Source: Blastomonas sp. | GTDB lineage: Bacteria; Pseudomonadota; Alphaproteobacteria; Sphingomonadales; Sphingomonadaceae | NCBI RefSeq assembly: GCF_030373265.1 | Contig: NZ_JAUCZC010000022.1 | Span: forward strand, 1-64,000 | Direction of reading: 5' to 3' | Length of the DNA: 64,000 nt | Shown here: positions 1-64,000 of the stretch, one piece after another | Numbering within the stretch: the stretch's first letter is position 1 | Layout of the letters: each line of letters starts with the position of its first letter | The notes under the pieces: model-generated | Database searches by the model: none | Told to the model about the DNA's origin: nothing | What the model saw: the letters and a program-made list of their open reading frames with translations, nothing else | Made by a program: the position numbers and the translations under genes

Positions 1-446
1 CCGACCGAGCCCTTCTTGAAGATGCTGCCGGGCATGATGCCGATCTTGCACTCGTCGGGCGTCAGCACGCCGGGGCAGTTAGGGCCGATGAGGCGCGACT
101 TGCTGCCAACGAGGGCGCGCTTGACGCGGACCATGTCGAGCACGGGAATGCCTTCGGTGATCGCGACGATCAGTTCCATCTCGGCATCGATCGCCTCGAG
201 GATCGAATCCGCTGCGAACGGCGGCGGAACGTAGATGCAGCTGGCGGTCGCGCCGGTGGCGTGCTTGGCTTCGGCGACGGTGTTGTAGTTGGGCAGGCCG
301 ATATGCGTGGTGCCGCCCTTGCCGGGGGTCACGCCGCCGACCATCTGCGTGCCATAGGCCAGCGCCTGTTCGGTGTGGAAGGTGCCGGTCGCGCCGGTCA
401 TGCCCTGCGTGATCACCTTGGTGTGCTTGTTGACGAGAATGGACAT
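1..446 (-). CDS. sucD: Succinyl-CoA synthetase alpha subunit, 3' end cut by window edge
   Basis: The ADP/GDP-forming succinate-CoA ligase alpha subunit forms succinyl-CoA from succinate or runs the reverse TCA step in the cytoplasm, with SucC as partner. The visible N-terminal half (about 148 residues) begins [18 protein letters not shown] and carries the CoA-binding domain with [18 protein letters not shown] and the segment LIGPNCPGV typical of SucD. The catalytic phosphohistidine lies beyond the window edge. The start is the ATG at 446. It lies downstream of mdh on the same strand with a 101-bp gap, and no sucC lies between them. The family is certain from these motifs; the gene is incomplete only because the window ends. 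Confidence 0.95.
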
Positions 447-505
447 AATAATTCCTTCAGTTCGGGATCGATCGCGTCGATCCTGCGCAAATAGCGGGAG
501 CCTGC

Positions 506-540
506 CGTGATCGCCGGGCAATCAGGCCCGGGCGATCACG
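506..540 (-). other. Strong hairpin between mdh and sucD
   Basis: The arms CGTGATCGCCGGGC (506-519) and GCCC-G-GGCGATCACG (526-540) pair over 14 bp with a single bulged G and a 6-nt loop. It lies just after the mdh stop codon and before sucD on the transcribed strand. No T-run follows, so it is not a classical terminator. It may stabilise the mdh 3' end or cause partial termination between the two genes; that role is inferred. Confidence 0.5.
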
Positions 541-547
541 GCCGCCA

Positions 548-1957
<1,410 letters not shown>

Positions 1958-2974
1958 ATGGCCACCAAGGTGCAGTATACGGTCGATACCGAGCTTTCGC
2001 TCCAGCTCTTTCAGGAGGGCGCGAGCGCACAGGAGAATTTCGACAGCTCGATTGCCGGCAAATGCCGCGATGGTGAATTCGGCATCTTCTATCAGATGGA
2101 TCAGCTCGAGGCGGCCGGCCTGACCGGGGTGTTCTTCGTCGATCCGATGCCCGCTCTGGTCTATGGCCCCGGCGTTATCGCCCGCATCGTCCAGCCGATC
2201 CTCGATCGCGGGCACGAGGTCCAGCTGCACATCCACACCGAATGGCTGGAATTCGCGCGCGAGCACGAGCATGCGCATCTGCGCGGCCGCAATATCGCCG
2301 ATTTCTCGCTCGATGATCAGATCCGTCTGCTCGATCAGGCCCGCGCGCTGCTGATGATTGCGGGTGCGCCGCGGCCGACCGCGTTCCGGGCGGGCAATTT
2401 TGGCGCCAACGACGATACCTTGCGCGCCCTCAGCGCGCTGGGTGTGCGCTATGACAGCAGCTTCAACCCGGCGTTCATGGCGGGCGAATGCGATATCGAC
2501 CTGCCGCAGCACACGCCGCCCTTTGCCGAGCATCTGGGCGTCGGGATCATCCCGGTCAGCTTCATCGAGGACCGGCCGGGCAGCATCCGCGCGGTTCAGC
2601 TGTGCGCGCTGTCAGCCTGGGAAATGCGCGACGCGCTGGCGCATGCGGCGGACGAGGCCTGGCCGTGCTTCACCATCGTCAGCCACAGCTTCGAGCTGCT
2701 CAGCCGCGATCGCAGCCGCGCCAACGCCATCGTCGTACGCCGCTTCCAGGCCATGTGCCGCAACATCGCCGAGCACAACCGGCTCGAACCGATGGGCTTT
2801 GTTGCGCTCACCCCGCGCACCAGCCGGTCGCTGACCAAGCTGCCCGCCAATCTGGTGCGCACCGCGTTGCGCTACGGCGAACAGGCGGTCAGCCGCATCC
2901 GCTATGAGGCGGGAATTCTGTCGACGTTCTTCATCAACGAATTCGTGGCGTTCGAAAGCGTGGTCGCGATCTAA
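1958..2974 (+). CDS. Polysaccharide deacetylase-like protein (NodB-type fold)
   Basis: A 338-residue protein resembling the divergent, WbmS-like branch of polysaccharide deacetylases. The usual TFDDG motif is replaced by TVDTE (residues 8-12). A histidine pair appears as HIHTEW (H91, H93), followed by FRAGNFGAN (143-151) in the place of the RxPxG motif and a late SHSFELL. These could supply a metal site and an N- or O-deacetylase activity, but the substrate is unknown. There is no signal peptide, which suggests cytoplasmic action on a nucleotide- or lipid-linked sugar. Nearby acetyltransferase and methyltransferase genes fit a surface-polysaccharide modification role; this is inference. Confidence 0.72.
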   Translation: MATKVQYTVDTELSLQLFQEGASAQENFDSSIAGKCRDGEFGIFYQMDQLEAAGLTGVFFVDPMPALVYGPGVIARIVQPILDRGHEVQLHIHTEWLEFAREHEHAHLRGRNIADFSLDDQIRLLDQARALLMIAGAPRPTAFRAGNFGANDDTLRALSALGVRYDSSFNPAFMAGECDIDLPQHTPPFAEHLGVGIIPVSFIEDRPGSIRAVQLCALSAWEMRDALAHAADEAWPCFTIVSHSFELLSRDRSRANAIVVRRFQAMCRNIAEHNRLEPMGFVALTPRTSRSLTKLPANLVRTALRYGEQAVSRIRYEAGILSTFFINEFVAFESVVAI

Positions 2975-3000
2975 GCGCGCGCGCTTCGCCAACCGGCCCC

Positions 3001-3081
3001 GTCACCCCCGCGCACGCGGGGGTCCCGCTTCTTCCTCTCCCTCGGCGTCAAAGCGGGATTCCCGCGTTCGCGGGAATGACG
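3001..3081 (+). repeat. Extragenic palindrome, family A copy 1
   Basis: Starts GTCACCCCCGCG and ends GGGAATGACG, with the inner stems CCCCCGCGCACGCGGGGG and ATTCCCGCGTTCGCGGGAAT. Similar copies occur at 21871 and, inverted, at 47147. It lies between two convergent genes and could also act as a bidirectional transcript end. Confidence 0.85.
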
Positions 3082-3096
3082 AAAAGGCACGCAGCC

Positions 3097-4011
3097 TTAC
3101 CCGCGCAGCAACTTCCGGATCTTCGCTTTCGCCCCGATGCTTTCGAGCCAGGTTCCGGTGCCTTCCACCGCAGCGTTGAAGCCTTGCTGCGCTGTGAGCA
3201 GGGCGCGGTTGGGAAGCGTGGGTTTGAGCAGGAACACTGTGGCGCAGGGGACCTGATGCGTGCCGAACAGCGCCTTGTGCGCGCCGTCGCCCTCGGTAAA
3301 ATCGAAGTAGCGGAAGCGCCGTTCGGCAAACAGCGCCTCGAGCGCATGCATCTGCAGCACGGTGCCCGGCGACAAGGACGCGATCGCCTGATCATAGCCG
3401 AGATAGGCGTAGATCAGCACGTCGCCCGCGACCGGCAGATACAGATACGCCGCCGCCTTGCCGTGCAGGAACAGCACATAAGCCCGCAGATTGTCCGCCT
3501 CGGCAAGCCGCAGCGCCTCCGCGCGGAACGCCTCGTGCCCGGGCAATCCGGCATCCAGCAGCCGCGCCTGATAGGTCTGCGCCGACAAGGGCAGTGCCGC
3601 ATCGAAAAAGGCACCGACCTGATCGGGCCGGTGATAGCTGCGGATATCGAGCGCGCCGCCGTTCGCTTCGGCCAGTTTGCGCAGCTTGCGCTTGAGCGTG
3701 GCGCGGGTCTTGGACGAGAACTGCGCGAGATAGCCGTCATGGCCGATCGCCATATCGATGTAGTGCCGTGCATAGAGCTGCGGCGGTGAGGCGATCAGCC
3801 CGGCGAAGGCGGGGCCAGGTCTGGCAAGCAGACTAACCGGCACCGATTGCAACCGATACCCGTCGGCGTCTGCGGGCAAGCGCGGGGCGGGGAGCGGGGC
3901 GTTGGCAAGGATCGCATCGAGGCCATAGGCAATCGGCACCAGCATCCGCCGCGGGGCGAGGACCTGACGGTCGCCGAGCAGGAAGCGGATGGGGCTGGCG
4001 ACGGGCTGCAT
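3097..4011 (-). CDS. GNAT/BioF2-like acetyltransferase
   Basis: A 304-residue protein of the acetyltransferase-6 (BioF2-like, CelD-type) group, which transfers acyl groups in polysaccharide or lipid pathways. The C-terminal half carries the typical strand-helix series: VLFLHGKAAAYLYLP, then YLGYDQAIASLSPGTVLQ and RRFRYFDFTEGDGAHKALFG. The SPG-T-LQ and DFTEGDGAHK segments are characteristic of this family. The N-terminal GNAT repeat is more divergent. The start at 4011 is the first ATG, and a weak ribosome site leaves it uncertain by a few codons. No exact substrate can be named. The neighbouring deacetylase and methyltransferase genes suggest a glycan role. Confidence 0.75.
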   Translation of the reverse strand: MQPVASPIRFLLGDRQVLAPRRMLVPIAYGLDAILANAPLPAPRLPADADGYRLQSVPVSLLARPGPAFAGLIASPPQLYARHYIDMAIGHDGYLAQFSSKTRATLKRKLRKLAEANGGALDIRSYHRPDQVGAFFDAALPLSAQTYQARLLDAGLPGHEAFRAEALRLAEADNLRAYVLFLHGKAAAYLYLPVAGDVLIYAYLGYDQAIASLSPGTVLQMHALEALFAERRFRYFDFTEGDGAHKALFGTHQVPCATVFLLKPTLPNRALLTAQQGFNAAVEGTGTWLESIGAKAKIRKLLRG

Positions 4012-4199
4012 GGCGACAGGAAGGGTCCGGAAAAAGGGCTGGTGCGTGCGACATCTAAAGGTCTAATCCAAGACGGTTAAGAACGCTTGAACCGGAGCAC
4101 GGGCGTCATCGGTTTACCCGTTGTTCACCGTGGCAAGCTACCTCTTTGCGCGAGTTGCGACCTCGCATTGGCTATGAACCGTCGAAAAGGGACCCAGAC

Positions 4200-5078
4200 A
4201 TGGCGCAGTCCTGGCCGCAGGCCGAGTGCAATCATTGCGGATCAGGCCGGCAGCAGCTTGTCGCGCGCGTGGCGGATTATACGCTGGTCGCATGCGCCGA
4301 TTGCTCTCTCGCCTTCATCGCCGATCCGCCCGAGCCCGAAAGGCTCGCCGCGATGTATCAGGGCGAGGCGGACTATCACACCGAACTGCACGATCCGCAG
4401 AGCCCGGCCTTCGCCCGGATGACCCAGGTGGCGGGCGAGCATCTGGCGTTTACTCGGCGCTGGGCCTCGCAAGGGCGGCTGATCGACATCGGCTGTTCGA
4501 CCGGATTGTTCCTCGATCAGGCGCGCCGCGCCGGGTTCGATGCGACAGGTGCGGAGTTTTCTGCCGCCTCGGCGCGGTTCGCGCGCGATCAGTTCGGGCT
4601 GTCGGTGACCGATGGCGATATTCACGCGGTCGATGCACCCCCGGAGAGCTTCGACATGCTGACCATGTTCGATGTGATCGAGCATGTCCGCGATCCGGCA
4701 GGCGATATCGCAGCGGCGTACCGGCTGCTCAAGCCCGGCGGGCTGTTCATTCTCTCGACGCCCAATATCGACGGGCTGTTTCCGCGCGCCTCGCAGCCAT
4801 TTGCACAGCTGCTGGGCCACTGGCCGCACCCTGAGCCGCCCTGGCATCTGTATCAGTTCTCGGTGCGCACGCTTTCGGCGATGCTCGAAAAGCGCGGCTT
4901 TGCCTGTCTGGGGACGCAGCACACCTGCATCGATTTGGCCTACACGTTCGGGGCGATGGACACGCTCAAGCGCAGCCCCAAGCGGCTGGCTTATGCGCTT
5001 GCTTTTGCGCCGCTGGCGTGGGCGGGGCCCACACTGGGGATGGGCGACTGGTTCTACCTGGCCGCGCGCAAGGTCTAG
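4200..5078 (+). CDS. Class I SAM-dependent methyltransferase with N-terminal zinc ribbon
   Basis: A 292-residue protein with two CxxC pairs (C10/C13 and C32/C35) that look like a small zinc ribbon, followed by a class I methyltransferase domain. Motif I is IDIGCSTG (95-102), and later MFDVIEHVRDP and LKPGGLFILSTPN match motifs post-II and IV. This layout is common in sugar or polysaccharide methyltransferases, but the substrate cannot be read from the sequence. The ATG at 4200 is chosen over an upstream in-frame start at 4146 because AAAAGGG lies 7 nt before it and the zinc ribbon starts directly after. Its last 4 bases overlap the convergent DUF1989 gene. Confidence 0.85.
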   Translation: MAQSWPQAECNHCGSGRQQLVARVADYTLVACADCSLAFIADPPEPERLAAMYQGEADYHTELHDPQSPAFARMTQVAGEHLAFTRRWASQGRLIDIGCSTGLFLDQARRAGFDATGAEFSAASARFARDQFGLSVTDGDIHAVDAPPESFDMLTMFDVIEHVRDPAGDIAAAYRLLKPGGLFILSTPNIDGLFPRASQPFAQLLGHWPHPEPPWHLYQFSVRTLSAMLEKRGFACLGTQHTCIDLAYTFGAMDTLKRSPKRLAYALAFAPLAWAGPTLGMGDWFYLAARKV

Positions 5079-5659
5079 TCGGTGATCTCGTAGGCGATCG
5101 GCTTGAACGAGCCGTTGTTCGACTGCAGCGCCGAGCACGCGGTGAGCCCGATGATCAGGTCGCGATGCGCCTTGAACCGGACGGTGTCGCCCGCCTTGCT
5201 GAGCGGGGGATCGACCCGCAGTTCGCCGGTGGTGCCATCGACGGGCACGTTCATGAAGCAGTTGAACGCGACCGGGATCATGTCCTCGGTCACGCCATAG
5301 GGCTTCAGCGCGGCGGCGAGGTTGCCGAAACAGCCGCGGTGCGGATCGGTATCGCCATAGATGATGCGGAAGGTGTCCTTGGAGCACGGCGTCAGCAGGA
5401 AATCGTGGCGACCGACATCATCGGCGACGATCTCGAGCATCACGTTGCTGCGGTTGGAATAGAGCAGATCGCCGGTGGTAAGATAGATGCGGCTGGCATA
5501 ATCGAGCGTGCGGCCGGACGAGATCACCTCGTGGATATCCTCTCGGTCGAACGCCAGCAGATCGGCGACCTGTTCGCCGCGCACATCGGTGACGGTGAGC
5601 GTCTGGCCCTTGCGCAGCTCGAACGCGGTGCCCGAGCGGGGCGGGATTTCACAGGACAT
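5075..5659 (-). CDS. DUF1989 (urea carboxylase-associated family) protein
   Basis: A 194-residue DUF1989 protein. This family is best known as the companion proteins of urea carboxylase, but it also occurs alone. Visible conserved features are VTDVRGEQVADLLAF near the N-terminus, an internal histidine/cysteine-rich stretch HDFLLTPCSKDTF and the segment NCFMNVPVDGTTGELRVDPP, which could form a metal site in a cupin-like fold. The ATG at 5659 lies inside the last codons of the YqcI/YcgG gene (11-bp overlap), so the two are probably translated together. No urea carboxylase or urease gene is visible in the window, and the substrate is unknown. Confidence 0.85.
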   Translation of the reverse strand: MSCEIPPRSGTAFELRKGQTLTVTDVRGEQVADLLAFDREDIHEVISSGRTLDYASRIYLTTGDLLYSNRSNVMLEIVADDVGRHDFLLTPCSKDTFRIIYGDTDPHRGCFGNLAAALKPYGVTEDMIPVAFNCFMNVPVDGTTGELRVDPPLSKAGDTVRFKAHRDLIIGLTACSALQSNNGSFKPIAYEITD

Positions 5660-6344
5660 TTTCGGTTACCTTGCGCTGGTGCATCGGGCATTTCCACGCC
5701 GTATCGACCGCGCGGCCGCTATACTGCCGCGCTTCGGACATCGTGCCGTGGCGCGCCAGCATCGGGTTGATGTCGCCCGCCAGCTTGATGTCGCGGTCGA
5801 GGATCGTGCCACGCAGTTTCTCATACAGGCCCGATGCCCGCAGCTGCTCGAACTGGTCGTGCAGGTTGAACACCAGAGCCGGGCGCTCGAAGCGGCGCGC
5901 AGGGCGGCTCGCGCCCGGATGCAAGCCAACGACGAAGAAGGCTTCGCCGCCGAAGCTCAGCGAGAAATGCGGATCGTCGGGATCGGCGCTGACACGCGGA
6001 TCGGCCTTCTGCCCCAGCCACGCGTCCTTGTCGGTCAACGACTGCACGCGCTGCCAGAGGTGCTTTTCGAATTGTTCTTCGGTCAGTCCCGCGTCTTCCT
6101 CGAACACCACCGCCAGCGACTGGAAGGGTGCAGGGTCGCGCGCATAATCCTGCGCGATGTTCATCAGCGAGGGCAGGATGCGCAGATCGTCCCAGCCGGA
6201 CCGCAGGTCGCGGCCGACGATGATCCGCATCTGCCCCTTGGCCAGCGCCGATTTGGCACCCACGCAAGGGAACTCGGGATTCTTGATAAAGGCGCGGAAA
6301 CGTTGCGCCAGCGGGTGATCTTGATTGTTGCAGGGGGTGAACAT
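5649..6344 (-). CDS. YqcI/YcgG family protein
   Basis: A 231-residue member of the YqcI/YcgG family, whose biochemical role I cannot name with certainty. Characteristic stretches are FPCVGAKSAL near the N-terminus, HLWQRVQSL, DPHFSLSFGGEAFFVVGLHP in the middle and a late DINPMLARHG. The reading frame stays open far upstream into the UdgX gene, but that extension is a shadow. The ATG at 6344 follows AGGGG closely. A GTG at 6392 that overlaps the UdgX stop codon (GTGA) is the alternative start. It overlaps DUF1989 by 11 bp, so the pair likely works in one pathway. Confidence 0.78.
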   Translation of the reverse strand: MFTPCNNQDHPLAQRFRAFIKNPEFPCVGAKSALAKGQMRIIVGRDLRSGWDDLRILPSLMNIAQDYARDPAPFQSLAVVFEEDAGLTEEQFEKHLWQRVQSLTDKDAWLGQKADPRVSADPDDPHFSLSFGGEAFFVVGLHPGASRPARRFERPALVFNLHDQFEQLRASGLYEKLRGTILDRDIKLAGDINPMLARHGTMSEARQYSGRAVDTAWKCPMHQRKVTENVL

Positions 6345-6388
6345 TCCACCCCTACGCACCGGGACAGCACGGGTTGCAAAAAACTGAA

Positions 6389-7831
6389 TCACGCCGAGAT
6401 GCCCTTGGCCAGCGACCGCGCCGCGGCGAGATCGGCGATGAACGCGGTGCGTTCCGCCGCCGCGCGCTGTCGGTCGGGCAGCCGCAGCAGGAACGAGGGG
6501 TGCACCGTCGCGACCAGCGTCTCGCCGCCTGCCAGCGTGATCGGCCTGCCGCGCACCGAGGCGATGCTCGCGCTCTTGCCGGTGAGCCCGCGCAGCGCGC
6601 TCCCGCCCAGGGAGACGATGATGTCGGGCCTGACCAGATCGCGTTCCTGATCGAGCCACCAGCGGCAGATGTCGATCTCGCCGGTGGACGGGTTCTGGTG
6701 CAGGCGGCGCTTGCCGCGCGGTTCGAACTTGAAGTGCTTGACCGCGTTGGTGACGTAGAGTTGCGCACGGTCGAGCCCGGCCTCGTCTAGCGCCTCGTTG
6801 AGCAATTGGCCTGCAGGCCCGACGAACGGGCGGCCCTCCAGGTCCTCGCGGTCGCCGGGCTGTTCGCCGACCAGCATGATCCGCGCATCGGCCTTGCCTT
6901 CGCCGGCAACCGCCTGGGTGGCGTTGCAGTGGATCGGGCAGCGGGTGCACGCCTGCAGCCCGCGCGCCAGGCCCTCGAGTGTCGCGGTTTCGCCTGCGAT
7001 CACAGCCTCCGCTTCGCCGCGCACACGCCATTTGTCGCTGCGCGGGTTGGCGAGTTGGACGGCGGTTTCGCGCATCCGTTCGACCCGCGCGCCGGCGCCC
7101 GCGAGCAAAGGCGCGATGTCCTGTGCTTCTGGCAAATTGTGCCAGTATTTCTTGGGCATCTCGGCGCGCATCGCGGCGATCTTGACCCGCGCGGGGTTGA
7201 AGATCGATCCGTAATACATCCGCCACTGCGCTTCGACCACGTCGCTGTCGGGCACTTCGTTACGGGTGCCGCCGGGGCCGTAGGTCAGCGTTTCGTTCTG
7301 CCAGATCGCGCGCGCGTCGGGCGTCAATATCGCCCAGTCCATGCCGTAGAAGCGCTTGCGGAAGAACCGCGCGCCCAGCCGCACGATGCGGTGCTCGGGC
7401 TCGAACCAGGCGGCAAAGGACTCGCGGCCGGTCTCGTCTTCGCCCAGCCGCCGGAAGCGGACGAAGGCGTGCATCTTGTGCAGATCGCGGCGGATCGACT
7501 TGTCGGCCTTGGCGAGCCAGTCGACGTCGTCATCGGTGCGCCGCTCGAGCAGCCGCCGGTCGGTCAGCGCGCGCCAGGCGATGGTGTAGAGCCGTGTCGG
7601 CACGTTGGCGTCGCGGTGGCAGATCACGCGGTCGAGCGTCGTCACCAGATCGCGGGGCAGGGTGACCACGCGCTTCGGCACCAGCGGCGTGGTGTCGGAA
7701 AACAACGACGCGCTCTCGCCCGCCTGCCGCCAGACGATATCCTCGGGCGGCACTTCAGCGGCCAGCAGCCCACGCGCGGCATCGCGCCATTCGGCAAAGT
7801 CGCCCGGGGTGTTGAGGATGATCTCGCGCAT
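6389..7831 (-). CDS. UdgX-type uracil-DNA glycosylase fused to DUF4130 domain
   Basis: A 480-residue two-domain protein. Residues 1 to about 250 match the DUF4130 (probable DNA metabolism) domain, with DLHKMHAFVRFR and a helical tail. Residues about 280-480 form a family 4-like uracil-DNA glycosylase: GEQPGDREDLEGRPFVGPAG starts at 322, KRRLHQNP contains H378, and VHPSFLLR lies near the end. The basic loop with a histidine is the hallmark of UdgX, a family known to form a covalent bond with abasic DNA after uracil removal. CTRCPIHCNATQAV supplies cysteines for an iron-sulfur cluster. The gene lies 11 bp downstream of the radical SAM partner, so both are probably one DNA-repair operon. Confidence 0.92.
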   Translation of the reverse strand: MREIILNTPGDFAEWRDAARGLLAAEVPPEDIVWRQAGESASLFSDTTPLVPKRVVTLPRDLVTTLDRVICHRDANVPTRLYTIAWRALTDRRLLERRTDDDVDWLAKADKSIRRDLHKMHAFVRFRRLGEDETGRESFAAWFEPEHRIVRLGARFFRKRFYGMDWAILTPDARAIWQNETLTYGPGGTRNEVPDSDVVEAQWRMYYGSIFNPARVKIAAMRAEMPKKYWHNLPEAQDIAPLLAGAGARVERMRETAVQLANPRSDKWRVRGEAEAVIAGETATLEGLARGLQACTRCPIHCNATQAVAGEGKADARIMLVGEQPGDREDLEGRPFVGPAGQLLNEALDEAGLDRAQLYVTNAVKHFKFEPRGKRRLHQNPSTGEIDICRWWLDQERDLVRPDIIVSLGGSALRGLTGKSASIASVRGRPITLAGGETLVATVHPSFLLRLPDRQRAAAERTAFIADLAAARSLAKGISA

Positions 7832-7842
7832 CGTTCGTGGCT

Positions 7843-9093
7843 TCAGAGCGCGAGGCTCATCTGCTCGGGCGGCGGCGCGAACCGCGCGCGCAAATTGGCG
7901 CTGTCGGTGAGGCCACCGGGGCGCCAGTCGGGGGTGGTGATGAACGGCAGCACTTTCTTGACCGATGCGGTGAGCTTGGCCAGATCGCCCAGCCGCACCG
8001 CGCCCAGCCGCCGCGCCATGATGATCCGCTCGACCGCCTTGGTGCCGAGCCCGGGCACGCGCAGCAGCATCTCGCGCGGGGCGCGGTTGATATCGACCGG
8101 AAAGGCCTCGCGCCGCTGCAGCGCCCAGGCGAGCTTGGGGTCGATGGTCAGGTCGAGCATGCCATCGTCGGCACCCTCCATGATCTCGGACCGCGAAAAG
8201 CCATAGAAGCGCAGCAGCCAGTCGGCCTGGTACAGCCGGTGCTCGCGGATCAGCGGCGGGCGCACCGGGGGCAGGTCGCTGCTCGCATCGGGGATCGGGC
8301 TGTAGGCGGAGTAATAGACGCGGCGCAATTTGTACCCCGAATACAGGCTGGTCGCCGATTGCAGGATGTCGTCATCGCGCGAGGCATCCGCGCCGACGAT
8401 CATCTGGGTCGACTGGCCCGCAGGCGCAAAGCGTGGCGCTTTGGCCTTTTTGAGCAACCGCCCGCGGGCAGCTTCCGCCGCATCGTCGAGCCCCACGCGG
8501 ACCCCCGCCATCGTCTTGCGGATCGTCGCCGAGGTCTTTTCGGGCGCAAAGCTCTTCAATCCTGCTTCGGTGGGCAGCTCGACATTGGTCGAGAGCCGGT
8601 CGGCATAGAGCCCGGCGCGCGCGATCAATTCGGGCGACGCGCCGGCGATGGTCTTCAGATGGATATAGCCGCCGAAGCGGTGCTCCTCGCGCAGCAGCCG
8701 CGCGACCTCGACCAGCTGCTCCATCGTGTAGTCTTCCGAGCGGATGATCCCCGAGGACAGGAACAGCCCCTCGATATAGTTGCGCTTGTAGAAATCGAGC
8801 GTCAGCCGCACGACCTCGGCCGGATTGAACCGCGCGCGCGGCACGTTGCTCGAGGCGCGGTTGATGCAGAAGCGGCAGTCGTAGATGCAGAAATTGGTGA
8901 GCAGGATCTTGAGCAGCGAGATACACCGGCCATCGGGTGCGTAGCTGTGGCAGATGCCCATCCCCCCGGTCGAGCCGATGCCCTTGCTGCCGGTCGAATC
9001 GCGTTTGACCGTTCCCGACGACGAACACGAGGCGTCATATTTCGCCGCGTCCGCGAGGATGGCCAGCTTTTCGAGAATCGGTTTTTCGCTCAT
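7843..9093 (-). CDS. Putative DNA modification/repair radical SAM protein
   Basis: A 416-residue radical SAM enzyme. The [4Fe-4S]-binding motif is CIYDCRFC (C69, C73, C76). Three further conserved cysteines (C23, C48, C57) lie ahead of it. The C-terminal third has a helix-hairpin-helix DNA-binding segment (INRAPREMLLRVPGLGTKAV). This family is consistently found next to DUF4130/UDG proteins, and that is the case here: the UdgX fusion starts 11 bp after its stop codon. The reaction is not known. The pairing points to repair or modification of damaged bases. GAGGGG lies right at the ATG at 9093, a tight ribosome site. Confidence 0.9.
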   Translation of the reverse strand: MSEKPILEKLAILADAAKYDASCSSSGTVKRDSTGSKGIGSTGGMGICHSYAPDGRCISLLKILLTNFCIYDCRFCINRASSNVPRARFNPAEVVRLTLDFYKRNYIEGLFLSSGIIRSEDYTMEQLVEVARLLREEHRFGGYIHLKTIAGASPELIARAGLYADRLSTNVELPTEAGLKSFAPEKTSATIRKTMAGVRVGLDDAAEAARGRLLKKAKAPRFAPAGQSTQMIVGADASRDDDILQSATSLYSGYKLRRVYYSAYSPIPDASSDLPPVRPPLIREHRLYQADWLLRFYGFSRSEIMEGADDGMLDLTIDPKLAWALQRREAFPVDINRAPREMLLRVPGLGTKAVERIIMARRLGAVRLGDLAKLTASVKKVLPFITTPDWRPGGLTDSANLRARFAPPPEQMSLAL

Positions 9094-9146
9094 CCCCTCG
9101 ATATAGAGCCGGGAACAAAGAAAGAACAGTAGCTTAGGTTAAATGT

Positions 9147-9179
9147 CCGCCCGGTCCGTCGCAAATCCGGACCGGGCGG
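9147..9179 (-). terminator. Hairpin after the alpha/beta hydrolase gene
   Basis: A perfect 12-bp stem (CCGCCCGGTCCG with CGGACCGGGCGG) and a 9-nt loop, placed 14 bp after the hydrolase stop codon on its strand. Only a short ATTT follows, so intrinsic termination may be partial. Confidence 0.6.
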
Positions 9180-9192
9180 CGCGCACGCCGGA

Positions 9193-10029
9193 TTATTTCC
9201 GGATAAAGGCGAGGATGTCGGCGTTGAGCTTGTCGGCGTTGACCGTCAGCATGCCGTGCGACAGCCCCTCATAGATTTTCATCTCGCAATCGGGGAGCAG
9301 TTCGGACTGGTTGATCGCCGCGTTCTTGCACGGCACCACCTGATCGTCATCGCCGTGCAGCACCAACGTCGGCACCGTCATCGCACGCAGATCCTCCGTC
9401 TGGTCGGTCTCGGAGAACGCCTTGATGCCTTCGTAGTGTGCCTTGGCGCTGCCCATCATCCCCTGCCGCCACCAGTTCTCGACCACCGCCTCGTCGGGCT
9501 CGGCATCCTCGCGGTTGAAGCCGTAGAACGGGCCCGAAGCGACATCGCGGAAGAAGGCGGCGCGGTTGGCGGCAAGTCCGTTGCGGAAGCCGTCGAACAC
9601 CTCCATGTCGAGCCCGTCGGGATAGCGCTCGGTCTTGACCATGATCGGCGGCACCGCCGCGACCAGCACCGCCTTGGCGACGCGGCCCTGCGGGATTCCG
9701 TGCTTCGCGACATAGCGCGCGGCTTCGCCGCCACCGGTCGAATGGCCGATATGCACCGCGTTCTTCAGATCGAGATGCGCGGTGACCGCGGCGGCATCGC
9801 TGGCATAATGGTCCATGTCATGGCCCTCGCTCACCTGCTCGGAGCGGCCGTGCCCGCGCCGGTCGTGCGCGACGACGCGGAAGCCCTTGTCCAGAAAGAA
9901 CAGCATCTGTGCGTCCCAGTCGTCGGACGACAGCGGCCAGCCGTGGTGGAACATGATCGGCTGGGCATCACGCGGCCCCCAGTCCTTGAAGAAAATCTGC
10001 GTGCCATCGGATGCGGAAACATAGCCCAT
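9193..10029 (-). CDS. Alpha/beta hydrolase, non-haem chloroperoxidase (perhydrolase) type
   Basis: A 278-residue serine hydrolase that resembles bacterial non-haem haloperoxidases/esterases. The nucleophile elbow is GHSTGG with S97, the acid lies in HGDDDQVVP (D227-D229) and the histidine is H258 in LSHGM. The oxyanion region is HHGWPLSSDDW. The start at 10029 (MGYVSASDGTQIFFKDWG) matches the typical N-terminus of the family, and GGGAGA sits 7 nt upstream; the longer frame from 10059 is unlikely. It is cytoplasmic, with no signal peptide. The natural substrate cannot be told, and peroxidase activity in this family is usually a side reaction of an esterase. Confidence 0.9.
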   Translation of the reverse strand: MGYVSASDGTQIFFKDWGPRDAQPIMFHHGWPLSSDDWDAQMLFFLDKGFRVVAHDRRGHGRSEQVSEGHDMDHYASDAAAVTAHLDLKNAVHIGHSTGGGEAARYVAKHGIPQGRVAKAVLVAAVPPIMVKTERYPDGLDMEVFDGFRNGLAANRAAFFRDVASGPFYGFNREDAEPDEAVVENWWRQGMMGSAKAHYEGIKAFSETDQTEDLRAMTVPTLVLHGDDDQVVPCKNAAINQSELLPDCEMKIYEGLSHGMLTVNADKLNADILAFIRK

Positions 10030-10100
10030 CGCGGGTCTCCCTTGCTGGTTTGAGCCCACCGGGCCATCTGCACAACGGCAAGCGAGGGGCGCGGTTCCAT

Positions 10101-10670
10101 TCAGCCGGGGGCCGGCATCGTTCCGGGGCGGATGAAGCCGAACATATGCGCGACATAATCCGCCTTGCCCAGATTGACCCCTTGCGCGCGCAGGATTGCA
10201 TAGGCCGCCATCAGATGGAAATAGAATTGCGGGATCGCCCAGTCGCGGACGTATTGCGCTGCGGTCAGGTCGAAGATCATGCCGTTGGGCAGGGTGTGCG
10301 CGATCGCGGTGTCGGGCGACAGATCGGGTATCTCGGCGGCCGCGGCCTCGACGGCCCGCAAGGTCCCGGCGATCAGCGCCTGCGCGTCGGCGATAGTCTC
10401 CGCGCCCGATCCGGCGTTGCGCCCCTGGTCGAGCAGCGCGGCGAGCGAGGCGGGCAGGGCGTGCTGCTGCAGCCGCGCGATGCCCTCCTGTGCCTGGACG
10501 CAGGTGAAGCAGATCTGGGTGAACAGCGGAAACATGTCAGGCGCGAGCCGTGCGTTCATAAGGGTCGCCGCGCGGTCTTGAGGCAATTGCTCTGCCGCCT
10601 TGCCTAGCCACGCCGACAGCGCGCCCAGCATCTGGAGATAGGTGGGAACGAGCGTATCGTTGAGCGTCAT
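10101..10670 (-). CDS. DUF1993 family protein
   Basis: A 189-residue protein of the DUF1993 family, a DinB-like helical bundle of unknown activity. The N-terminus LVPTYLQMLGALSAWLGKA and the later QFYFHLMAAYAILRAQGV and GKADYVAHMFGF stretches are typical, with the conserved histidines H177 and H198-type positions on the last helices possibly forming a metal site. The frame is open much further upstream, but the ATG at 10670 has GGAGA 6 nt before it. It runs in the same direction as the hydrolase downstream and the FMN reductase upstream, with gaps of about 70-90 bp. Confidence 0.8.
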   Translation of the reverse strand: MTLNDTLVPTYLQMLGALSAWLGKAAEQLPQDRAATLMNARLAPDMFPLFTQICFTCVQAQEGIARLQQHALPASLAALLDQGRNAGSGAETIADAQALIAGTLRAVEAAAAEIPDLSPDTAIAHTLPNGMIFDLTAAQYVRDWAIPQFYFHLMAAYAILRAQGVNLGKADYVAHMFGFIRPGTMPAPG

Positions 10671-10758
10671 GATGGTCTCCTCGGGTGACGCGGGACCATA
10701 GACCGAGACATTATCGGGGCAAGCATTGTCCGGCCAAACGCCGCGATCCTTGGCCGCT

Positions 10759-11412
10759 TCAGGGCGCGTTTCTTTGCGATGGATCGGTGCGGAATGCGGC
10801 GGGTCGTTTTCCGCCATCGGCGCGCTGCCGGGCTGCGGCTGCGGCCCACCAGCCCAGCTGATCAAGCGTTCGGTCAAGATACCCGTCCCACCTGCCGCCA
10901 TCGACCCCGGGCAGATAGCTGCCATCGGCTCCGAACACATCCTGCGCGTGCGGCACGTGGATCATCGCGGAGACCGGCAGGCAGCCCAGTTCGGAGAGGA
11001 ATGTCCGCATGCTCACCGCAGCGCGCGTCCCGCCCCATTGCCCCGCCGAATAGGTCACGATCGCGCTCGGCTTGTACGAGAACAGCGAGCTGCCGAAATG
11101 GTTGAGCAGGTCGGCGAGCACAGGGCTCATCAGATGGTTGTATTCGGGGCTGACCATCACATAGCCGTCGGCGGCCGCGATCTGTTCGGCCAGCCGGTCG
11201 AGCACATCGGGCGACGAGCCGCGCCGATAGGCGAAATGCGGCTTGAACGGGTGCGGCAGCTCGATCTCGACCGGATCGACCAGCGTGGCCGGCACCGCCT
11301 TGGCCACCAGCCGGAGCAGGCACGCCGCGGCCACCCGCTCGCCGAGCCGCGCAGGCTCGGGCGGGCCGGAAACTCGCTCCGACCCCAGGATCACGAGAAT
11401 TTTGCCGGGCAT
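10759..11412 (-). CDS. NADPH-dependent FMN reductase family oxidoreductase
   Basis: A 217-residue flavodoxin-like protein that probably transfers electrons from NAD(P)H to FMN, quinones or azo compounds. The N-terminal phosphate-binding loop is GSERVSG (10-16). The family signature SPEYNHLMSPVLADLLNHF lies near residue 90. AIVTYSAGQWGGTRA completes the flavin site. The C-terminal 20 or so residues are poorly conserved and polar. The enzyme acts in the cytoplasm, and its exact acceptor is unknown. It is followed on the same strand by DUF1993. Confidence 0.85.
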   Translation of the reverse strand: MPGKILVILGSERVSGPPEPARLGERVAAACLLRLVAKAVPATLVDPVEIELPHPFKPHFAYRRGSSPDVLDRLAEQIAAADGYVMVSPEYNHLMSPVLADLLNHFGSSLFSYKPSAIVTYSAGQWGGTRAAVSMRTFLSELGCLPVSAMIHVPHAQDVFGADGSYLPGVDGGRWDGYLDRTLDQLGWWAAAAARQRADGGKRPAAFRTDPSQRNAP

Positions 11413-11541
11413 CTGGTGTTCCTTGTCGCATCAAAGGGCGTTCAGCGACCTTGGGCCGCAGACGGGCGACATGCCAGACGTTTGTGCGACGGCGCGACGC
11501 GCGCGGTCAATCGCGAGGTAAAGAGAGGTAAGGGGAAAAAG

Positions 11542-11617
11542 TGGTGCCCGGGGACGGGGTCGAACCGCCGACACTGCGATTTTCAATCGCATGCTCTACC
11601 AACTGAGCTACCCGGGC
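11542..11617 (-). tRNA. tRNA-Phe (anticodon GAA)
   Basis: A 76-nt cloverleaf with an encoded CCA end. The acceptor stem GCCCGGG pairs with CCCGGGC, the D arm is GCTC-AGTTGGTA-GAGC, and the anticodon arm TGCGA-TTGAAAA-TCGCA gives GAA. The T arm is GGCGG-TTCGACC-CCGTC. It is the last gene of the infA-maf-RNase-yacG block on the minus strand, a common alphaproteobacterial order. Confidence 0.97.
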
Positions 11618-11743
11618 ATCTGGCGGCATGGTGGTGCTGCCTGCATCGCCTCACCGGCGATTTGGAGCGCCGCCTATAGTCAGGCGAGGCAGGGCTTGTC
11701 CATAGCAAAATCACCTGCCGGGTTCATCGGTCCGATCGGCGCG

Positions 11744-11908
11744 TCAATCATAGTCCGCATCGGGATCGTCCACCGCAGGGCCGGGCACGGTATAGCCTTC
11801 GCCCAGCCATTTCAGCAGGTCGCGGTCCTTGCAGGCCTTGCTGCAGAACGGCGTGAATTCGGGGCTCGCCGGTTTGCGGCACAGCGGGCAGGGGCGGGGA
11901 TTGGCCAT
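11744..11908 (-). CDS. yacG: DNA gyrase inhibitor YacG (zinc-binding)
   Basis: A 54-residue protein, normal in length for YacG, which binds GyrB and inhibits gyrase in other bacteria. The treble-clef zinc site is CPLC (C7, C10) with CSKAC (C22, C26). It is followed by the typical KDRDLLKWLGEGYTVPG and an acidic tail. It starts 9 bp after the RNase E/G-like gene, so it is likely in the same transcript as infA and maf. Its function here is inferred from family membership. Confidence 0.93.
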   Translation of the reverse strand: MANPRPCPLCRKPASPEFTPFCSKACKDRDLLKWLGEGYTVPGPAVDDPDADYD

Positions 11909-11917
11909 GGCGCGTAT

Positions 11918-12886
11918 TTAGGCGGCGACGGGCGCGACCGCAACCGGGCGTCCGGTGCGCTGCTCCAGGCCATGCACCAGCGACCATTCGCGCGCCAGCG
12001 CCAGCGATTCGGGCGGCGATAATGTCAGCGTCAGCGTTCCGGTGCCGCCATCGCGTTCGGCGCTGCGCAGTGCCGCCAGCAGGTGCCAGCGGACCGGGTC
12101 GGCGGCGTGCAGTTCGATCAGCGAGGGGCGGGTGCGCTTGAGCACGATCTGCATCAAGCCGAAGCCGTTAATCGCGGTGCGCTCGCAGGGGAGCGTCATC
12201 GCAGCATCGAAATAATTGGCGACCGCGTTGCGGTCAGCCTTGTCGGCGAGCGTCGGGAAATCGATCACCACGCCGCCGCCGATGCCGTGGCGACGGATCG
12301 CGAGCGCGGCCTGGGTCGCAGCCGCCAGCCCGAGCGCGCGCGGGGCGATGTCGCCATCGACGTCGATCACCATCATCGCAGGGGTGGGTGACAGGGTCAG
12401 CGATCCGCCGGTGAAGTCGATCTGACCGGTTTCGGCTTCGGCCAGAATGTCGTGCCAGCCGGCCTGGGCGAGCAGGTCGGGCCCGTGCGCGGATGTCCGC
12501 GTGATCTCGTGGCCATCGGCGGTGATTCGCTCGAGCAATGTGGGGCCGGGGGTGAGCGGCGTCGCGTTGGTTACCGCGCGCAACCGGGCGGGCTTGTGCC
12601 GCGCGGTTCCGGGTTCGAACAGCACTTCGCGCAGCACCTCGGCGCGCAGCGTCTTGCCTTCGCTCAGCTCCTTCGGCACCGGCTGCAGCATCGCCTCGCT
12701 GCCATCGGCCAGCGCGACGCGGGCGCGGTGACCACCCGCGCTTTTGGCCAGCAGCCGTCCCTCGACCACCGCGCCGCAGCCGAGCGGCATGTCACTGCGC
12801 TGGATTCGTGCCTCGACAATGCGGCCATGCTCGATCAGCGCGGCGCGCTCTTCGCCGATGCCGTCTTCGTAGATCCAGTGGGTCAT
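11918..12886 (-). CDS. Short RNase E/G-like protein
   Basis: A 322-residue ribonuclease E/G homologue. Residues up to about 90 resemble the S1-like RNA-binding part (GRIVEARIQR, GCGAVVEGRLL). VIDVDGD and GGGVVIDFPTLADKADR correspond to the DNase I-like catalytic region with the metal-binding aspartates. GLMQIVLKRTRPSL matches the end of the catalytic core. It lacks the zinc-link CxxC motif and the long C-terminal scaffold of RNase E, and it is shorter than RNase G. Short forms sitting between maf and yacG are usual in alphaproteobacteria. Its start overlaps the maf stop by 4 bp. Confidence 0.85.
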   Translation of the reverse strand: MTHWIYEDGIGEERAALIEHGRIVEARIQRSDMPLGCGAVVEGRLLAKSAGGHRARVALADGSEAMLQPVPKELSEGKTLRAEVLREVLFEPGTARHKPARLRAVTNATPLTPGPTLLERITADGHEITRTSAHGPDLLAQAGWHDILAEAETGQIDFTGGSLTLSPTPAMMVIDVDGDIAPRALGLAAATQAALAIRRHGIGGGVVIDFPTLADKADRNAVANYFDAAMTLPCERTAINGFGLMQIVLKRTRPSLIELHAADPVRWHLLAALRSAERDGGTGTLTLTLSPPESLALAREWSLVHGLEQRTGRPVAVAPVAA

Positions 12887-13494
12887 GATGCGGGGTTCAA
12901 TCTTGCGGGGGCGAGCAGGCCGGCGGTGACCAGCATGCTGCGGGTCTCGTAAAGTGGAAGGCCCATGATGCCGCTATAGCTTCCTGCCATGGTGCGGATC
13001 AGCGCCTCGGCGCTGCCCTGGATGGCATAGCCGCCCGCCTTGCCCAGCCATTCGCCGCTGGCGATATACGCGTCGATCTCGTCGGCGTGCAGACGTTTGA
13101 AGATGACGGTGCTTTCGGACAAGCGGTGCAGGCTGCGGCCACCCGGCAGCATCAGCGTCACCGCCGACAGCACCATGTGACGGCGGCCCGAAACCAGATC
13201 GAGACACATCCGCGCCTCGGCTTCACTCTCGGCCTTGGGCAGGATACGGCGGCCGACCGCGACCACGGTATCGCCAGACAGCACCGCAGCGTCGGGCTGC
13301 TGTGCGACCACGACCGCGGCCTTCTGCGCCGCCATGCGCCGGGCGTAGACGCGCGGCAGTTCGGTCTTGAGCGGGGTCTCGTCGATATCGGCGGGGACGA
13401 TGGCATCGGCGGTCACGCCGATCCGGGCCAGCAACTGCTGGCGGCGCGGACTGGCCGATGCAAGAATGAGCGGGGGCATGGCCGCCATGCTCAT
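12883..13494 (-). CDS. maf: Maf family nucleotide pyrophosphatase
   Basis: A 203-residue Maf protein, a cytoplasmic pyrophosphatase that hydrolyses non-canonical nucleoside triphosphates and influences cell division in some bacteria. The signature [18 protein letters not shown] lies near the N-terminus. Further motifs are [27 protein letters not shown] and [12 protein letters not shown] with [11 protein letters not shown]. Its ATG at 13494 overlaps the infA stop codon (ATGA). Two further in-frame ATGs at 13488 and 13479 are possible starts. Its own stop overlaps the RNase gene by 4 bp, so the block is translationally coupled. Confidence 0.95.
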
Positions 13495-13709
13495 TTGAAT
13501 CGGTAGGTAATCCGGCCCTTGCTCAGATCGTAAGGCGTCAGTTCGACCAGAACTTCATCGCCCACCAGCACGCGGATGCGGTTCTTGCGCATCTTGCCGG
13601 CGGTGTGGCCGAGGATTTCGTGATCGTTTTCCAGCTTCACGCGGAACATGGCATTGGGAAGCAGTTCGACCACCTGGCCGCGCATTTCGAGAAGTTCTTC
13701 TTTTGCCAT
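13491..13709 (-). CDS. infA: Translation initiation factor IF-1
   Basis: A 72-residue OB-fold protein, the standard length for IF-1, which binds the 30S ribosomal A site during initiation. It runs from [20 protein letters not shown] to [13 protein letters not shown], with the RNA-binding [19 protein letters not shown] stretch. It is the first gene of the operon infA-maf-RNase-yacG, ending in tRNA-Phe. Its promoter must lie in 13710-14002, shared with the divergent TonB-dependent receptor. The ATG at 13709 is the universal IF-1 start. Confidence 0.98.
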
Positions 13710-14002
13710 TCGGCCCCTGCAATGTGGTTCTGGTGACGAAGATGCAGCCTTTGCATCGTCGTTATGCGCCGCTGTTCCGGGGAATGCCCTGCGCAAAGGT
13801 GAGCGCGCCTTACAGACAAACCGTGCAAAAGAAAAGACGGGAGTTCATGCCGTCTGTCGCACCTGATCTGTCGTTGCGCGAATATTTGTTACAATTCAGC
13901 ACTGGCTAAGGCTCGGCGCTCCATCATATTGCGCTGCAACAAATAAATTCCCCATCGCGCCTCTCCCCCGGCGTCCGATAGATAAAAAGAGCCGTATCTC
14001 CC

Positions 14003-16909
14003 ATGATGTTTTCGCTGCGACCCCCTGTCACCCCCATGCCTTTCGTGCGTCCTGCGCTCGGCCTGTCCCTCGCCACCGCGCTGTCGCTGGCAGCAAGTCC
14101 GGCGGCGGTCGCCGCCTCGCTGGTTGGCGACGAAGCCGCCCGGGCCGCGACAGGAACGGCGGCTGATTCTGCACAGGCGCAACCCGATCCCACGACGCCC
14201 GACGATACCCAGCCTGATGACGACGGCAACACCATCGTGGTGCGGGCAGAGCAGTTGCGCGGATCGATCCGCACCGATGTGCCGCCAGTAGCCGAACTGA
14301 ACGCGACCGACATAGCAAGCTATGGCGCCTCCTCGATCGCCGAACTGCTCGAGCAGATCGCGCCGCAGACCGGAAGCGCCCGCGGCCGTGGCAGCGGCGG
14401 CCCGGTGGTGTTGCTCAACGGCCAGCGCGTCTCGGGCTTCCGCGCGATCCGCGACCTTCCCCCCGAGGCGATCCAGAAGGTCGAGGTGTACCCCGAGGAA
14501 CTGGCGCTGCGCTATGGCTTCCGCCCGGACCAGCGCGTCATCAACTTCATCCTGGTCGATAACTATCAAAGCCTCGCTGCCGAACTCGAGGGCGGGCTGG
14601 CGACGCAGGGTGGTTACGGCACCAAAGAGGTCGAGGCGACATTCACCAAGATCGGCAAGAACACGCGGCTGATCCTCGATGTCGAATATGAAACCGCAAC
14701 CGCCCTTCGGGAAAGCGAACGCGGCATCGTTCAACCCGGCAGCAGCGCGCCGTTTGCCTTGGGCGGCAATATCGGCGCCTCGCCGTTTGGCTCGGGGGCT
14801 GAAATCGATCCGGCGCTGAGCGGCCTTGCCGGCCGTCCGCTGGCGCTGGTCGGCGTGCCGCAGGGGATTACCGGCGCGCCCGCGCTGTCGGCGTTCACGG
14901 GCGGCCCCAACACCACCGACCTGGGCGAATTCCGCACGCTCATTCCCAATTCGGACCGCATCCAGGCCAACGCGACCTATATCCGTAACCTGGGGACGGA
15001 CACCAATGTCCAGGTCAACGCCACCTACACCAATGATTTCGCCACCTCTCTGCTTGGGCTCAACACCGCGACGCTGACGGTACCCTCGACCAACCCGTTT
15101 TCACCGTTCAGCCGCGATGTCGCCTTGCTCACTGCCTTTGGTGATCCGCGCGCAATCACCCGCACGGTCGACAGCGACACCTATTCGCTGGGGTTCAACG
15201 CCAATGGCGTGCTGCCCGCCAGCTGGAAATGGGCCCTGACCGGCGACTACACCCGCGTCGACACGCTGACGATTATCGATCGCACTGCCGATGTGACGGG
15301 GCTGCAGGCGGCGATCTCGGCCCCCAGCGGCGCGATCAATCCCTTCACCGGCACATTGGGCTCGCTGCTGCCTGGACTGATCAGCGACTCGGCGCTCAGC
15401 CGCAACCAGCTGTTCAACTCGCAGCTCACGGTAAACGGCACGCTGACGGATCTGCCCGCAGGTCCGGTCAGCATGACCCTGGTCGGCGGCTTTGCCCGGC
15501 GATTGCAGGATTCGACCGACAGCCGGCTGGCAGGGCAGGGCAGCACCTCGCTCACACGCAGCGAGGCGAATGTCTCGGCCAACATCGATGTGCCGCTGGT
15601 CGACGATTACATGAGCGACTGGTTCGGCAAGCTCTCGGTCAACGGCAATCTGGGCTATCGCCAGCTGAGCGATGCCGGCGGCCTGCTCAGCTTCGGCTAT
15701 GGCCTCAACTGGTCGCCCACCGACACGCTGACCATCCAGGCCTCGTTGATCGCCGAAGAGGCTGCCCCGGGGATCAGCCAGCTCGGCGATCCGCGCATCG
15801 TCACCCCCAATATCAGCACCTTCGATCTGGCCCGCAACGAGACCGTGCTTGCGACTATCATCACCGGCGGCAACCCGCTGCTGACGCCCGAGGAACGGCG
15901 CGACGTCAAGGTCTCGATCAACTATCGTCCGCCTTTCGTCGAGGGGCTGGATTTCCTCGCCGAGTTCATCCGCAACCGCAGCTATGGCACGACATCGTCG
16001 TTCCCGATCCTCACCCCCGAGATCGAGGCGGCATTTCCCGACCGCATCATCCGCGACACCGATGGCACGCTGCTCGCCATCGATCAGCGCGCGATCAACT
16101 ATGACCGGGTGACCAGCGACCGCGTGCGCTATGGCATCAACTTCTCCAAACGGATCGGCGGCGATGATCGCGGCGGCGGTGGCCGGGGCGGCGCCGGTGG
16201 CCCGCCGCGCGGCGAGGGCGAGACGGGGTCAGCCCCGCAAGGCACTCCGCCGGCAGACGGTGCTCCGCCAGCAGACGGTGCTCGGCCAGCAGACGGGGCT
16301 CCGCGCGCCGATGGTGCGCCACGGGGCGAGGGCGCCGGGCGCGGTCCGGGCGCAGGTGCCGGTCGCGCTGCGGGCGGTCCTCCGCGTGGCGGACCTCCCG
16401 GCGGGTTCGGCCCGGGCGGCCGTGGCGGTCGCTGGAACATCTCGGTCTATCACACCGTGCGCTTTGCCGAGACCATCCGGATTCGCCCGGGTCTTGCCGA
16501 CCTCGACCTGCTCGGCGGATCGGCGATCGGCGCAAATGGTGGCGTTCCGCGCCACGGCGTGGAGATGGAAGGCGGACTGTTCCTCAACGGCGTGGGCCTG
16601 CGGTTCAACGGCAACTATCAAAGCGGATCGCGCGTCGATGGCGGCACGGCAGTGGGCGCGACCGATCTGCGCTTCAACGACATCGCGACCTTCGGCGTGC
16701 GCACCTTCGTCAACTTCGACAACAAGCCCGCGCTGACCGAGGCTGTGCCGTTCCTCGCAGGTTCGCGGCTGCGGTTCTCGATCGACAACATCTTCAACGC
16801 GCAGCAGCGGGTGACCACGCAGGATGGCACCGTGCCGCTGCGCTTTCAGCCCGGCTTCATCGATCCGCTGGGCCGCGTCGTCTCGTTGAGCTTCCGCAAG
16901 CGCTTCTGA
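14003..16909 (+). CDS. TonB-dependent receptor with Gly/Pro-rich insert
   Basis: A 968-residue outer-membrane receptor energised by TonB. It has an N-terminal signal peptide (ALGLSLATALSLAASPAAVAA), a short linker rich in D and P, a plug domain (SSIAELLEQIAPQTG, then GPVVLLNGQRVSGF and EAIQKVEVYPEELALRYGF) and a barrel ending in SLSFRKRF with the terminal phenylalanine needed for assembly. Around residues 720-810 there is an unusual insert made of glycine-rich runs and PADGA repeats, between the barrel strand YGINFSKRIGG and RWNISVYHTVRF. The ligand is unknown. Two adjacent ATGs (14003 and 14006) could start it. Confidence 0.9.
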   Translation: MMFSLRPPVTPMPFVRPALGLSLATALSLAASPAAVAASLVGDEAARAATGTAADSAQAQPDPTTPDDTQPDDDGNTIVVRAEQLRGSIRTDVPPVAELNATDIASYGASSIAELLEQIAPQTGSARGRGSGGPVVLLNGQRVSGFRAIRDLPPEAIQKVEVYPEELALRYGFRPDQRVINFILVDNYQSLAAELEGGLATQGGYGTKEVEATFTKIGKNTRLILDVEYETATALRESERGIVQPGSSAPFALGGNIGASPFGSGAEIDPALSGLAGRPLALVGVPQGITGAPALSAFTGGPNTTDLGEFRTLIPNSDRIQANATYIRNLGTDTNVQVNATYTNDFATSLLGLNTATLTVPSTNPFSPFSRDVALLTAFGDPRAITRTVDSDTYSLGFNANGVLPASWKWALTGDYTRVDTLTIIDRTADVTGLQAAISAPSGAINPFTGTLGSLLPGLISDSALSRNQLFNSQLTVNGTLTDLPAGPVSMTLVGGFARRLQDSTDSRLAGQGSTSLTRSEANVSANIDVPLVDDYMSDWFGKLSVNGNLGYRQLSDAGGLLSFGYGLNWSPTDTLTIQASLIAEEAAPGISQLGDPRIVTPNISTFDLARNETVLATIITGGNPLLTPEERRDVKVSINYRPPFVEGLDFLAEFIRNRSYGTTSSFPILTPEIEAAFPDRIIRDTDGTLLAIDQRAINYDRVTSDRVRYGINFSKRIGGDDRGGGGRGGAGGPPRGEGETGSAPQGTPPADGAPPADGARPADGAPRADGAPRGEGAGRGPGAGAGRAAGGPPRGGPPGGFGPGGRGGRWNISVYHTVRFAETIRIRPGLADLDLLGGSAIGANGGVPRHGVEMEGGLFLNGVGLRFNGNYQSGSRVDGGTAVGATDLRFNDIATFGVRTFVNFDNKPALTEAVPFLAGSRLRFSIDNIFNAQQRVTTQDGTVPLRFQPGFIDPLGRVVSLSFRKRF

Positions 16910-17026
16910 CCCGGAGGGTTGACGCCAAATTTGCCATGGCTTTTGCGATTTGCGGCGGGTAAAGACGCGACCTTGAGCCGGGGCAGACGCCTTTCGGCAG
17001 TGTAGAATGATTCCGAGGAGTCCCAA

Positions 17027-17794
17027 TTGGCGCTGACACCTAACAAGGACGCAGATGCCGCGCGCGACAACATGTTCATGCGCGAAGTCGACGACGCCCT
17101 GCGGCAGGACCAGATGGCCGGGATCGTCCAGAATTACGGCAAGCTCATCCTCGTCGGCGTTGTCGCCCTGCTGCTCGCATTGGGCGGGTGGTTCTATTAT
17201 CGTTCTTCCCAGGCACAGGCTGCGGGCGAGCGCGGCGAGGAACTGACCAACGCGCTCGACGCGGTGCGCAACAACAATCTGGCCGGCGCCGCCAATGCGC
17301 TCAAGCCGCTCGAAACCGCCGATCAGCCGGGCTATCGCGCGGTGTCGCAGCTGCTCGCCGGCGCGATTGCCCAGGAACAGGACAACCCCAAGGCTGCTGC
17401 TGCGACCTTTGCCAAGGTCGCTGGCGATGACAGCCTGCCGCAGCCGTTGCGCAATCTGGCGCTGATCCGCCAGACCGCAGCCGAATATGACAGCCTCAAG
17501 CCTGCCGATGTCATCGCACGGCTCAAGCCGCTGGCAGTGCCGGGCAATCCGTGGTTTGGCAGCGCGGGCGAAATGGTCGCGATCGCGCACATGCGGATGA
17601 ACAAGCCCGAGCTTGCCGGACCGCTTTTCCTGCAACTGGCCGATGACAAGCAGGTGCCCGAGACCATTCGTTCACGTAGCCGTCAGTTGGCAGGCGTCAT
17701 GGGCGTTGACGCGGTCAGCGATCCCAGCAAGGCGCAGGGCGTTGCGGAACCCGTCACAGCGGCGGGTCTGGGCCCTCAGGCGGCGGGCCAATAG
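17027..17794 (+). CDS. YfgM-like tetratricopeptide membrane protein
   Basis: A 255-residue inner-membrane protein with one transmembrane segment (about 39-58) and a periplasmic TPR-like domain (residues 60-230). YfgM-type proteins work with the SecYEG/PpiD and outer-membrane assembly machinery. The gene sits directly before bamB and der, the standard order. It starts with TTG at 17027, supported by GGAG 7 nt upstream; no ATG fits. QPGYRAVSQLLAGAIAQEQ and ADKQVPETIRSRSRQL show helical repeats. The C-terminus is low-complexity. Chaperone function is inferred from family and context. Confidence 0.88.
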   Translation: MALTPNKDADAARDNMFMREVDDALRQDQMAGIVQNYGKLILVGVVALLLALGGWFYYRSSQAQAAGERGEELTNALDAVRNNNLAGAANALKPLETADQPGYRAVSQLLAGAIAQEQDNPKAAAATFAKVAGDDSLPQPLRNLALIRQTAAEYDSLKPADVIARLKPLAVPGNPWFGSAGEMVAIAHMRMNKPELAGPLFLQLADDKQVPETIRSRSRQLAGVMGVDAVSDPSKAQGVAEPVTAAGLGPQAAGQ

Positions 17795-17858
17795 ATTATT
17801 GTGTGCGGGTCGCTACCGTTGATGATGCACTTTTGAAGATTCGGGAGCTGGACTGGCA

Positions 17859-19184
17859 ATGCAAAACGCAAAATGGGCGATGATTCTCGCGCTGTCGGCT
17901 ACGGTCGCAGGCTGCGGCGTATTGGGCGGCAAGGACAAGCCCACCACGCCCACCGTGGGCAACCGGACCTCCATTCTCACCCGCGCTGAAAGCGGCGCTT
18001 CGGTCGACAAGGATCTGGCCGGGGTTTCGGTGATTCTGCCCGCGGCCGTCGCCAACCCCAACTGGAACCAGCCTGGCGGCAGCGCCACCAAGGCGATCGG
18101 GCACGTCACCATCGGCGACACGCTGACTCGCGCCTGGTCGGCCAGGATCGCCGGCTCCAGCCTGCGCGTGCGGTTGGCGGCAGCGCCCGTGGTCTACGGC
18201 GGCAGGCTGTATGCGGTCGATACCAACGGCATGGTCCACGCGTTCGACACCGCGAACGGTGCCAAGGTGTGGCAGGTCGCGCTCGAGGCGCGCGATGACG
18301 GCTCGGGCTCGGTCTTTGGCGGGGGCGTCAGTGCCGATGCAACCCGTGTTTATGCCACCAACGGCGTGGGCGAGGTTGCCGCGCTCAATGCGGCCGATGG
18401 TACGCAGGTCTGGCGGGTAAAGCCTGCCGGCCCCTTGCGTGGTGCACCGACCTTGGCGTTCGGCGCGGTCTATGTGATGACACAGGACAACCAGGTCGTC
18501 TCGCTCAACCAGGTCGATGGCGCAATCAACTGGAACCAGGGCGGATCCCTCGGCCAGGCCGGTGTGTTCGGCGTGGCGGCACCGGCTGCCGGGCAGGGCA
18601 CCGTGGTCGCCGGCTTCTCGAGCGGCGAGCTGATCGCCTATCGCTACGAAAACGGCCGCAACCTGTGGTCCGACGCGCTTGCGCGCACCAGCATTTCGAC
18701 CTCGGTATCGTCGCTGACCGATATCGATGCCGACCCGATCATCGATCGCGGCCGGGTCTATGCGGTGGGCGAGGGCGGCCGCATGGCCGCGTATGAGCTG
18801 GTCACCGGCCAGCGCATCTGGGAACTCAACATCGCAGGCATTTCGACCCCGGTGATCGCGGGCGAATGGCTGTTCGTGCTGACCGACGATGCCCGCATTT
18901 TGTGCATCGCGCGCGCGACCGGCAAGGTGCGCTGGTCGACCCAGCTGCAGCAGTATCGCAAGGAAAAGAAGAAGGAAGGCCAGGTTTACTGGAATGGCCC
19001 GGTTCTGGCCGGTGGCCGATTGTTCACGGTCAACACGCTTGGCGAAGTGGGCACGATCAATCCCGCCGACGGCACCCTGACCCTGATAGACGACCTCAAG
19101 GAAAAGGTCTCGCTGCCACCGATCATCGCGGACAACACGATGTACATCCTGGATGACAGCGGCACGATCACCGCCTGGCGCTGA
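17859..19184 (+). CDS. bamB: Outer membrane assembly factor BamB (lipoprotein)
   Basis: A 441-residue outer-membrane lipoprotein of the BAM complex that helps insert barrel proteins such as the receptor upstream. The signal peptide ends in the lipobox VAGC (lipidated C19). The rest is an eight-bladed PQQ-like propeller with repeated blade motifs such as YAVDTNGMVHAFDTANG, VYATNGVGEVAALNAADG and ILCIARATGKVRWSTQL. Between the propeller and the lipid anchor there is a linker with many T, P and K residues. It is the middle gene of yfgM-bamB-der. Confidence 0.93.
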   Translation: MQNAKWAMILALSATVAGCGVLGGKDKPTTPTVGNRTSILTRAESGASVDKDLAGVSVILPAAVANPNWNQPGGSATKAIGHVTIGDTLTRAWSARIAGSSLRVRLAAAPVVYGGRLYAVDTNGMVHAFDTANGAKVWQVALEARDDGSGSVFGGGVSADATRVYATNGVGEVAALNAADGTQVWRVKPAGPLRGAPTLAFGAVYVMTQDNQVVSLNQVDGAINWNQGGSLGQAGVFGVAAPAAGQGTVVAGFSSGELIAYRYENGRNLWSDALARTSISTSVSSLTDIDADPIIDRGRVYAVGEGGRMAAYELVTGQRIWELNIAGISTPVIAGEWLFVLTDDARILCIARATGKVRWSTQLQQYRKEKKKEGQVYWNGPVLAGGRLFTVNTLGEVGTINPADGTLTLIDDLKEKVSLPPIIADNTMYILDDSGTITAWR

Positions 19185-19252
19185 TCGTCGCTAAGCCACG
19201 CTTCTCAATCGCGGGGGGAGACAAAGTCCCTCTTCCGCGATAAGGGCAGGCC

Positions 19253-20659
19253 ATGTTACCTGAAATCGTCATCATCGGCCGGCCCAATGTCGGCAAGTCC
19301 ACCCTGTTCAACCGTCTGGTCGGCAAGAAGCTGGCGCTGGTCGACGACCAGCCCGGCGTCACGCGCGACCGACGGCTGGGCAAGGCGGAGCTGCTCGGCC
19401 TGCACTTCCAGATCGTCGACACCGCAGGCTATGAGGACGAGGACCCCGAAACGCTTCCGGGCCGGATGCGCAAGCAGACCGAGCAGGCCGTCGCCACGGC
19501 GCGCGCGGCGCTGTTCGTGTTCGATGCGCGCGCCGGGATCACCCCGCTCGACGAGGAAATCGCGCGCTGGCTGCGCACCACCCGCACCCCGATCATCCTG
19601 ATGGGCAACAAGGCCGAGGGCCGCGCCGCCGAGCCGGGCCTGATGGAAGCCTATTCGTTGGGGCTGGGCGAACCGATCGCGTTCAGCGCCGAGCACGGGG
19701 TGGGCCTGGCCGAGCTGTTCGACGAATTGCGCCCGCTGATCGAGGACTGGGACGAGGGCAATGGCGACGACACCCAGATGCCGGCGGTCAACCTCGATGC
19801 CGAATCGGTCGACGAAAGCGCACTCGAGGCCGCACCGCTGCAGCTCGCCATCGTCGGGCGCCCCAATGCGGGCAAATCCACGCTGATCAACACCATCCTG
19901 GGCGAGGACCGCCTGATCACCGGACCGGAGGCGGGCATTACCCGCGATTCGATCGCGATCGACTGGTCCTGGAACCCTGCCGACGGCGCGCCCTCGCGTC
20001 CGGTGCGGCTGATCGACACCGCCGGGATGCGCAAAAAGGCCAAGGTGGTCGACAAGCTCGAAAAGCTCTCGGTCGCCGATGCCAAGCGTGCGATCGACTA
20101 TGCCGAGGTCGTCGTGCTGCTGCTCGATGCGACCCGGGGGCTCGAGCTGCAGGAGCTCAAGATCGCGGACAACGTCATCAAGGAAGGCCGCGCGCTGATC
20201 ATCGCGATCAACAAATGGGATGTCGCCGAGGACGCCTCGAGCCTGTTCAACGGCATCAAGGCCGCGCTCGACGAGGGGCTGGCGCAGCTCAAGGGCGTTC
20301 CGGTGCTCACCATATCGGGCATTACCGGCAAGGGCATCGATGTGCTGCTCAAGGTGGCGTTCGAAACCCGCACCGCATGGTCGCGCCGTGTGTCCACCGG
20401 CAAGCTCAACCGCTGGTTCGAAATGGCGGTCGAGACCAATCCGCCGCCCGCGCCCGGCGGCAAGCGGATCAAGCTGCGCTACATCACCCAGGCCAAGGTG
20501 CGCCCGCCGGGTTTCATCATTTTCGGAACGCGGGTCGAAGAATTGCCCGAAAGCTATTCGCGCTACCTGATCAACAGTCTGCGGCGCGATCTCGACTTCG
20601 GTGCGGTGCCGGTGCGGCTGACGTATCGTGCGCCCAAGAACCCGTTTGCCAAGGATTAG
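19253..20659 (+). CDS. der: GTPase Der (EngA), ribosome assembly
   Basis: A 468-residue double GTPase needed for 50S subunit maturation. The first G domain has GRPNVGKS (9-16), DTAGY and an NKAEG in place of the usual NKxD. The second has GRPNAGKS (about 201-208), LIDTAGMRKKAKV and NKWD. A KH-like domain closes the protein (KLRYITQAKVRPPGFIIFG). It is the last gene of yfgM-bamB-der. The start at 19253 matches the family N-terminus, MLPEIVIIGRPNVGKS. A long antisense frame covers it but is only a shadow of the GC-rich codons. Confidence 0.97.
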   Translation: MLPEIVIIGRPNVGKSTLFNRLVGKKLALVDDQPGVTRDRRLGKAELLGLHFQIVDTAGYEDEDPETLPGRMRKQTEQAVATARAALFVFDARAGITPLDEEIARWLRTTRTPIILMGNKAEGRAAEPGLMEAYSLGLGEPIAFSAEHGVGLAELFDELRPLIEDWDEGNGDDTQMPAVNLDAESVDESALEAAPLQLAIVGRPNAGKSTLINTILGEDRLITGPEAGITRDSIAIDWSWNPADGAPSRPVRLIDTAGMRKKAKVVDKLEKLSVADAKRAIDYAEVVVLLLDATRGLELQELKIADNVIKEGRALIIAINKWDVAEDASSLFNGIKAALDEGLAQLKGVPVLTISGITGKGIDVLLKVAFETRTAWSRRVSTGKLNRWFEMAVETNPPPAPGGKRIKLRYITQAKVRPPGFIIFGTRVEELPESYSRYLINSLRRDLDFGAVPVRLTYRAPKNPFAKD

Positions 20660-20791
20660 GCACAAACCGCTTCAAAATGGCTGTATTACGCGGAATATTT
20701 CATCCGCTTCTCTTGCGGTGCAAGACTTCGTTTACCATTGCGGGCGTAATTTGAACCCTGAGTGCTTTGGGGCACGCCGGGAGATTGCATC

Positions 20792-21241
20792 ATGTCCTAT
20801 CTGGAGGCACCGTTGATCAACTGGTCGACCTTCGCCGACACGCGGGCCACGCTGGGGACCGATTTTGTCCGGATCCTGGGCTATTTTCGCGAAGACGGTA
20901 CCAAGTCGGTCGATACGATCGAAGCCGCGATGCGTGAGCGGAGCGCGGCGAAGCTGGTGCTGCCCGCGCATACGCTGAAGGGCGAATCGTGGCAGTTCGG
21001 TGCCGAGCAGCTGGCCATGCTGGCTGAGAAGATCGAGACGACCGCGCGGCACTGCGTCGAGACCCAGCAGGAGCCCGACGAGCTGCTCGAGGATATCGTC
21101 GGCCTGCGCGATATGTTCCAACAGTCGCTGGCGGCGTTGGAGAAAGAGGCCAATCCGCTGGTCGAGCGGCGCAGCTTCGGCCGCCGCAGCGCCACTGCCG
21201 GTGCCGTCATGGGCACCCAGCGCAGCTTCGGGCGCGGCTGA
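20792..21241 (+). CDS. Hpt domain phosphotransfer protein
   Basis: A 149-residue protein with a single histidine phosphotransfer domain; H60 in PAHTLKGES is the phosphoacceptor. The four-helix bundle spans residues 15-120, and a basic serine/arginine tail (SFGRRSATAGAV) follows. Such proteins relay phosphate between hybrid kinases and response regulators. No partner kinase adjoins, so its circuit is unknown. The ATG at 20792 has GGGAG about 9 nt upstream; the longer frame from 20762 is less likely. Confidence 0.85.
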   Translation: MSYLEAPLINWSTFADTRATLGTDFVRILGYFREDGTKSVDTIEAAMRERSAAKLVLPAHTLKGESWQFGAEQLAMLAEKIETTARHCVETQQEPDELLEDIVGLRDMFQQSLAALEKEANPLVERRSFGRRSATAGAVMGTQRSFGRG

Positions 21242-21316
21242 CCCGGACGCGGTCCACCGTGCATTCCACCGCACCGGTATCTTGACCGGACCGCCTTGCA
21301 GTCATATCTGGGCGGC

Positions 21317-21838
21317 ATGGCTATCCGTCCCATCCTTGAAGTGCCCGATCCGCGGTTGAAGACCGTTTCCACCCGTGTGGAGACGTTCGACGACGATCTG
21401 CGCACACTCGTCGCGGACATGTTCGAGACGATGTACGACGCGCCGGGCATCGGCCTGGCCGCGATCCAGATCGGCGTGCCCAAGCGCGTGCTGGTGATCG
21501 ACCTGCAGCACGAGGGCGAGGATGGCGAGCCGGTGCGCACTCCGCAGGTGTTCATCAACCCCGAAATCCTCGATCCATCGGACGAGCATACGCTCTACAA
21601 CGAGGGCTGCCTTTCGGTGCCCGACCAGTATGCCGAGGTCGAGCGCCCCTCGACGATCCGCGCGCGTTGGCAGGACCTCGACGGCAAGGTCCATGAAGAG
21701 CCGATGGACGGCCTGATGGCAACCTGCCTGCAGCATGAGATGGACCACCTCGAAGGCGTGCTGTTCATCGACCACCTTTCGCGCCTCAAGCGCCAGATGG
21801 TGCTGAAGAAGCTCGAGAAGCTGCGCAAGGCGGCTTGA
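21317..21838 (+). CDS. def: Peptide deformylase
   Basis: A 173-residue metalloenzyme that removes the formyl group from new proteins. The three class motifs are present: [10 protein letters not shown] (45-54), EGCLSVP with the metal-binding cysteine, and QHEMDHLEG with the two histidines and the catalytic glutamate. The ATG at 21317 gives the typical start [14 protein letters not shown]; upstream sequence matches no strong ribosome site. No fmt gene follows, since the repeats of family A come next. The protein is cytoplasmic and essential in most bacteria. Confidence 0.96.
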
Positions 21839-21870
21839 GCGGCCTGCGTTTTCACAGATTGAATTAAATC

Positions 21871-22085
21871 GTCACCCCCGCGCAGGCGGGGGTCCCGCTT
21901 CTGCGCCGAGCCTCGCCAAAGCGGGATTCCCGCTTTCGCGGGAATGACGGGGATTTGAGCCTACCGGTCCCCTGCGAAGGCAGGGGCCCATCTCCTGACG
22001 TCGCGACCAGATGCACCATCCGGAGGTGAACCCCGCCTTCGCGGGGGAGCGCAGATGGGGTCGGCAGTTGTCCCCAGCGCGAAGG
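21871..22085 (+). repeat. Extragenic palindrome, family A copy 2 with extension
   Basis: The core 21871-21949 (GTCACCCCCGCGCAGGCGGG to GGGAATGACG) is close to the copy at 3001. It is followed to about 22085 by more small palindromes (CCTGCGAAGGCAGG, CCCGCCTTCGCGGGG). It fills most of the gap between def and rmuC, in which I see nothing else. Confidence 0.8.
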
Positions 22086-22163
22086 CGTTGCCCCATTGCC
22101 AAGCCACTGCCTGCGCTTTAAGTTCGCTTTTCGTTCTCACATTCCAGATCGGAAAGTACCAGC

Positions 22164-23675
22164 ATGGACCCCGTGGTCGCCGTCTTTATCGTTATCGCCC
22201 TGGTCATTGGTCTTGCCATCGGCTGGTGGCTGGGCGGCAAGCCGGTCGCCGAGGCGCGCACCGCGCGCGAAGGGGCACAGGCTGCGCTCAAGGACCTGCA
22301 GGATCAGTTCAACGCCGCGATCCGCGATCTGGCGGGCGCGAGCGAGCGCGCCAAGCTCGCCGACGACCTGTTGCTGCGGCTCGAGGCTGTGCGGACCGAT
22401 AACGCCGCACTTTCGGGCCAGCTTGCCGCTGCCGCCGAGCGCGCGCGCCAGGCTGATGATCTCGCCGTCCGGCTCGACACGCTGCGCGCCGACCACGCTG
22501 CGGCTGCGCGCGAACTTGCGGCGATGAAGGCCGACGCCGCCAACCACGAAAAGCAGGTCCGCCAGCTGGTCGAGGCGCGCGAGCAATTGACCCAGCAGTT
22601 CGGCGAGGTCGGCAACAAATTGCTCGGCGAGGCGCAGAAGGCGTTTCTCGAGCGCGCCGACCAGCGCTTCATTCAGTCCGAAGAGCGGCACGAGGAAAAG
22701 ATCAAGACGTTGCTCGCGCCGGTGGGCGAGCGGCTCAAGGAGTATCGCGAGCAGGTCGACAAGATCGAGCAGTCGCGCACCGAGGCCTATGGCGACCTCA
22801 AGGGGCTGATGGACCAGATGCGCAGCGGGCAGCAACAGGTGCGCGACGAGACCGCGCGGCTGGTCAACAGCTTGCGCAACGCCCCCAAGGCGCGCGGGCG
22901 CTGGGGTGAGCAGCAGCTGCGCAACGTGCTCGAAAACTGCGGTCTGGCCGAGCACACCGACTTCCTGATGGAGGTCAGCATCGAGACCGATGACGGCGTG
23001 CGGATGCGCCCCGATGCCGTGATCCGCATTCCCGGCGGCCGCTCGCTGATCGTCGATGCCAAGGTTTCGCTCAACGATTACCAGGACGCGTTCGAGGCGG
23101 GGGACGATCTCGCCAAGTCGACCAGCATGGCGCGGCACTGCCAGTCGATGAAGAACCACGTCAATCTGCTCGGCGGCAAGGCGTACCAGACCCAGTTCGG
23201 CGACGCGCCCGACTACGTCATCATGTTCGTGCCTGGAGAGCATTTCCTGTCCGCCGCGCTCGACCATGATTCGACGCTGTGGGACTTCGCCTTCTCGCGC
23301 AAGGTGCTGATCGCGACGCCGACTAACCTGGTGGCGATCGCGCGCACCGTCTCGAGCGTCTGGCAGCAGGAAGCGCTCGCCAAGAACGCGCGCGAGATCG
23401 CCGATCTGGGCAAGGAAATGCACGAGCGCCTCGCCAAGGCGGCCGAGGACCTCAAGAAGGTCGGCGCCAATCTGGGCAAGGCGGTGTCCGCTTATAACGG
23501 CTTCGCCAACAGCTTCGAGGGCCGCCTGATGGTCACCGGCCGCAAGTTCGAGAAGCTCAACATCGAGACCGGCAAGCGCGAACTCGAACCGATCGCCGAA
23601 ATCGAGGCGCTGCCAAGATATGGCGATACCGCGCTGGCCGATGCGGTTGAGGAAATGAAGGACGCAGCCGAGTAA
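22164..23675 (+). CDS. rmuC: DNA recombination protein RmuC
   Basis: A 503-residue RmuC protein, reported to limit sequence inversions in E. coli. An N-terminal membrane anchor (FIVIALVIGLAIGWWLGG, about residues 8-25) is followed by a long coiled coil to about residue 200. A nuclease-like PD-(D/E)xK core then follows (KARGRWGEQQLRNVLENCGL, RSLIVDAKVSLNDYQDAFEA, YVIMFVPGEHFL). The D and the K of IVDAKV probably form part of the active site. It is monocistronic between two repeat-filled gaps. Confidence 0.93.
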   Translation: MDPVVAVFIVIALVIGLAIGWWLGGKPVAEARTAREGAQAALKDLQDQFNAAIRDLAGASERAKLADDLLLRLEAVRTDNAALSGQLAAAAERARQADDLAVRLDTLRADHAAAARELAAMKADAANHEKQVRQLVEAREQLTQQFGEVGNKLLGEAQKAFLERADQRFIQSEERHEEKIKTLLAPVGERLKEYREQVDKIEQSRTEAYGDLKGLMDQMRSGQQQVRDETARLVNSLRNAPKARGRWGEQQLRNVLENCGLAEHTDFLMEVSIETDDGVRMRPDAVIRIPGGRSLIVDAKVSLNDYQDAFEAGDDLAKSTSMARHCQSMKNHVNLLGGKAYQTQFGDAPDYVIMFVPGEHFLSAALDHDSTLWDFAFSRKVLIATPTNLVAIARTVSSVWQQEALAKNAREIADLGKEMHERLAKAAEDLKKVGANLGKAVSAYNGFANSFEGRLMVTGRKFEKLNIETGKRELEPIAEIEALPRYGDTALADAVEEMKDAAE

Positions 23676-23698
23676 CTGCGCCAGCGCGAGCCTCCACC

Positions 23699-23780
23699 GT
23701 CATCCCGGACTTGATCCGGGACCCAGAGCGGGATCGTTCACGCGTTCGACCCTGCGCCCCGGGTCAAGCCCGGGGTGACG
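23699..23780 (+). repeat. Extragenic palindrome, variant of family A
   Basis: CGTCATCCCGGACTTGATCC at the left end and GGGTCAAGCCCGGGGTGACG at the right end, each arm containing its own hairpin (CCCGGACTTGATCCGGG, CCCGGGTCAAGCCCGGG). It directly follows rmuC and precedes a family B copy. Confidence 0.75.
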
Positions 23781-23802
23781 AATAATGAGGGCGATGCAAT
23801 CC

Positions 23803-23966
23803 AAATCCTCCCCCAGCTTGCTGGGGGAGGGGGACCGCCCGCGTAGCGGGGGGTGGAGGGGATGCGGGATCGTGCTGTCCATCGATCGTAGTGCCATCCC
23901 GCTTCCCCTCCACCACCGACCTGTGGTCGGCGGTCCCCCTCCCCGAGACGAGCTCGGGGAGGATTT
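23803..23966 (+). repeat. Palindromic repeat family B copy 1
   Basis: Starts AAATCCTCCCCC and ends GGGGAGGATTTT, with the inner GGGGGACCGCCCG and its complement CGGCGGTCCCCC. Together with the preceding variant repeat it fills the gap between rmuC and the SDR gene. Confidence 0.85.
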
Positions 23967-24069
23967 TCGCGATCAAGGGCTAGCCCGCCACGCACGATGC
24001 GGCGGAGCCAAGCGGCGCGCGGGGCGTTGACGCTTTTCGATCCCCCCACACCCGCTAAGGAATTTCGTG

Positions 24070-25125
24070 ATGAGCAAGACAGCTTTGGTGGCAGGCGTCA
24101 CCGGGATCGGCGGCAGCGCGATTGCGGCGCTTCTGGTCGAGCAGGGTTGGACCGTCTACGGGCTCGCGCGCAGCGGCACCGAGCAGCCGGGGGTCATCCC
24201 GGTGTCTGCCGATCTGCTCGACGCTAAGGGCACGGCAGCGGCGCTCGCTGACATCAATCCAGACGCGGTGTATATCACCACCTGGCTCCGGCAGGAGACC
24301 GAGGCCGAGAACATCCGGGTGAACGCGGCGATGGTGCGCAATCTTCTCGCCGGTTTGCCGAAGGGGCCGCGGCATGTCGCGTTGGTCACCGGGCTCAAGC
24401 ACTATCTCGGCCCGTTCGAGGCCTATGGCAAAGGCTCGCTGCCACAGACGCCGTTTCGCGAGGAACAGGGGCGGCTCGATATCGAGAACTTCTATTATGC
24501 GCAGGAGGACGAGCTGTTCGCGGCCGCCGAGCGCGACGGCTTCAGCTGGAGCGTCCACCGCCCGCATACCGTGATCGGCAAGGCGCTGGGCAATGCGATG
24601 AACATGGGCACGACGTTGGCGGTTTATGCGACCTTGTGCCGCGAGACCGGGCGGCCGTTCACCTTTCCCGGCTCGGCAGCGCAATGGCGCAGCCTGACCG
24701 ACATGACCGACGCCGGCCAGCTCGCGCAGCAGCTGTTATGGGCCACCGAAACCCCGGCAGCGCACGACCAGGCGTTCAATATCGTCAACGGCGATATCTT
24801 CCGCTGGGAATGGATGTGGGGTCGGATCGCCGAATGGTTCGGGCTGCAAGCCGCACCCTTCGACGGCACCGAGCGCCCGCTGGCGCAGCAGATGGCCGAT
24901 GATAGCGCTGTGTGGCGGCAGATCGCCGAGCGCGAGCAATTGGTTGAACCCGATCTCGCGCGGCTGGCGTCGCCCTGGCACACCGATGCGGATCTGGGCC
25001 GCCCGATCGAGGTGGTCACCGATGTGTCGAAGAGCCGGCGGATGGGCTTTGCCGCCTATCAGCCGACCGACGATGCGTTCTTTGCGCTGTTCGAGCAGCT
25101 GCGGGCCGAGCGCATCATCCCCTGA
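24070..25125 (+). CDS. SDR family reductase, progesterone 5-beta-reductase-like
   Basis: A 351-residue extended short-chain dehydrogenase. The cofactor loop is GVTGIGGSA, a variant of GxxGxxG. The motif HVALVTGLKHYLGPFEAYGK contains the unusual lysine that marks the progesterone 5-beta-reductase/iridoid synthase-like group, and NFYYAQEDELF supplies the tyrosine of that group. VHRPHTVIG, TFPGSAAQWRSLTDMTDA and QAFNIVNGDIFRWEWMWG are also typical. These enzymes reduce enones with NADPH; the bacterial substrate is unknown. The ATG at 24070 is preferred over a GTG at 24067. Confidence 0.85.
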   Translation: MSKTALVAGVTGIGGSAIAALLVEQGWTVYGLARSGTEQPGVIPVSADLLDAKGTAAALADINPDAVYITTWLRQETEAENIRVNAAMVRNLLAGLPKGPRHVALVTGLKHYLGPFEAYGKGSLPQTPFREEQGRLDIENFYYAQEDELFAAAERDGFSWSVHRPHTVIGKALGNAMNMGTTLAVYATLCRETGRPFTFPGSAAQWRSLTDMTDAGQLAQQLLWATETPAAHDQAFNIVNGDIFRWEWMWGRIAEWFGLQAAPFDGTERPLAQQMADDSAVWRQIAEREQLVEPDLARLASPWHTDADLGRPIEVVTDVSKSRRMGFAAYQPTDDAFFALFEQLRAERIIP

Positions 25126-25152
25126 CGGCGCGCGGCAGGCGCGCGGGTCAGG

Positions 25153-25470
25153 TCATTTGCCGGTGAACTTCTTCGCGAAGCCCATGATGTCGTTCATCGG
25201 GTTGCCGTCGCCGTCGCGGTCGAGAAAGCCGGTGACCTTCTTCAGCGCGTCCTCACCGCCGACCTGCGCCAGCAGATCGTTGAGCTTGTCCATCGGCAGT
25301 CCGGTCGATTGCGCGGCGGTGGTGACGGTGTCGCCGGGCTGGGGGGCGGCCTGGCCCAACGCGGCCATCGCCGATTGCACCTGTGCTTCGCTCAGGCCCA
25401 CTTGGCGGGCGAGCGCTGCGATCTTGTCGGTGCCGCCCAGTTGGCCGACGATGTTGTTGAGGAAATCCAT
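25153..25470 (-). CDS. Small DUF937-like protein with a calcium-binding-type loop
   Basis: A 105-residue, helical, acidic protein. MDFLNNIVGQLGG and the alternating DKIAALARQVGL/QVQSAMAALGQ helices resemble DUF937. The C-terminus has DRDGDGNPMND, which looks like an EF-hand or dockerin-like calcium loop. No signal peptide is seen. It is common in sphingomonads as a hypothetical protein, from memory of such genomes. It has AGGAG about 11 nt upstream of the ATG at 25470. The function is unknown. Confidence 0.7.
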   Translation of the reverse strand: MDFLNNIVGQLGGTDKIAALARQVGLSEAQVQSAMAALGQAAPQPGDTVTTAAQSTGLPMDKLNDLLAQVGGEDALKKVTGFLDRDGDGNPMNDIMGFAKKFTGK

Positions 25471-25598
25471 TGGTGCCTGCTCCTGTCTCGCGCGAATGCC
25501 GAAGAACGTGGCGAGGTTAACATCGGCGACGGCGGTTCGCCATGGGTTTCACCCCGTCAACGGCCCAACATCTGGTAAAATCGCCGCGCTCCAAACGC

Positions 25599-25631
25599 AA
25601 AACGGCCGCTCGCCGGGTGGGCGAACGGCCG
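25599..25631 (-). terminator. Intrinsic terminator of pckA
   Basis: On the minus strand, CGGCCGTTCGCC and GGCGAGCGGCCG form a 12-bp stem with one G-T pair and a 5-nt loop, followed by TTTTG. It begins 29 bp after the pckA stop codon. Confidence 0.85.
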
Positions 25632-25659
25632 ATGATGCTGTGAACCGGTTGTGGTCGGG

Positions 25660-27267
25660 TCAGGCGGCGACGGTCTGGCGCTGCGGGGCGGCGGCGCGGA
25701 CCGCTTCGTCGACATGGTCTTCGAACTGCGCGAAGTTGTCGATGAACTGGCCGACCAGCTTCTGCGCGGTGGCGTCGTAATCCGCCTTGTCCGCCCAGGT
25801 GCCGCGCGGATCCAGGATTGCGCTGTCGACGCCGGGAACGCTCACCGGAACCTCGAAGCCGAAGTTCGGGTCGGTGCGGAACTCGGTGTTGCCCAGGCTG
25901 CCGTCGAGTGCGGCGTTGAGCAGCGCGCGGGTCGCCTTGATCGGCATGCGGTTGCCGACGCCGTACTTGCCGCCGGTCCAGCCGGTGTTGACCAGCCAGC
26001 AGGTGACGTTGCCCTTGGCGATGCGCTCTTTCAGCAGGTTGCCATAGACCGACGGGTGGCGCGGCATGAACGGGGCGCCAAAGCAGGTCGAGAAGGTCGC
26101 CGAAGGTTCGGTCACGCCGATCTCGGTGCCCGCAACGCGGGCGGTATAGCCCGAGAGGAAGTGGTACATCGCCTGCTCGGCGGTCAGCCGCGCGATCGGG
26201 GGCAGCACGCCATAGGCATCGGCGGTGAGGAAGATGATGGTCTTGGGGACGGGGCCCAGATTGTCCGCCGACGCGTTGGGGATGAAGTCGATCGGATACG
26301 AACCGCGGCTGTTTTCGGCCAGCGTGTTGTCGGCGAAATCGAGCTGGCGGGTCTCGGGGTCCATCACCACGTTTTCGAGCACGGTGCCGAACCGCTGGGT
26401 CGTGGCATAGATCTCGGGCTCGGCCTCGGGCGAGAGATTGATCATCTTGGCGTAGCAGCCGCCCTCGAAGTTGAACACCGCGGTGTCCGACCAGCCATGC
26501 TCGTCATCGCCGATCAGCGTGCGGCTGGCATCGGCGCTCAGCGTCGTCTTGCCGGTACCCGACAGGCCGAAGAACACCGCGGTTTCGCCCTCGGGGCTGA
26601 TGTTGGCCGAGCAGTGCATCGGCATCACGCCCTTGGTGGGCAGCAGGTAGTTGAGGATGCCGAACACCGACTTCTTCATTTCGCCGGCATAGGCCGTGCC
26701 GCCGATCAGGATCAGCTTTTCGGTGAGATTGACCGCGATCACGGTTTCGCTGCGCGTGCCGTGCTTCGCCGGATCGGCGCGGAAGCTCGGCAGGTCGATG
26801 ATGGTGTATTCGGGCGCGAAACCGGCAAGCTGTTCAGCCGTCGGGCGCACCAGCAGCGTGCGGATGAACTGGCTGTGCCAGGCGAACTCGTTGATCACGC
26901 GAACGTTGACGCGGTACTCGGGCTGCGATCCGCCGAACAGGTCCTGCACGTAAAGCTGCGGCTTGGTGCCAAGGAACGCGAGGAAATCTTCCTTGAGCGC
27001 GGCGAAGTGCTCAGGCGTCATCGCGACATTGGTCTTGCCCCACCACACCGAGTTTTCGGTCTCGGCATCTCGCACGATGAACTTGTCCGTCGCGCTGCGG
27101 CCGGTGTGCTTGCCGGTCGCTACCACCAGCGCGCCGCCAGCGGCCAGCGAACCCTCGCCATTGCGCAGGGCCTCTTCGACCAGCGCCTCGGTGCCGAGGT
27201 TCCATTTCTGGTTGTCGGTTGCGGTAAAGCCCTGATCGGCAAGCGAAACTTTGGATGTGTTAGCCAC
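25660..27267 (-). CDS. pckA: Phosphoenolpyruvate carboxykinase (ATP)
   Basis: A 535-residue ATP-type PEP carboxykinase that converts oxaloacetate to PEP for gluconeogenesis. The kinase loop is GLSGTGKT (234-241). The metal-binding residues lie in [20 protein letters not shown] and DDEHGWSD, and the substrate arginine lies near [11 protein letters not shown]. It starts with GTG at 27267; GGGAGAA lies 8 nt upstream. It is divergent from chvI, with about 286 bp between them. In other alphaproteobacteria pckA lies next to chvI-chvG and is controlled by that system; here the arrangement is the same. Confidence 0.96.
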
Positions 27268-27553
27268 TGGTCATATTCTCCCATGTCGCGGTCGCCGATG
27301 GCTGGGCTTGCGCCCGGGCACCAGCCTCTCTCGATACGAGGCGACTCGCGTTGATCATCTGTAGACTGCAACCGTCCAAGACCACTGGTCGCAGGTCTGT
27401 CAATAGCTGCTACCGGTGTCATAACATGGGTGACCGAATCGCGAGCAAGCCGCTCGCGTGTGCAGCATTGCAGCCGGTTGCACAAAGCGGTTGTCCCTGA
27501 CGCTGCGATATGCGACCGGCAGGCAGGTTGATCGAGGAGGTTCCATCCCTGGC

Positions 27554-28261
27554 ATGGCAGCAGTGATTGCGCTGGTCGATGACGACCGCAACATTCTGAC
27601 ATCTGTATCGATTGCGCTGCAAGCGGAAGGCTTTGTCACGCGCCTGTATTCGGACGGCGAGACCGCGCTGAAGGCGATCGTCGAAACGCCGCCGGATCTG
27701 TGCCTGTTCGATATCAAGATGCCGCGCATGGACGGGCTGGAGCTGCTGCGCCGGGTGCGCGAGCACAGCGCGGTTCCGGTGATCTTCCTGACATCCAAGG
27801 ACGAGGAGCTCGACGAGGCGCTGGGCCTGGCGATGGGCGCGGACGACTATATCTCCAAGCCGTTTTCGCAGCGGCTGCTGATCGCGCGGATCAAGGCGAT
27901 CCTGCGCCGCTCGGAGCTGATGCGCACGCCCGATGCGGTGAGCGACGAGCCTGTGGCAGACCCCATTGTGCGCGGGCGGCTGGAAATCGATCCGGCGCGG
28001 CACATGGTGAGCTGGGACGGCAGGCGCGTGACGCTGACCGTCACCGAATTCCTGATCCTCGAGGCGCTGGCGGCGCGGCCCGGCGTGGTCAAGAGCCGCA
28101 ACCAGCTGATGGATGCGGCCTATCAGGACGACGTCTATGTCGATGACCGCACCATCGACAGCCATATCAAACGGCTGCGGCGCAAGTTCCGCGAAGTCGA
28201 CTCCGAATTTTCCGCAATCGATACCCTGTATGGCGCCGGCTACCGTTTCTCGGGCGAGTAA
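27554..28261 (+). CDS. chvI: ChvI-type response regulator
   Basis: A 235-residue OmpR-family regulator. The receiver domain has the phosphoacceptor D53 in [11 protein letters not shown], plus the [20 protein letters not shown] and KPFS motifs. The C-terminal winged helix ends in YGAGYRF. It pairs with ChvG directly downstream, and the pair controls envelope, acid and metabolic genes in alphaproteobacteria. The start at 27554 ([11 protein letters not shown]) is preferred over the longer frame from 27458. The Shine-Dalgarno-like GAGGAGG lies a little far upstream at 27535, so a GTG at 27563 is also possible. Confidence 0.9.
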
Positions 28262-28277
28262 CCCGCTCGCGCAGCCG

Positions 28278-29840
28278 ATGGGCTGGACGCGGCGGGTTTC
28301 GCTGACATGGCGGATTCTGGCGGTCAATATCTTCGCGATCGCGATGCTCGGCGGGGGGCTTTTGTATCTCGACAGCTATCGCGAACAGATCATCCAGGAG
28401 CGGCTCGAACAGGAGCAGCAGAGCATCTGGCTGCTGGCCCACGCGCTGGAGCGGCTGGATGGTCCCGACCGGGTCGCGATGATGACCGCAGTCGGCGCGC
28501 GCTATGGCTCGCGGGTCAGGCTGTATGCCGAGAGCGGCGCGCTGCAGCTCGACAGTTTCCAGCTGGCTGCGCCGACCTATGAACTGCGCAATCCCGATGA
28601 TGAACCCTGGCAGCGCCATGCGGCGCGGCTGCTCGATCAGGGCTTCGACTGGCTGGTCGATGCCCAGCGCGTCGACAGGTTCGTCGAGCGGCAGCCCGAC
28701 CGGCTGACCAACTGGGCCGAGGCAGTCGCCGCACGCGGCAGCCAGCGTGCGCATGCGCGGATGCGCTATGCTGCCGATCGCACCCCGATGATCAGCGCCG
28801 CGATCGCGCTGCCACAGGGTTCAGGCGTGCTGTTCACCAGCTACAACGCCCGAGACATCACCCGGATCGTGCGCGAGGAGCGCTACAATCTCGCGCTTAT
28901 CGTGCTGACCACGGCGTTGGTCTCGATCCTGTTTTCGCTGTTCCTGGCGAGGACCATCGTCCAGCCGCTGCGGCGGCTGGCGAGCGCTGCGGTGCGGGTG
29001 CGGCTCGGCCGCGCGCGCGAGGTGGTGGTGCCGCGATTGCCCTCGCGCGGCGACGAGATCGGCCTGCTGGCGCGCTCGCTGTCCGACATGAGCCTGGCGC
29101 TGCGGCAGAAGATCGACGCCACCGAAGCCTTTGCCGCCGATGTCAGCCATGAGCTCAAGAACCCGCTCGCCTCGTTGCGATCGGCGCTCGAGGGGCTGGG
29201 CAGCGTCAAGGACGAGGGTTTGCGCGCGCAGCTGTTCGATATCGCGTGCAGCGATGTGCGCCGGCTCGACCGGCTGATCACCGACATTTCCGAAGCCTCG
29301 CGGGTCGATGCGCAGCTCACCCGCACCCGATTCGAGCCGATCGATCTGGGCGAGATGATCGAGAATCTGCTCGAACTGCGCCGCACACGCGGCCTTAACC
29401 AGGGGCGCGAGATCGTCTTTGCCCGGCCCCGGCGCGGGGTCGCGGTGGTGATGGGCGAAGGGACGCGGCTCGAGCGCGTGATCTCGAACCTGCTCGACAA
29501 TGCGGTGTCGTTCTCGCTGCCGGGCGGGCTGGTGCGGATCGAGGCGACGCAGGTCCGCACCGAGGAGCAGGCGCGGGTGCTGGTGCGGGTGATCGACGAG
29601 GGCCCGGGGGTGGAACCCAGCGAGCGCGAGGAAATCTTCCGCCGCTTCCACAGCGCCCGGCCCGAGGGCGAGGCCTTCGGCCAGCACAGCGGACTGGGCC
29701 TGGCGATTGCGCGGACGATCATCGAAGGGCATCATGGCGCGATCAGCGTCGATGACCGCGATGACGGAATGACCGGCGCGTGTTTCGAAATTCGGCTGCC
29801 GGGGATGGATCCGGCCGGGCTGCCGATATCACCCGCCTGA
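28278..29840 (+). CDS. chvG: ChvG-type sensor histidine kinase
   Basis: A 520-residue membrane kinase. It has one transmembrane segment near the N-terminus (ILAVNIFAIAMLGGGLLYL), a periplasmic sensor of about 180 residues and a second segment (LALIVLTTALVSILFSLFLA). A HAMP domain follows. The dimerisation box is ADVSHELKNPLAS, with H291 phosphorylated. The ATPase core shows the N box (NLLDNAVSFS), DEGPGV and GLGLAIARTI. The ATG at 28278 gives this layout; an ATG at 28230 would overlap chvI. It probably senses periplasmic pH or envelope stress, as its orthologues do. Confidence 0.9.
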   Translation: MGWTRRVSLTWRILAVNIFAIAMLGGGLLYLDSYREQIIQERLEQEQQSIWLLAHALERLDGPDRVAMMTAVGARYGSRVRLYAESGALQLDSFQLAAPTYELRNPDDEPWQRHAARLLDQGFDWLVDAQRVDRFVERQPDRLTNWAEAVAARGSQRAHARMRYAADRTPMISAAIALPQGSGVLFTSYNARDITRIVREERYNLALIVLTTALVSILFSLFLARTIVQPLRRLASAAVRVRLGRAREVVVPRLPSRGDEIGLLARSLSDMSLALRQKIDATEAFAADVSHELKNPLASLRSALEGLGSVKDEGLRAQLFDIACSDVRRLDRLITDISEASRVDAQLTRTRFEPIDLGEMIENLLELRRTRGLNQGREIVFARPRRGVAVVMGEGTRLERVISNLLDNAVSFSLPGGLVRIEATQVRTEEQARVLVRVIDEGPGVEPSEREEIFRRFHSARPEGEAFGQHSGLGLAIARTIIEGHHGAISVDDRDDGMTGACFEIRLPGMDPAGLPISPA

Positions 29841-29887
29841 CGTCCGCCAAGGGACGCAGCGAACGGAGCCACGAGGGGGGAGGGGCC

Positions 29888-30322
29888 ATGCACCCGGCAG
29901 GACAGTGCATCTATCCGGCGAGCTGTGTCAGCATCGGCGGGGCCGCCGTGCTGATCTCCGGTGCGTCGGGGATCGGCAAATCCGAGCTGGCGCTGGCGCT
30001 GATCGATCGCGGCGCGCAGCTGATCAGCGACGACCAGGTGGCGTTGCGCTGCGAGGGCGAACGGCTGGTGGCATCGCCCGCGCCGAACATCGCCGGGCAG
30101 ATCGAGATGCGCAATCTGGGGTTGATGCCGATGCCGCCCGGGCCGGACTGCCCGGTGGCGCTGCTGATCGAGCTCAACCGCGCCGCGCCGCGCTGGATCG
30201 AGCAATGCGAGCGTCGGGGGATCCTGGGCATCGCCATCCCGCAGATTCTGCTGACCCCCGACAGTGCGGTGCTGGCGATCAAGGCCGAAATGGCGTTGCA
30301 AGCCTATGGCCTGAAAGGCTAG
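29888..30322 (+). CDS. hprK: Short HPr kinase (catalytic domain only)
   Basis: A 144-residue HPr kinase with the phosphate-binding loop GASGIGKS (25-32). It is less than half the length of Gram-positive HprK/P and lacks the N-terminal domain, as is usual in alphaproteobacteria. It should phosphorylate HPr on a serine (S48 of the HPr encoded downstream). A strong ribosome site (GGGGGGAGGGG) lies just before the ATG at 29888. It lies between chvG and rapZ, with 47- and 49-bp gaps. Confidence 0.9.
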   Translation: MHPAGQCIYPASCVSIGGAAVLISGASGIGKSELALALIDRGAQLISDDQVALRCEGERLVASPAPNIAGQIEMRNLGLMPMPPGPDCPVALLIELNRAAPRWIEQCERRGILGIAIPQILLTPDSAVLAIKAEMALQAYGLKG

Positions 30323-30371
30323 GCCTGGCGCAGAGTTGCGGCGCGTTGCGTGCCGCGCCAGGGGTGGCGTT

Positions 30372-31331
30372 ATGACCGGTTCCACAAATGATGCGGCCGC
30401 AGGGGCCGCAGAGCGTGCTTCCCCCCAGCGGGTGATGCTGGTCACCGGCCTGTCGGGCGCGGGCAAGACCACCGCGCTCAAGACGCTGGAAGACCTAGGC
30501 TGGGAGGCGATCGACAATTTCCCGATCCGGCTGCTGCCGCTGTTGATGGACACGCCGCAATCGGTGGGACGGCACGAGATGGGCCGTCCGCTGGCGATCG
30601 GCTTCGACACGCGCACCCGAGGGTTCGACCCCGCATCGATCGTGCGGCAGGTGCGCGATCTGGAAAAGCATCCCGATTATGCTGTGAGCACCCTGTTCCT
30701 CGATTGTGCGGGCCGCGAACTGCAGCGCCGCTATGCCGAGACCCGGCGCCGGCACCCGATGGCGCAGGACCGTTCGGCAGAAGCGGGGATCGCCGAGGAG
30801 CGCGAGTGGCTGCAGCCGCTGCGCCGCTGGTCGGAAAACGTCATCGACACCACCGACATGCCGATGTCCGACCTGCAGCAGGAAATCCGCCGCCGTTTCG
30901 CGCTCGAGCAATCGCCCACCAGCATCATCGTCACCAGCTTCGGCTTTGCGCGCGGAATGCCGCCCAGCGCCGATCTGGTGTTCGACATGCGCTTCCTGCG
31001 CAATCCCCACTGGGACCGCTCCCTGCGCGAAATGACCGGGCTGGATGCGCCGGTGGGGGAGTTCGTGATGAAGGACACCGCCTATCAGGGGGCTGTCGAC
31101 CGAATCGTCGATCTGCTGACCTTTCTGCTGCCGCGCTATCAGGCCGGCGCCAAGGCCTATGTCCATATCGCGATCGGGTGTACCGGGGGGAGACACCGCT
31201 CGGTGTTCGTCGCCGAGGAGATAACCAAACGCTTGCAAGCAGCGGGCTTTTGTCCCACTGTCCAGCATCGCAACCTGACGTCAAGACCCGTCGATGCCAT
31301 AGAAGGTAGCCCCGTGCAGCCGCCCGTTTGA
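30372..31331 (+). CDS. rapZ: RapZ-type nucleotide-binding protein
   Basis: A 319-residue RapZ/YvcJ protein. The N-terminal P-loop is GLSGAGKT (26-33), with DNFPIRLLP and DTRTRGF following. The C-terminal domain has HIAIGCTGGRHRSVFVAEE, which in E. coli binds GlmZ/GlmY small RNAs. GlmZ itself is not known outside enterobacteria, so its RNA partner here is unknown. The ATG at 30372 is preferred over the frame opening at 30336. Its place between hprK and the PTS genes is standard. Confidence 0.93.
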   Translation: MTGSTNDAAAGAAERASPQRVMLVTGLSGAGKTTALKTLEDLGWEAIDNFPIRLLPLLMDTPQSVGRHEMGRPLAIGFDTRTRGFDPASIVRQVRDLEKHPDYAVSTLFLDCAGRELQRRYAETRRRHPMAQDRSAEAGIAEEREWLQPLRRWSENVIDTTDMPMSDLQQEIRRRFALEQSPTSIIVTSFGFARGMPPSADLVFDMRFLRNPHWDRSLREMTGLDAPVGEFVMKDTAYQGAVDRIVDLLTFLLPRYQAGAKAYVHIAIGCTGGRHRSVFVAEEITKRLQAAGFCPTVQHRNLTSRPVDAIEGSPVQPPV

Positions 31332-31445
31332 TGGCGGCAAAGAGGGCGAGGAGAGTTCAGGAATTCGGCGCAGGGTCAGACCGAGACATCTTCAAGAACC
31401 AAACAACTTGGCTCAGATACAGGCACATTGGTACAAGCATCCCCT

Positions 31446-31856
31446 ATGATTGGTCTTATTCTCGTCACCCATGGACGGCTCGCGCAGGAGTTTCTGGTCG
31501 CGATGGAACATGTGGTCGGCAAACAGCAGAACATCGAAACCATCGCCATCGGACCCAACGATGACATGGAGCAGCGCCGTGCGGATATCGCAGGCGCCAT
31601 CGCCAAGGTGGACAGCGGGCAGGGGGTCATCGTGCTCACCGACCTGTTCGGCGGCACGCCCTCGAACCTGGCGATCTCGCTGCTCGATGCGGGCAGGGTC
31701 GAGGTGATCGCGGGCGTCAACCTGCCGATGCTGATCCGGCTGGAAGGCGCGCGCCGATCGATGAACGTGCGCGACGCGGTCGCCGCGGCGCGCGAGGCCG
31801 GGCAGAAATACATCAGCGTGGCCTCCGACCTTCTGGGGCAGGAAAGCGCGCAATGA
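31446..31856 (+). CDS. PTS EIIA component, mannose type
   Basis: A 136-residue EIIA-Man-like protein with the phosphoacceptor H9 in LVTHGRLA. GGTPSNLAISLL is the other signature. It is not accompanied by EIIB, EIIC or EIID genes, so it is probably regulatory rather than a sugar transporter. Its stop overlaps the HPr start by 4 bp (ATGA). The start at 31446 fits the family N-terminus; an upstream in-frame start at 31428 is less likely. Confidence 0.92.
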   Translation: MIGLILVTHGRLAQEFLVAMEHVVGKQQNIETIAIGPNDDMEQRRADIAGAIAKVDSGQGVIVLTDLFGGTPSNLAISLLDAGRVEVIAGVNLPMLIRLEGARRSMNVRDAVAAAREAGQKYISVASDLLGQESAQ

Positions 31857-32125
31857 ACACGCAAACGGTGACGATCACCAACGCAAGGGGGCTCCACGCC
31901 CGCGCCAGCGCCAAGTTCGTCACCGCGGTCGCGCGGCTGCCCGAAACGGTCACGGTGCATGTCAGCAAGGATGACAATGTCGTCACCGGCAGCTCGATCA
32001 TGGGGCTGATGATGCTCGGCGCAGCACGCGGCGACAGCATCACCATCAGCGTCGAGGGCGAAGGCGCCGACGCCGCGCTCAAGAAGCTCGTCGGGCTGGT
32101 GATGGACGGTTTCGGCGAGGACTGA
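31853..32125 (+). CDS. ptsH: Phosphocarrier protein HPr
   Basis: A 90-residue HPr. H15 in GLHARASAKF accepts phosphate from enzyme I, which is not encoded in this window. S48 in GSSIMGLMMLGA corresponds to the serine phosphorylated by HprK. Together with HprK, RapZ and EIIA it makes a PTS-type phosphorelay that is regulatory in alphaproteobacteria. The 4-bp overlap with the EIIA gene suggests translational coupling. Confidence 0.95.
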   Translation: MNTQTVTITNARGLHARASAKFVTAVARLPETVTVHVSKDDNVVTGSSIMGLMMLGAARGDSITISVEGEGADAALKKLVGLVMDGFGED

Positions 32126-32144
32126 CCGTCCCGTCCGTTTTGCC

Positions 32145-32951
32145 ATGACCACCGATCGGCTCATCATCACCGGCTTTTCCAACCCCGCGGTCAAGGCGGC
32201 GCGCAGCTTGCGCGAGAAGAAGCACCGCAAGCGCGAGGGCCGCTTCCTCGCCGAGGGCCTCAGGCTGCTGACCGAGGCGCGCGAGGCGGGGATCGTGCCC
32301 GAAGCCCTGTGGCTGGGCCAGCACCGCGACCCGCACCCTCTGGTCGACGCGCTCGAACGCGCGGTGAGCGACGCCGGCGGGACGATCTACGAGACCACCA
32401 CCGACATCCTGTCCAAGATCTCGGGCAAGGACAATCCGCAGACCGTGCTGGGCGTGTTCGCCGACCTGCCGACTGCGCTTGATCATCTCGACCGCTCGCG
32501 CTCGGCCATCTGGCTGGTGGCGCAGGCGATGCGCGATCCCGGCAACCTCGGCACCATGCTGCGCACCTGCGACGCGGTGGGGGCGGGCGGGCTGATCCTG
32601 GTCGACCAGTGCGTCGATCCGTTCTCGGTCGAGGCGGTGCGCGCCAGCATGGGCGCGGTGTTCACCGTGCCGCTGGCGCAGGCCGGCTGGGACGAGTTCC
32701 TGCCCTGGCTGCGCGCTGGCCCCGGGCAGCTGGTCGGCACCAGCCTCAACACCACCCACGACTATCGCGGCGCGGCCTATGCCCGCCCCACCTTCCTGCT
32801 GATCGGCAACGAGGCGCAGGGGCTCCCCGAGGCGTACGAGGCCGAGTGCGACCTGCTGGTCAAGATCCCGATGCTGGGCAAGGCCGACAGCCTCAACGCC
32901 GCGGTGGCCGGTGCTGTGATGGCGTACGAGGTGCTGGCACAGCAGGGGTGA
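32145..32951 (+). CDS. TrmH family RNA 2'-O-methyltransferase
   Basis: A 268-residue SPOUT-class methyltransferase that probably methylates rRNA or tRNA riboses. An N-terminal substrate-binding domain (KKHRKREGRFLAEGLRLL) precedes the knotted catalytic domain with AMRDPGNLGTMLRTCDAVGA, FLLIGNEAQGLP and KIPMLGKADSLNAAVAGAV. The last three are the classical TrmH motifs 1-3. It begins 19 bp after HPr on the same strand and may be in the same transcript. The exact RNA target cannot be told. Confidence 0.9.
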   Translation: MTTDRLIITGFSNPAVKAARSLREKKHRKREGRFLAEGLRLLTEAREAGIVPEALWLGQHRDPHPLVDALERAVSDAGGTIYETTTDILSKISGKDNPQTVLGVFADLPTALDHLDRSRSAIWLVAQAMRDPGNLGTMLRTCDAVGAGGLILVDQCVDPFSVEAVRASMGAVFTVPLAQAGWDEFLPWLRAGPGQLVGTSLNTTHDYRGAAYARPTFLLIGNEAQGLPEAYEAECDLLVKIPMLGKADSLNAAVAGAVMAYEVLAQQG

Positions 32952-32961
32952 GGGCGGCGGC

Positions 32962-33114
32962 TCTCTCCCGTTGAGCTTCGCTCGCCTGCGGCTCAGGGGA
33001 GAGATACGCAGGCTTGCCAGCGTGCTGGCTAGCCGGAGTTGAGAGGGCCTGTGGCAATCGCGAGGTTGCACGACGCCCCCCCCTCCCAACCCTCTCCCCT
33101 GAAGGAGAGAGGGC
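32962..33114. repeat. Palindromic repeat family C copy 1
   Basis: Left arm CTCTCCCGTTGAGCTTCGCT, then GGAGAGATACGCAGGCTTGC and GCTAGCCGGAGTTGAGAGGG. The right arm ends CCTCTCCCCTGAAGGAGAGAGGG. A second copy lies at 46472. It fills the gap after the TrmH gene. Confidence 0.75.
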
Positions 33115-33115
33115 T

Positions 33116-33289
33116 TCATCCCCGCAACCGCCTCTTCCCCTTCAGCCGGCTGGTCAGGTGATACCGCCCGCAGCGATCGCAGGCATAAGGGCGCAGTTCG
33201 ACGTCTGCCGCCAGCGCCGCAGCGACGGCCTCTGCTTCGCTCGCATACTGGCGCTTGCGCTGGCAGATGCTGAGGCGGGTGCTGGGCAT
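33116..33289 (-). CDS. Small hypothetical protein with a CxxC zinc-knuckle-like motif
   Basis: A 57-residue basic protein, MPSTRLSICQRKRQYASEAE at the start, with YACDRCGRYHLTSR near the end. The CDRC plus HL... pattern looks like a small zinc-binding fold, and the N-terminal C9 may join in. The ATG at 33289 has AGAGGGAA upstream; a longer frame from 33325 is possible. Proteins of this kind are common in sphingomonads, in my recollection, but have no known role. It lies head-to-head with the M28 peptidase gene. Confidence 0.65.
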   Translation of the reverse strand: MPSTRLSICQRKRQYASEAEAVAAALAADVELRPYACDRCGRYHLTSRLKGKRRLRG

Positions 33290-33334
33290 GGTTCCCTCTT
33301 GCACCAGCGCCGCGCTTTGCGCCATGACGATGGC

Positions 33335-36390
<3,056 letters not shown>

Positions 36391-36396
36391 CGCTCG

Positions 36397-36657
36397 ATGA
36401 TCGAACTGATCCCCTATATGCTGATGCTGGTCTGGCCCGCGCCCGATCAGCCCGGCGGGTTCGAGATCGAGCGGGTAGCGAGCCTGTTCGCCAGCGAGGC
36501 GGACTGCGACCAGGCGGCAGCACAGTTGGTCGCCGACGCGTCGGGCAGAGCGATGGCGCATCGCTGCCTGCCGGTGCCCAACACCACAGAATATGACCGG
36601 CTGTTCGCGCAGATCGACGCGAAACGCAGCGCACCTTCGCCCGAGCGCGGCGAATGA
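36397..36657 (+). CDS. Small hypothetical protein coupled to rsmB-type gene
   Basis: An 86-residue protein that I do not recognise. It starts MIELIPYMLMLVWPAPDQPG, a short hydrophobic stretch without a clear cleavage site, and has two cysteines (one in EADCDQAAAQLV and one in AHRCLPVP). It lies 6 bp after guaB and overlaps the methyltransferase gene by 4 bp (ATGA), so it is probably translated in this operon. GC-rich third positions support it being coding. Confidence 0.6.
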   Translation: MIELIPYMLMLVWPAPDQPGGFEIERVASLFASEADCDQAAAQLVADASGRAMAHRCLPVPNTTEYDRLFAQIDAKRSAPSPERGE

Positions 36658-37880
36658 CGCCTGCGGCCCGCGTCCAGGCGGCGATCGATCTGGTCGATGC
36701 GATCCTCAAGGCCGCGCGCGGGCAGGGGGCGAGCGCGGACACCTTGGCGCGCAACTTCTTCCGCGATCGGCGCTATATGGGCTCGGGCGACCGCCGCGCG
36801 GTGCGCGAGCTTGCCTATCGCGCGGTCCGGCGCTTCGGCGAGATCCCCGATACCGGCCGCGCCGCGATGGCCGCACTGGCGCGCGAGGATGCAGAGCTAG
36901 CCGCGTTGTTCGACGGCAGCGGCTATGGCCCTGCGGCGCTCAGCGAGACTGAACCGGTGGCGAGCGGCGGGGTGATCCCCGGCTGGATCGAGGCGCGCCT
37001 GCCCGGATTGTTCGACGCCGCGGAGAAGGACGCGCTGCTCGACCGCGCCGCGCTCGACCTGCGCTACGCTCCCAACCGCACTGATCGTGCCGCGCTCGCC
37101 GCGCACTGGCCCGAGATCGAATTCAGCGACGCGCTGCCCCGTGCGGCGCGGCTGCCCAACGGCACCGCCATCGAGGACAGCGACCTGTGGCAACAGGGTG
37201 CGGTCGACGTGCAGGACTGGGGCAGCCAGGCGATCGTCGCGGCGTGCGATGGCGCCGATGCCACCTTAGTGATCGATCTGTGCGCCGGCGCGGGCGGCAA
37301 GACCCTGGCGCTCTCGGCGATGCTGCCCACCGCGCGGATCATCGCATCGGACACCAGCCGCGACCGGCTCGCGGCTATGGAACCGCGCCGCAGGCGGGCC
37401 GGACCCGACACCATCGAGACTGTGCTGCTCAACCCCAAGCGCGAATGGGACAGCCTCGAGCCCTTCGAGGGCCAGGCCGATGTCGTGCTGGTCGATGCAC
37501 CGTGCAGCGGCTCGGGCACCTGGCGGCGCAACCCCGAGACTCGCTGGCGGCTGACGCCTGATCGGCTCGACAAGCTCGTCGCCGAACAGGCGCGGCTGAT
37601 CGCCATCGCGATGCGGCTGGTGCGGCCCGGCGGGGCTCTGGTCTATGCGGTGTGTTCGCTGCTCCCCGACGAGGGGCCCCGGCAGGTCGCACGCGCCTTG
37701 AAGGACCAGCCCGGTTGGCATATATCCTTGGAACATATGAACATTGGCCGTCCTGTTAGGGCCGATGGCGCGCTGGCCGGATCGCACGATTCCGCCGCCC
37801 AGCCCGCCGGAATGCTCCTGACGCCGCATCACGACGGCACCGATGGCTTTTTCTTCACAAGGGCGATCCGGTCGTGTTAG
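36654..37880 (+). CDS. RsmB-type 16S rRNA cytosine-C5 methyltransferase
   Basis: A 408-residue NOL1/NOP2/Sun family enzyme. The N-terminal helical NusB-like part is followed by a SAM-binding domain (VIDLCAGAGGKTLALSA). The two catalytic cysteines are C284 in DAPCSGSGTWRRNPE and C334 in VCSLLPDEG. This is the standard pair for cytosine-5 methyl transfer. RsmB (C967) is the closest known type, but other rRNA positions are possible. Its start overlaps the preceding small gene. Confidence 0.88.
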   Translation: MTPAARVQAAIDLVDAILKAARGQGASADTLARNFFRDRRYMGSGDRRAVRELAYRAVRRFGEIPDTGRAAMAALAREDAELAALFDGSGYGPAALSETEPVASGGVIPGWIEARLPGLFDAAEKDALLDRAALDLRYAPNRTDRAALAAHWPEIEFSDALPRAARLPNGTAIEDSDLWQQGAVDVQDWGSQAIVAACDGADATLVIDLCAGAGGKTLALSAMLPTARIIASDTSRDRLAAMEPRRRRAGPDTIETVLLNPKREWDSLEPFEGQADVVLVDAPCSGSGTWRRNPETRWRLTPDRLDKLVAEQARLIAIAMRLVRPGGALVYAVCSLLPDEGPRQVARALKDQPGWHISLEHMNIGRPVRADGALAGSHDSAAQPAGMLLTPHHDGTDGFFFTRAIRSC

Positions 37881-37906
37881 CCTTGCGGCCAACCTGGGAG
37901 ACTATC

Positions 37907-38428
37907 ATGCGTTTCACGCCCGCAGCCATCGCGCTGTCACTGGCTCTTGCCACCGTATCGAGCACCGGCATCGGCCAGCCGATCCGCTATGTCGTCAATC
38001 CCGCGTCGCAGGCGCTGCTCGACGAAGGCTCGCGCGTGCAGCAGACCGGCGATCTCGACGAGGCGATCGGGCTGTACGAGGCCGCGCTGGCGGTCGATCC
38101 GGGCAACCGCAGCGCCTATATCGCGCTGGCGCAGGTCGCGAGTGCGCAGAACCTGCCCGGCAAGGCGATCCGCTTCTACCGCGAGGCGCTCCGTCTCGAC
38201 CCCAATGACGTCGCCGCATTGGCAGGCCAGGGCGAAGCGATGGTCCAGCGCGGCGCGGTCGAAAAGGCCCGCCGCAACCTGGTGCGCATCGAAGCTTTGT
38301 GCACCACCGGCTGCACCGAAGCCGGCCGCCTGACCACCGCCATCGACACCGCCGCCGCCCGCCCGGTGCTGTCGGCAGAGGCGGTCGCGTCCACGCCCAC
38401 GGTGGCGCCGGTGACCGAGCAGCCTTGA
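37907..38428 (+). CDS. Exported tetratricopeptide repeat protein
   Basis: A 173-residue protein with a signal-like N-terminus (FTPAAIALSLALATVSSTGIG), two clear TPR units (residues about 42-110: ALLDEGSRVQQTGDLDEAIG and AQNLPGKAIRFYREALRLDP) and a disordered proline/threonine tail. Two cysteines (CTTGC) may form a disulfide. The ATG at 37907 has GGGAG 7 nt upstream. The function is unknown; it may be an adaptor in the periplasm. Confidence 0.8.
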   Translation: MRFTPAAIALSLALATVSSTGIGQPIRYVVNPASQALLDEGSRVQQTGDLDEAIGLYEAALAVDPGNRSAYIALAQVASAQNLPGKAIRFYREALRLDPNDVAALAGQGEAMVQRGAVEKARRNLVRIEALCTTGCTEAGRLTTAIDTAAARPVLSAEAVASTPTVAPVTEQP

Positions 38429-38467
38429 GCCGGTTGGGCTGAGGCCCGCAGCCTTCGCAACACCTTG

Positions 38468-38594
38468 AAATCCTCCCCTGACAGGGGAGGGGGACCGCCC
38501 GCACAGCGGGTGGTGGAGGGGTGTCCACGTCGGCGAGAGGGTGACACCCCTCCGTCAGGCTACGCCTGCCACCTCCCCTTGCAGGGGAGGATTT
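38468..38594 (+). repeat. Palindromic repeat family B copy 2
   Basis: AAATCCTCCCCTGACAGGGG at the left end and CCTTGCAGGGGAGGATTT at the right, with GTGTCCACGTCGGCGAGAGG in the middle. It is almost identical to copy 3 at 38755, including the sequence before the left arm (TGAGGCCCGCAGCCTTCGC here, CGAGGCCCGAGGTCTTCGC there). Confidence 0.9.
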
Positions 38595-38754
38595 CGAGCA
38601 AAAGTCGAATGGTGTTTCCATGGAATTTCTGGCGGTGGGCTCGTCTTGGGGCAGCCGTTCCAATGTGATGCTTCTTCGGCGATCACTGATGCAGCGGTGA
38701 CCGGGCATCCTTGAACGCAGGTGGGCCGAGGCCCGAGGTCTTCGCGACCCCTTA

Positions 38755-38882
38755 AAATCCTCCCCTGGCAGGGGAGGGGGACCGCCCGCATAGCGGGTGG
38801 TGGAGGGGTGTCCACGTCGGCGAGAGGGTGACACCCCTCCGTCAGGCTACGCCTGCCACCTCCCCTTGCAGGGGAGGATTTT
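38755..38882 (+). repeat. Palindromic repeat family B copy 3
   Basis: Nearly identical to copy 2 across the whole unit, in the same orientation and 287 bp further on. The two copies and the 160 bp between them occupy the gap after the TPR gene, in which I see no other coding sequence. Confidence 0.9.
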
Positions 38883-38944
38883 GGGGTGGTGCGCAGGCCA
38901 GCTTTGGGCCAATCTTGCTTGCGGTGACAGCATGGAGAAGCGTC

Positions 38945-39267
38945 ATGCCCAGCTAGGCCAAATTCAACAGCGATGCCTTCGAAGCGATCCACGCGTCCGC
39001 CTCCACGCTGCGTAAGGTGGGGGCGATCGACAGGGCGACCATGCGCAGTTTCGACAAAAGCTGTCTGGCAGCGCCGCCTACACCAACCCCGAACAGATCA
39101 AACAACTGCGCGAAACGGATCGCGTAAGCCATCCGGTGTTTGCCCGCTATCTCAACACCAGCGAAAGTACCGTTGAGAAATGGGAAACCGGAGCCAAACG
39201 CCCCAGCGGCATGGCGCTCAAACTGCTCGCCGTCGTGCAGAAGCATGGGTTGGGAGTTTTGGGCTAG
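38945..39267 (+). pseudogene. Broken XRE-type antitoxin (HigA/NadS-like)
   Basis: The DNA reads like a helix-turn-helix antitoxin: AKFNSDAFEAIHASASTLRK then, in another frame, EQIKQLRETDRVSHPVFARY, LNTSESTVEKWETGAKRPSG and LKLLAVVQKHGL up to the stop at 39265. A TAG stands at codon 4 after the ATG at 38945, and a frameshift near 39060 separates the two halves. The second part is the Cro/CI-type DNA-binding domain. It is therefore a remnant, and no toxin gene remains beside it. Confidence 0.8.
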
Positions 39268-39332
39268 ATTGGTGTTTCAGATGCCTTAGATACCCGATGA
39301 CCACCGCTAGCCATCCGTGCTAAATCGCTGCC

Positions 39333-40037
39333 ATGAATGAGGTCGAACAGAACATGGCGAACTGGGGCGCTTCGCTGTTCCAGAGCATCCCAGTAGGTGG
39401 TTTGATTGCCCGAAACGCCGTCGCCTATAAATGGAAGTCACTTTATCGCGTATGGATGCTGCGGGAGCTAGCACTCTGGCGAGAGTATGATCTGATGGTC
39501 CAGTCGTATGCGTTGCATCAGCAGGGGCACGTGCTTGGGGCGCGAATACTGCTGCGGTCCGGGTTCGAGACACTGGCGACGCTCACCTATCTCAATTTGC
39601 TGATGAAGCAGGTGCTTGACGGACAGCTTAATTTTCACCTTTTCGGCGAAAAGACCGCGTTGCTCCTGCTCGGTTCGCGCAACAACGAAGTTATGCCAAG
39701 CGCGGTCAACATCCTGACTGTCTTGGGAAAGTGTGACAAGCGATATCCCGGGCTGATGAAGCTGTATGAGGACCTGTCAGAGAGCGCGCACCCGAACTAT
39801 GAAGGGATGATGGGGGGCTACGCGACCACCAATTACGACGAGTACGAAACGACGTTTTCGAACCGTTGGATGGAACTGCACGGCGACCGCCATCTCGATG
39901 CGATGATGCTGTGCATGGGCACGTTTCACCACGAGTACGACGATGTTTGGCCTGAGCTATTGGAGAAAGTTGAAAAGTGGGTCGAGGCCAGAGACGCTGA
40001 GCTTGAAGCTACGAAAGATGATCCTCTATCTAGATAA
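39333..40037 (+). CDS. Orphan helical protein (HEPN/DUF5677-like, tentative)
   Basis: A 234-residue protein that I cannot place with certainty. It is almost all helical. ILLRSGFETLATLTYLNLL and LSESAHPNYEGM resemble the arginine and histidine regions of HEPN/DUF5677-type proteins, some of which are RNases of defence systems; this is a weak resemblance. Codon use is less GC-rich than in neighbouring genes, which suggests transfer. It lies next to a broken antitoxin gene and two duplicate repeats, and its last 12 bases overlap the convergent LysR gene. Confidence 0.6.
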   Translation: MNEVEQNMANWGASLFQSIPVGGLIARNAVAYKWKSLYRVWMLRELALWREYDLMVQSYALHQQGHVLGARILLRSGFETLATLTYLNLLMKQVLDGQLNFHLFGEKTALLLLGSRNNEVMPSAVNILTVLGKCDKRYPGLMKLYEDLSESAHPNYEGMMGGYATTNYDEYETTFSNRWMELHGDRHLDAMMLCMGTFHHEYDDVWPELLEKVEKWVEARDAELEATKDDPLSR

Positions 40038-40955
40038 TGAACCGATTGGCATAGTTCCAATGGGATACGAGACTTTCGGTTCATCCCCCCAACTCCCACC
40101 AATCCGCTCCGCCAGCACCCCGCGCACCCGCGCCACCACCGCCTCGGGCACCGTGTCCGCCTCGCGCATCAGCCCCAAAGTCCGCACATGCGCGAAGTCT
40201 TCCATCGGGACCCGCGCCACGCCGGGCGCGGTGAAGCAGTCGGGCATCACCGTCACGCCCACGCCGGCTGCGACCAACGCCAGGATGCGGTCGTCGTTGC
40301 GTGATCTTGCCGCGAAGAAGGGGCGGACGCCGCGCGCGGTGAAGTGCTGGCTGGTCGCGGTGAGCAATTCGCAGTGCCGCCGCACCAGCATCACGTTGTC
40401 GGCGAGCTCGTGCGCGGCGATTGAAGTGCGGCCGGCGAGCGGGTGGTTGGCGGGCAGCGCCAGGCCATAGCCTTCGCTCGCCACCGGCTCGAAATGCGCG
40501 CGCATCCGTCCCTGCGGCTCGAGCGTGATCGCCAGGTCGATCCGCGCTGCGGTCAGCCGGTCGATCAGCTCGCTGGCGCGGCCCTCGACGAACTCGGTGC
40601 GGATGCCGTCGATCTCGCCCAGCGCCTGCGCGATGCCTGCGACCACGCCGGTGGGGATGCTCGAGAGCACGCCCAGCCGCACGATCGCCTCGGGCTGGCG
40701 CTGCTGCATCGCCTGTTCGGCCAGGTTGAACTGCGCCTCGATCCGCCGCGCATGCTCGGCGAACTGCGCGCCATTGGGGGTGAGGTCGACGCGGCGGTTG
40801 GTGCGGTGGAACAGGCGCTGGCCCAAGGATTCCTCGAGCCGCGCGATGCCCACCGACAACGTCGGCTGAGTCACGTTGCAGCTCTCGGCAGCGCGGGTGA
40901 AATTGCCGTGTTCGACCACGGCGAGGAAGTAGCGCAGCAGATAGCGTTCGATCAT
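40026..40955 (-). CDS. LysR-type transcriptional regulator
   Basis: A 309-residue LysR regulator with an N-terminal winged helix (FTRAAESCNVTQPTLSVGIA, then LEESLGQRLFHRTNRRVDLT) and a periplasmic-binding-like effector domain. It is divergent from the isovaleryl-CoA dehydrogenase gene, separated by 99 bp that are AT-rich around 40979-41004. It probably controls the leucine-degradation genes, although other bacteria use MerR- or TetR-type regulators for this pathway. Its effector may be a CoA intermediate; that is inference. Confidence 0.87.
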   Translation of the reverse strand: MIERYLLRYFLAVVEHGNFTRAAESCNVTQPTLSVGIARLEESLGQRLFHRTNRRVDLTPNGAQFAEHARRIEAQFNLAEQAMQQRQPEAIVRLGVLSSIPTGVVAGIAQALGEIDGIRTEFVEGRASELIDRLTAARIDLAITLEPQGRMRAHFEPVASEGYGLALPANHPLAGRTSIAAHELADNVMLVRRHCELLTATSQHFTARGVRPFFAARSRNDDRILALVAAGVGVTVMPDCFTAPGVARVPMEDFAHVRTLGLMREADTVPEAVVARVRGVLAERIGGSWGDEPKVSYPIGTMPIGSLSR

Positions 40956-41054
40956 AGACAGCGTCTAGGATAAACCCCTTTCAATATCAATTTTCCTTTG
41001 TTGACTTGGGGGCCTAGAACCGGAGCATTAAGAGCTCCAGGAGAGGATGCCACA

Positions 41055-42212
41055 ATGTCCACGATGCCCGATTTCGACTTCGCTCTGGGCGAAGCCGCCG
41101 ACATGATCCGCGACACCACCGCGCGCTTTGCCGCCGACAAGATCGCCCCGCTCGCCGCCAAGATCGACGCCGAGGACTGGTTCCCGGTCGAATTGTGGCC
41201 GCAGATGGGCGCGCTCGGCCTGCACGGCATCACCGTGGGCGAAGAAGACGGCGGGCTGGGCCTCGGCTATCTCGAGCATGTCATCGCGATGGAAGAGGTC
41301 AGCCGTGCGAGCGCGTCGCTGGGGCTGTCGTACGGCGCGCACTCCAACCTGTGCGTCAACCAGCTGCGCCGCTGGGGCAATCCCGAGCAGAAGGCCAAGT
41401 ATCTGCCGGGGCTGATTTCGGGCCAGCATGTCGGATCGCTGGCGATGTCCGAAGCGGGCGCGGGCTCCGACGTGGTCTCGATGAAGCTCAAGGCCAGCGC
41501 GGTAGATGGCGGATACCGGCTCAACGGCACCAAGTTCTGGATCACCAACGCGGCCTATGCGAGCACGCTGATCGTCTATGCCAAGACGGGTGAGGGATCG
41601 GGCGGGATCACCGCGTTCATCATCGAAAAGGACATGCCGGGCTTCTCGATCGGGCAGAAGATCGCCAAGATGGGGATGCGCGGGAGTCCCACCGCCGAGC
41701 TGGTGTTCGACGATTGCTTCGTGCCGGAAGAGAACATCATGGGCCCGATGAACGGCGGCGTCGGCGTGCTGATGTCGGGCCTCGATTACGAGCGCGCGGT
41801 GCTTGCTGCCGGGCCCTTGGGCATCATGCAGGCGTGCCTCGACGTGGTGCTGCCGTATGTGCGCGAGCGCAAGCAGTTCGGCTCGCCCATCGGGTCGTTC
41901 CAGATGGTGCAGGCCAAGGTCGCCGACATGTACGTCGCGCTCAACAGCGCGCGCGCCTATGTCTATGCGGTCGCCCGCGCCTGCGATGCGGGCAAGACCA
42001 CGCGGTTCGATGCGGCGGGGGCAATCCTGCTCGCCAGCGAGAACGCGGTGAAATGCTCGCTCGAGGCGATCCAGGCGCTGGGCGGGGCGGGCTATACCAC
42101 CGACTGGCCGGTCGAACGCTTCCTGCGCGATGCGAAATTGTACGACATCGGGGCAGGCACCAACGAGATCCGGCGGTTCCTGATCGCGCGCGAACTGATT
42201 GGGGCACGGTGA
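41055..42212 (+). CDS. liuA: Isovaleryl-CoA dehydrogenase
   Basis: A 385-residue flavoprotein of the acyl-CoA dehydrogenase family that oxidises isovaleryl-CoA to 3-methylcrotonyl-CoA in leucine breakdown. E246 in GLDYERAVLA is the catalytic base; its position in this helix is typical of isovaleryl-CoA dehydrogenases. The family motifs are AMSEAGAGSDVVSMK and GGAGYTTDWPVERFLRDAK. The ATG at 41055 is preferred over an upstream start at 40998, and AGGAGAGG lies 6-12 nt upstream. The carboxylase genes for the next step follow. Confidence 0.93.
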   Translation: MSTMPDFDFALGEAADMIRDTTARFAADKIAPLAAKIDAEDWFPVELWPQMGALGLHGITVGEEDGGLGLGYLEHVIAMEEVSRASASLGLSYGAHSNLCVNQLRRWGNPEQKAKYLPGLISGQHVGSLAMSEAGAGSDVVSMKLKASAVDGGYRLNGTKFWITNAAYASTLIVYAKTGEGSGGITAFIIEKDMPGFSIGQKIAKMGMRGSPTAELVFDDCFVPEENIMGPMNGGVGVLMSGLDYERAVLAAGPLGIMQACLDVVLPYVRERKQFGSPIGSFQMVQAKVADMYVALNSARAYVYAVARACDAGKTTRFDAAGAILLASENAVKCSLEAIQALGGAGYTTDWPVERFLRDAKLYDIGAGTNEIRRFLIARELIGAR

Positions 42213-42223
42213 TGGTGGCATTT

Positions 42224-42365
42224 CAAATCCTCACCCGGAACGGGGAGGTGGCAGCGCGCAGCGCTGACGGAGGGGAAGCGGCTGGTCGCCATGCGGCGAG
42301 GGGGGCACAATCGCGCTTCCCCTCCACCGCTTCGCGGTCCCCCTCCCCTGGCAGGGGAGGATTTT
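42224..42365 (+). repeat. Palindromic repeat family B copy 4, with Shine-Dalgarno at its end
   Basis: Starts CAAATCCTCACCCGGAACGG and ends CAGGGGAGGATTTTC. The end contains GGAGG at 42356-42360, 9 nt before the ATG of the carboxylase beta gene. It fills the gap between liuA and liuB. Confidence 0.9.
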
Positions 42366-42369
42366 CAGC

Positions 42370-43971
42370 ATGACCGCGCCCACGCTCGACACCAAGATCG
42401 ACACCCATTCAGACACCTACCGCGCATCGTTCACGCACAATGTCACCCTGCGCGATGAACTCTGGAGCAAAGTCGCCGAAGCCGCATTGGGCGGCAACGC
42501 CAAGTCGCGCGAGCGGCATACATCGCGCGGCAAGCTGCTTCCGCGCGAACGCGTCGAGCGGCTGCTCGATCCGGGCTCGCCGTTCCTCGAGATCGGCCAG
42601 CTCGCCGCAAACGACCTGTACGACGGCGAGATCCCCGGCGCAGGGATGATCGCCGGCATCGGCCGTGTGTCGGGCCGCCAGTGCATGATCGTGTGCAACG
42701 ACGCCACGGTCAAAGGCGGCACGTACTACCCGATGACGGTCAAGAAGCACCTGCGCGCGCAGGAGATCGCCGAGGCCAACCGGCTGCCGTGCGTCTATCT
42801 GGTCGATTCGGGCGGCGCCAACCTGCCGCACCAGGCCGAGGTCTTCCCCGACCGCGACCATTTCGGCCGCATCTTCTTCAACCAGGCGAACATGTCTGCC
42901 AAGGGCATCCCGCAGATCGCCTGCGTGATGGGCAGCTGCACCGCGGGCGGGGCGTATGTGCCTGCAATGTCTGACGAAAGCGTCATCGTGCGCAACCAGG
43001 GCACGATCTTCCTCGCCGGCCCCCCGCTGGTCAAGGCCGCGACGGGCGAGGAGATAACAGCCGAGGATCTGGGCGGCGGCGACCTGCACGGGCGCAAATC
43101 GGGCGTGGTCGATCATGTCGCCGAGAACGACGAGCACGCGCTGACCATCGTGCGCGACATCGTCTCGCATCTGGGCCCGATCCCCAAGCCGAACATCGAT
43201 GTCCGCGAACCACGCGCGCCCAGGTTCGATGCGGAAGAGCTGTACGGCATCATCCCCTCGGACGTCCGCGCGCCATACGATGTGCACGAGGTGATCGCGC
43301 GGATCGTCGACGGCAGCGAGTTTCACGAGTTCAAGGCGCTCTACGGCAGTTCCTTGGTCTGCGGTTTCGCGCATATCTGGGGAATGCCGGTGGCTATCCT
43401 CGCCAACAACGGCGTGCTGTTCAGCGAAAGCGCGGTCAAAGGCGCGCATTTCATCGAACTCGCCTGCCAGCGGCGCATTCCCTTGCTGTTCCTGCAGAAC
43501 ATCTCGGGCTTCATGGTCGGTGGCAAGTATGAGGCCGAAGGCATTGCCAAACATGGCGCGAAATTGGTCACCGCAGTCGCCACCGCGAGCGTTCCCAAGG
43601 TCACCGTGCTGATCGGCGGCAGCTTCGGCGCGGGCAATTACGGCATGTGCGGGCGCGCTTATAGCCCACGGTTCCTGTTCAGTTGGCCGAACTCGCGCAT
43701 CAGCGTGATGGGTGGCGAGCAGGCGGCGTCCGTGCTCGCGACCGTCCACCGCGATGCCGACAGCTGGACCCCCGAGCAGGCCGAAGCCTTCAAGCAGCCG
43801 ATCCGTGATGATTACGAGGCGCAGGGCAGTCCGTACCACGCGACCTCGCGGCTGTGGGACGACGGGGTCATCGACCCCGCGCAGACGAGGGACGTGCTGG
43901 GGTTGGCCTTCGCGGCGTGCCTCAACGCACCGGTCGAGGAGGGCACGCGGTTCGGCGTGTTCCGGATGTGA
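42370..43971 (+). CDS. liuB: Methylcrotonyl-CoA carboxylase beta subunit
   Basis: A 533-residue carboxyltransferase subunit that moves CO2 from biotin to 3-methylcrotonyl-CoA. The two crotonase-like halves are visible: the N-terminal half with [18 protein letters not shown] and [18 protein letters not shown], and the C-terminal half with [20 protein letters not shown] and [18 protein letters not shown]. The SGGANLP and [12 protein letters not shown] stretches distinguish methylcrotonyl- from propionyl-CoA carboxylases. The only ribosome site is GGAGG in the preceding repeat. Confidence 0.94.
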
Positions 43972-43986
43972 TGGCGGTCTCGTCGC

Positions 43987-44127
43987 AAAATCCTCCCCGA
44001 AACGGGGAGGGGGACCATCCGCAGGATGGTGGAGGGGAAGCCGGATTGTGCCGTGTTCTAAGCGGAGTCACAATCCCGCTACCCCTCCACCGCTTCGCGG
44101 TCCCCCTCCCCCAAGGGGGAGGATTTT
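43987..44127 (+). repeat. Palindromic repeat family B copy 5 upstream of DUF559 gene
   Basis: Both halves are complete: AAAATCCTCCCCGAAACGGG at the left and CCAAGGGGGAGGATTTT at the right. GGAGG at 44118-44122 lies 9 nt before the GTG of the nuclease gene. Confidence 0.9.
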
Positions 44128-44131
44128 AGTC

Positions 44132-44541
44132 GTGCTGCGTTCGCCTCGAGCTCTAGTCAAACGCAGCCGTAAGCTGCGCAAGGCTATGTCGCTGCCCGAG
44201 GTGCTGTTGTGGCAGGAGTTGCGCAAGCGGCCTTCGGGGCTGAAGTTTCGCAGGCAGCACACCGTCGGGCATTATGTGCTCGACTTCTTTTGCGCCGAGG
44301 CATCGCTGTGCATCGAGATCGACGGCGAACAGCATAACGCGGGCGACCAGCCTGAATTTGATGACAGCAGGGGGGCTTGGCTCGACCTGCATGGAATAAA
44401 AACGCTGCGGATCAACGCTGCGGACGTTTTGAACAATCTGGAGAGTGTTGTGGAGCATATCGTGGACATCGCATTGCAGAGGCTTCCCCTCCACCGTCCT
44501 GCGGACGGTCCCCCTCCCCGTGCCGGGGAGGATTTGGGCGC

Positions 44542-44548
<7 letters not shown>
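44132..44548 (+). CDS. DUF559 endonuclease-like protein lodged in the leucine operon
   Basis: A 138-residue DUF559 protein, a family related to Vsr-type PD-(D/E)xK nucleases. Conserved features are RALVKRSRKLRKAMSLPEVL (E23), LKFRRQHTVGHYVLDFF with H43 and D51, and the active-site strand LCIEIDGEQHN (E62, D64, H68). The GTG at 44132 is chosen because the family N-terminus starts there and a repeat-borne GGAGG lies 9 nt upstream; an ATG at 44186 is the alternative. Residues 118-138 are encoded by a family B half-repeat. The stop lies 7 nt inside the next gene. It has no role in leucine breakdown and looks like an insertion. Confidence 0.85.
44482..44535 (+). repeat. Palindromic repeat family B half copy 6, downstream of DUF559
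   Basis: GCTTCCCCTCCACCGTCCTG through GGGGAGGATTT, matching only the right half of copies 4 and 5. It encodes the C-terminus of DUF559 and supplies GGAGG at 44527-44531, 10 nt before the ATG of the next gene. Confidence 0.88.
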
Positions 44549-46461
<1,913 letters not shown>

Positions 46462-46471
46462 TGCGCGTAAA

Positions 46472-46657
46472 CCTTCTCCCTTGACGGGAGAAGGATACGC
46501 AGCCTTGCTGAGCGCAGCGAGGCTAGGCGCAGTTGGATGAGGGTGAGTGGCCTATGGGCCATCTATCATTCTACCGTTGCTGCCCCCTCTCCCAGCTTCG
46601 ACTAGGCAGCGAGCTGCCAAGTCTTCGCAACCCTCTCCCACGGAGGGGAGAGGGGGC
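46472..46657. repeat. Palindromic repeat family C copy 2
   Basis: CCTTCTCCCTTGACGGGAGA, then AGGATACGCAGCCTTGCTGA and GGCTAGGCGCAGTTGGATGA, closing with CCTCTCCCACGGAGGGGAGAG. It shares the core ATACGCAG...CTTGC...GCTAG with the copy at 32962. It separates liuD from the MaoC gene. Confidence 0.75.
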
Positions 46658-46691
46658 GCGTCGAGGCAGAGGGGTTGATAAGGAAAAACCA

Positions 46692-47144
46692 ATGGCAGGC
46701 AAATATTTCGACGAGTGGACCATCGGCGACCGGATCGAGCATGAGATCCGGCGGACGGTGACCGAGACCGACAATCTGCTGTTCAGCACGATGACCCACA
46801 ACCCGCAGCCGCTGCACCTCGATGCCGAGGCGGCCAAGGCGAGCGAGTTCGGGCAGATCCTGGTCAACGGCACCTTCACCTTCAGCCTGATGGTCGGGCT
46901 GTCGGTGGGGGATACGACTTTGGGCACGCTGGTGGCGAACCTGGGGTACGACAAGCTTGTCATGCCCAAGCCGGTGTTCATCGGCGACACCATGCGTGCG
47001 ACCAGCGAGGTGATGGAACTGACGCCATCGAAGTCGCGGCCCAATGCCGGGATCGTGACCTTCACCCACGAGCTGATCAACCAGCGCGACGAGGTGGTGT
47101 GCCGCTGCCTGCGGTCGGCCTTGATGAAGCGCAAGCCCGCCTGA
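46692..47144 (+). CDS. MaoC family hydratase in the leucine cluster
   Basis: A 150-residue hot-dog fold protein of the MaoC/R-specific enoyl-CoA hydratase type. [20 protein letters not shown] contains the active-site aspartate and histidine region, and [16 protein letters not shown] follows it. The position after the carboxylase genes suggests it hydrates an acyl-CoA of this pathway. The standard LiuC 3-methylglutaconyl-CoA hydratase is a crotonase-fold enzyme and is not visible here, so this gene may replace or supplement it. The ATG at 46692 has AAGGA 8 nt upstream. Confidence 0.85.
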
Positions 47145-47146
47145 CC

Positions 47147-47228
47147 CGTCATTCCCGCCAGCGCGGGAATCCCGCTTCTAAGCTGAGGGCGGCGCACAAG
47201 CGGGACCCCCGCGTGCGCGGGGGTGACG
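47147..47228 (-). repeat. Extragenic palindrome, family A copy 3 (inverted)
   Basis: CGTCATTCCCGCCAGCGCGG at the left and GTGCGCGGGGGTGACG at the right, the reverse of the copies at 3001 and 21871. It lies directly after the MaoC stop codon. Confidence 0.85.
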
Positions 47229-47370
47229 ATCAGCCTTTCGCATAGGCTGCAATCAAATCAGTGCCTTGCGTTGATTTGTATACGAAAATGCAACCCAACC
47301 CCTTGACCCCGCAAGCCCGCCCTGCGTCTAATGCAGTTAACCAAGAAACGGCAATCCGGGGTCAAACATC

Positions 47371-49179
47371 ATGCGCGCATCACGTCTTCTCGCTTCGTTT
47401 CTGATGGGCGCTGCGGCCATCCCGGCTGTCCCTGCGTTCGCGCAGGAGGAGCCCGCCGCACCCCCCGCCGCCGTTTCCGCGCCCAAGGCTGCACCGGATC
47501 CGATGGATGCGACGCTGAAGGCGCTCTACGATGCCGAATGGGAGTGGCGGCAGGCCGAATATGCGCGGGTGAAGGAGGGCGGTCGCTGGATCCAGGGTGA
47601 TCGGCTGGGCGACGTCACCGCCGAGGCGCAGGCGCGGCGGCTGGCCTATTGGACCGATGTGCTGCGCCAGCTCGATGCCATCCCGATGGACCAGCTCTCG
47701 CCCGAGGAACAGGTCAACGCCGCGGTGTTCCGCCAGTCGGTGTGGGAGAATGCCAACAGTATCGAGCACAAGACCTATGAGGCGCCGTTCAACAGCGACA
47801 CCTTCTTTTGGGGCGGGCTGAACCCGCGCCAGGGCTTCCCCAACGCCGCCAGCTATCGCCGCTATCTGGGGCGGATGGGCGATCTGCCGCGCTATTTCGA
47901 CGAGAACATCGTCAACATGCGCGCTGGGCTGGCACGCGGCTACACCGTGCCGCGCGTTGCCATCGAAGGCCGCGATGCGACGATCGAGGCTTATGCCGTC
48001 ACCGGCGAGGCTAACCCGTTCTACGATGCGTTCCGCACGATGCCCGAGAGCATTCCGGCGGCCGAGCAGGCCGCGCTGCGCGCCGAGGCGCTCAAGGCGA
48101 TTCAGACCTCGGTTGCGCCCGCCTACACCACGCTGCTGACCTTCATGCGCGGGGAATATATGCCCAAGGCGCGGACGCAGATCGACGCCTATTCGCTGCC
48201 CAACGGCAAGGCCTTCTATCAGGACCAGGTCAAGCTCTACACCACGCTCGACCTGACCCCCGACGAAATCCACGAGATCGGTCTCAAGGAGGTCGCGCGG
48301 ATCGATGCCGATATGCAGAAGACGATGCGCGAGACGGGGTTCACCGGGACCTTCCCCGAGTTCCTGCAGTTCATGCGAACCGACCCGCAATTCTATGCCA
48401 AGACCCCGCGCGAATTGTTGTCCTATGCCGCCTATGTCACCAAGAGAATGGATGGCAAGCTCAAGGAAACCTTCAATTTCCTGCCGCGCTATCGGTTCAG
48501 CATCCTGCCGGTGCCCGACGTCATCGCGCCGATCTACACCTCGGGGCGCGGCGGGCTCGATAGCTGCCTGTTCAACACTTATGACCTGCCCTCGCGTCCG
48601 CTGTATAACCTCACCGCGCTGACGCTGCACGAGTGCATTCCGGGGCACAGCTTCCAGGCGGCGGTGGCGCTCGAGGCGCCCGATCGCCCCGACTTCCGCC
48701 GCCAGACCTATTTCTCGGGCTATGGCGAGGGCTGGGGGCTGTACACCGAATGGCTGGGCACCAAATTGGGGCTGTACGAGACCCCCTATGAGGAGTTCGG
48801 CCGTCAGACCTTCGAGATGTGGCGCGCGGTGCGGCTGGTGATCGACACCGGCATCCACACCCGCGGCTGGAGCCGGCAGAAGGCGATCGATTATCTCGCC
48901 GGGCACACCGCGCTGGCGCAGCGCGATGTCGAGACCGAGGTCGACCGCTATATCTCCTGGCCCGCACAGGCGCTCGCCTACAAATTGGGTGAACTGAGCC
49001 TGCGCCGGATGCGCGCCAAGGCCGAGGCGGAGCTGGGCACCGCGTTCGACCAGAGGCCGTTCCACGATGCCTTCCTCAACCTGGGGTCGGTCCCGCTGCC
49101 GGTGATGGAAGCGAAGATGGAAGAGTTCATCGCGCGGGAGAAGACCAAGCTCGCCAACGCTGGCAAGCCCGCGCGATAG
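47371..49179 (+). CDS. DUF885 family secreted metallopeptidase-like protein
   Basis: A 602-residue protein with a signal peptide (LLASFLMGAAAIPAVPAFA) and a DUF885 fold. HECIPGH (H420, E421, H426) is the putative zinc site of the family, close to GEGWGLYTEWLG and its third ligand. Such proteins are thought to be carboxypeptidase-like, acting in the periplasm. YYIEH-like helices make up the N-terminal half. The substrate is unknown. It precedes the convergent isoaspartyl peptidase gene by 3 bp. Confidence 0.85.
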   Translation: MRASRLLASFLMGAAAIPAVPAFAQEEPAAPPAAVSAPKAAPDPMDATLKALYDAEWEWRQAEYARVKEGGRWIQGDRLGDVTAEAQARRLAYWTDVLRQLDAIPMDQLSPEEQVNAAVFRQSVWENANSIEHKTYEAPFNSDTFFWGGLNPRQGFPNAASYRRYLGRMGDLPRYFDENIVNMRAGLARGYTVPRVAIEGRDATIEAYAVTGEANPFYDAFRTMPESIPAAEQAALRAEALKAIQTSVAPAYTTLLTFMRGEYMPKARTQIDAYSLPNGKAFYQDQVKLYTTLDLTPDEIHEIGLKEVARIDADMQKTMRETGFTGTFPEFLQFMRTDPQFYAKTPRELLSYAAYVTKRMDGKLKETFNFLPRYRFSILPVPDVIAPIYTSGRGGLDSCLFNTYDLPSRPLYNLTALTLHECIPGHSFQAAVALEAPDRPDFRRQTYFSGYGEGWGLYTEWLGTKLGLYETPYEEFGRQTFEMWRAVRLVIDTGIHTRGWSRQKAIDYLAGHTALAQRDVETEVDRYISWPAQALAYKLGELSLRRMRAKAEAELGTAFDQRPFHDAFLNLGSVPLPVMEAKMEEFIAREKTKLANAGKPAR

Positions 49180-49182
49180 GCC

Positions 49183-50280
49183 CTATTCGTCGCCGTAGAC
49201 CGCGACGCTGCTGGTGCCATCGCTGCTCGCCATGCCGCGATACATGCCCGGCGTGTCGAAGCTGTAGCCCTGATGGCCCCAGGGGGTGAGATAGATGATC
49301 CCGCCCGATCCGCCCAACGCGCCCATCTCGGCGATGACGGCATCGGCGATGCCCTGCACCTCTTCGGCCGACAGGGTGCTGGCGAGCAGCCGGTCCTGCG
49401 CGGGGGCATCAAGCGTCTTGCCGCCGCGCGCGGCCTCCTGGGTGAGGAATTCGGCGCGCGCCTCTGCCTTCATCCGGATGCGGGTGCAGATCTCGTGCGC
49501 CACGCCGACGCGGATGAAAAACTCGCCCGCGCCGGTGGCGGAGATCGCGCACGCGCGGTTGTCGGCATAGGTGCCCGCGCCGATCAGCGGGGAATCGCCG
49601 ATGCGGCCATAGCGCTTGCCGGTGAGGCCACCGGTCGAGGTGCCCGCCGCGACATTGCCTTGCGCATCGCGCGCCACCGCGCCGACGGTGCCGTATTTGA
49701 GATCGACATCGAACCAGCCGACCTTCTTGGCCTTGAGCTCCTCAAGCTGGCGCTTGCGCTCGGGCGTGCCGAAATAGGCGTTGTCGACCTGATCGAGCCC
49801 CTGTTCCTTCGAGAAGCGATCCGCGCCTTCGCCCGAGAGCAGCACGTGCGGGCTTTCCTCCATCACCTTGCGCGCGAGCAGGATCGGGTTGCGGGTGTGG
49901 TGCGCGCGCGCGATCGCGCCTGCCTTGCGCTCGGCACCGTCCATCACCGCGGCATCGAGCTCGTTGGTGCCTTCATAGGTGAACACCGCGCCATGGCCGG
50001 CGTTGAAATTGGGGTCGTCCTCCAGCACCAGGATCGCGGCCTGCACCGCATCCATTGCTGCGCCGCCCGATTGGAGCACCGCCGATCCCGCCTCGAGCGC
50101 CCTGGCCAGCGCCGCGCGCACCGCAGCATCGGTTTCCGGTTTGATTCGCGAGCGTTCGATGATGCCGGCGCCGCCGTGGATGACCAGCGACCAGCCGGGT
50201 TCTGCCGATGTTTCGGGCGTGGCGGCGGCGGGGGTGGCAAGCGACATCAATAAGGCTCCAAGCAACAGGGACAGACGCAC
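49183..50280 (-). CDS. Isoaspartyl peptidase/L-asparaginase (plant type, exported)
   Basis: A 365-residue Ntn-hydrolase that removes isoaspartyl dipeptides or asparagine. Autocleavage should expose T198 in LKYGTVGAVA. The substrate loop GKRYGRIGDSPLIGAGTYAD follows. The GTG at 50280 gives a signal peptide (RLSLLLGALLMSLATPAAA) and has GGAG 8 nt upstream; an ATG at 50304 lacks a ribosome site. Export to the periplasm is uncommon for this family but frequent in sphingomonads and relatives, from memory. Its stop nearly meets the DUF885 gene. Confidence 0.9.
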   Translation of the reverse strand: MRLSLLLGALLMSLATPAAATPETSAEPGWSLVIHGGAGIIERSRIKPETDAAVRAALARALEAGSAVLQSGGAAMDAVQAAILVLEDDPNFNAGHGAVFTYEGTNELDAAVMDGAERKAGAIARAHHTRNPILLARKVMEESPHVLLSGEGADRFSKEQGLDQVDNAYFGTPERKRQLEELKAKKVGWFDVDLKYGTVGAVARDAQGNVAAGTSTGGLTGKRYGRIGDSPLIGAGTYADNRACAISATGAGEFFIRVGVAHEICTRIRMKAEARAEFLTQEAARGGKTLDAPAQDRLLASTLSAEEVQGIADAVIAEMGALGGSGGIIYLTPWGHQGYSFDTPGMYRGMASSDGTSSVAVYGDE

Positions 50281-50427
50281 GGGACAGCTCCTCAGGTCAG
50301 GCATGCGGGACTAGGCAGGTTGTCCGCGCCGCGCAATTCAACTTTCGTGCACAACCGGGGCTAGAAAAGCAAACCTCTGTGCGGCAAGCATGGTTCCACG
50401 CGATCGACCGGCATAGCGGGGGCAAGC

Positions 50428-50910
50428 ATGACACAGAACGAGGCGACAGGCGAAATCACGATTGCGCAGGATGATCTGAGCGGGGCGGATATCCGGGCGC
50501 TGCTCGAATATCATCTCGCGCAGATGGCGGCGCATTCGCCGATCTGCTCGGTCCATGCCTTTCCGGTCGAGCGGCTGCGCGCGCCCGATGTCACCTTCTA
50601 TGCGCTGCGGGTGAGCGACAGGCTTGCCGGGTGCGGCGCGCTCAAGCAGATCGACGCGGGGCATGGCGAGCTCAAGTCGATGCGCACCGATCCGGCTTTT
50701 GTGCGGCGCGGGCTGGGCGAGGCGATGCTGCTGCACCTGATCGCCGAGGCGCGGGCACGCGGCTATACACGGCTGAGCCTCGAGACCGGATTGCCCGAAC
50801 CATTCCATCCCGCGCACGCGTTGTATCGCAAGCACGGCTTCGAACGCTGCGCGCCTTTCGGCGACTATTTCGAAGACCCGTTCAGCATGTGCATGACGCG
50901 CATGCTCTAG
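50428..50910 (+). CDS. GNAT family N-acetyltransferase
   Basis: A 160-residue acetyltransferase. The acetyl-CoA loop is RRGLGEAMLLHLI, preceded by ELKSMRTDPAFV and followed by YTRLSLETGLPEPFHPAHAL and YRKHGFERCAPFGDYFEDPF. The ETG...F.PA..LY.KHGF pattern is typical of the small YhhY/PhnO-type GNATs. The substrate may be an amino group on a metabolite, but it cannot be determined. The ATG has GGGGG 6 nt upstream. Confidence 0.88.
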   Translation: MTQNEATGEITIAQDDLSGADIRALLEYHLAQMAAHSPICSVHAFPVERLRAPDVTFYALRVSDRLAGCGALKQIDAGHGELKSMRTDPAFVRRGLGEAMLLHLIAEARARGYTRLSLETGLPEPFHPAHALYRKHGFERCAPFGDYFEDPFSMCMTRML

Positions 50911-50916
50911 GCTCGA

Positions 50917-51963
50917 TCAGCGGATCACCGAAACGTCGGCGATCCATACCCGCGGCCATTCCCACACCCCGCGGCACTCGCCCATTTCGTGCTTTTCGCT
51001 CAGGCGAAACATCTCGCCGTCCCAGGCATAGCTGCTCGCCACCCCGCAATCGCCGATGCCGCGGCCCTTGGCACGGTCGAACAAGGTGCCGGTCTCTGCC
51101 GTCCAATCGGCGTTGACCACCTGCGGCACCTGATCGTCGCCGCCCCAGCCGGTGGGGCTGTCGAATTTGGCGGGGGCGAATTCCCACCCCGCATTGGGGT
51201 CTTCCATCGGCCGGGTGGCGACCATCACCGCCGACCCGAAATTGTACGCGCCCGAATCGCAGGCGATCAGCACCAAAGCCATATCCAGCCCGCCGCGCTG
51301 GCCCAGCGGATGCACCGTGTCCTCGGCGCCCTCCATCCGGTATTCGCACCCGCTTTCGGCGATGATCTCGGGGTAGCGCTTGAGATCGGGGAGCTCGGTC
51401 AGCTTCGAGGCGGCGCGCGCGGTGAGCTGCGGCAGCGGCGGGGGCAGGGCGGTGTCGGGCTTGGTCCCGGTGGCGATGATCGCGCCTCGGGTGCCTGCGC
51501 GCTGCTGCGTCGCATCGATGAAGCGCAGCGCCGCCGAAGAGCCCGCCAGCGACAGCGCCACCGTCCTGCCGTCGGACAGGATCATCGAGGCTTGGCTGCC
51601 ATTGGCCAGCGCACGGGCGATGGCAAGCGCTTGGCCCTCGTCCAGCACAGTGTCACCTTCGGTGTCCTGCGTTCCGGACAGCGCCGGCCGCGCGTCGATC
51701 TTCAGCCGCGCCGGGCCGGTCGCCATCTCTTCAGGCGGGGTGAGTTCGACGCGGAACGGTGCGTCGGGGCCGCCCTCGCGCCAGAGGCGCAGCGCCATCG
51801 CGGTGGTGAAATCGCCGCCTTCCTCGGCCAGCGTCCCTGCCTCGCAGTTCCATGCATTGTCGCAGGCGACATACCAGTCCTTGAAGGTCTTGGTCTCGCC
51901 GGGCACCTGATCCGGGGCGGCGGTCGCCACTGCGGCGGCGATGAGCAATGCAGGCATCAGCAT
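50917..51963 (-). CDS. DUF1176 exported protein
   Basis: A 348-residue protein with a short signal peptide ([14 protein letters not shown]) and the DUF1176 domain, whose start has [20 protein letters not shown]. Conserved cysteines (C34, C39 and later pairs in SGCEYRM and LIACDSGAY) probably form disulfides in the periplasm. The stretch [12 protein letters not shown] is typical of the family. No function is known. GAGGAAC lies just before the ATG at 51963. It is divergent from the hydroxybutyryl-CoA dehydrogenase gene. Confidence 0.85.
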
Positions 51964-52049
51964 GGGCGTTCCTCGATCCTAGCCAGAGACGGAATCATCG
52001 GTTATGCGGCGGGCCTATCCTATTCCAGCGGCACCAGAAAGAGACACTT

Positions 52050-52919
52050 ATGGACAAAATGGCAGTTATCGGCGCGGGCCAGATGGGCGCGGGCATCGCA
52101 CAGGTCAGCGCGCAGGCAGGCTATCACGTGTTCCTCTCGGATGTGTCGGTGGAGCTTGCTGAAAAGGGCAAGGCCGGCATCGCCAAGCAGCTGGCGCGCG
52201 CGGTCGAAAAAGGCAAGCTGGACTCCGCCGACGCCGACGCGGCGCTGGCGCGGATCGAGCCGGTGGGCGATTATGCCAAGATGGCGGACGCTGGCCTGAT
52301 CATTGAGGCGGCGACCGAACGCGAGGACATCAAGCGCGCGATCTTCGAGAATGTCGGCAAGGTGCTTGCGTCTGACGCGATCCTCGCCAGCAACACCTCG
52401 TCGATCCCGATCACCCGCATGGCCGCGGCCAGTCCCGATGCCTCGCGCTTCGTCGGCGTGCACTTCTTCAATCCGGTGCCGGTGATGGGGCTGATCGAGC
52501 TGATCCGCGGGCTGGCGACATCGGATGCGACGGTCGAATTCGTCCGCGGCTATGCCGAGCGCATCGGCAAGCGCGTGGTGCAGGCCAACGACGCGCCGGG
52601 CTTCATCGTCAACCGCATCCTGTTGCCGATGCTCAACGAGGCGTGTTTCGCGCTGGGCGAGGGCGTGGCCACCATCGAGGATATCGATGCTGCGGTGCAA
52701 CTGGGGCTCAACCACCCGATGGGCCCGCTGACGCTCGCCGATTTTATCGGGCTCGACACGTGCCTGAGCATCACTCAGGTGCTGCACAGCTCGACCGGCG
52801 ACCCCAAGTTCCGGCCCGCGCCGCTGCTGGTCAAATATGTCGAGGCCGGCTGGCTGGGCCGCAAGACCAAGCGCGGGTTCTACGATTATTCGGGCGAAAC
52901 CCCCGTGCCGACGCGCTGA
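52050..52919 (+). CDS. 3-Hydroxybutyryl-CoA dehydrogenase
   Basis: A 289-residue NAD-dependent enzyme that interconverts 3-hydroxybutyryl-CoA and acetoacetyl-CoA. The NAD loop is [10 protein letters not shown] (8-17). The catalytic histidine is H138 in VHFFNP, with E150 its partner, S117 in SNTSS, and an asparagine in the [11 protein letters not shown] helix. The C-terminal domain has [20 protein letters not shown]. The start at 52050 is typical ([13 protein letters not shown]). It could belong to butyrate, PHB or aromatic degradation; no neighbours settle this. Confidence 0.92.
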
Positions 52920-53006
52920 TAGTCTGGCAGGCTGACAGACCCGGCGAACTGCGATATACTGCGGTTCGCCGGGGCGCGCCGACAGTTCAACTACCGGAGA
53001 CCGACA

Positions 53007-53672
53007 ATGACCGCCCATTCGCTCAAGATCGATATCGTGTCAGACGTGGTCTGCCCGTGGTGCATCATCGGCTACAAGCAGCTGCAAAAGGCGCTCGATA
53101 TCGTCGGCGACGAGGTTGTGCCCGAGATCACCTGGCATCCGTTCGAGCTCAATCCGCAGATGGCCCCCGAGGGCGAGGACATCTCCGAGCACGTCGCGCG
53201 CAAATATGGCGCGTCGCCCGAGCAGAGCGCGGCCAACCGGTCGCGGCTCAAGGACACCGGCGAGCGGCTGGGTTTCGCCTTCAACCACGCGCCCGGGATG
53301 CGGATCTACAACACGTTCAAGGCGCATCAACTGCTCACCTGGGCGGGCGATACCCAGGGCAGCGAGGCGCAGACGCGTCTCAAGCTGGCGCTGTTTGCGG
53401 CGTATTTTCAGGACAATCGCGATGTCAGCGATGAAGAGGTGCTGCTCGATGTCGTCGCCGATACCGGGCTTGACGCAGACGAGGGCCGCGCGGTGCTCAA
53501 CGATCCCGACAACGAAGCCGAAGTCCGCGCGCATCTCGCCCACTGGATCGAACAGGGCATCAGCGGCGTGCCCGCGATCATCTTCGACGGCAAATACCTC
53601 GTCCCCGGCGCGCAAGAGGCGGAGACCTTCGTCAATGTCATCCGCAAGGTGCGTGAGAAGGCGATGGCTTGA
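53007..53672 (+). CDS. DsbA/FrnE family thiol oxidoreductase
   Basis: A 221-residue protein of the FrnE/HCCA-isomerase-like branch of the DsbA family. CPWC (C16-C19) is the redox motif, followed by WHPFELNPQM; GVPAIIFDGKYLVPGAQ carries the cis-proline. There is no signal peptide, so it acts in the cytoplasm, as FrnE does. It probably deals with oxidised thiols or 2-hydroxychromene-type substrates; the CPWC motif favours the first. The ATG has GGAG 8 nt upstream. Confidence 0.88.
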   Translation: MTAHSLKIDIVSDVVCPWCIIGYKQLQKALDIVGDEVVPEITWHPFELNPQMAPEGEDISEHVARKYGASPEQSAANRSRLKDTGERLGFAFNHAPGMRIYNTFKAHQLLTWAGDTQGSEAQTRLKLALFAAYFQDNRDVSDEEVLLDVVADTGLDADEGRAVLNDPDNEAEVRAHLAHWIEQGISGVPAIIFDGKYLVPGAQEAETFVNVIRKVREKAMA

Positions 53673-53715
53673 GAGGGTAAGTACGGTCGCTCAGTCGCGG
53701 GTTCAAACTCACCTC

Positions 53716-53748
53716 CGCTCAGCCTGAGCCTGTCGAAGGCCCCGCGCC
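53716..53748 (+). repeat. Palindromic repeat family D copy 1
   Basis: CGCTCAGCCTGAGCCTGTCG then AAGGCCCCGCGCC. A direct copy lies at 53776 and an inverted one at 54125. It contains the small palindrome CTCAGCCTGAG. Confidence 0.85.
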
Positions 53749-53767
53749 TTCCTATGGCGGGGTCACA

Positions 53768-54103
53768 TCATACCCCGCTCAGCCTGAGTTTGTCGAAGGC
53801 CCCGCGCCCACCCTTTCCGTATTGAGATCGGTTCCGCGCAAGGTTCGAAATCAATTCCCAGTCTCCCGCTATTAATGCTTCCTTCTTTGCACGAGACCAG
53901 CCTTTGATCTGCTGCTCGACCCAAAAGGCATGGTCGCGTGTCGCAAAATCTTCCGACCAGATTAGTTCTACCGGTCGGCGCTTGGCCGTGTATCCGCCCA
54001 GTGCGCCAGCTTGATGTTGAGAGAGACGGTGATCGAGATCATCGGTGTGACCGGCGTAATAGCTGCCATCGTTGCATCGCAGGAGGTACGCGTAAAAGGC
54101 CAT
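53768..54103 (-). CDS. GIY-YIG nuclease bracketed by inverted repeats
   Basis: A 111-residue single-domain GIY-YIG protein (YhbQ/UPF0213-like). The two halves of the signature are YAY (4-6) and YYAG (15-18); R26 and the metal-binding E63 (WVEQQIKGWSRAKKEALI) are present, so it is probably active as a DNA nickase or nuclease. Residues 100-111 come from repeat D2, so the original end of the domain lies near GKGGRG. Copy D3 lies 22 bp upstream in the inverse orientation, giving a roughly 380-bp repeat-gene-repeat unit. The ribosome site (AGGAC) is very close to the ATG. Confidence 0.9.
   Translation of the reverse strand: MAFYAYLLRCNDGSYYAGHTDDLDHRLSQHQAGALGGYTAKRRPVELIWSEDFATRDHAFWVEQQIKGWSRAKKEALIAGDWELISNLARNRSQYGKGGRGAFDKLRLSGV
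53776..53808 (+). repeat. Palindromic repeat family D copy 2, end of GIY-YIG gene
   Basis: CGCTCAGCCTGAGTTTGTCG then AAGGCCCCGCGCC. Read from the opposite strand it encodes the C-terminus (about AFDKLRLSG) of the GIY-YIG gene. It faces copy 3 as an inverted repeat across the gene. Confidence 0.88.
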
Positions 54104-54124
54104 GTCCTATACGCTGGCGTCTTC

Positions 54125-54155
54125 GCGGGGCCTTCGACAAGCTCAGGCTGAGCGG
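54125..54155 (-). repeat. Palindromic repeat family D copy 3 (inverted)
   Basis: GCGGGGCCTTCGACAAGCTC then AGGCTGAGCGG, the reverse complement of copies 1 and 2. It lies just upstream of the GIY-YIG start. Confidence 0.87.
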
Positions 54156-54190
54156 AGCTGGGCACAAGGCCAGAGACTAGGTGGGGAGCC

Positions 54191-54580
54191 CTAAACCAAC
54201 CCCAATCGCGCCAGCTCGCCCAGCATCTCGGCGGGCATCATGTCCGCCTCGCTCATCCCCTCACCAAGGTCCGCAGGCGCGTCGGCCTCTTCCAGATAGC
54301 GCCAGCCCTGGTGCGCGCGGCGGGGGATGGATTGCACCGCGATCAGGCGCGGTTCGATCCGGATCCAGGTGCGCCCCTGGCCATTGTCCATGAAGCCCAG
54401 CAGCGGGCTGCGGCCGATGATCGCCTTGTTGAAGATCCAGTAGAGCGATCCGCTCGCCATCTCCTCGTGGCGCTTGGGCATATAGCGCGTGGTCAGCCGC
54501 GCCTCACCGAGCGATGCATGGCTCTCCAGCCACTCCCGCAGCGAAGCCGCGCTCTGCGCCCCAAAGGCGATCTTGGTCAT
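54191..54580 (-). CDS. DUF1489 family protein
   Basis: A 129-residue protein of the DUF1489 family, common in alphaproteobacteria. Typical stretches are REWLESHASLGEARLTTRYM and PKRHEEMASGSLYWIFNKAI, then MDNGQGRTWIRIEPRLIAVQ. The function is unknown. The ATG at 54580 is chosen; a GTG at 54592 would extend it by 4 residues. It starts 15 bp after mgtE and is probably co-transcribed with it. Confidence 0.85.
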   Translation of the reverse strand: MTKIAFGAQSAASLREWLESHASLGEARLTTRYMPKRHEEMASGSLYWIFNKAIIGRSPLLGFMDNGQGRTWIRIEPRLIAVQSIPRRAHQGWRYLEEADAPADLGEGMSEADMMPAEMLGELARLGLV

Positions 54581-54595
54581 GCTGAGCGGCACGGG

Positions 54596-56023
54596 TCAGA
54601 AACTCGCCAGTCCGCTCGCGACCGCCAGGCCGAGAAACGCAAGGAAGCCCATCGAATCGGTTATCATCGTCACGAACACCGAACTCGCCACCGCCGGGTC
54701 CTGTTCCAGTCGGTCGAGCATCACCGGCACGATCACCCCGGCCATGCCGGCGACGATGATGTTGACCAGGATCGCGAGCGCGATCACCCCGCCGAGCATC
54801 ACGTCGGCAAACACCAGCGCGGTGCCTATCCCGGTCAGCACCGCCACCGTCGCGCCGTTGAGCACCGCGATGCGCAGTTCGCGCGCGATGATGCGGCGAG
54901 TGTTCGACTGGGTGAGCTGGTTCATCGCTAGCGCGCGCACCGCGACCGCCATGGTCTGCGTGCCGGCATTGCCGCCGACCGAGGCGACGATCGGCATCAG
55001 CACCGCGAGCGCGACGAGCTGCTCGATCGCGCCGCCGAACACCGCGATGATGCTGCTCGCTACCAAAGCGGTGCCGAGGTTGGCGATCAGCCAGCGGACG
55101 CGACTGCTGTAGGACTGGCGGATCGGCTCGTTGATGTCGCCTTCGCCCGCACCCGACATCCGCAGGATATCCTCGCCCGCTTCTTCCTGGACGATGTGGA
55201 TGATGTCGTCGACCGTGATCTGACCGACCAGACGGCCTGCAGCATCGGTGACGGCAGCAGAGATCAGGCCGTATTTCTGGAACCTGAGCGCGACCTCTTC
55301 CTGGTCCATGTCGGTCGGGATCAGCGTCTGGTCGCGCTTCATCACATCGGTTAGCGCGATGTGGCGGGGGGTGCGCAGGATCCAGCTGAGCTGGCAGGTG
55401 CCGACCGGGCGGTGCATCGCATCGACGATAAAGATTTCCCAGAACTCGGTGGTGAGCTCGGCATGCTCGCGCAGATAGTCGATCAGCTGGCCGACGGTCA
55501 TGTGTTCGGGCACCGCGACCAGATCGCGCTGCATCAGGCGGCCGGCGGATTCCTCGGGGAAGGAGAGCGCATCGACGATCGCCGCGCGATCCGCCGGCTC
55601 GAGCTCGGCCAGCACCGCGCGCTGGTCGGCCTCTTCCATTTCCTCGATGATCGCGACCGCATCGTCGGTCTCGAGCTGGCCTGCCAGCTCTGCCACCTGC
55701 GCTGCGGGCAGGGCATTGATCACGTCGTCGCGGACATAATCGTTGAGCTCGGTCAGCACGTCGGCGCCGAGCAGATCGGTGATCGCGCGCGCCAGCGGCC
55801 CGCGATAATCGCGTTCCACCAGCTCGAACAGGTCGGCGATGTCGGCGGGGTGCAGCGGCTCTACCAGATCATAGGCGGCCTCGTCGTCGCCATCGTCCAG
55901 CGCATCGCAGACCTGGCTGACAAAGCCCGGCAGCAGCCGGTTGTCCTCGTCGAGGCTGGTGCTCGCTTCTGCCGGGTCGGCAACCGCGTGGTCGTGGAGC
56001 TGGGCGTCGGTCGGGTCGGTCAA
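54596..56023 (-). CDS. mgtE: Magnesium transporter MgtE
   Basis: A 475-residue Mg2+ channel. The cytoplasmic N domain (helical, residues about 30-155) and two CBS domains (about 160-285) form the Mg2+ sensor. They are followed by five transmembrane helices (about 310-475). SVGGNAGTQTMAVAVRALA contains the pore-lining region, and LAILVNIIVAGMAGVIVPVML is a later helix. The N-terminus is rich in acidic residues. The DUF1489 gene follows closely. Confidence 0.95.
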   Translation of the reverse strand: MTDPTDAQLHDHAVADPAEASTSLDEDNRLLPGFVSQVCDALDDGDDEAAYDLVEPLHPADIADLFELVERDYRGPLARAITDLLGADVLTELNDYVRDDVINALPAAQVAELAGQLETDDAVAIIEEMEEADQRAVLAELEPADRAAIVDALSFPEESAGRLMQRDLVAVPEHMTVGQLIDYLREHAELTTEFWEIFIVDAMHRPVGTCQLSWILRTPRHIALTDVMKRDQTLIPTDMDQEEVALRFQKYGLISAAVTDAAGRLVGQITVDDIIHIVQEEAGEDILRMSGAGEGDINEPIRQSYSSRVRWLIANLGTALVASSIIAVFGGAIEQLVALAVLMPIVASVGGNAGTQTMAVAVRALAMNQLTQSNTRRIIARELRIAVLNGATVAVLTGIGTALVFADVMLGGVIALAILVNIIVAGMAGVIVPVMLDRLEQDPAVASSVFVTMITDSMGFLAFLGLAVASGLASF

Positions 56024-56215
56024 GGCCTGCTCCTGTCTGGGGGGATGGGGGTCTCCCGCCTGCGGGAATCACCGTGTGTGTGGCGGTTCGTATCTGCAAA
56101 AGCAATCCCGATGCGGCGGGCGTGGCCGGGGGTGACATTCGCTTGCGCGTCGCTATATCGACGGCAGCATTTCTCGTGCCACCAAATCTTATCTCATGCC
56201 ATCAAAGGACTGCAT

Positions 56216-56668
56216 ATGACCGCTGAGACGCTTACCTTTCACATCCAGGACGGCGGCGATGTCGTCATCAAGCTGCGCCCCGACCTTGCCCCCGGCCATG
56301 TCGAGCGCATCACCGAGCTGGCCAACGAAGGCTTCTACAACGGCGTGAAGTTTCACCGCGTGATCGCGGGCTTCATGGCGCAGGGCGGCTGCCCCAACGG
56401 CACCGGCACCGGCGGATCCAAGAAGCCCGACCTCAAGCAGGAATTCAACGACGAACCGCATGTCGAAGGCGTCTGCTCGATGGCGCGCACGATGGACCCG
56501 AACAGCGCGAACAGCCAGTTCTTCATCTGCCTCGCCGATGCGGGTTTCCTTGATCGCCAGTACACGGTCTGGGGCCAGGTCATCGAAGGCATGGAACATG
56601 TCCACGCGCTGCCCAAGGGCGAACCGCCCGCCAAGCCCGGCGTGATCGCATCGGCCACGGTGGCCTGA
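56216..56668 (+). CDS. Cyclophilin-type peptidyl-prolyl isomerase
   Basis: A 150-residue cyclophilin that speeds proline isomerisation in the cytoplasm (no signal peptide). The catalytic and binding residues are in FHRVIAGFMAQGG (the arginine, F and M) and SMARTMDPNSANSQFFICLA, with a later GFLDRQYTVWGQVIEGMEH. The ATG at 56216 has AAGGA 7 nt upstream, while the open frame upstream is only a shadow of mgtE. It lies divergent from mgtE. Confidence 0.93.
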   Translation: MTAETLTFHIQDGGDVVIKLRPDLAPGHVERITELANEGFYNGVKFHRVIAGFMAQGGCPNGTGTGGSKKPDLKQEFNDEPHVEGVCSMARTMDPNSANSQFFICLADAGFLDRQYTVWGQVIEGMEHVHALPKGEPPAKPGVIASATVA

Positions 56669-56678
56669 GCTAGACGGT

Positions 56679-56797
56679 AAATCCTCCCCGGTACGGGGAG
56701 GGGGACCACGAAGTGGTGGAGGGGTGTCACGCTCTCGAATGGGCGACACCCCTCCGTCAGGCCTGCGGCCTGCCACCTCCCCTGAAGGGGAGGATTT
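56679..56797 (+). repeat. Palindromic repeat family B copy 7
   Basis: AAATCCTCCCCGGTACGGGG at the left and CCCCTGAAGGGGAGGATTT at the right, with CCTCCGTCAGGCCTGCGGCC in between. It lies between two convergent genes, ppi and LysR, where no ribosome site is needed. Confidence 0.88.
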
Positions 56798-56804
56798 GGA
56801 CGCC

Positions 56805-57689
56805 TCAAATCCCTGCGTCGACCAGCCAGTCGTGGAACAGGCGCACCGCCCGCGTTTCCAGCGCGCGGGGCTTGCAGACGAACCAGTAGCTGTACGGGCT
56901 CTCGACGCGCACATCGAACAATTTGGCCAGCCTTGTGTCGCCCGACCGGGTGAGGTGATCGTCGTGCATGATCGCGATGCCCAGCCCCTGCGCGGCGGCC
57001 TCGAGCATGAGTGGGCCACTGTCGATATGATCGATCGACGCCGGCTGCAGATCCTCGAGCGCCAGCGCCTTCTTCCACGCGTCGAAGGATTCGGGCATGT
57101 CGTTGTGGATCAGGATCGTCTGCCGGTTGAGCTGCGCCAGATCGGGGGTGTTGCCCAGGCTCTCGACCAGCTCGGCCGAGGCGATGGCATAGACATAGTT
57201 CCGGTCGAGCCGCACCGAGTGCAACGAGGGATCGGGGTTTTCCGAAAGAATGATCGCGGCATCGAGCGTGTCGCCCAGGCGCGCCTCGCCGTGGCCCGAC
57301 GTGTCGACGTCGATGTGCAGCAGCGGATAGAGGCGGCGCAGCTCGCCCAGCCGGGGCACCAGCCGCTGGCTGCCGAACAGCGGCAGCATCCCCAACCGCA
57401 GCCGCAGCACCCGGCTGTCGTCCATATGCGCTGCGACCGCATCGGCCAGCGCATCGATAGCGGGCGCGACGCTGGCGAACAACGCTTCGCCCGCTTCGTT
57501 GAGCTTGAGCTGCTGGTTGTGGCGCTTGAACAATTTCTTGCCGACAAAGTCCTCGAGCCCGCCGATTCGTCGGCTGAGCGCCGATGGCGAGAGCGCAAGC
57601 TCGCTCGCAGCCGCCTTCGCGGACCCGAGTCGGGCAACCCGTAAAAACGCTTCAAGGGATCGCAGGGGAGGGAGACGTCGCATGGCCAT
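56805..57689 (-). CDS. LysR-type regulator, GcvA-like
   Basis: A 294-residue LysR protein of the GcvA branch, starting RRLPPLRSLEAFLRVARLGS. The winged helix contains AAASELALSPSALSRRIGGL. The effector domain spans residues about 95-290. These regulators usually control a divergent gene. Here no gene follows on the other strand, but a small RNA candidate does, 121 bp upstream. An inverted repeat TTGCAC-N12-GTGCAA at 57704 may be its operator. Confidence 0.87.
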   Translation of the reverse strand: MAMRRLPPLRSLEAFLRVARLGSAKAAASELALSPSALSRRIGGLEDFVGKKLFKRHNQQLKLNEAGEALFASVAPAIDALADAVAAHMDDSRVLRLRLGMLPLFGSQRLVPRLGELRRLYPLLHIDVDTSGHGEARLGDTLDAAIILSENPDPSLHSVRLDRNYVYAIASAELVESLGNTPDLAQLNRQTILIHNDMPESFDAWKKALALEDLQPASIDHIDSGPLMLEAAAQGLGIAIMHDDHLTRSGDTRLAKLFDVRVESPYSYWFVCKPRALETRAVRLFHDWLVDAGI

Positions 57690-57703
57690 ATTGGCGGGTA
57701 TTA

Positions 57704-57727
57704 TTGCACTGCAGCGGAAATGTGCAA
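57704..57727. promoter_or_regulatory. Inverted repeat, candidate LysR operator
   Basis: TTGCAC (57704-57709) and GTGCAA (57722-57727) form a perfect 6-bp inverted repeat with a 12-nt spacer, 15 bp upstream of the LysR start. The palindrome TGCAATTGCA follows immediately. The spacing suits a dimeric regulator. Confidence 0.45.
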
Positions 57728-57809
57728 TTGCAAATCGCGCAGGGAGTGCGGTTTTGCGTCACTGGACTTGCATTCTTTGCAATCATCCAGGGTTATTTCG
57801 CACTTGCAC

Positions 57810-57900
57810 AATAAGGGTCTCTGACCCATATTGATCATGCCTTTCAGGCATCCTCTCCTAAAAACTTTATCGGGTCAGCCTTCGGGCTGGCCCTTTTTTT
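57810..57900 (+). ncRNA. Candidate small RNA with three hairpins and terminator
   Basis: No coding gene is found in this direction, yet a full terminator is present, so a transcript probably exists. Order: AATAAGGGTC-TCT-GACCCATATT (57810-57832, one mismatch), ATGCCT-TTC-AGGCAT (57837-57851), the unpaired CCTCTCC and A-rich stretch (57852-57871) and the terminator stem. The CCTCTCC motif resembles the anti-Shine-Dalgarno segments of many alphaproteobacterial small RNAs. The 5' end is uncertain because no -35/-10 was placed with confidence; the first hairpin may be part of the promoter or an operator. Confidence 0.5.
57872..57900 (+). terminator. Intrinsic terminator of the candidate small RNA
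   Basis: GGGTCAGCC pairs with GGCTGGCCC (one G-T pair) around a TTCG tetraloop, followed by seven T (57894-57900). It lies in the region 57690-58095, which I otherwise find non-coding. Confidence 0.9.
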
Positions 57901-58095
57901 GTCTATTGGAGCCTGAAGGCGCGGGCCTAACCAATTGTTTTGCGCTTTGCAAACCCTTTGATTTCCTTGGATTGCCGCACGTAACGCGTCCGTCAGCCTG
58001 CACACGTTTGCATGAACGCGCTGTCTACCGGTGTCACCTGGGCCGGGTGTTGTCCGGAATCCGCCAATACACCAAGCGGTGATTCGGCTCGCGAA

Positions 58096-58533
58096 TCACT
58101 GATCGATGATGCGGGTGGCAGGATGGTGGCGATCGAGATGCTTGCGGATGATCTTGAGATTGCGGGTGTTCGACCGCCAGAACAGGTCAAACATGTCGCC
58201 CGCCAGCGGGACTGCGCCCACCAGCGTGTCGAACCCGACATTGGCCGCCATGCGCGCCAGCTGCAATTTGGACATGCCGAGGTTGCGCGCCTCCCAGACG
58301 ATATACATCCCCATGGCTCCGGTGATGATATCGCCGACCACCGGGACCAGCCCCAGCGCGAAATCGAGCCCGACCTTGCGGTTGAGGCCGGGCAGGGTGA
58401 AGCTGCGCTCCAGCACGTGCTCCATCGCCTCGACCCGCTTGCGCACGGCTGCGGGGTCGGTGGGCAGGGCGGCCGCCAATCGGGCCTGCGCTGCCCTCAA
58501 TTGTGCCATCTGGTCAGGCCGGATCGACTTCAT
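58096..58533 (-). CDS. DUF4112 membrane protein
   Basis: A 145-residue DUF4112 protein. It has two hydrophobic helices (FALGLVPVVGDIITGAMGMY and VGFDTLVGAVPLAGDMFDLF), each with the repeated VP..GD motif of the family. The rest is basic and helical. It is probably an inner-membrane protein of unknown function. The ATG at 58533 has GGAG 7 nt upstream. It follows the solute-binding lipoprotein gene on the same strand with a 27-bp gap. Confidence 0.88.
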   Translation of the reverse strand: MKSIRPDQMAQLRAAQARLAAALPTDPAAVRKRVEAMEHVLERSFTLPGLNRKVGLDFALGLVPVVGDIITGAMGMYIVWEARNLGMSKLQLARMAANVGFDTLVGAVPLAGDMFDLFWRSNTRNLKIIRKHLDRHHPATRIIDQ

Positions 58534-58560
58534 CGTACACTCCAAACCCCTTGCGCCCTG

Positions 58561-60024
58561 TTATCTGGGGATGACGACCATATCCGGCAAGGCATGCCAG
58601 CCGTCTGCGGTGATCGCAAAGCCAGGGACGTTGCCCGACACCAGCGAAAAGCGCACCGGCGCCCCCAACGGGATGAAGATGTTGCTGGTGGTGATCGAGA
58701 CCTCGGCCTCGGCCATCTTCTGGGCTCTGGCAGCCGGGTCGGACATGCGCTTGGCCTGTGCCAGCAGCACGTCGCCGGCCTCGTCGCACACCGGTCGCAC
58801 CACGCACGACAGCTGGTTGAGGAACCACGAAGGCTGACGATAATGCGCCACTTCATCGATCAGCCGCAGATCGGCCTTCTCCTTGGCGCCGACCATCACC
58901 CCGGTGATGCCGACCATGGCCAGATCGCGTTTCAAGCGGCCAAACACCAGACGACTGCCAGGGCCAGGCGGCATCGCGATGCGCAATTCGGGTAGCTTTT
59001 CCTGGTCCTGCAGCCACCGCGCCACCTGGCCGCGCGCGCGTTCGCGGCGCTCGTCCAGCGTCAGGCCGGTCCACCGGTCGCTGACCAGCGGGGCATAGCG
59101 ATCCAGCCCCGACGGCACGATCCGGGTCATGGTCTGCCATCCGCGCAGCCCCAACGGATTCATCAGCGCGTCCCGGTCGATCGCCAATGCCACCACCTCG
59201 CGATTGGCCGGATCAGAGAGAAAGCCCTGGCCGTTGATCACCAGCAGCCCGAACAGCCCGATCACCGGATCGGCGCGCACGGCGTTATCGGGCACCGCGC
59301 CGGCGCTCAGATACGGCAGATGCTGGAACTTGCCGCCCAGCACCACACTGGTTTCGCCCATGGAGAACCGGGCGATCGCGCGCGCCGCGTTTTCGGTCCG
59401 CACCTGCAGCGGACGCACCGCGCGGCGGCTATCGGGACTGACGGCGTCATCGACGCGGTCGCTGAGCAGTGTCCAGTACTGCTGGCGGTTCGCCACCAGC
59501 GGCCCGGTGCCGCGCCCGTTGCGGCGGATCCCGAGTTCGGGCAGCGTCAAAATCCGCAGCAACTCGGGCTGCGGCGCGAGCAGCCGGATCTCGATCACCC
59601 GTCCTGTCATCGCGCGGATATCGCGCACCTCGGTGGTGTCCGCGCCGATCGCGGTGCGCCGTTCGATCTCCAACCGGCGGCGCAATGCGGCGGCGACGTG
59701 TTCCGACGTCACCGTATCGCCATTCTCCCAGCGCGCATTGCGCAGCCGGAAAATGTAGCTCAGGCCGTCGGCGGTCACGATCCAGCGTTCGGCAAGCGCC
59801 GGCACAATGTTGCCCAGGGAATCCAGCCGCACGAGGCCCTGCGAGGTCGCGGCGCGCAGATACTCTGCAGCAGGCGCCAGTTCGGCGGCATCGAGATTGT
59901 TGGTCTTCGACGGATCGATGATCGAAATGCCCAGCGGCGAGCTGTCCGATCCGCTGCATGCCGCGAGCACCAGCACCGCAGCGGTGGTGCAAGACCTGAA
60001 TGTCCTTGCCAAAGCGCCTGTCAT
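58561..60024 (-). CDS. ABC-type solute-binding lipoprotein (family 5)
   Basis: A 487-residue extracellular solute-binding protein of the peptide/nickel (SBP_bac_5) type. Lipobox VLAAC places the lipidated C23. YIFRLRNARWENGDTVTSEH is the family signature, and IGLFGLLVINGQGFLSDP with REVVALAIDRDALMNPLG are typical. No ABC permease or ATPase genes lie beside it, so it may serve a remote transporter or a signalling role. The ATG at 60024 gives the lipoprotein signal; the frame opens earlier. Confidence 0.85.
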   Translation of the reverse strand: MTGALARTFRSCTTAAVLVLAACSGSDSSPLGISIIDPSKTNNLDAAELAPAAEYLRAATSQGLVRLDSLGNIVPALAERWIVTADGLSYIFRLRNARWENGDTVTSEHVAAALRRRLEIERRTAIGADTTEVRDIRAMTGRVIEIRLLAPQPELLRILTLPELGIRRNGRGTGPLVANRQQYWTLLSDRVDDAVSPDSRRAVRPLQVRTENAARAIARFSMGETSVVLGGKFQHLPYLSAGAVPDNAVRADPVIGLFGLLVINGQGFLSDPANREVVALAIDRDALMNPLGLRGWQTMTRIVPSGLDRYAPLVSDRWTGLTLDERRERARGQVARWLQDQEKLPELRIAMPPGPGSRLVFGRLKRDLAMVGITGVMVGAKEKADLRLIDEVAHYRQPSWFLNQLSCVVRPVCDEAGDVLLAQAKRMSDPAARAQKMAEAEVSITTSNIFIPLGAPVRFSLVSGNVPGFAITADGWHALPDMVVIPR

Positions 60025-60224
60025 TGTTCGTCTTTCACCGCGGGTCCGATCGGAATGGCGATAGCAGCCCCATGACGATGCGACAACGTGGGGGTAGCCG
60101 CGTTGGTCGCGCCGTCGGCACGTGACCGCGGGCTGAGGCAATCCCACGCGCGAGGAAAATCGAACCCGGTGGGAACGGATCGGGGCGGCAACGCGTCCTT
60201 GCTCCAGCAATAGCGAGGAACATC

Positions 60225-60644
60225 ATGACAGTGTTTAGCAAAAAGACTTGGACCCTGGGCGCTGCCTTGGCGGCGGCGACCTTGGTCAGCGGGTGCGCCG
60301 GTGGTGGCTTTGGCCGCGGCGGATCGGACTTTGGCCGATTTGACTATAACCGGCCGGACCCGGCATACGGCGGCTATGACGCCGCGCGCTACTATCGCGA
60401 TGATCGTCGCTATCGCGAACGTCGCCTGGGCAACAACGACCGCGTGTATCGCGGGCAGGATGGCCGCTATTACTGCCGCCGTCCGGACGGCACGACCGGT
60501 CTGATCGTTGGCGGCCTTGCCGGTGGCGTGCTCGGCAACGTCATCGCACCGGGTGGTTCGAACACGCTCGGCACGATCCTGGGCGCTGCCGGTGGCGCTG
60601 TCGCCGGACGGGCGATCGATCGCAACGGCGCGCGCTGCCGCTGA
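60225..60644 (+). CDS. Glycine-zipper outer-membrane lipoprotein
   Basis: A 139-residue lipoprotein. Lipobox VSGC gives lipidated C24. The middle is rich in R, Y and D, with DRRYRERRLGNNDRVYRGQD. Then comes a glycine zipper (GLIVGGLAGGVLGNVIAPGG and ILGAAGGAVAGRAIDR), the pattern of Rickettsia 17-kDa antigen-type proteins. It probably inserts in the outer membrane. GAGGA lies before the ATG at 60225. A terminator follows. Confidence 0.85.
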   Translation: MTVFSKKTWTLGAALAAATLVSGCAGGGFGRGGSDFGRFDYNRPDPAYGGYDAARYYRDDRRYRERRLGNNDRVYRGQDGRYYCRRPDGTTGLIVGGLAGGVLGNVIAPGGSNTLGTILGAAGGAVAGRAIDRNGARCR

Positions 60645-60664
60645 TCGACGCGTTCATGCGAAAC

Positions 60665-60697
60665 AAAAAACGCCCCGGAGCGATCCGGGGCGTTTTT
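60665..60697. terminator. Bidirectional terminator between lipoprotein gene and glnA
   Basis: CGCCCCGGA and TCCGGGGCG form a 9-bp stem with a GCGA loop, flanked by AAAAAA on the left and TTTTT on the right, so it can end transcripts from both sides. Confidence 0.93.
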
Positions 60698-60721
60698 CGT
60701 ATGTGACGCTGGCAGGCAGAC

Positions 60722-62134
60722 TTACCAGCTGTAATACATGTCGAATTCGACCGGCGAAGGCGTGGTTTCCCAGCGCGAGACTTCGGCCCACTTCATCTCG
60801 ATATAGGCTTCGATCTGGTCCTTGAGGAACACGTCGCCCTTGAGCAGGAAGTCGTGGTCGGCGATCAGCGAGTCGAGCGCTTCGCGCAAGCTGGCGCAGA
60901 CGGTCGGCACTTCCTTCAGCTCTTCGGGCGGCAGGTCGTACAGGTTCTTGTCCATCGCCTCGCCGGGATGGATCTTGTTCTGGATACCGTCCAGACCCGC
61001 CATCAGCAGCGCCGAATAGCACAGATACGGGTTGGCCATCGCATCGGGGAAACGGAATTCCACGCGCTTGGCTTTCTCGCCGGTGCCATAAGGGATGCGG
61101 CACGATGCCGAGCGGTTGCGGCTCGAATACGCGAGCAGCACCGGCGCTTCAAAGCCCGGCACCAGACGCTTGTAGCTGTTGGTGGTCGGGTTGGTGAACG
61201 CATTGAGCGCCTTGGCATGCTTGATGACGCCGCCGATGAAGTACAGGCACATGTCGGACAGGCCGGCATAGCCATTGCCCGCGAACAAAGGCTTGCCTTC
61301 CTTCCAGATCGAGATGTGGGTGTGCATGCCCGATCCGTTATCGGACTTGATCGGCTTGGGCATGAACGTCGCCGTCTTGCCATAGGCCTGGGCGACCATG
61401 TGGACGACGTACTTGTAGATCTGCATGCGGTCGGCGGTTTCGGTCAGCTTGCCGAATGTCATGCCCAGTTCGTGCTGTGCGGCGGCGACTTCATGGTGAT
61501 GCTTGTCGCAGGGCAGGCCCATTTCGAGCATCGTGCTGACCATCTCGGCGCGGATATCGACGACGCTGTCGACCGGCGCAACCGGGAAATAGCCACCCTT
61601 GGCGCGCGGGCGGTGGCCCAGGTTGCCGCTTTCATAAGTGCGGCCCGAGTTGGTGGGCAGCTCGATGTCGTCAATCGCAAACATCGATCCGGCATAGCCA
61701 TCGGAGAAGCGCACGTCGTCGAACATGAAGAATTCGGCTTCGGGGCCGATATAGACGGTGTCACCGATGCCGGTCGACGTCAGATAGGCTTCGGCGCGCT
61801 TGGCAGTGCTGCGCGGGTCACGAGCATACAGCTCGCCGGTGCCCGGCTCGACGATGTCGCAGAACAGGATCAGCATCGGGTCGGCCGAGAACGGATCGAT
61901 ATACGCCGCGTCCATGTCGGGGCGCAGGATCATGTCGGATTCGTTGATGGCCTTCCAGCCTTCGATCGACGAGCCGTCGAACATCAGGCCGTCTTCGAGC
62001 TCATCCTCGCCGATGACACCGGCGCACATCGTGAGGTGCTGCCATTTGCCCTTGGGATCGGTGAAGCGAACGTCGACCCACTCGATCTCGTTCTCCTTGA
62101 TCATTGCCAGAATGTCTTTGGCGGTTTTTGCCAT
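60722..62134 (-). CDS. glnA: Glutamine synthetase type I
   Basis: A 470-residue dodecameric enzyme that joins ammonia and glutamate. Signatures are [17 protein letters not shown] at the N-terminus, [20 protein letters not shown], and [20 protein letters not shown]399 in NLYDLPPEE is the site adenylylated by GlnE in this subtype (GSI-beta). The gene follows glnB by 124 bp on the same strand, so both probably share a nitrogen-regulated promoter. Confidence 0.97.
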
Positions 62135-62258
62135 CTTAGCTTTCCCTCTTCATGAAATCCGGTCCGAGCCTGTTGCCGGGCCCCCCATTGGTGAAACTGA
62201 CGTGTGTTCTTGCGGCCTTGCCGGGACAGGCCTCTCCTTGGTGCGCGTGCCCTGGTTC

Positions 62259-62780
<522 letters not shown>

Positions 62781-62892
62781 CTACAAAAGCTTGGCCGTGT
62801 TGCAACATTATTGCGAGGGATGATGGAAATGCGGGCAAGCACCATCGCCGTTGCCTATATTTTGGGCAGGGCCAGCAACTTGCCCGCGTCGA

Positions 62893-63717
62893 TCAATATG
62901 GCGGGTTGTCGAGCCCGGCCAGGCTCTTGGTGAAGATCTCGCAGCCGGTCTCGGTGATGCCGATAGAATGTTCGAATTGCGCCGACAGCGAGCGGTCCCG
63001 GGTCACTGCCGTCCAGCCGTCTTCCAGCATCTTCACAGCGGGCTTGCCGATGTTGATCATCGGCTCGATGGTGAAGAACATGCCGGGCTTGAGCTCAGGT
63101 CCGGTGCCGGGGCGGCCGGCGTGGACGACCTCGGGCGCATCGTGGAACAGCCGGCCCAGGCCATGGCCGCAGAAATCGCGGACCACGCCATAGCGGTGCT
63201 TCTCGGCGAACGACTGGATCGCATGCGCGACATCGCCCATGGTGTTGCCGGGGCGCGCCTGTTCGATGCCCAGCATCAGGCATTCGTAGGTCACATCGAC
63301 CAGCCGGCGTGCCTTCACGCCGACATCGCCGATCAGGAACATGCGGCTGGTGTCGCCGTGCCAACCGTCGAGGATCGGAGTGACATCGATGTTGATGATG
63401 TCGCCGTCCTTCAATTTGCGGTCGGCGGGGATGCCGTGGCACACGACATGGTTGATCGACGTGCAGCAGCTGTGCGTGAACCCGCGATAACCCAAGGTCG
63501 CCGGAATGCCGCCGCCCGCCAGCATCAGCTCGCGCGCCTTGGCGTCGATCTCGGCGGTGGTGACGCCTTCGCGCACGAACGACGTCAGCTCGTCCAGGAC
63601 ATGCGCTGCGAGCCGGCCGGCCTTGCGCATACCCTCGAAGCCTTCGGGGCCATGCAGTTTGATGGTGCCGTCGCGCATCGGCGTGTCGGCGTTGGTGACG
63701 GTGACATACTGGTTCAT
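62893..63717 (-). CDS. map: Methionine aminopeptidase type I
   Basis: A 274-residue metallopeptidase that removes the first methionine from new proteins. The metal ligands lie in INIDVTPILDGWHGDTSRMF (both aspartates), CGHGLGRLFHDAP, FTIEPMI and FEHSIGIT. An N-terminal extension of about 25 residues precedes the catalytic fold, as is common in alphaproteobacteria. It stands alone on the minus strand, divergent from the antitoxin gene at 63818. Confidence 0.96.
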   Translation of the reverse strand: MNQYVTVTNADTPMRDGTIKLHGPEGFEGMRKAGRLAAHVLDELTSFVREGVTTAEIDAKARELMLAGGGIPATLGYRGFTHSCCTSINHVVCHGIPADRKLKDGDIINIDVTPILDGWHGDTSRMFLIGDVGVKARRLVDVTYECLMLGIEQARPGNTMGDVAHAIQSFAEKHRYGVVRDFCGHGLGRLFHDAPEVVHAGRPGTGPELKPGMFFTIEPMINIGKPAVKMLEDGWTAVTRDRSLSAQFEHSIGITETGCEIFTKSLAGLDNPPY

Positions 63718-63774
63718 GGTGATTCCATATAGGGGAGGGCGGCCGTTTTTGCGACCCCCGGGATTTGGGTGGAC

Positions 63775-63808
63775 TTAGTCCATTGACTTAGTCCGGTCAA
63801 TGGATTAA
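63775..63808. promoter_or_regulatory. 13-bp inverted repeat, likely operator of the antitoxin gene
   Basis: TTAGTCCATTGAC (63775-63787) and GTCAATGGATTAA (63796-63808) pair with a single mismatch around 8 nt. ACTTAGTCC also occurs twice in direct orientation. It ends 9 bp before the antitoxin start, the usual place for autoregulation in toxin-antitoxin operons. Confidence 0.7.
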
Positions 63809-63817
63809 CCAGCGCGC

Positions 63818-64000
63818 ATGACCAGCATCGTCAATGTCCACGACGCCAAGACGCATTTTTCCAAGCTGCTCGACCGCGCGCATGCGGGCGAGGAGATCAT
63901 CCTTGCCAAGGCGGGCAAACCCTATGCCCGGCTGGTGCCGCTGGAGAAACCGAAGGTCGAGCGGCGGCCCGGAGGGCTCAAGGCCAAGATCCCCGACGGC
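63818..64000 (+). CDS. PhD/YefM family antitoxin, 3' end cut by window edge
   Basis: The visible 61 residues start MTSIVNVHDAKTHFSKLLDR, then AHAGEEIILAKAGKPYARLV, the typical PhD/YefM DNA-binding fold. The following PLEKPKVERRPGGLKAKIPD is the start of the toxin-binding tail, seen in antitoxins of VapC-type (PIN domain) toxins. A toxin gene is expected directly beyond the window edge. The upstream inverted repeat is probably its operator. Confidence 0.88.
   Translation, partial: MTSIVNVHDAKTHFSKLLDRAHAGEEIILAKAGKPYARLVPLEKPKVERRPGGLKAKIPDG

Follow-up and report, generated by a model that had tools for sequence, protein, structure and literature searches.

Known systems of palindromic repeats

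REP sequences and their RAYT (TnpA-REP) proteins are among the closest described parallels to the locus reported here, a DUF559 nuclease gene set between palindromic arms, named family B, in an operon of Blastomonas sp. As the available text of two reports describes them, the two share palindromes on both flanks of an enzyme gene, inverted doublets of these palindromes at dispersed places and the presence of several enzyme-specific repeat families in one genome (PMC3116915, PMC3733652). The enzymes, on the other hand, are different, being an HUH tyrosine transposase in the one case and a DUF559 nuclease in the other. B arms, when read from the sequence, also carry no GTAG tag and begin with AAATCC, and DUF559 units are found between the genes of operons. 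The predominance of inverted doublets holds for family B (58 of the 79 arms in the Blastomonas genome) but not for a second, F type of arm, of which the genus has no copies away from the gene.

Dispersed palindromes are common in Alphaproteobacteria, including the CGTC-1 to CGTC-4 REPs, which occur mostly as inverted dimers and, in the available text of a 2013 survey, seem to lack a dedicated transposase (PMC3733652). The elements described here resemble them in these respects, but family B is not CGTC-tagged, and the CGTC repeats turn out to bracket genes of another nuclease family, GIY-YIG. Insertion sequences and their MITEs likewise combine a gene between terminal inverted repeats with short gene-less derivatives, although no transposase domain was found in the Blastomonas protein and each arm is itself palindromic. 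Both nuclease families appear to share folds with homing endonucleases, namely the EDxHD enzyme I-Bth0305I and the GIY-YIG enzyme I-TevI, in the part of the source that treats these folds (PMC3943268). Homing endonucleases aim at one site, however, whereas related units here are spread over liu, pnt, suf, hpa and paa operons, and palindromic arms come with them. Finally, Caulobacter VsrA has the DUF559 Pfam domain in common with the present protein but was studied, in the accessible text of that report, as a mismatch-repair nuclease (PMC12907096).

The DUF559–palindrome pairs work like REP/RAYT and IS/MITE systems, yet belong to neither by their enzyme. No description of such a pairing was found in a literature search whose scope excluded most subscription journals and all of bioRxiv. 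We consider it probable that this system resembles REP/RAYT, with a hydrolytic nuclease acting on the palindromes cognate to it, and that the pair of DUF559 and family B belongs to a large class of mobile elements.

A nuclease gene between family B arms

The window, by which we mean the whole stretch of 64,000 nt that was analyzed (contig NZ_JAUCZC010000022.1, positions 1 to 64,000), carries the DUF559 (PF04480) nuclease-like gene at 44132–44548 on the + strand (138 aa, GTG start to TGA). The initial annotation had placed this gene between the beta and alpha subunit genes of methylcrotonyl-CoA carboxylase, and the neighbors fit: liuB, the beta-like carboxyl transferase gene, lies at 42370–43971 (+), and liuD, the alpha-like gene for the biotin carboxylase/biotin carrier subunit, at 44542–46461 (+), both being genes of the host operon. 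In a profile search, PF04480 covered residues 9–112 of the protein with an E value of 8.9e-27 (93.6 bits against a cut-off of 20.6) and was alone in exceeding its cut-off; neither an HUH tyrosine transposase nor any other transposase domain was found in the protein by this search. The MTES_1575 profile and the NCBIfam DUF559 equivalog PRK09767 both stayed below their own cut-offs.

Upstream of the gene lies a full family B doublet (43988–44129), made up of a left arm at 43988–44042 (+), with a hairpin CCTCCCC/GGGGAGG, a second hairpin and the tail GGTGGAGGGG, and a right arm at 44081–44129 (−; pattern match 44104–44126). A further arm at 44481–44535 (−) overlaps the 3' end of the gene and forms an inverted pair with the left arm, 93% complementary over 55 nt. 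The full element upstream and the half element downstream had both been annotated correctly, except that the latter encodes about residues 117–135 rather than 118–138. When folded as single-stranded DNA, each 55-nt arm forms two hairpins, and the entire doublet forms one long hairpin (z −10.4). No Rfam family matched the arms at the gathering threshold, the sole matches in the window being a suhB/mmgR-type small RNA (57832–57908) and a tRNA (11545–11617).

Bracketing of DUF559 genes across genomes

How general is this arrangement? Bracketing was scored as the best inverted match between the 300-nt flanks of a gene, with a cut-off of 16 or more. The Blastomonas genome has four DUF559 genes, all of them bracketed, and the palindrome is different for each: the other three are without a B arm, and both flanks of each carry an inverted palindrome of its own; for one of these palindromes, CCCCTCCCCTTCAGGGGAGGGGTTGGGGTGGGG, the two flanking copies are identical over 39 nt. 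An exclusive tie of DUF559 to family B is thereby ruled out, all the more so as a B-flanked gene is present in just 11 of 47 genomes. The pairing of nuclease and repeat that was originally proposed is supported, but family B is not the general partner, since each subfamily has its own palindrome.

Repeats on both sides, which the initial annotation had suggested looking for around DUF559 genes elsewhere, are indeed present. In the genus (nine genomes with 25 DUF559 genes, three of them untestable at contig ends), 22/22 testable genes were bracketed. In a sample of the class, the count was 52/66 (68 genes of 36 genomes, 66 of them scored; partial matches from E 1.2e-17 upward were left out), and in a sample of the family 48/68 (68 genes of 33 genomes; partial, split and second-domain matches and one near full-length match, G154:C2:168559, E 1.5e-10, were left out). 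A named-genome scan gave 31 of 34 loci, with one of the three misses (L301) not being a DUF559 gene, and a search of the phylum gave 15 of 26 new loci among the matches listed, including 10 of 16 outside Alphaproteobacteria. In a plasmid collection, 10 of the 17 DUF559 loci scored (17 of 38 records) were bracketed, with positives in Deinococcus, Pseudanabaena and Sinorhizobium and negatives in E. coli and Neisseria. Single cases from this collection prove little, however, since controls in repeat-rich records sometimes scored high (up to 32.0 for DUF559 and up to 28.5 for GIY-YIG). One of the positives, from Sinorhizobium meliloti (L316), is bracketed by full doublets at 1349–1462 and 1925–2038, and 285 plasmid records, most of them from Rhizobium and Sinorhizobium, contain this doublet at a total of at least 902 places.

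The arms are often G+C-rich and simple, and in GC-rich genomes such matches might arise by chance or from base composition. This explanation has a negligible probability: the cut-off was reached by only 1/617 shifted windows and by 10/331 ORFs of the window and its syntenic stretches (called by a greedy procedure that omits the window's DUF559 gene), three of these ten being GIY-YIG genes; the reversed B pattern has no match in any of the 47 genomes; and AT-rich arms exist as well (L089). The bracketing is real and general. Unbracketed DUF559 genes do occur (14/66 in the class, 20/68 in the family), and ten of the latter 20 make up a single divergent group (L152–L161), in which flanking repeats were found in 0/10. 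This group perhaps has another job.

Gene-less doublets and copy number

The family B arm pattern has 79 matches in the Blastomonas genome and the reversed pattern none. The 58 paired arms form 29 doublets, all 29 of these close pairs being oriented +/− with a spacing of 97–131 nt, whereas random placement (2000 trials) gave a mean of 0.68 pairs and a maximum of 5. From these matches and uniform pairs it follows that family B bracketing is not due to chance. Most B-flanked genes have the left arm on the + and the right arm on the − strand, which is the orientation of the gene-less doublets, and a doublet thus corresponds to the gene-bearing unit minus its gene. In the window, gene-less doublets are dispersed at 42225–42364, on the 5' side of liuB (orthologous site empty in four of the seven other genus genomes aligned), and at 56679–56797 (site empty in both genus genomes aligned). 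Two more doublets, recognized by arm pattern and folding at 38468–38594 and as its tandem copy at 38755–38881, make up a tandem pair (38435–38881) whose members are 287 nt apart and 94% alike over 160 nt.

Dispersed copies are more numerous where the gene is present. Copies of B elsewhere in the genome had a median of 22 in the 11 genomes with a B-flanked DUF559 gene and 0 in the 36 without (p 8e-4, kinship uncorrected); for the D and E types of arm, the medians were 17.5 (n = 14) and 1 (n = 33), again with p 8e-4 and kinship uncorrected. A strict one-to-one dependence of the dispersed copies on a resident gene is nevertheless ruled out, both by the F type and by the 16 of 36 genomes that have B repeats despite having no B-flanked gene (up to 100 copies, in G157), including G003–G008 within the genus, with 7–28 copies each.

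The arms also diverge together with the nuclease. In comparisons between genomes that covered 120 bracketed genes, arm similarity was correlated with protein identity (rho 0.35; 0.27 for pairs under 45% identity), and permutations reached at most 0.137, with 0/999 as high as observed. In 52 of 79 cases, the best match from a different genome was nearer to the arms than any home paralog was; in 26 it was farther, and in one equal. A single genome can have as many as 10 DUF559 genes (G020), and these paralogs have different arms. Seven genus genomes have an F-type gene in a shared position, and in the six with both flanks the arms are 97–98% identical, while the spacers are only 51–58% identical and third codon positions 43% (7/15 pairs). 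All 13 matches to the F-type arm in the genus are at the gene. Since the F arms are conserved where the spacers are not, and have no copies elsewhere, something linked to the gene must be preserving them.

Could the nuclease genes be passengers, caught between copies of palindromes that another enzyme moves, and kept because the unit is tolerated? The abundance of B repeats in genomes without a B-flanked gene would be in line with this, as would the fact that other genes are sometimes bracketed (7 of the 331 ORFs, not counting GIY-YIG genes). We regard it as unlikely, since two unrelated nuclease families are mostly bracketed as compared with about 2% of other ORFs, since arm sequences track the nuclease sequence, and since the single-site F-type arms are conserved without any dispersed copies to serve as a source.

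Alternatively, the arms might serve the nuclease gene as terminators, attenuators or sites of autoregulation, with the dispersed copies as by-products. One arm does resemble a terminator (44105–44122), and the conserved arms of the resident F-type genes would suit a regulatory role. However, the asymmetric arm faces inward on both sides of most B-flanked genes, and only 34 of 135 bracketed genes end ahead of the downstream arm, the stop codon being within the arm in 24 and past it in 77, so that an intrinsic terminator is weak as the whole explanation. Regulation also leaves the doublets and the filled and empty sites unexplained, and is very improbable. A nuclease acting on its own palindromes, as preferred here, would explain the apparent repeat-encoded tails of so many DUF559 proteins, if the pairing holds, since the stop codon is inside or beyond the downstream arm in 101/135 genes.

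Empty and filled sites

The liuB junction was examined in 31 genomes (G165, which has no liuB locus, was left out). Between liuB and liuD, a DUF559 gene with arms was present in six, four in the direction of the operon and two opposite to it; inversion between the arms could explain the presence of both orientations. Seven genomes instead had a GIY-YIG gene at this junction, in six sister species bracketed by CGTC-tagged REPs, and in another seven the junction was short and empty (26–75 nt). One genome had a lone B arm and one had other genes in between. In the remaining nine, the stretch read did not reveal a liuD; these include G156, in which a DUF559 gene is located on the far side of liuB (1/31). 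Not every relative, therefore, has the gene here.

At the junction 5' of liuB, four genus genomes were empty and four filled, by three kinds of elements: a B doublet, another hairpin doublet and, twice, a CGTC doublet. All four filled sites have ATG at both ends, but both reading frames need ATG. The initial annotation had proposed that nuclease and repeat move as a unit. While the pairing itself is borne out, what varies between sister genomes is, for most of the sites seen, the gene-less doublet, and the gene-bearing copy can stay in place for long.

Other operons have been entered as well. In named records, DUF559 genes are found between pntA and its partner, between sufB and sufC, between paaD and paaZ and in two places of hpa operons, and in a Sphingobium record beside carboxylase genes. 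The sufB–sufC junction is occupied by DUF559 in Sphingomonas parapaucimobilis (L305) and by GIY-YIG in Azospirillum lipoferum (L322), and so resembles the liuB–liuD junction in taking one or the other depending on species.

The nuclease and its presumed action

The active site of the DUF559 protein is conserved. In 138 bracketed genes, E23, W27, Q42, D51, E62, D64, G65, H68, D77 and R80 are 98–100% conserved, and dN/dS was 0.04–0.29 in 26 of 33 pairs (seven were not computable, and many dS values exceeded 1). Profile matches included PDB 3hrl, an endonuclease-like protein, and PvuRts1I, and there was a weak match (E 0.0011) to PDB 3r3p, "Mobile intron protein," which we take to be I-Bth0305I.

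How might such an enzyme spread palindromes? The element would consist of a gene for a small hydrolytic endonuclease and the inverted pair of palindromic arms that encloses it, to which some subfamilies would add dispersed doublets of these arms that have no gene and behave like MITEs or REPINs. Most likely, the nuclease binds its cognate arm, as a duplex or as an extruded hairpin, and would then nick or cut at or beside it. Short intergenic gaps would subsequently receive the doublet or the entire unit, copied or inserted by host repair. We infer both the cutting at the arms and its role as the driver of copying. The earlier comparison to REP/RAYT systems, with a nuclease instead of a transposase, gains support from the bracketing and the doublets.

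DUF559 might, on the other hand, be a Vsr-like repair or restriction nuclease engaged in genome maintenance, with the palindromes as its marks or safe sites rather than its cargo. In Caulobacter cells that lack the cytosine methylase ScmA, the DUF559 protein VsrA provokes an SOS response, according to the accessible text of that study (PMC12907096). Such a function is difficult to reconcile with the many paralogs with different arms per genome, with the gains and losses at orthologous sites or with insertion into unrelated operons, and we give it little credence, about as little as regulation.

GIY-YIG genes and the CGTC repeats

The window has a second nuclease gene with a similar architecture. 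At 53768–54103 (−), a GIY-YIG gene, encoding an unrelated nuclease, is bracketed by its own palindrome, with a left arm at 53710–53746 (+), a second copy of it at 53775–53806 and a right arm at 54124–54160 (−; 95% inverted match). Over the stretch 53710–54160, the repeats around the gene read CCGCTCAGCCTGAGC.TGTCGAAGGCC. In the genus, 24/28 stand-alone GIY-YIG genes were bracketed, with 116 shifted windows scoring at most 14.5; the four others look like a single subfamily, and UvrC in the genus was not bracketed. In the plasmid collection, 10 of the 12 GIY-YIG loci scored (12 of 33 records) were bracketed.

The arms of the GIY-YIG genes at the liu junction read CGTC ACCCTGAA CTTGT TTCAGGGT CCA, and match the description of CGTC REPs with their CGTC tag, 8-bp stem, 5-nt loop and CCA. 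Exact copies of the CGTC hairpin core numbered 15–25 in the seven genomes with the gene at this junction and 0–13 in the other 13 (rank test, p 1.7e-4). A CGTC-type tag with hairpin, inverted and on both sides, was found for seven of the 24 bracketed GIY-YIG genes of the genus, and in the plasmid collection CGTC-type tags were present on both sides of 6/12 loci by script (allowing the variant TGTC) and of 8/12 by reading. CGTC-bracketed loci are L199, L200, L201, L211, L212, L215 and L219 and also L320–L322, L325–L328 and L330, among them dRS3-like repeats in Neisseria; for L320, the shifted control was nearly as high as the locus (25.5 versus 26.5). The GIY-YIG nuclease is thus a candidate enzyme for the CGTC class, and would, if the pairing is true, supply one where the 2013 survey, in its available text, named none (PMC3733652).

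Implications for proposed transposase-free elements

Small nuclease genes in mirror-image palindromes suggest a kind of selfish DNA that uses a plain nuclease and no transposase. A broader reading is tentative, and we put it at slightly less than an even chance: there may be several REP-like superfamilies, each with its own unrelated enzyme (GTAG with RAYT, which is known; CGTC with GIY-YIG; CCTCCCC/CCCTCTCCC with DUF559), and a large part of the short repeats in Alphaproteobacteria may be due to transposase-free elements, which may extend to other phyla. Hydrolytic nucleases of the homing type would then cut at palindromes, and host repair would spread the elements. If the pairings hold, two protein families whose only annotation is "DUF559" or "GIY-YIG nuclease family protein" are likely drivers, non-transposase enzymes join the REP/RAYT picture, and the idea lends itself to bench tests that use synthetic arms and small soluble proteins.

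The window also contains a set of repeats named family A (3000–3081, 21868–21951 and 47145–47230), which look like CGTC REPs because they have a CGTC start and a hairpin. At the orthologous places, some relatives are without them or have other repeats.
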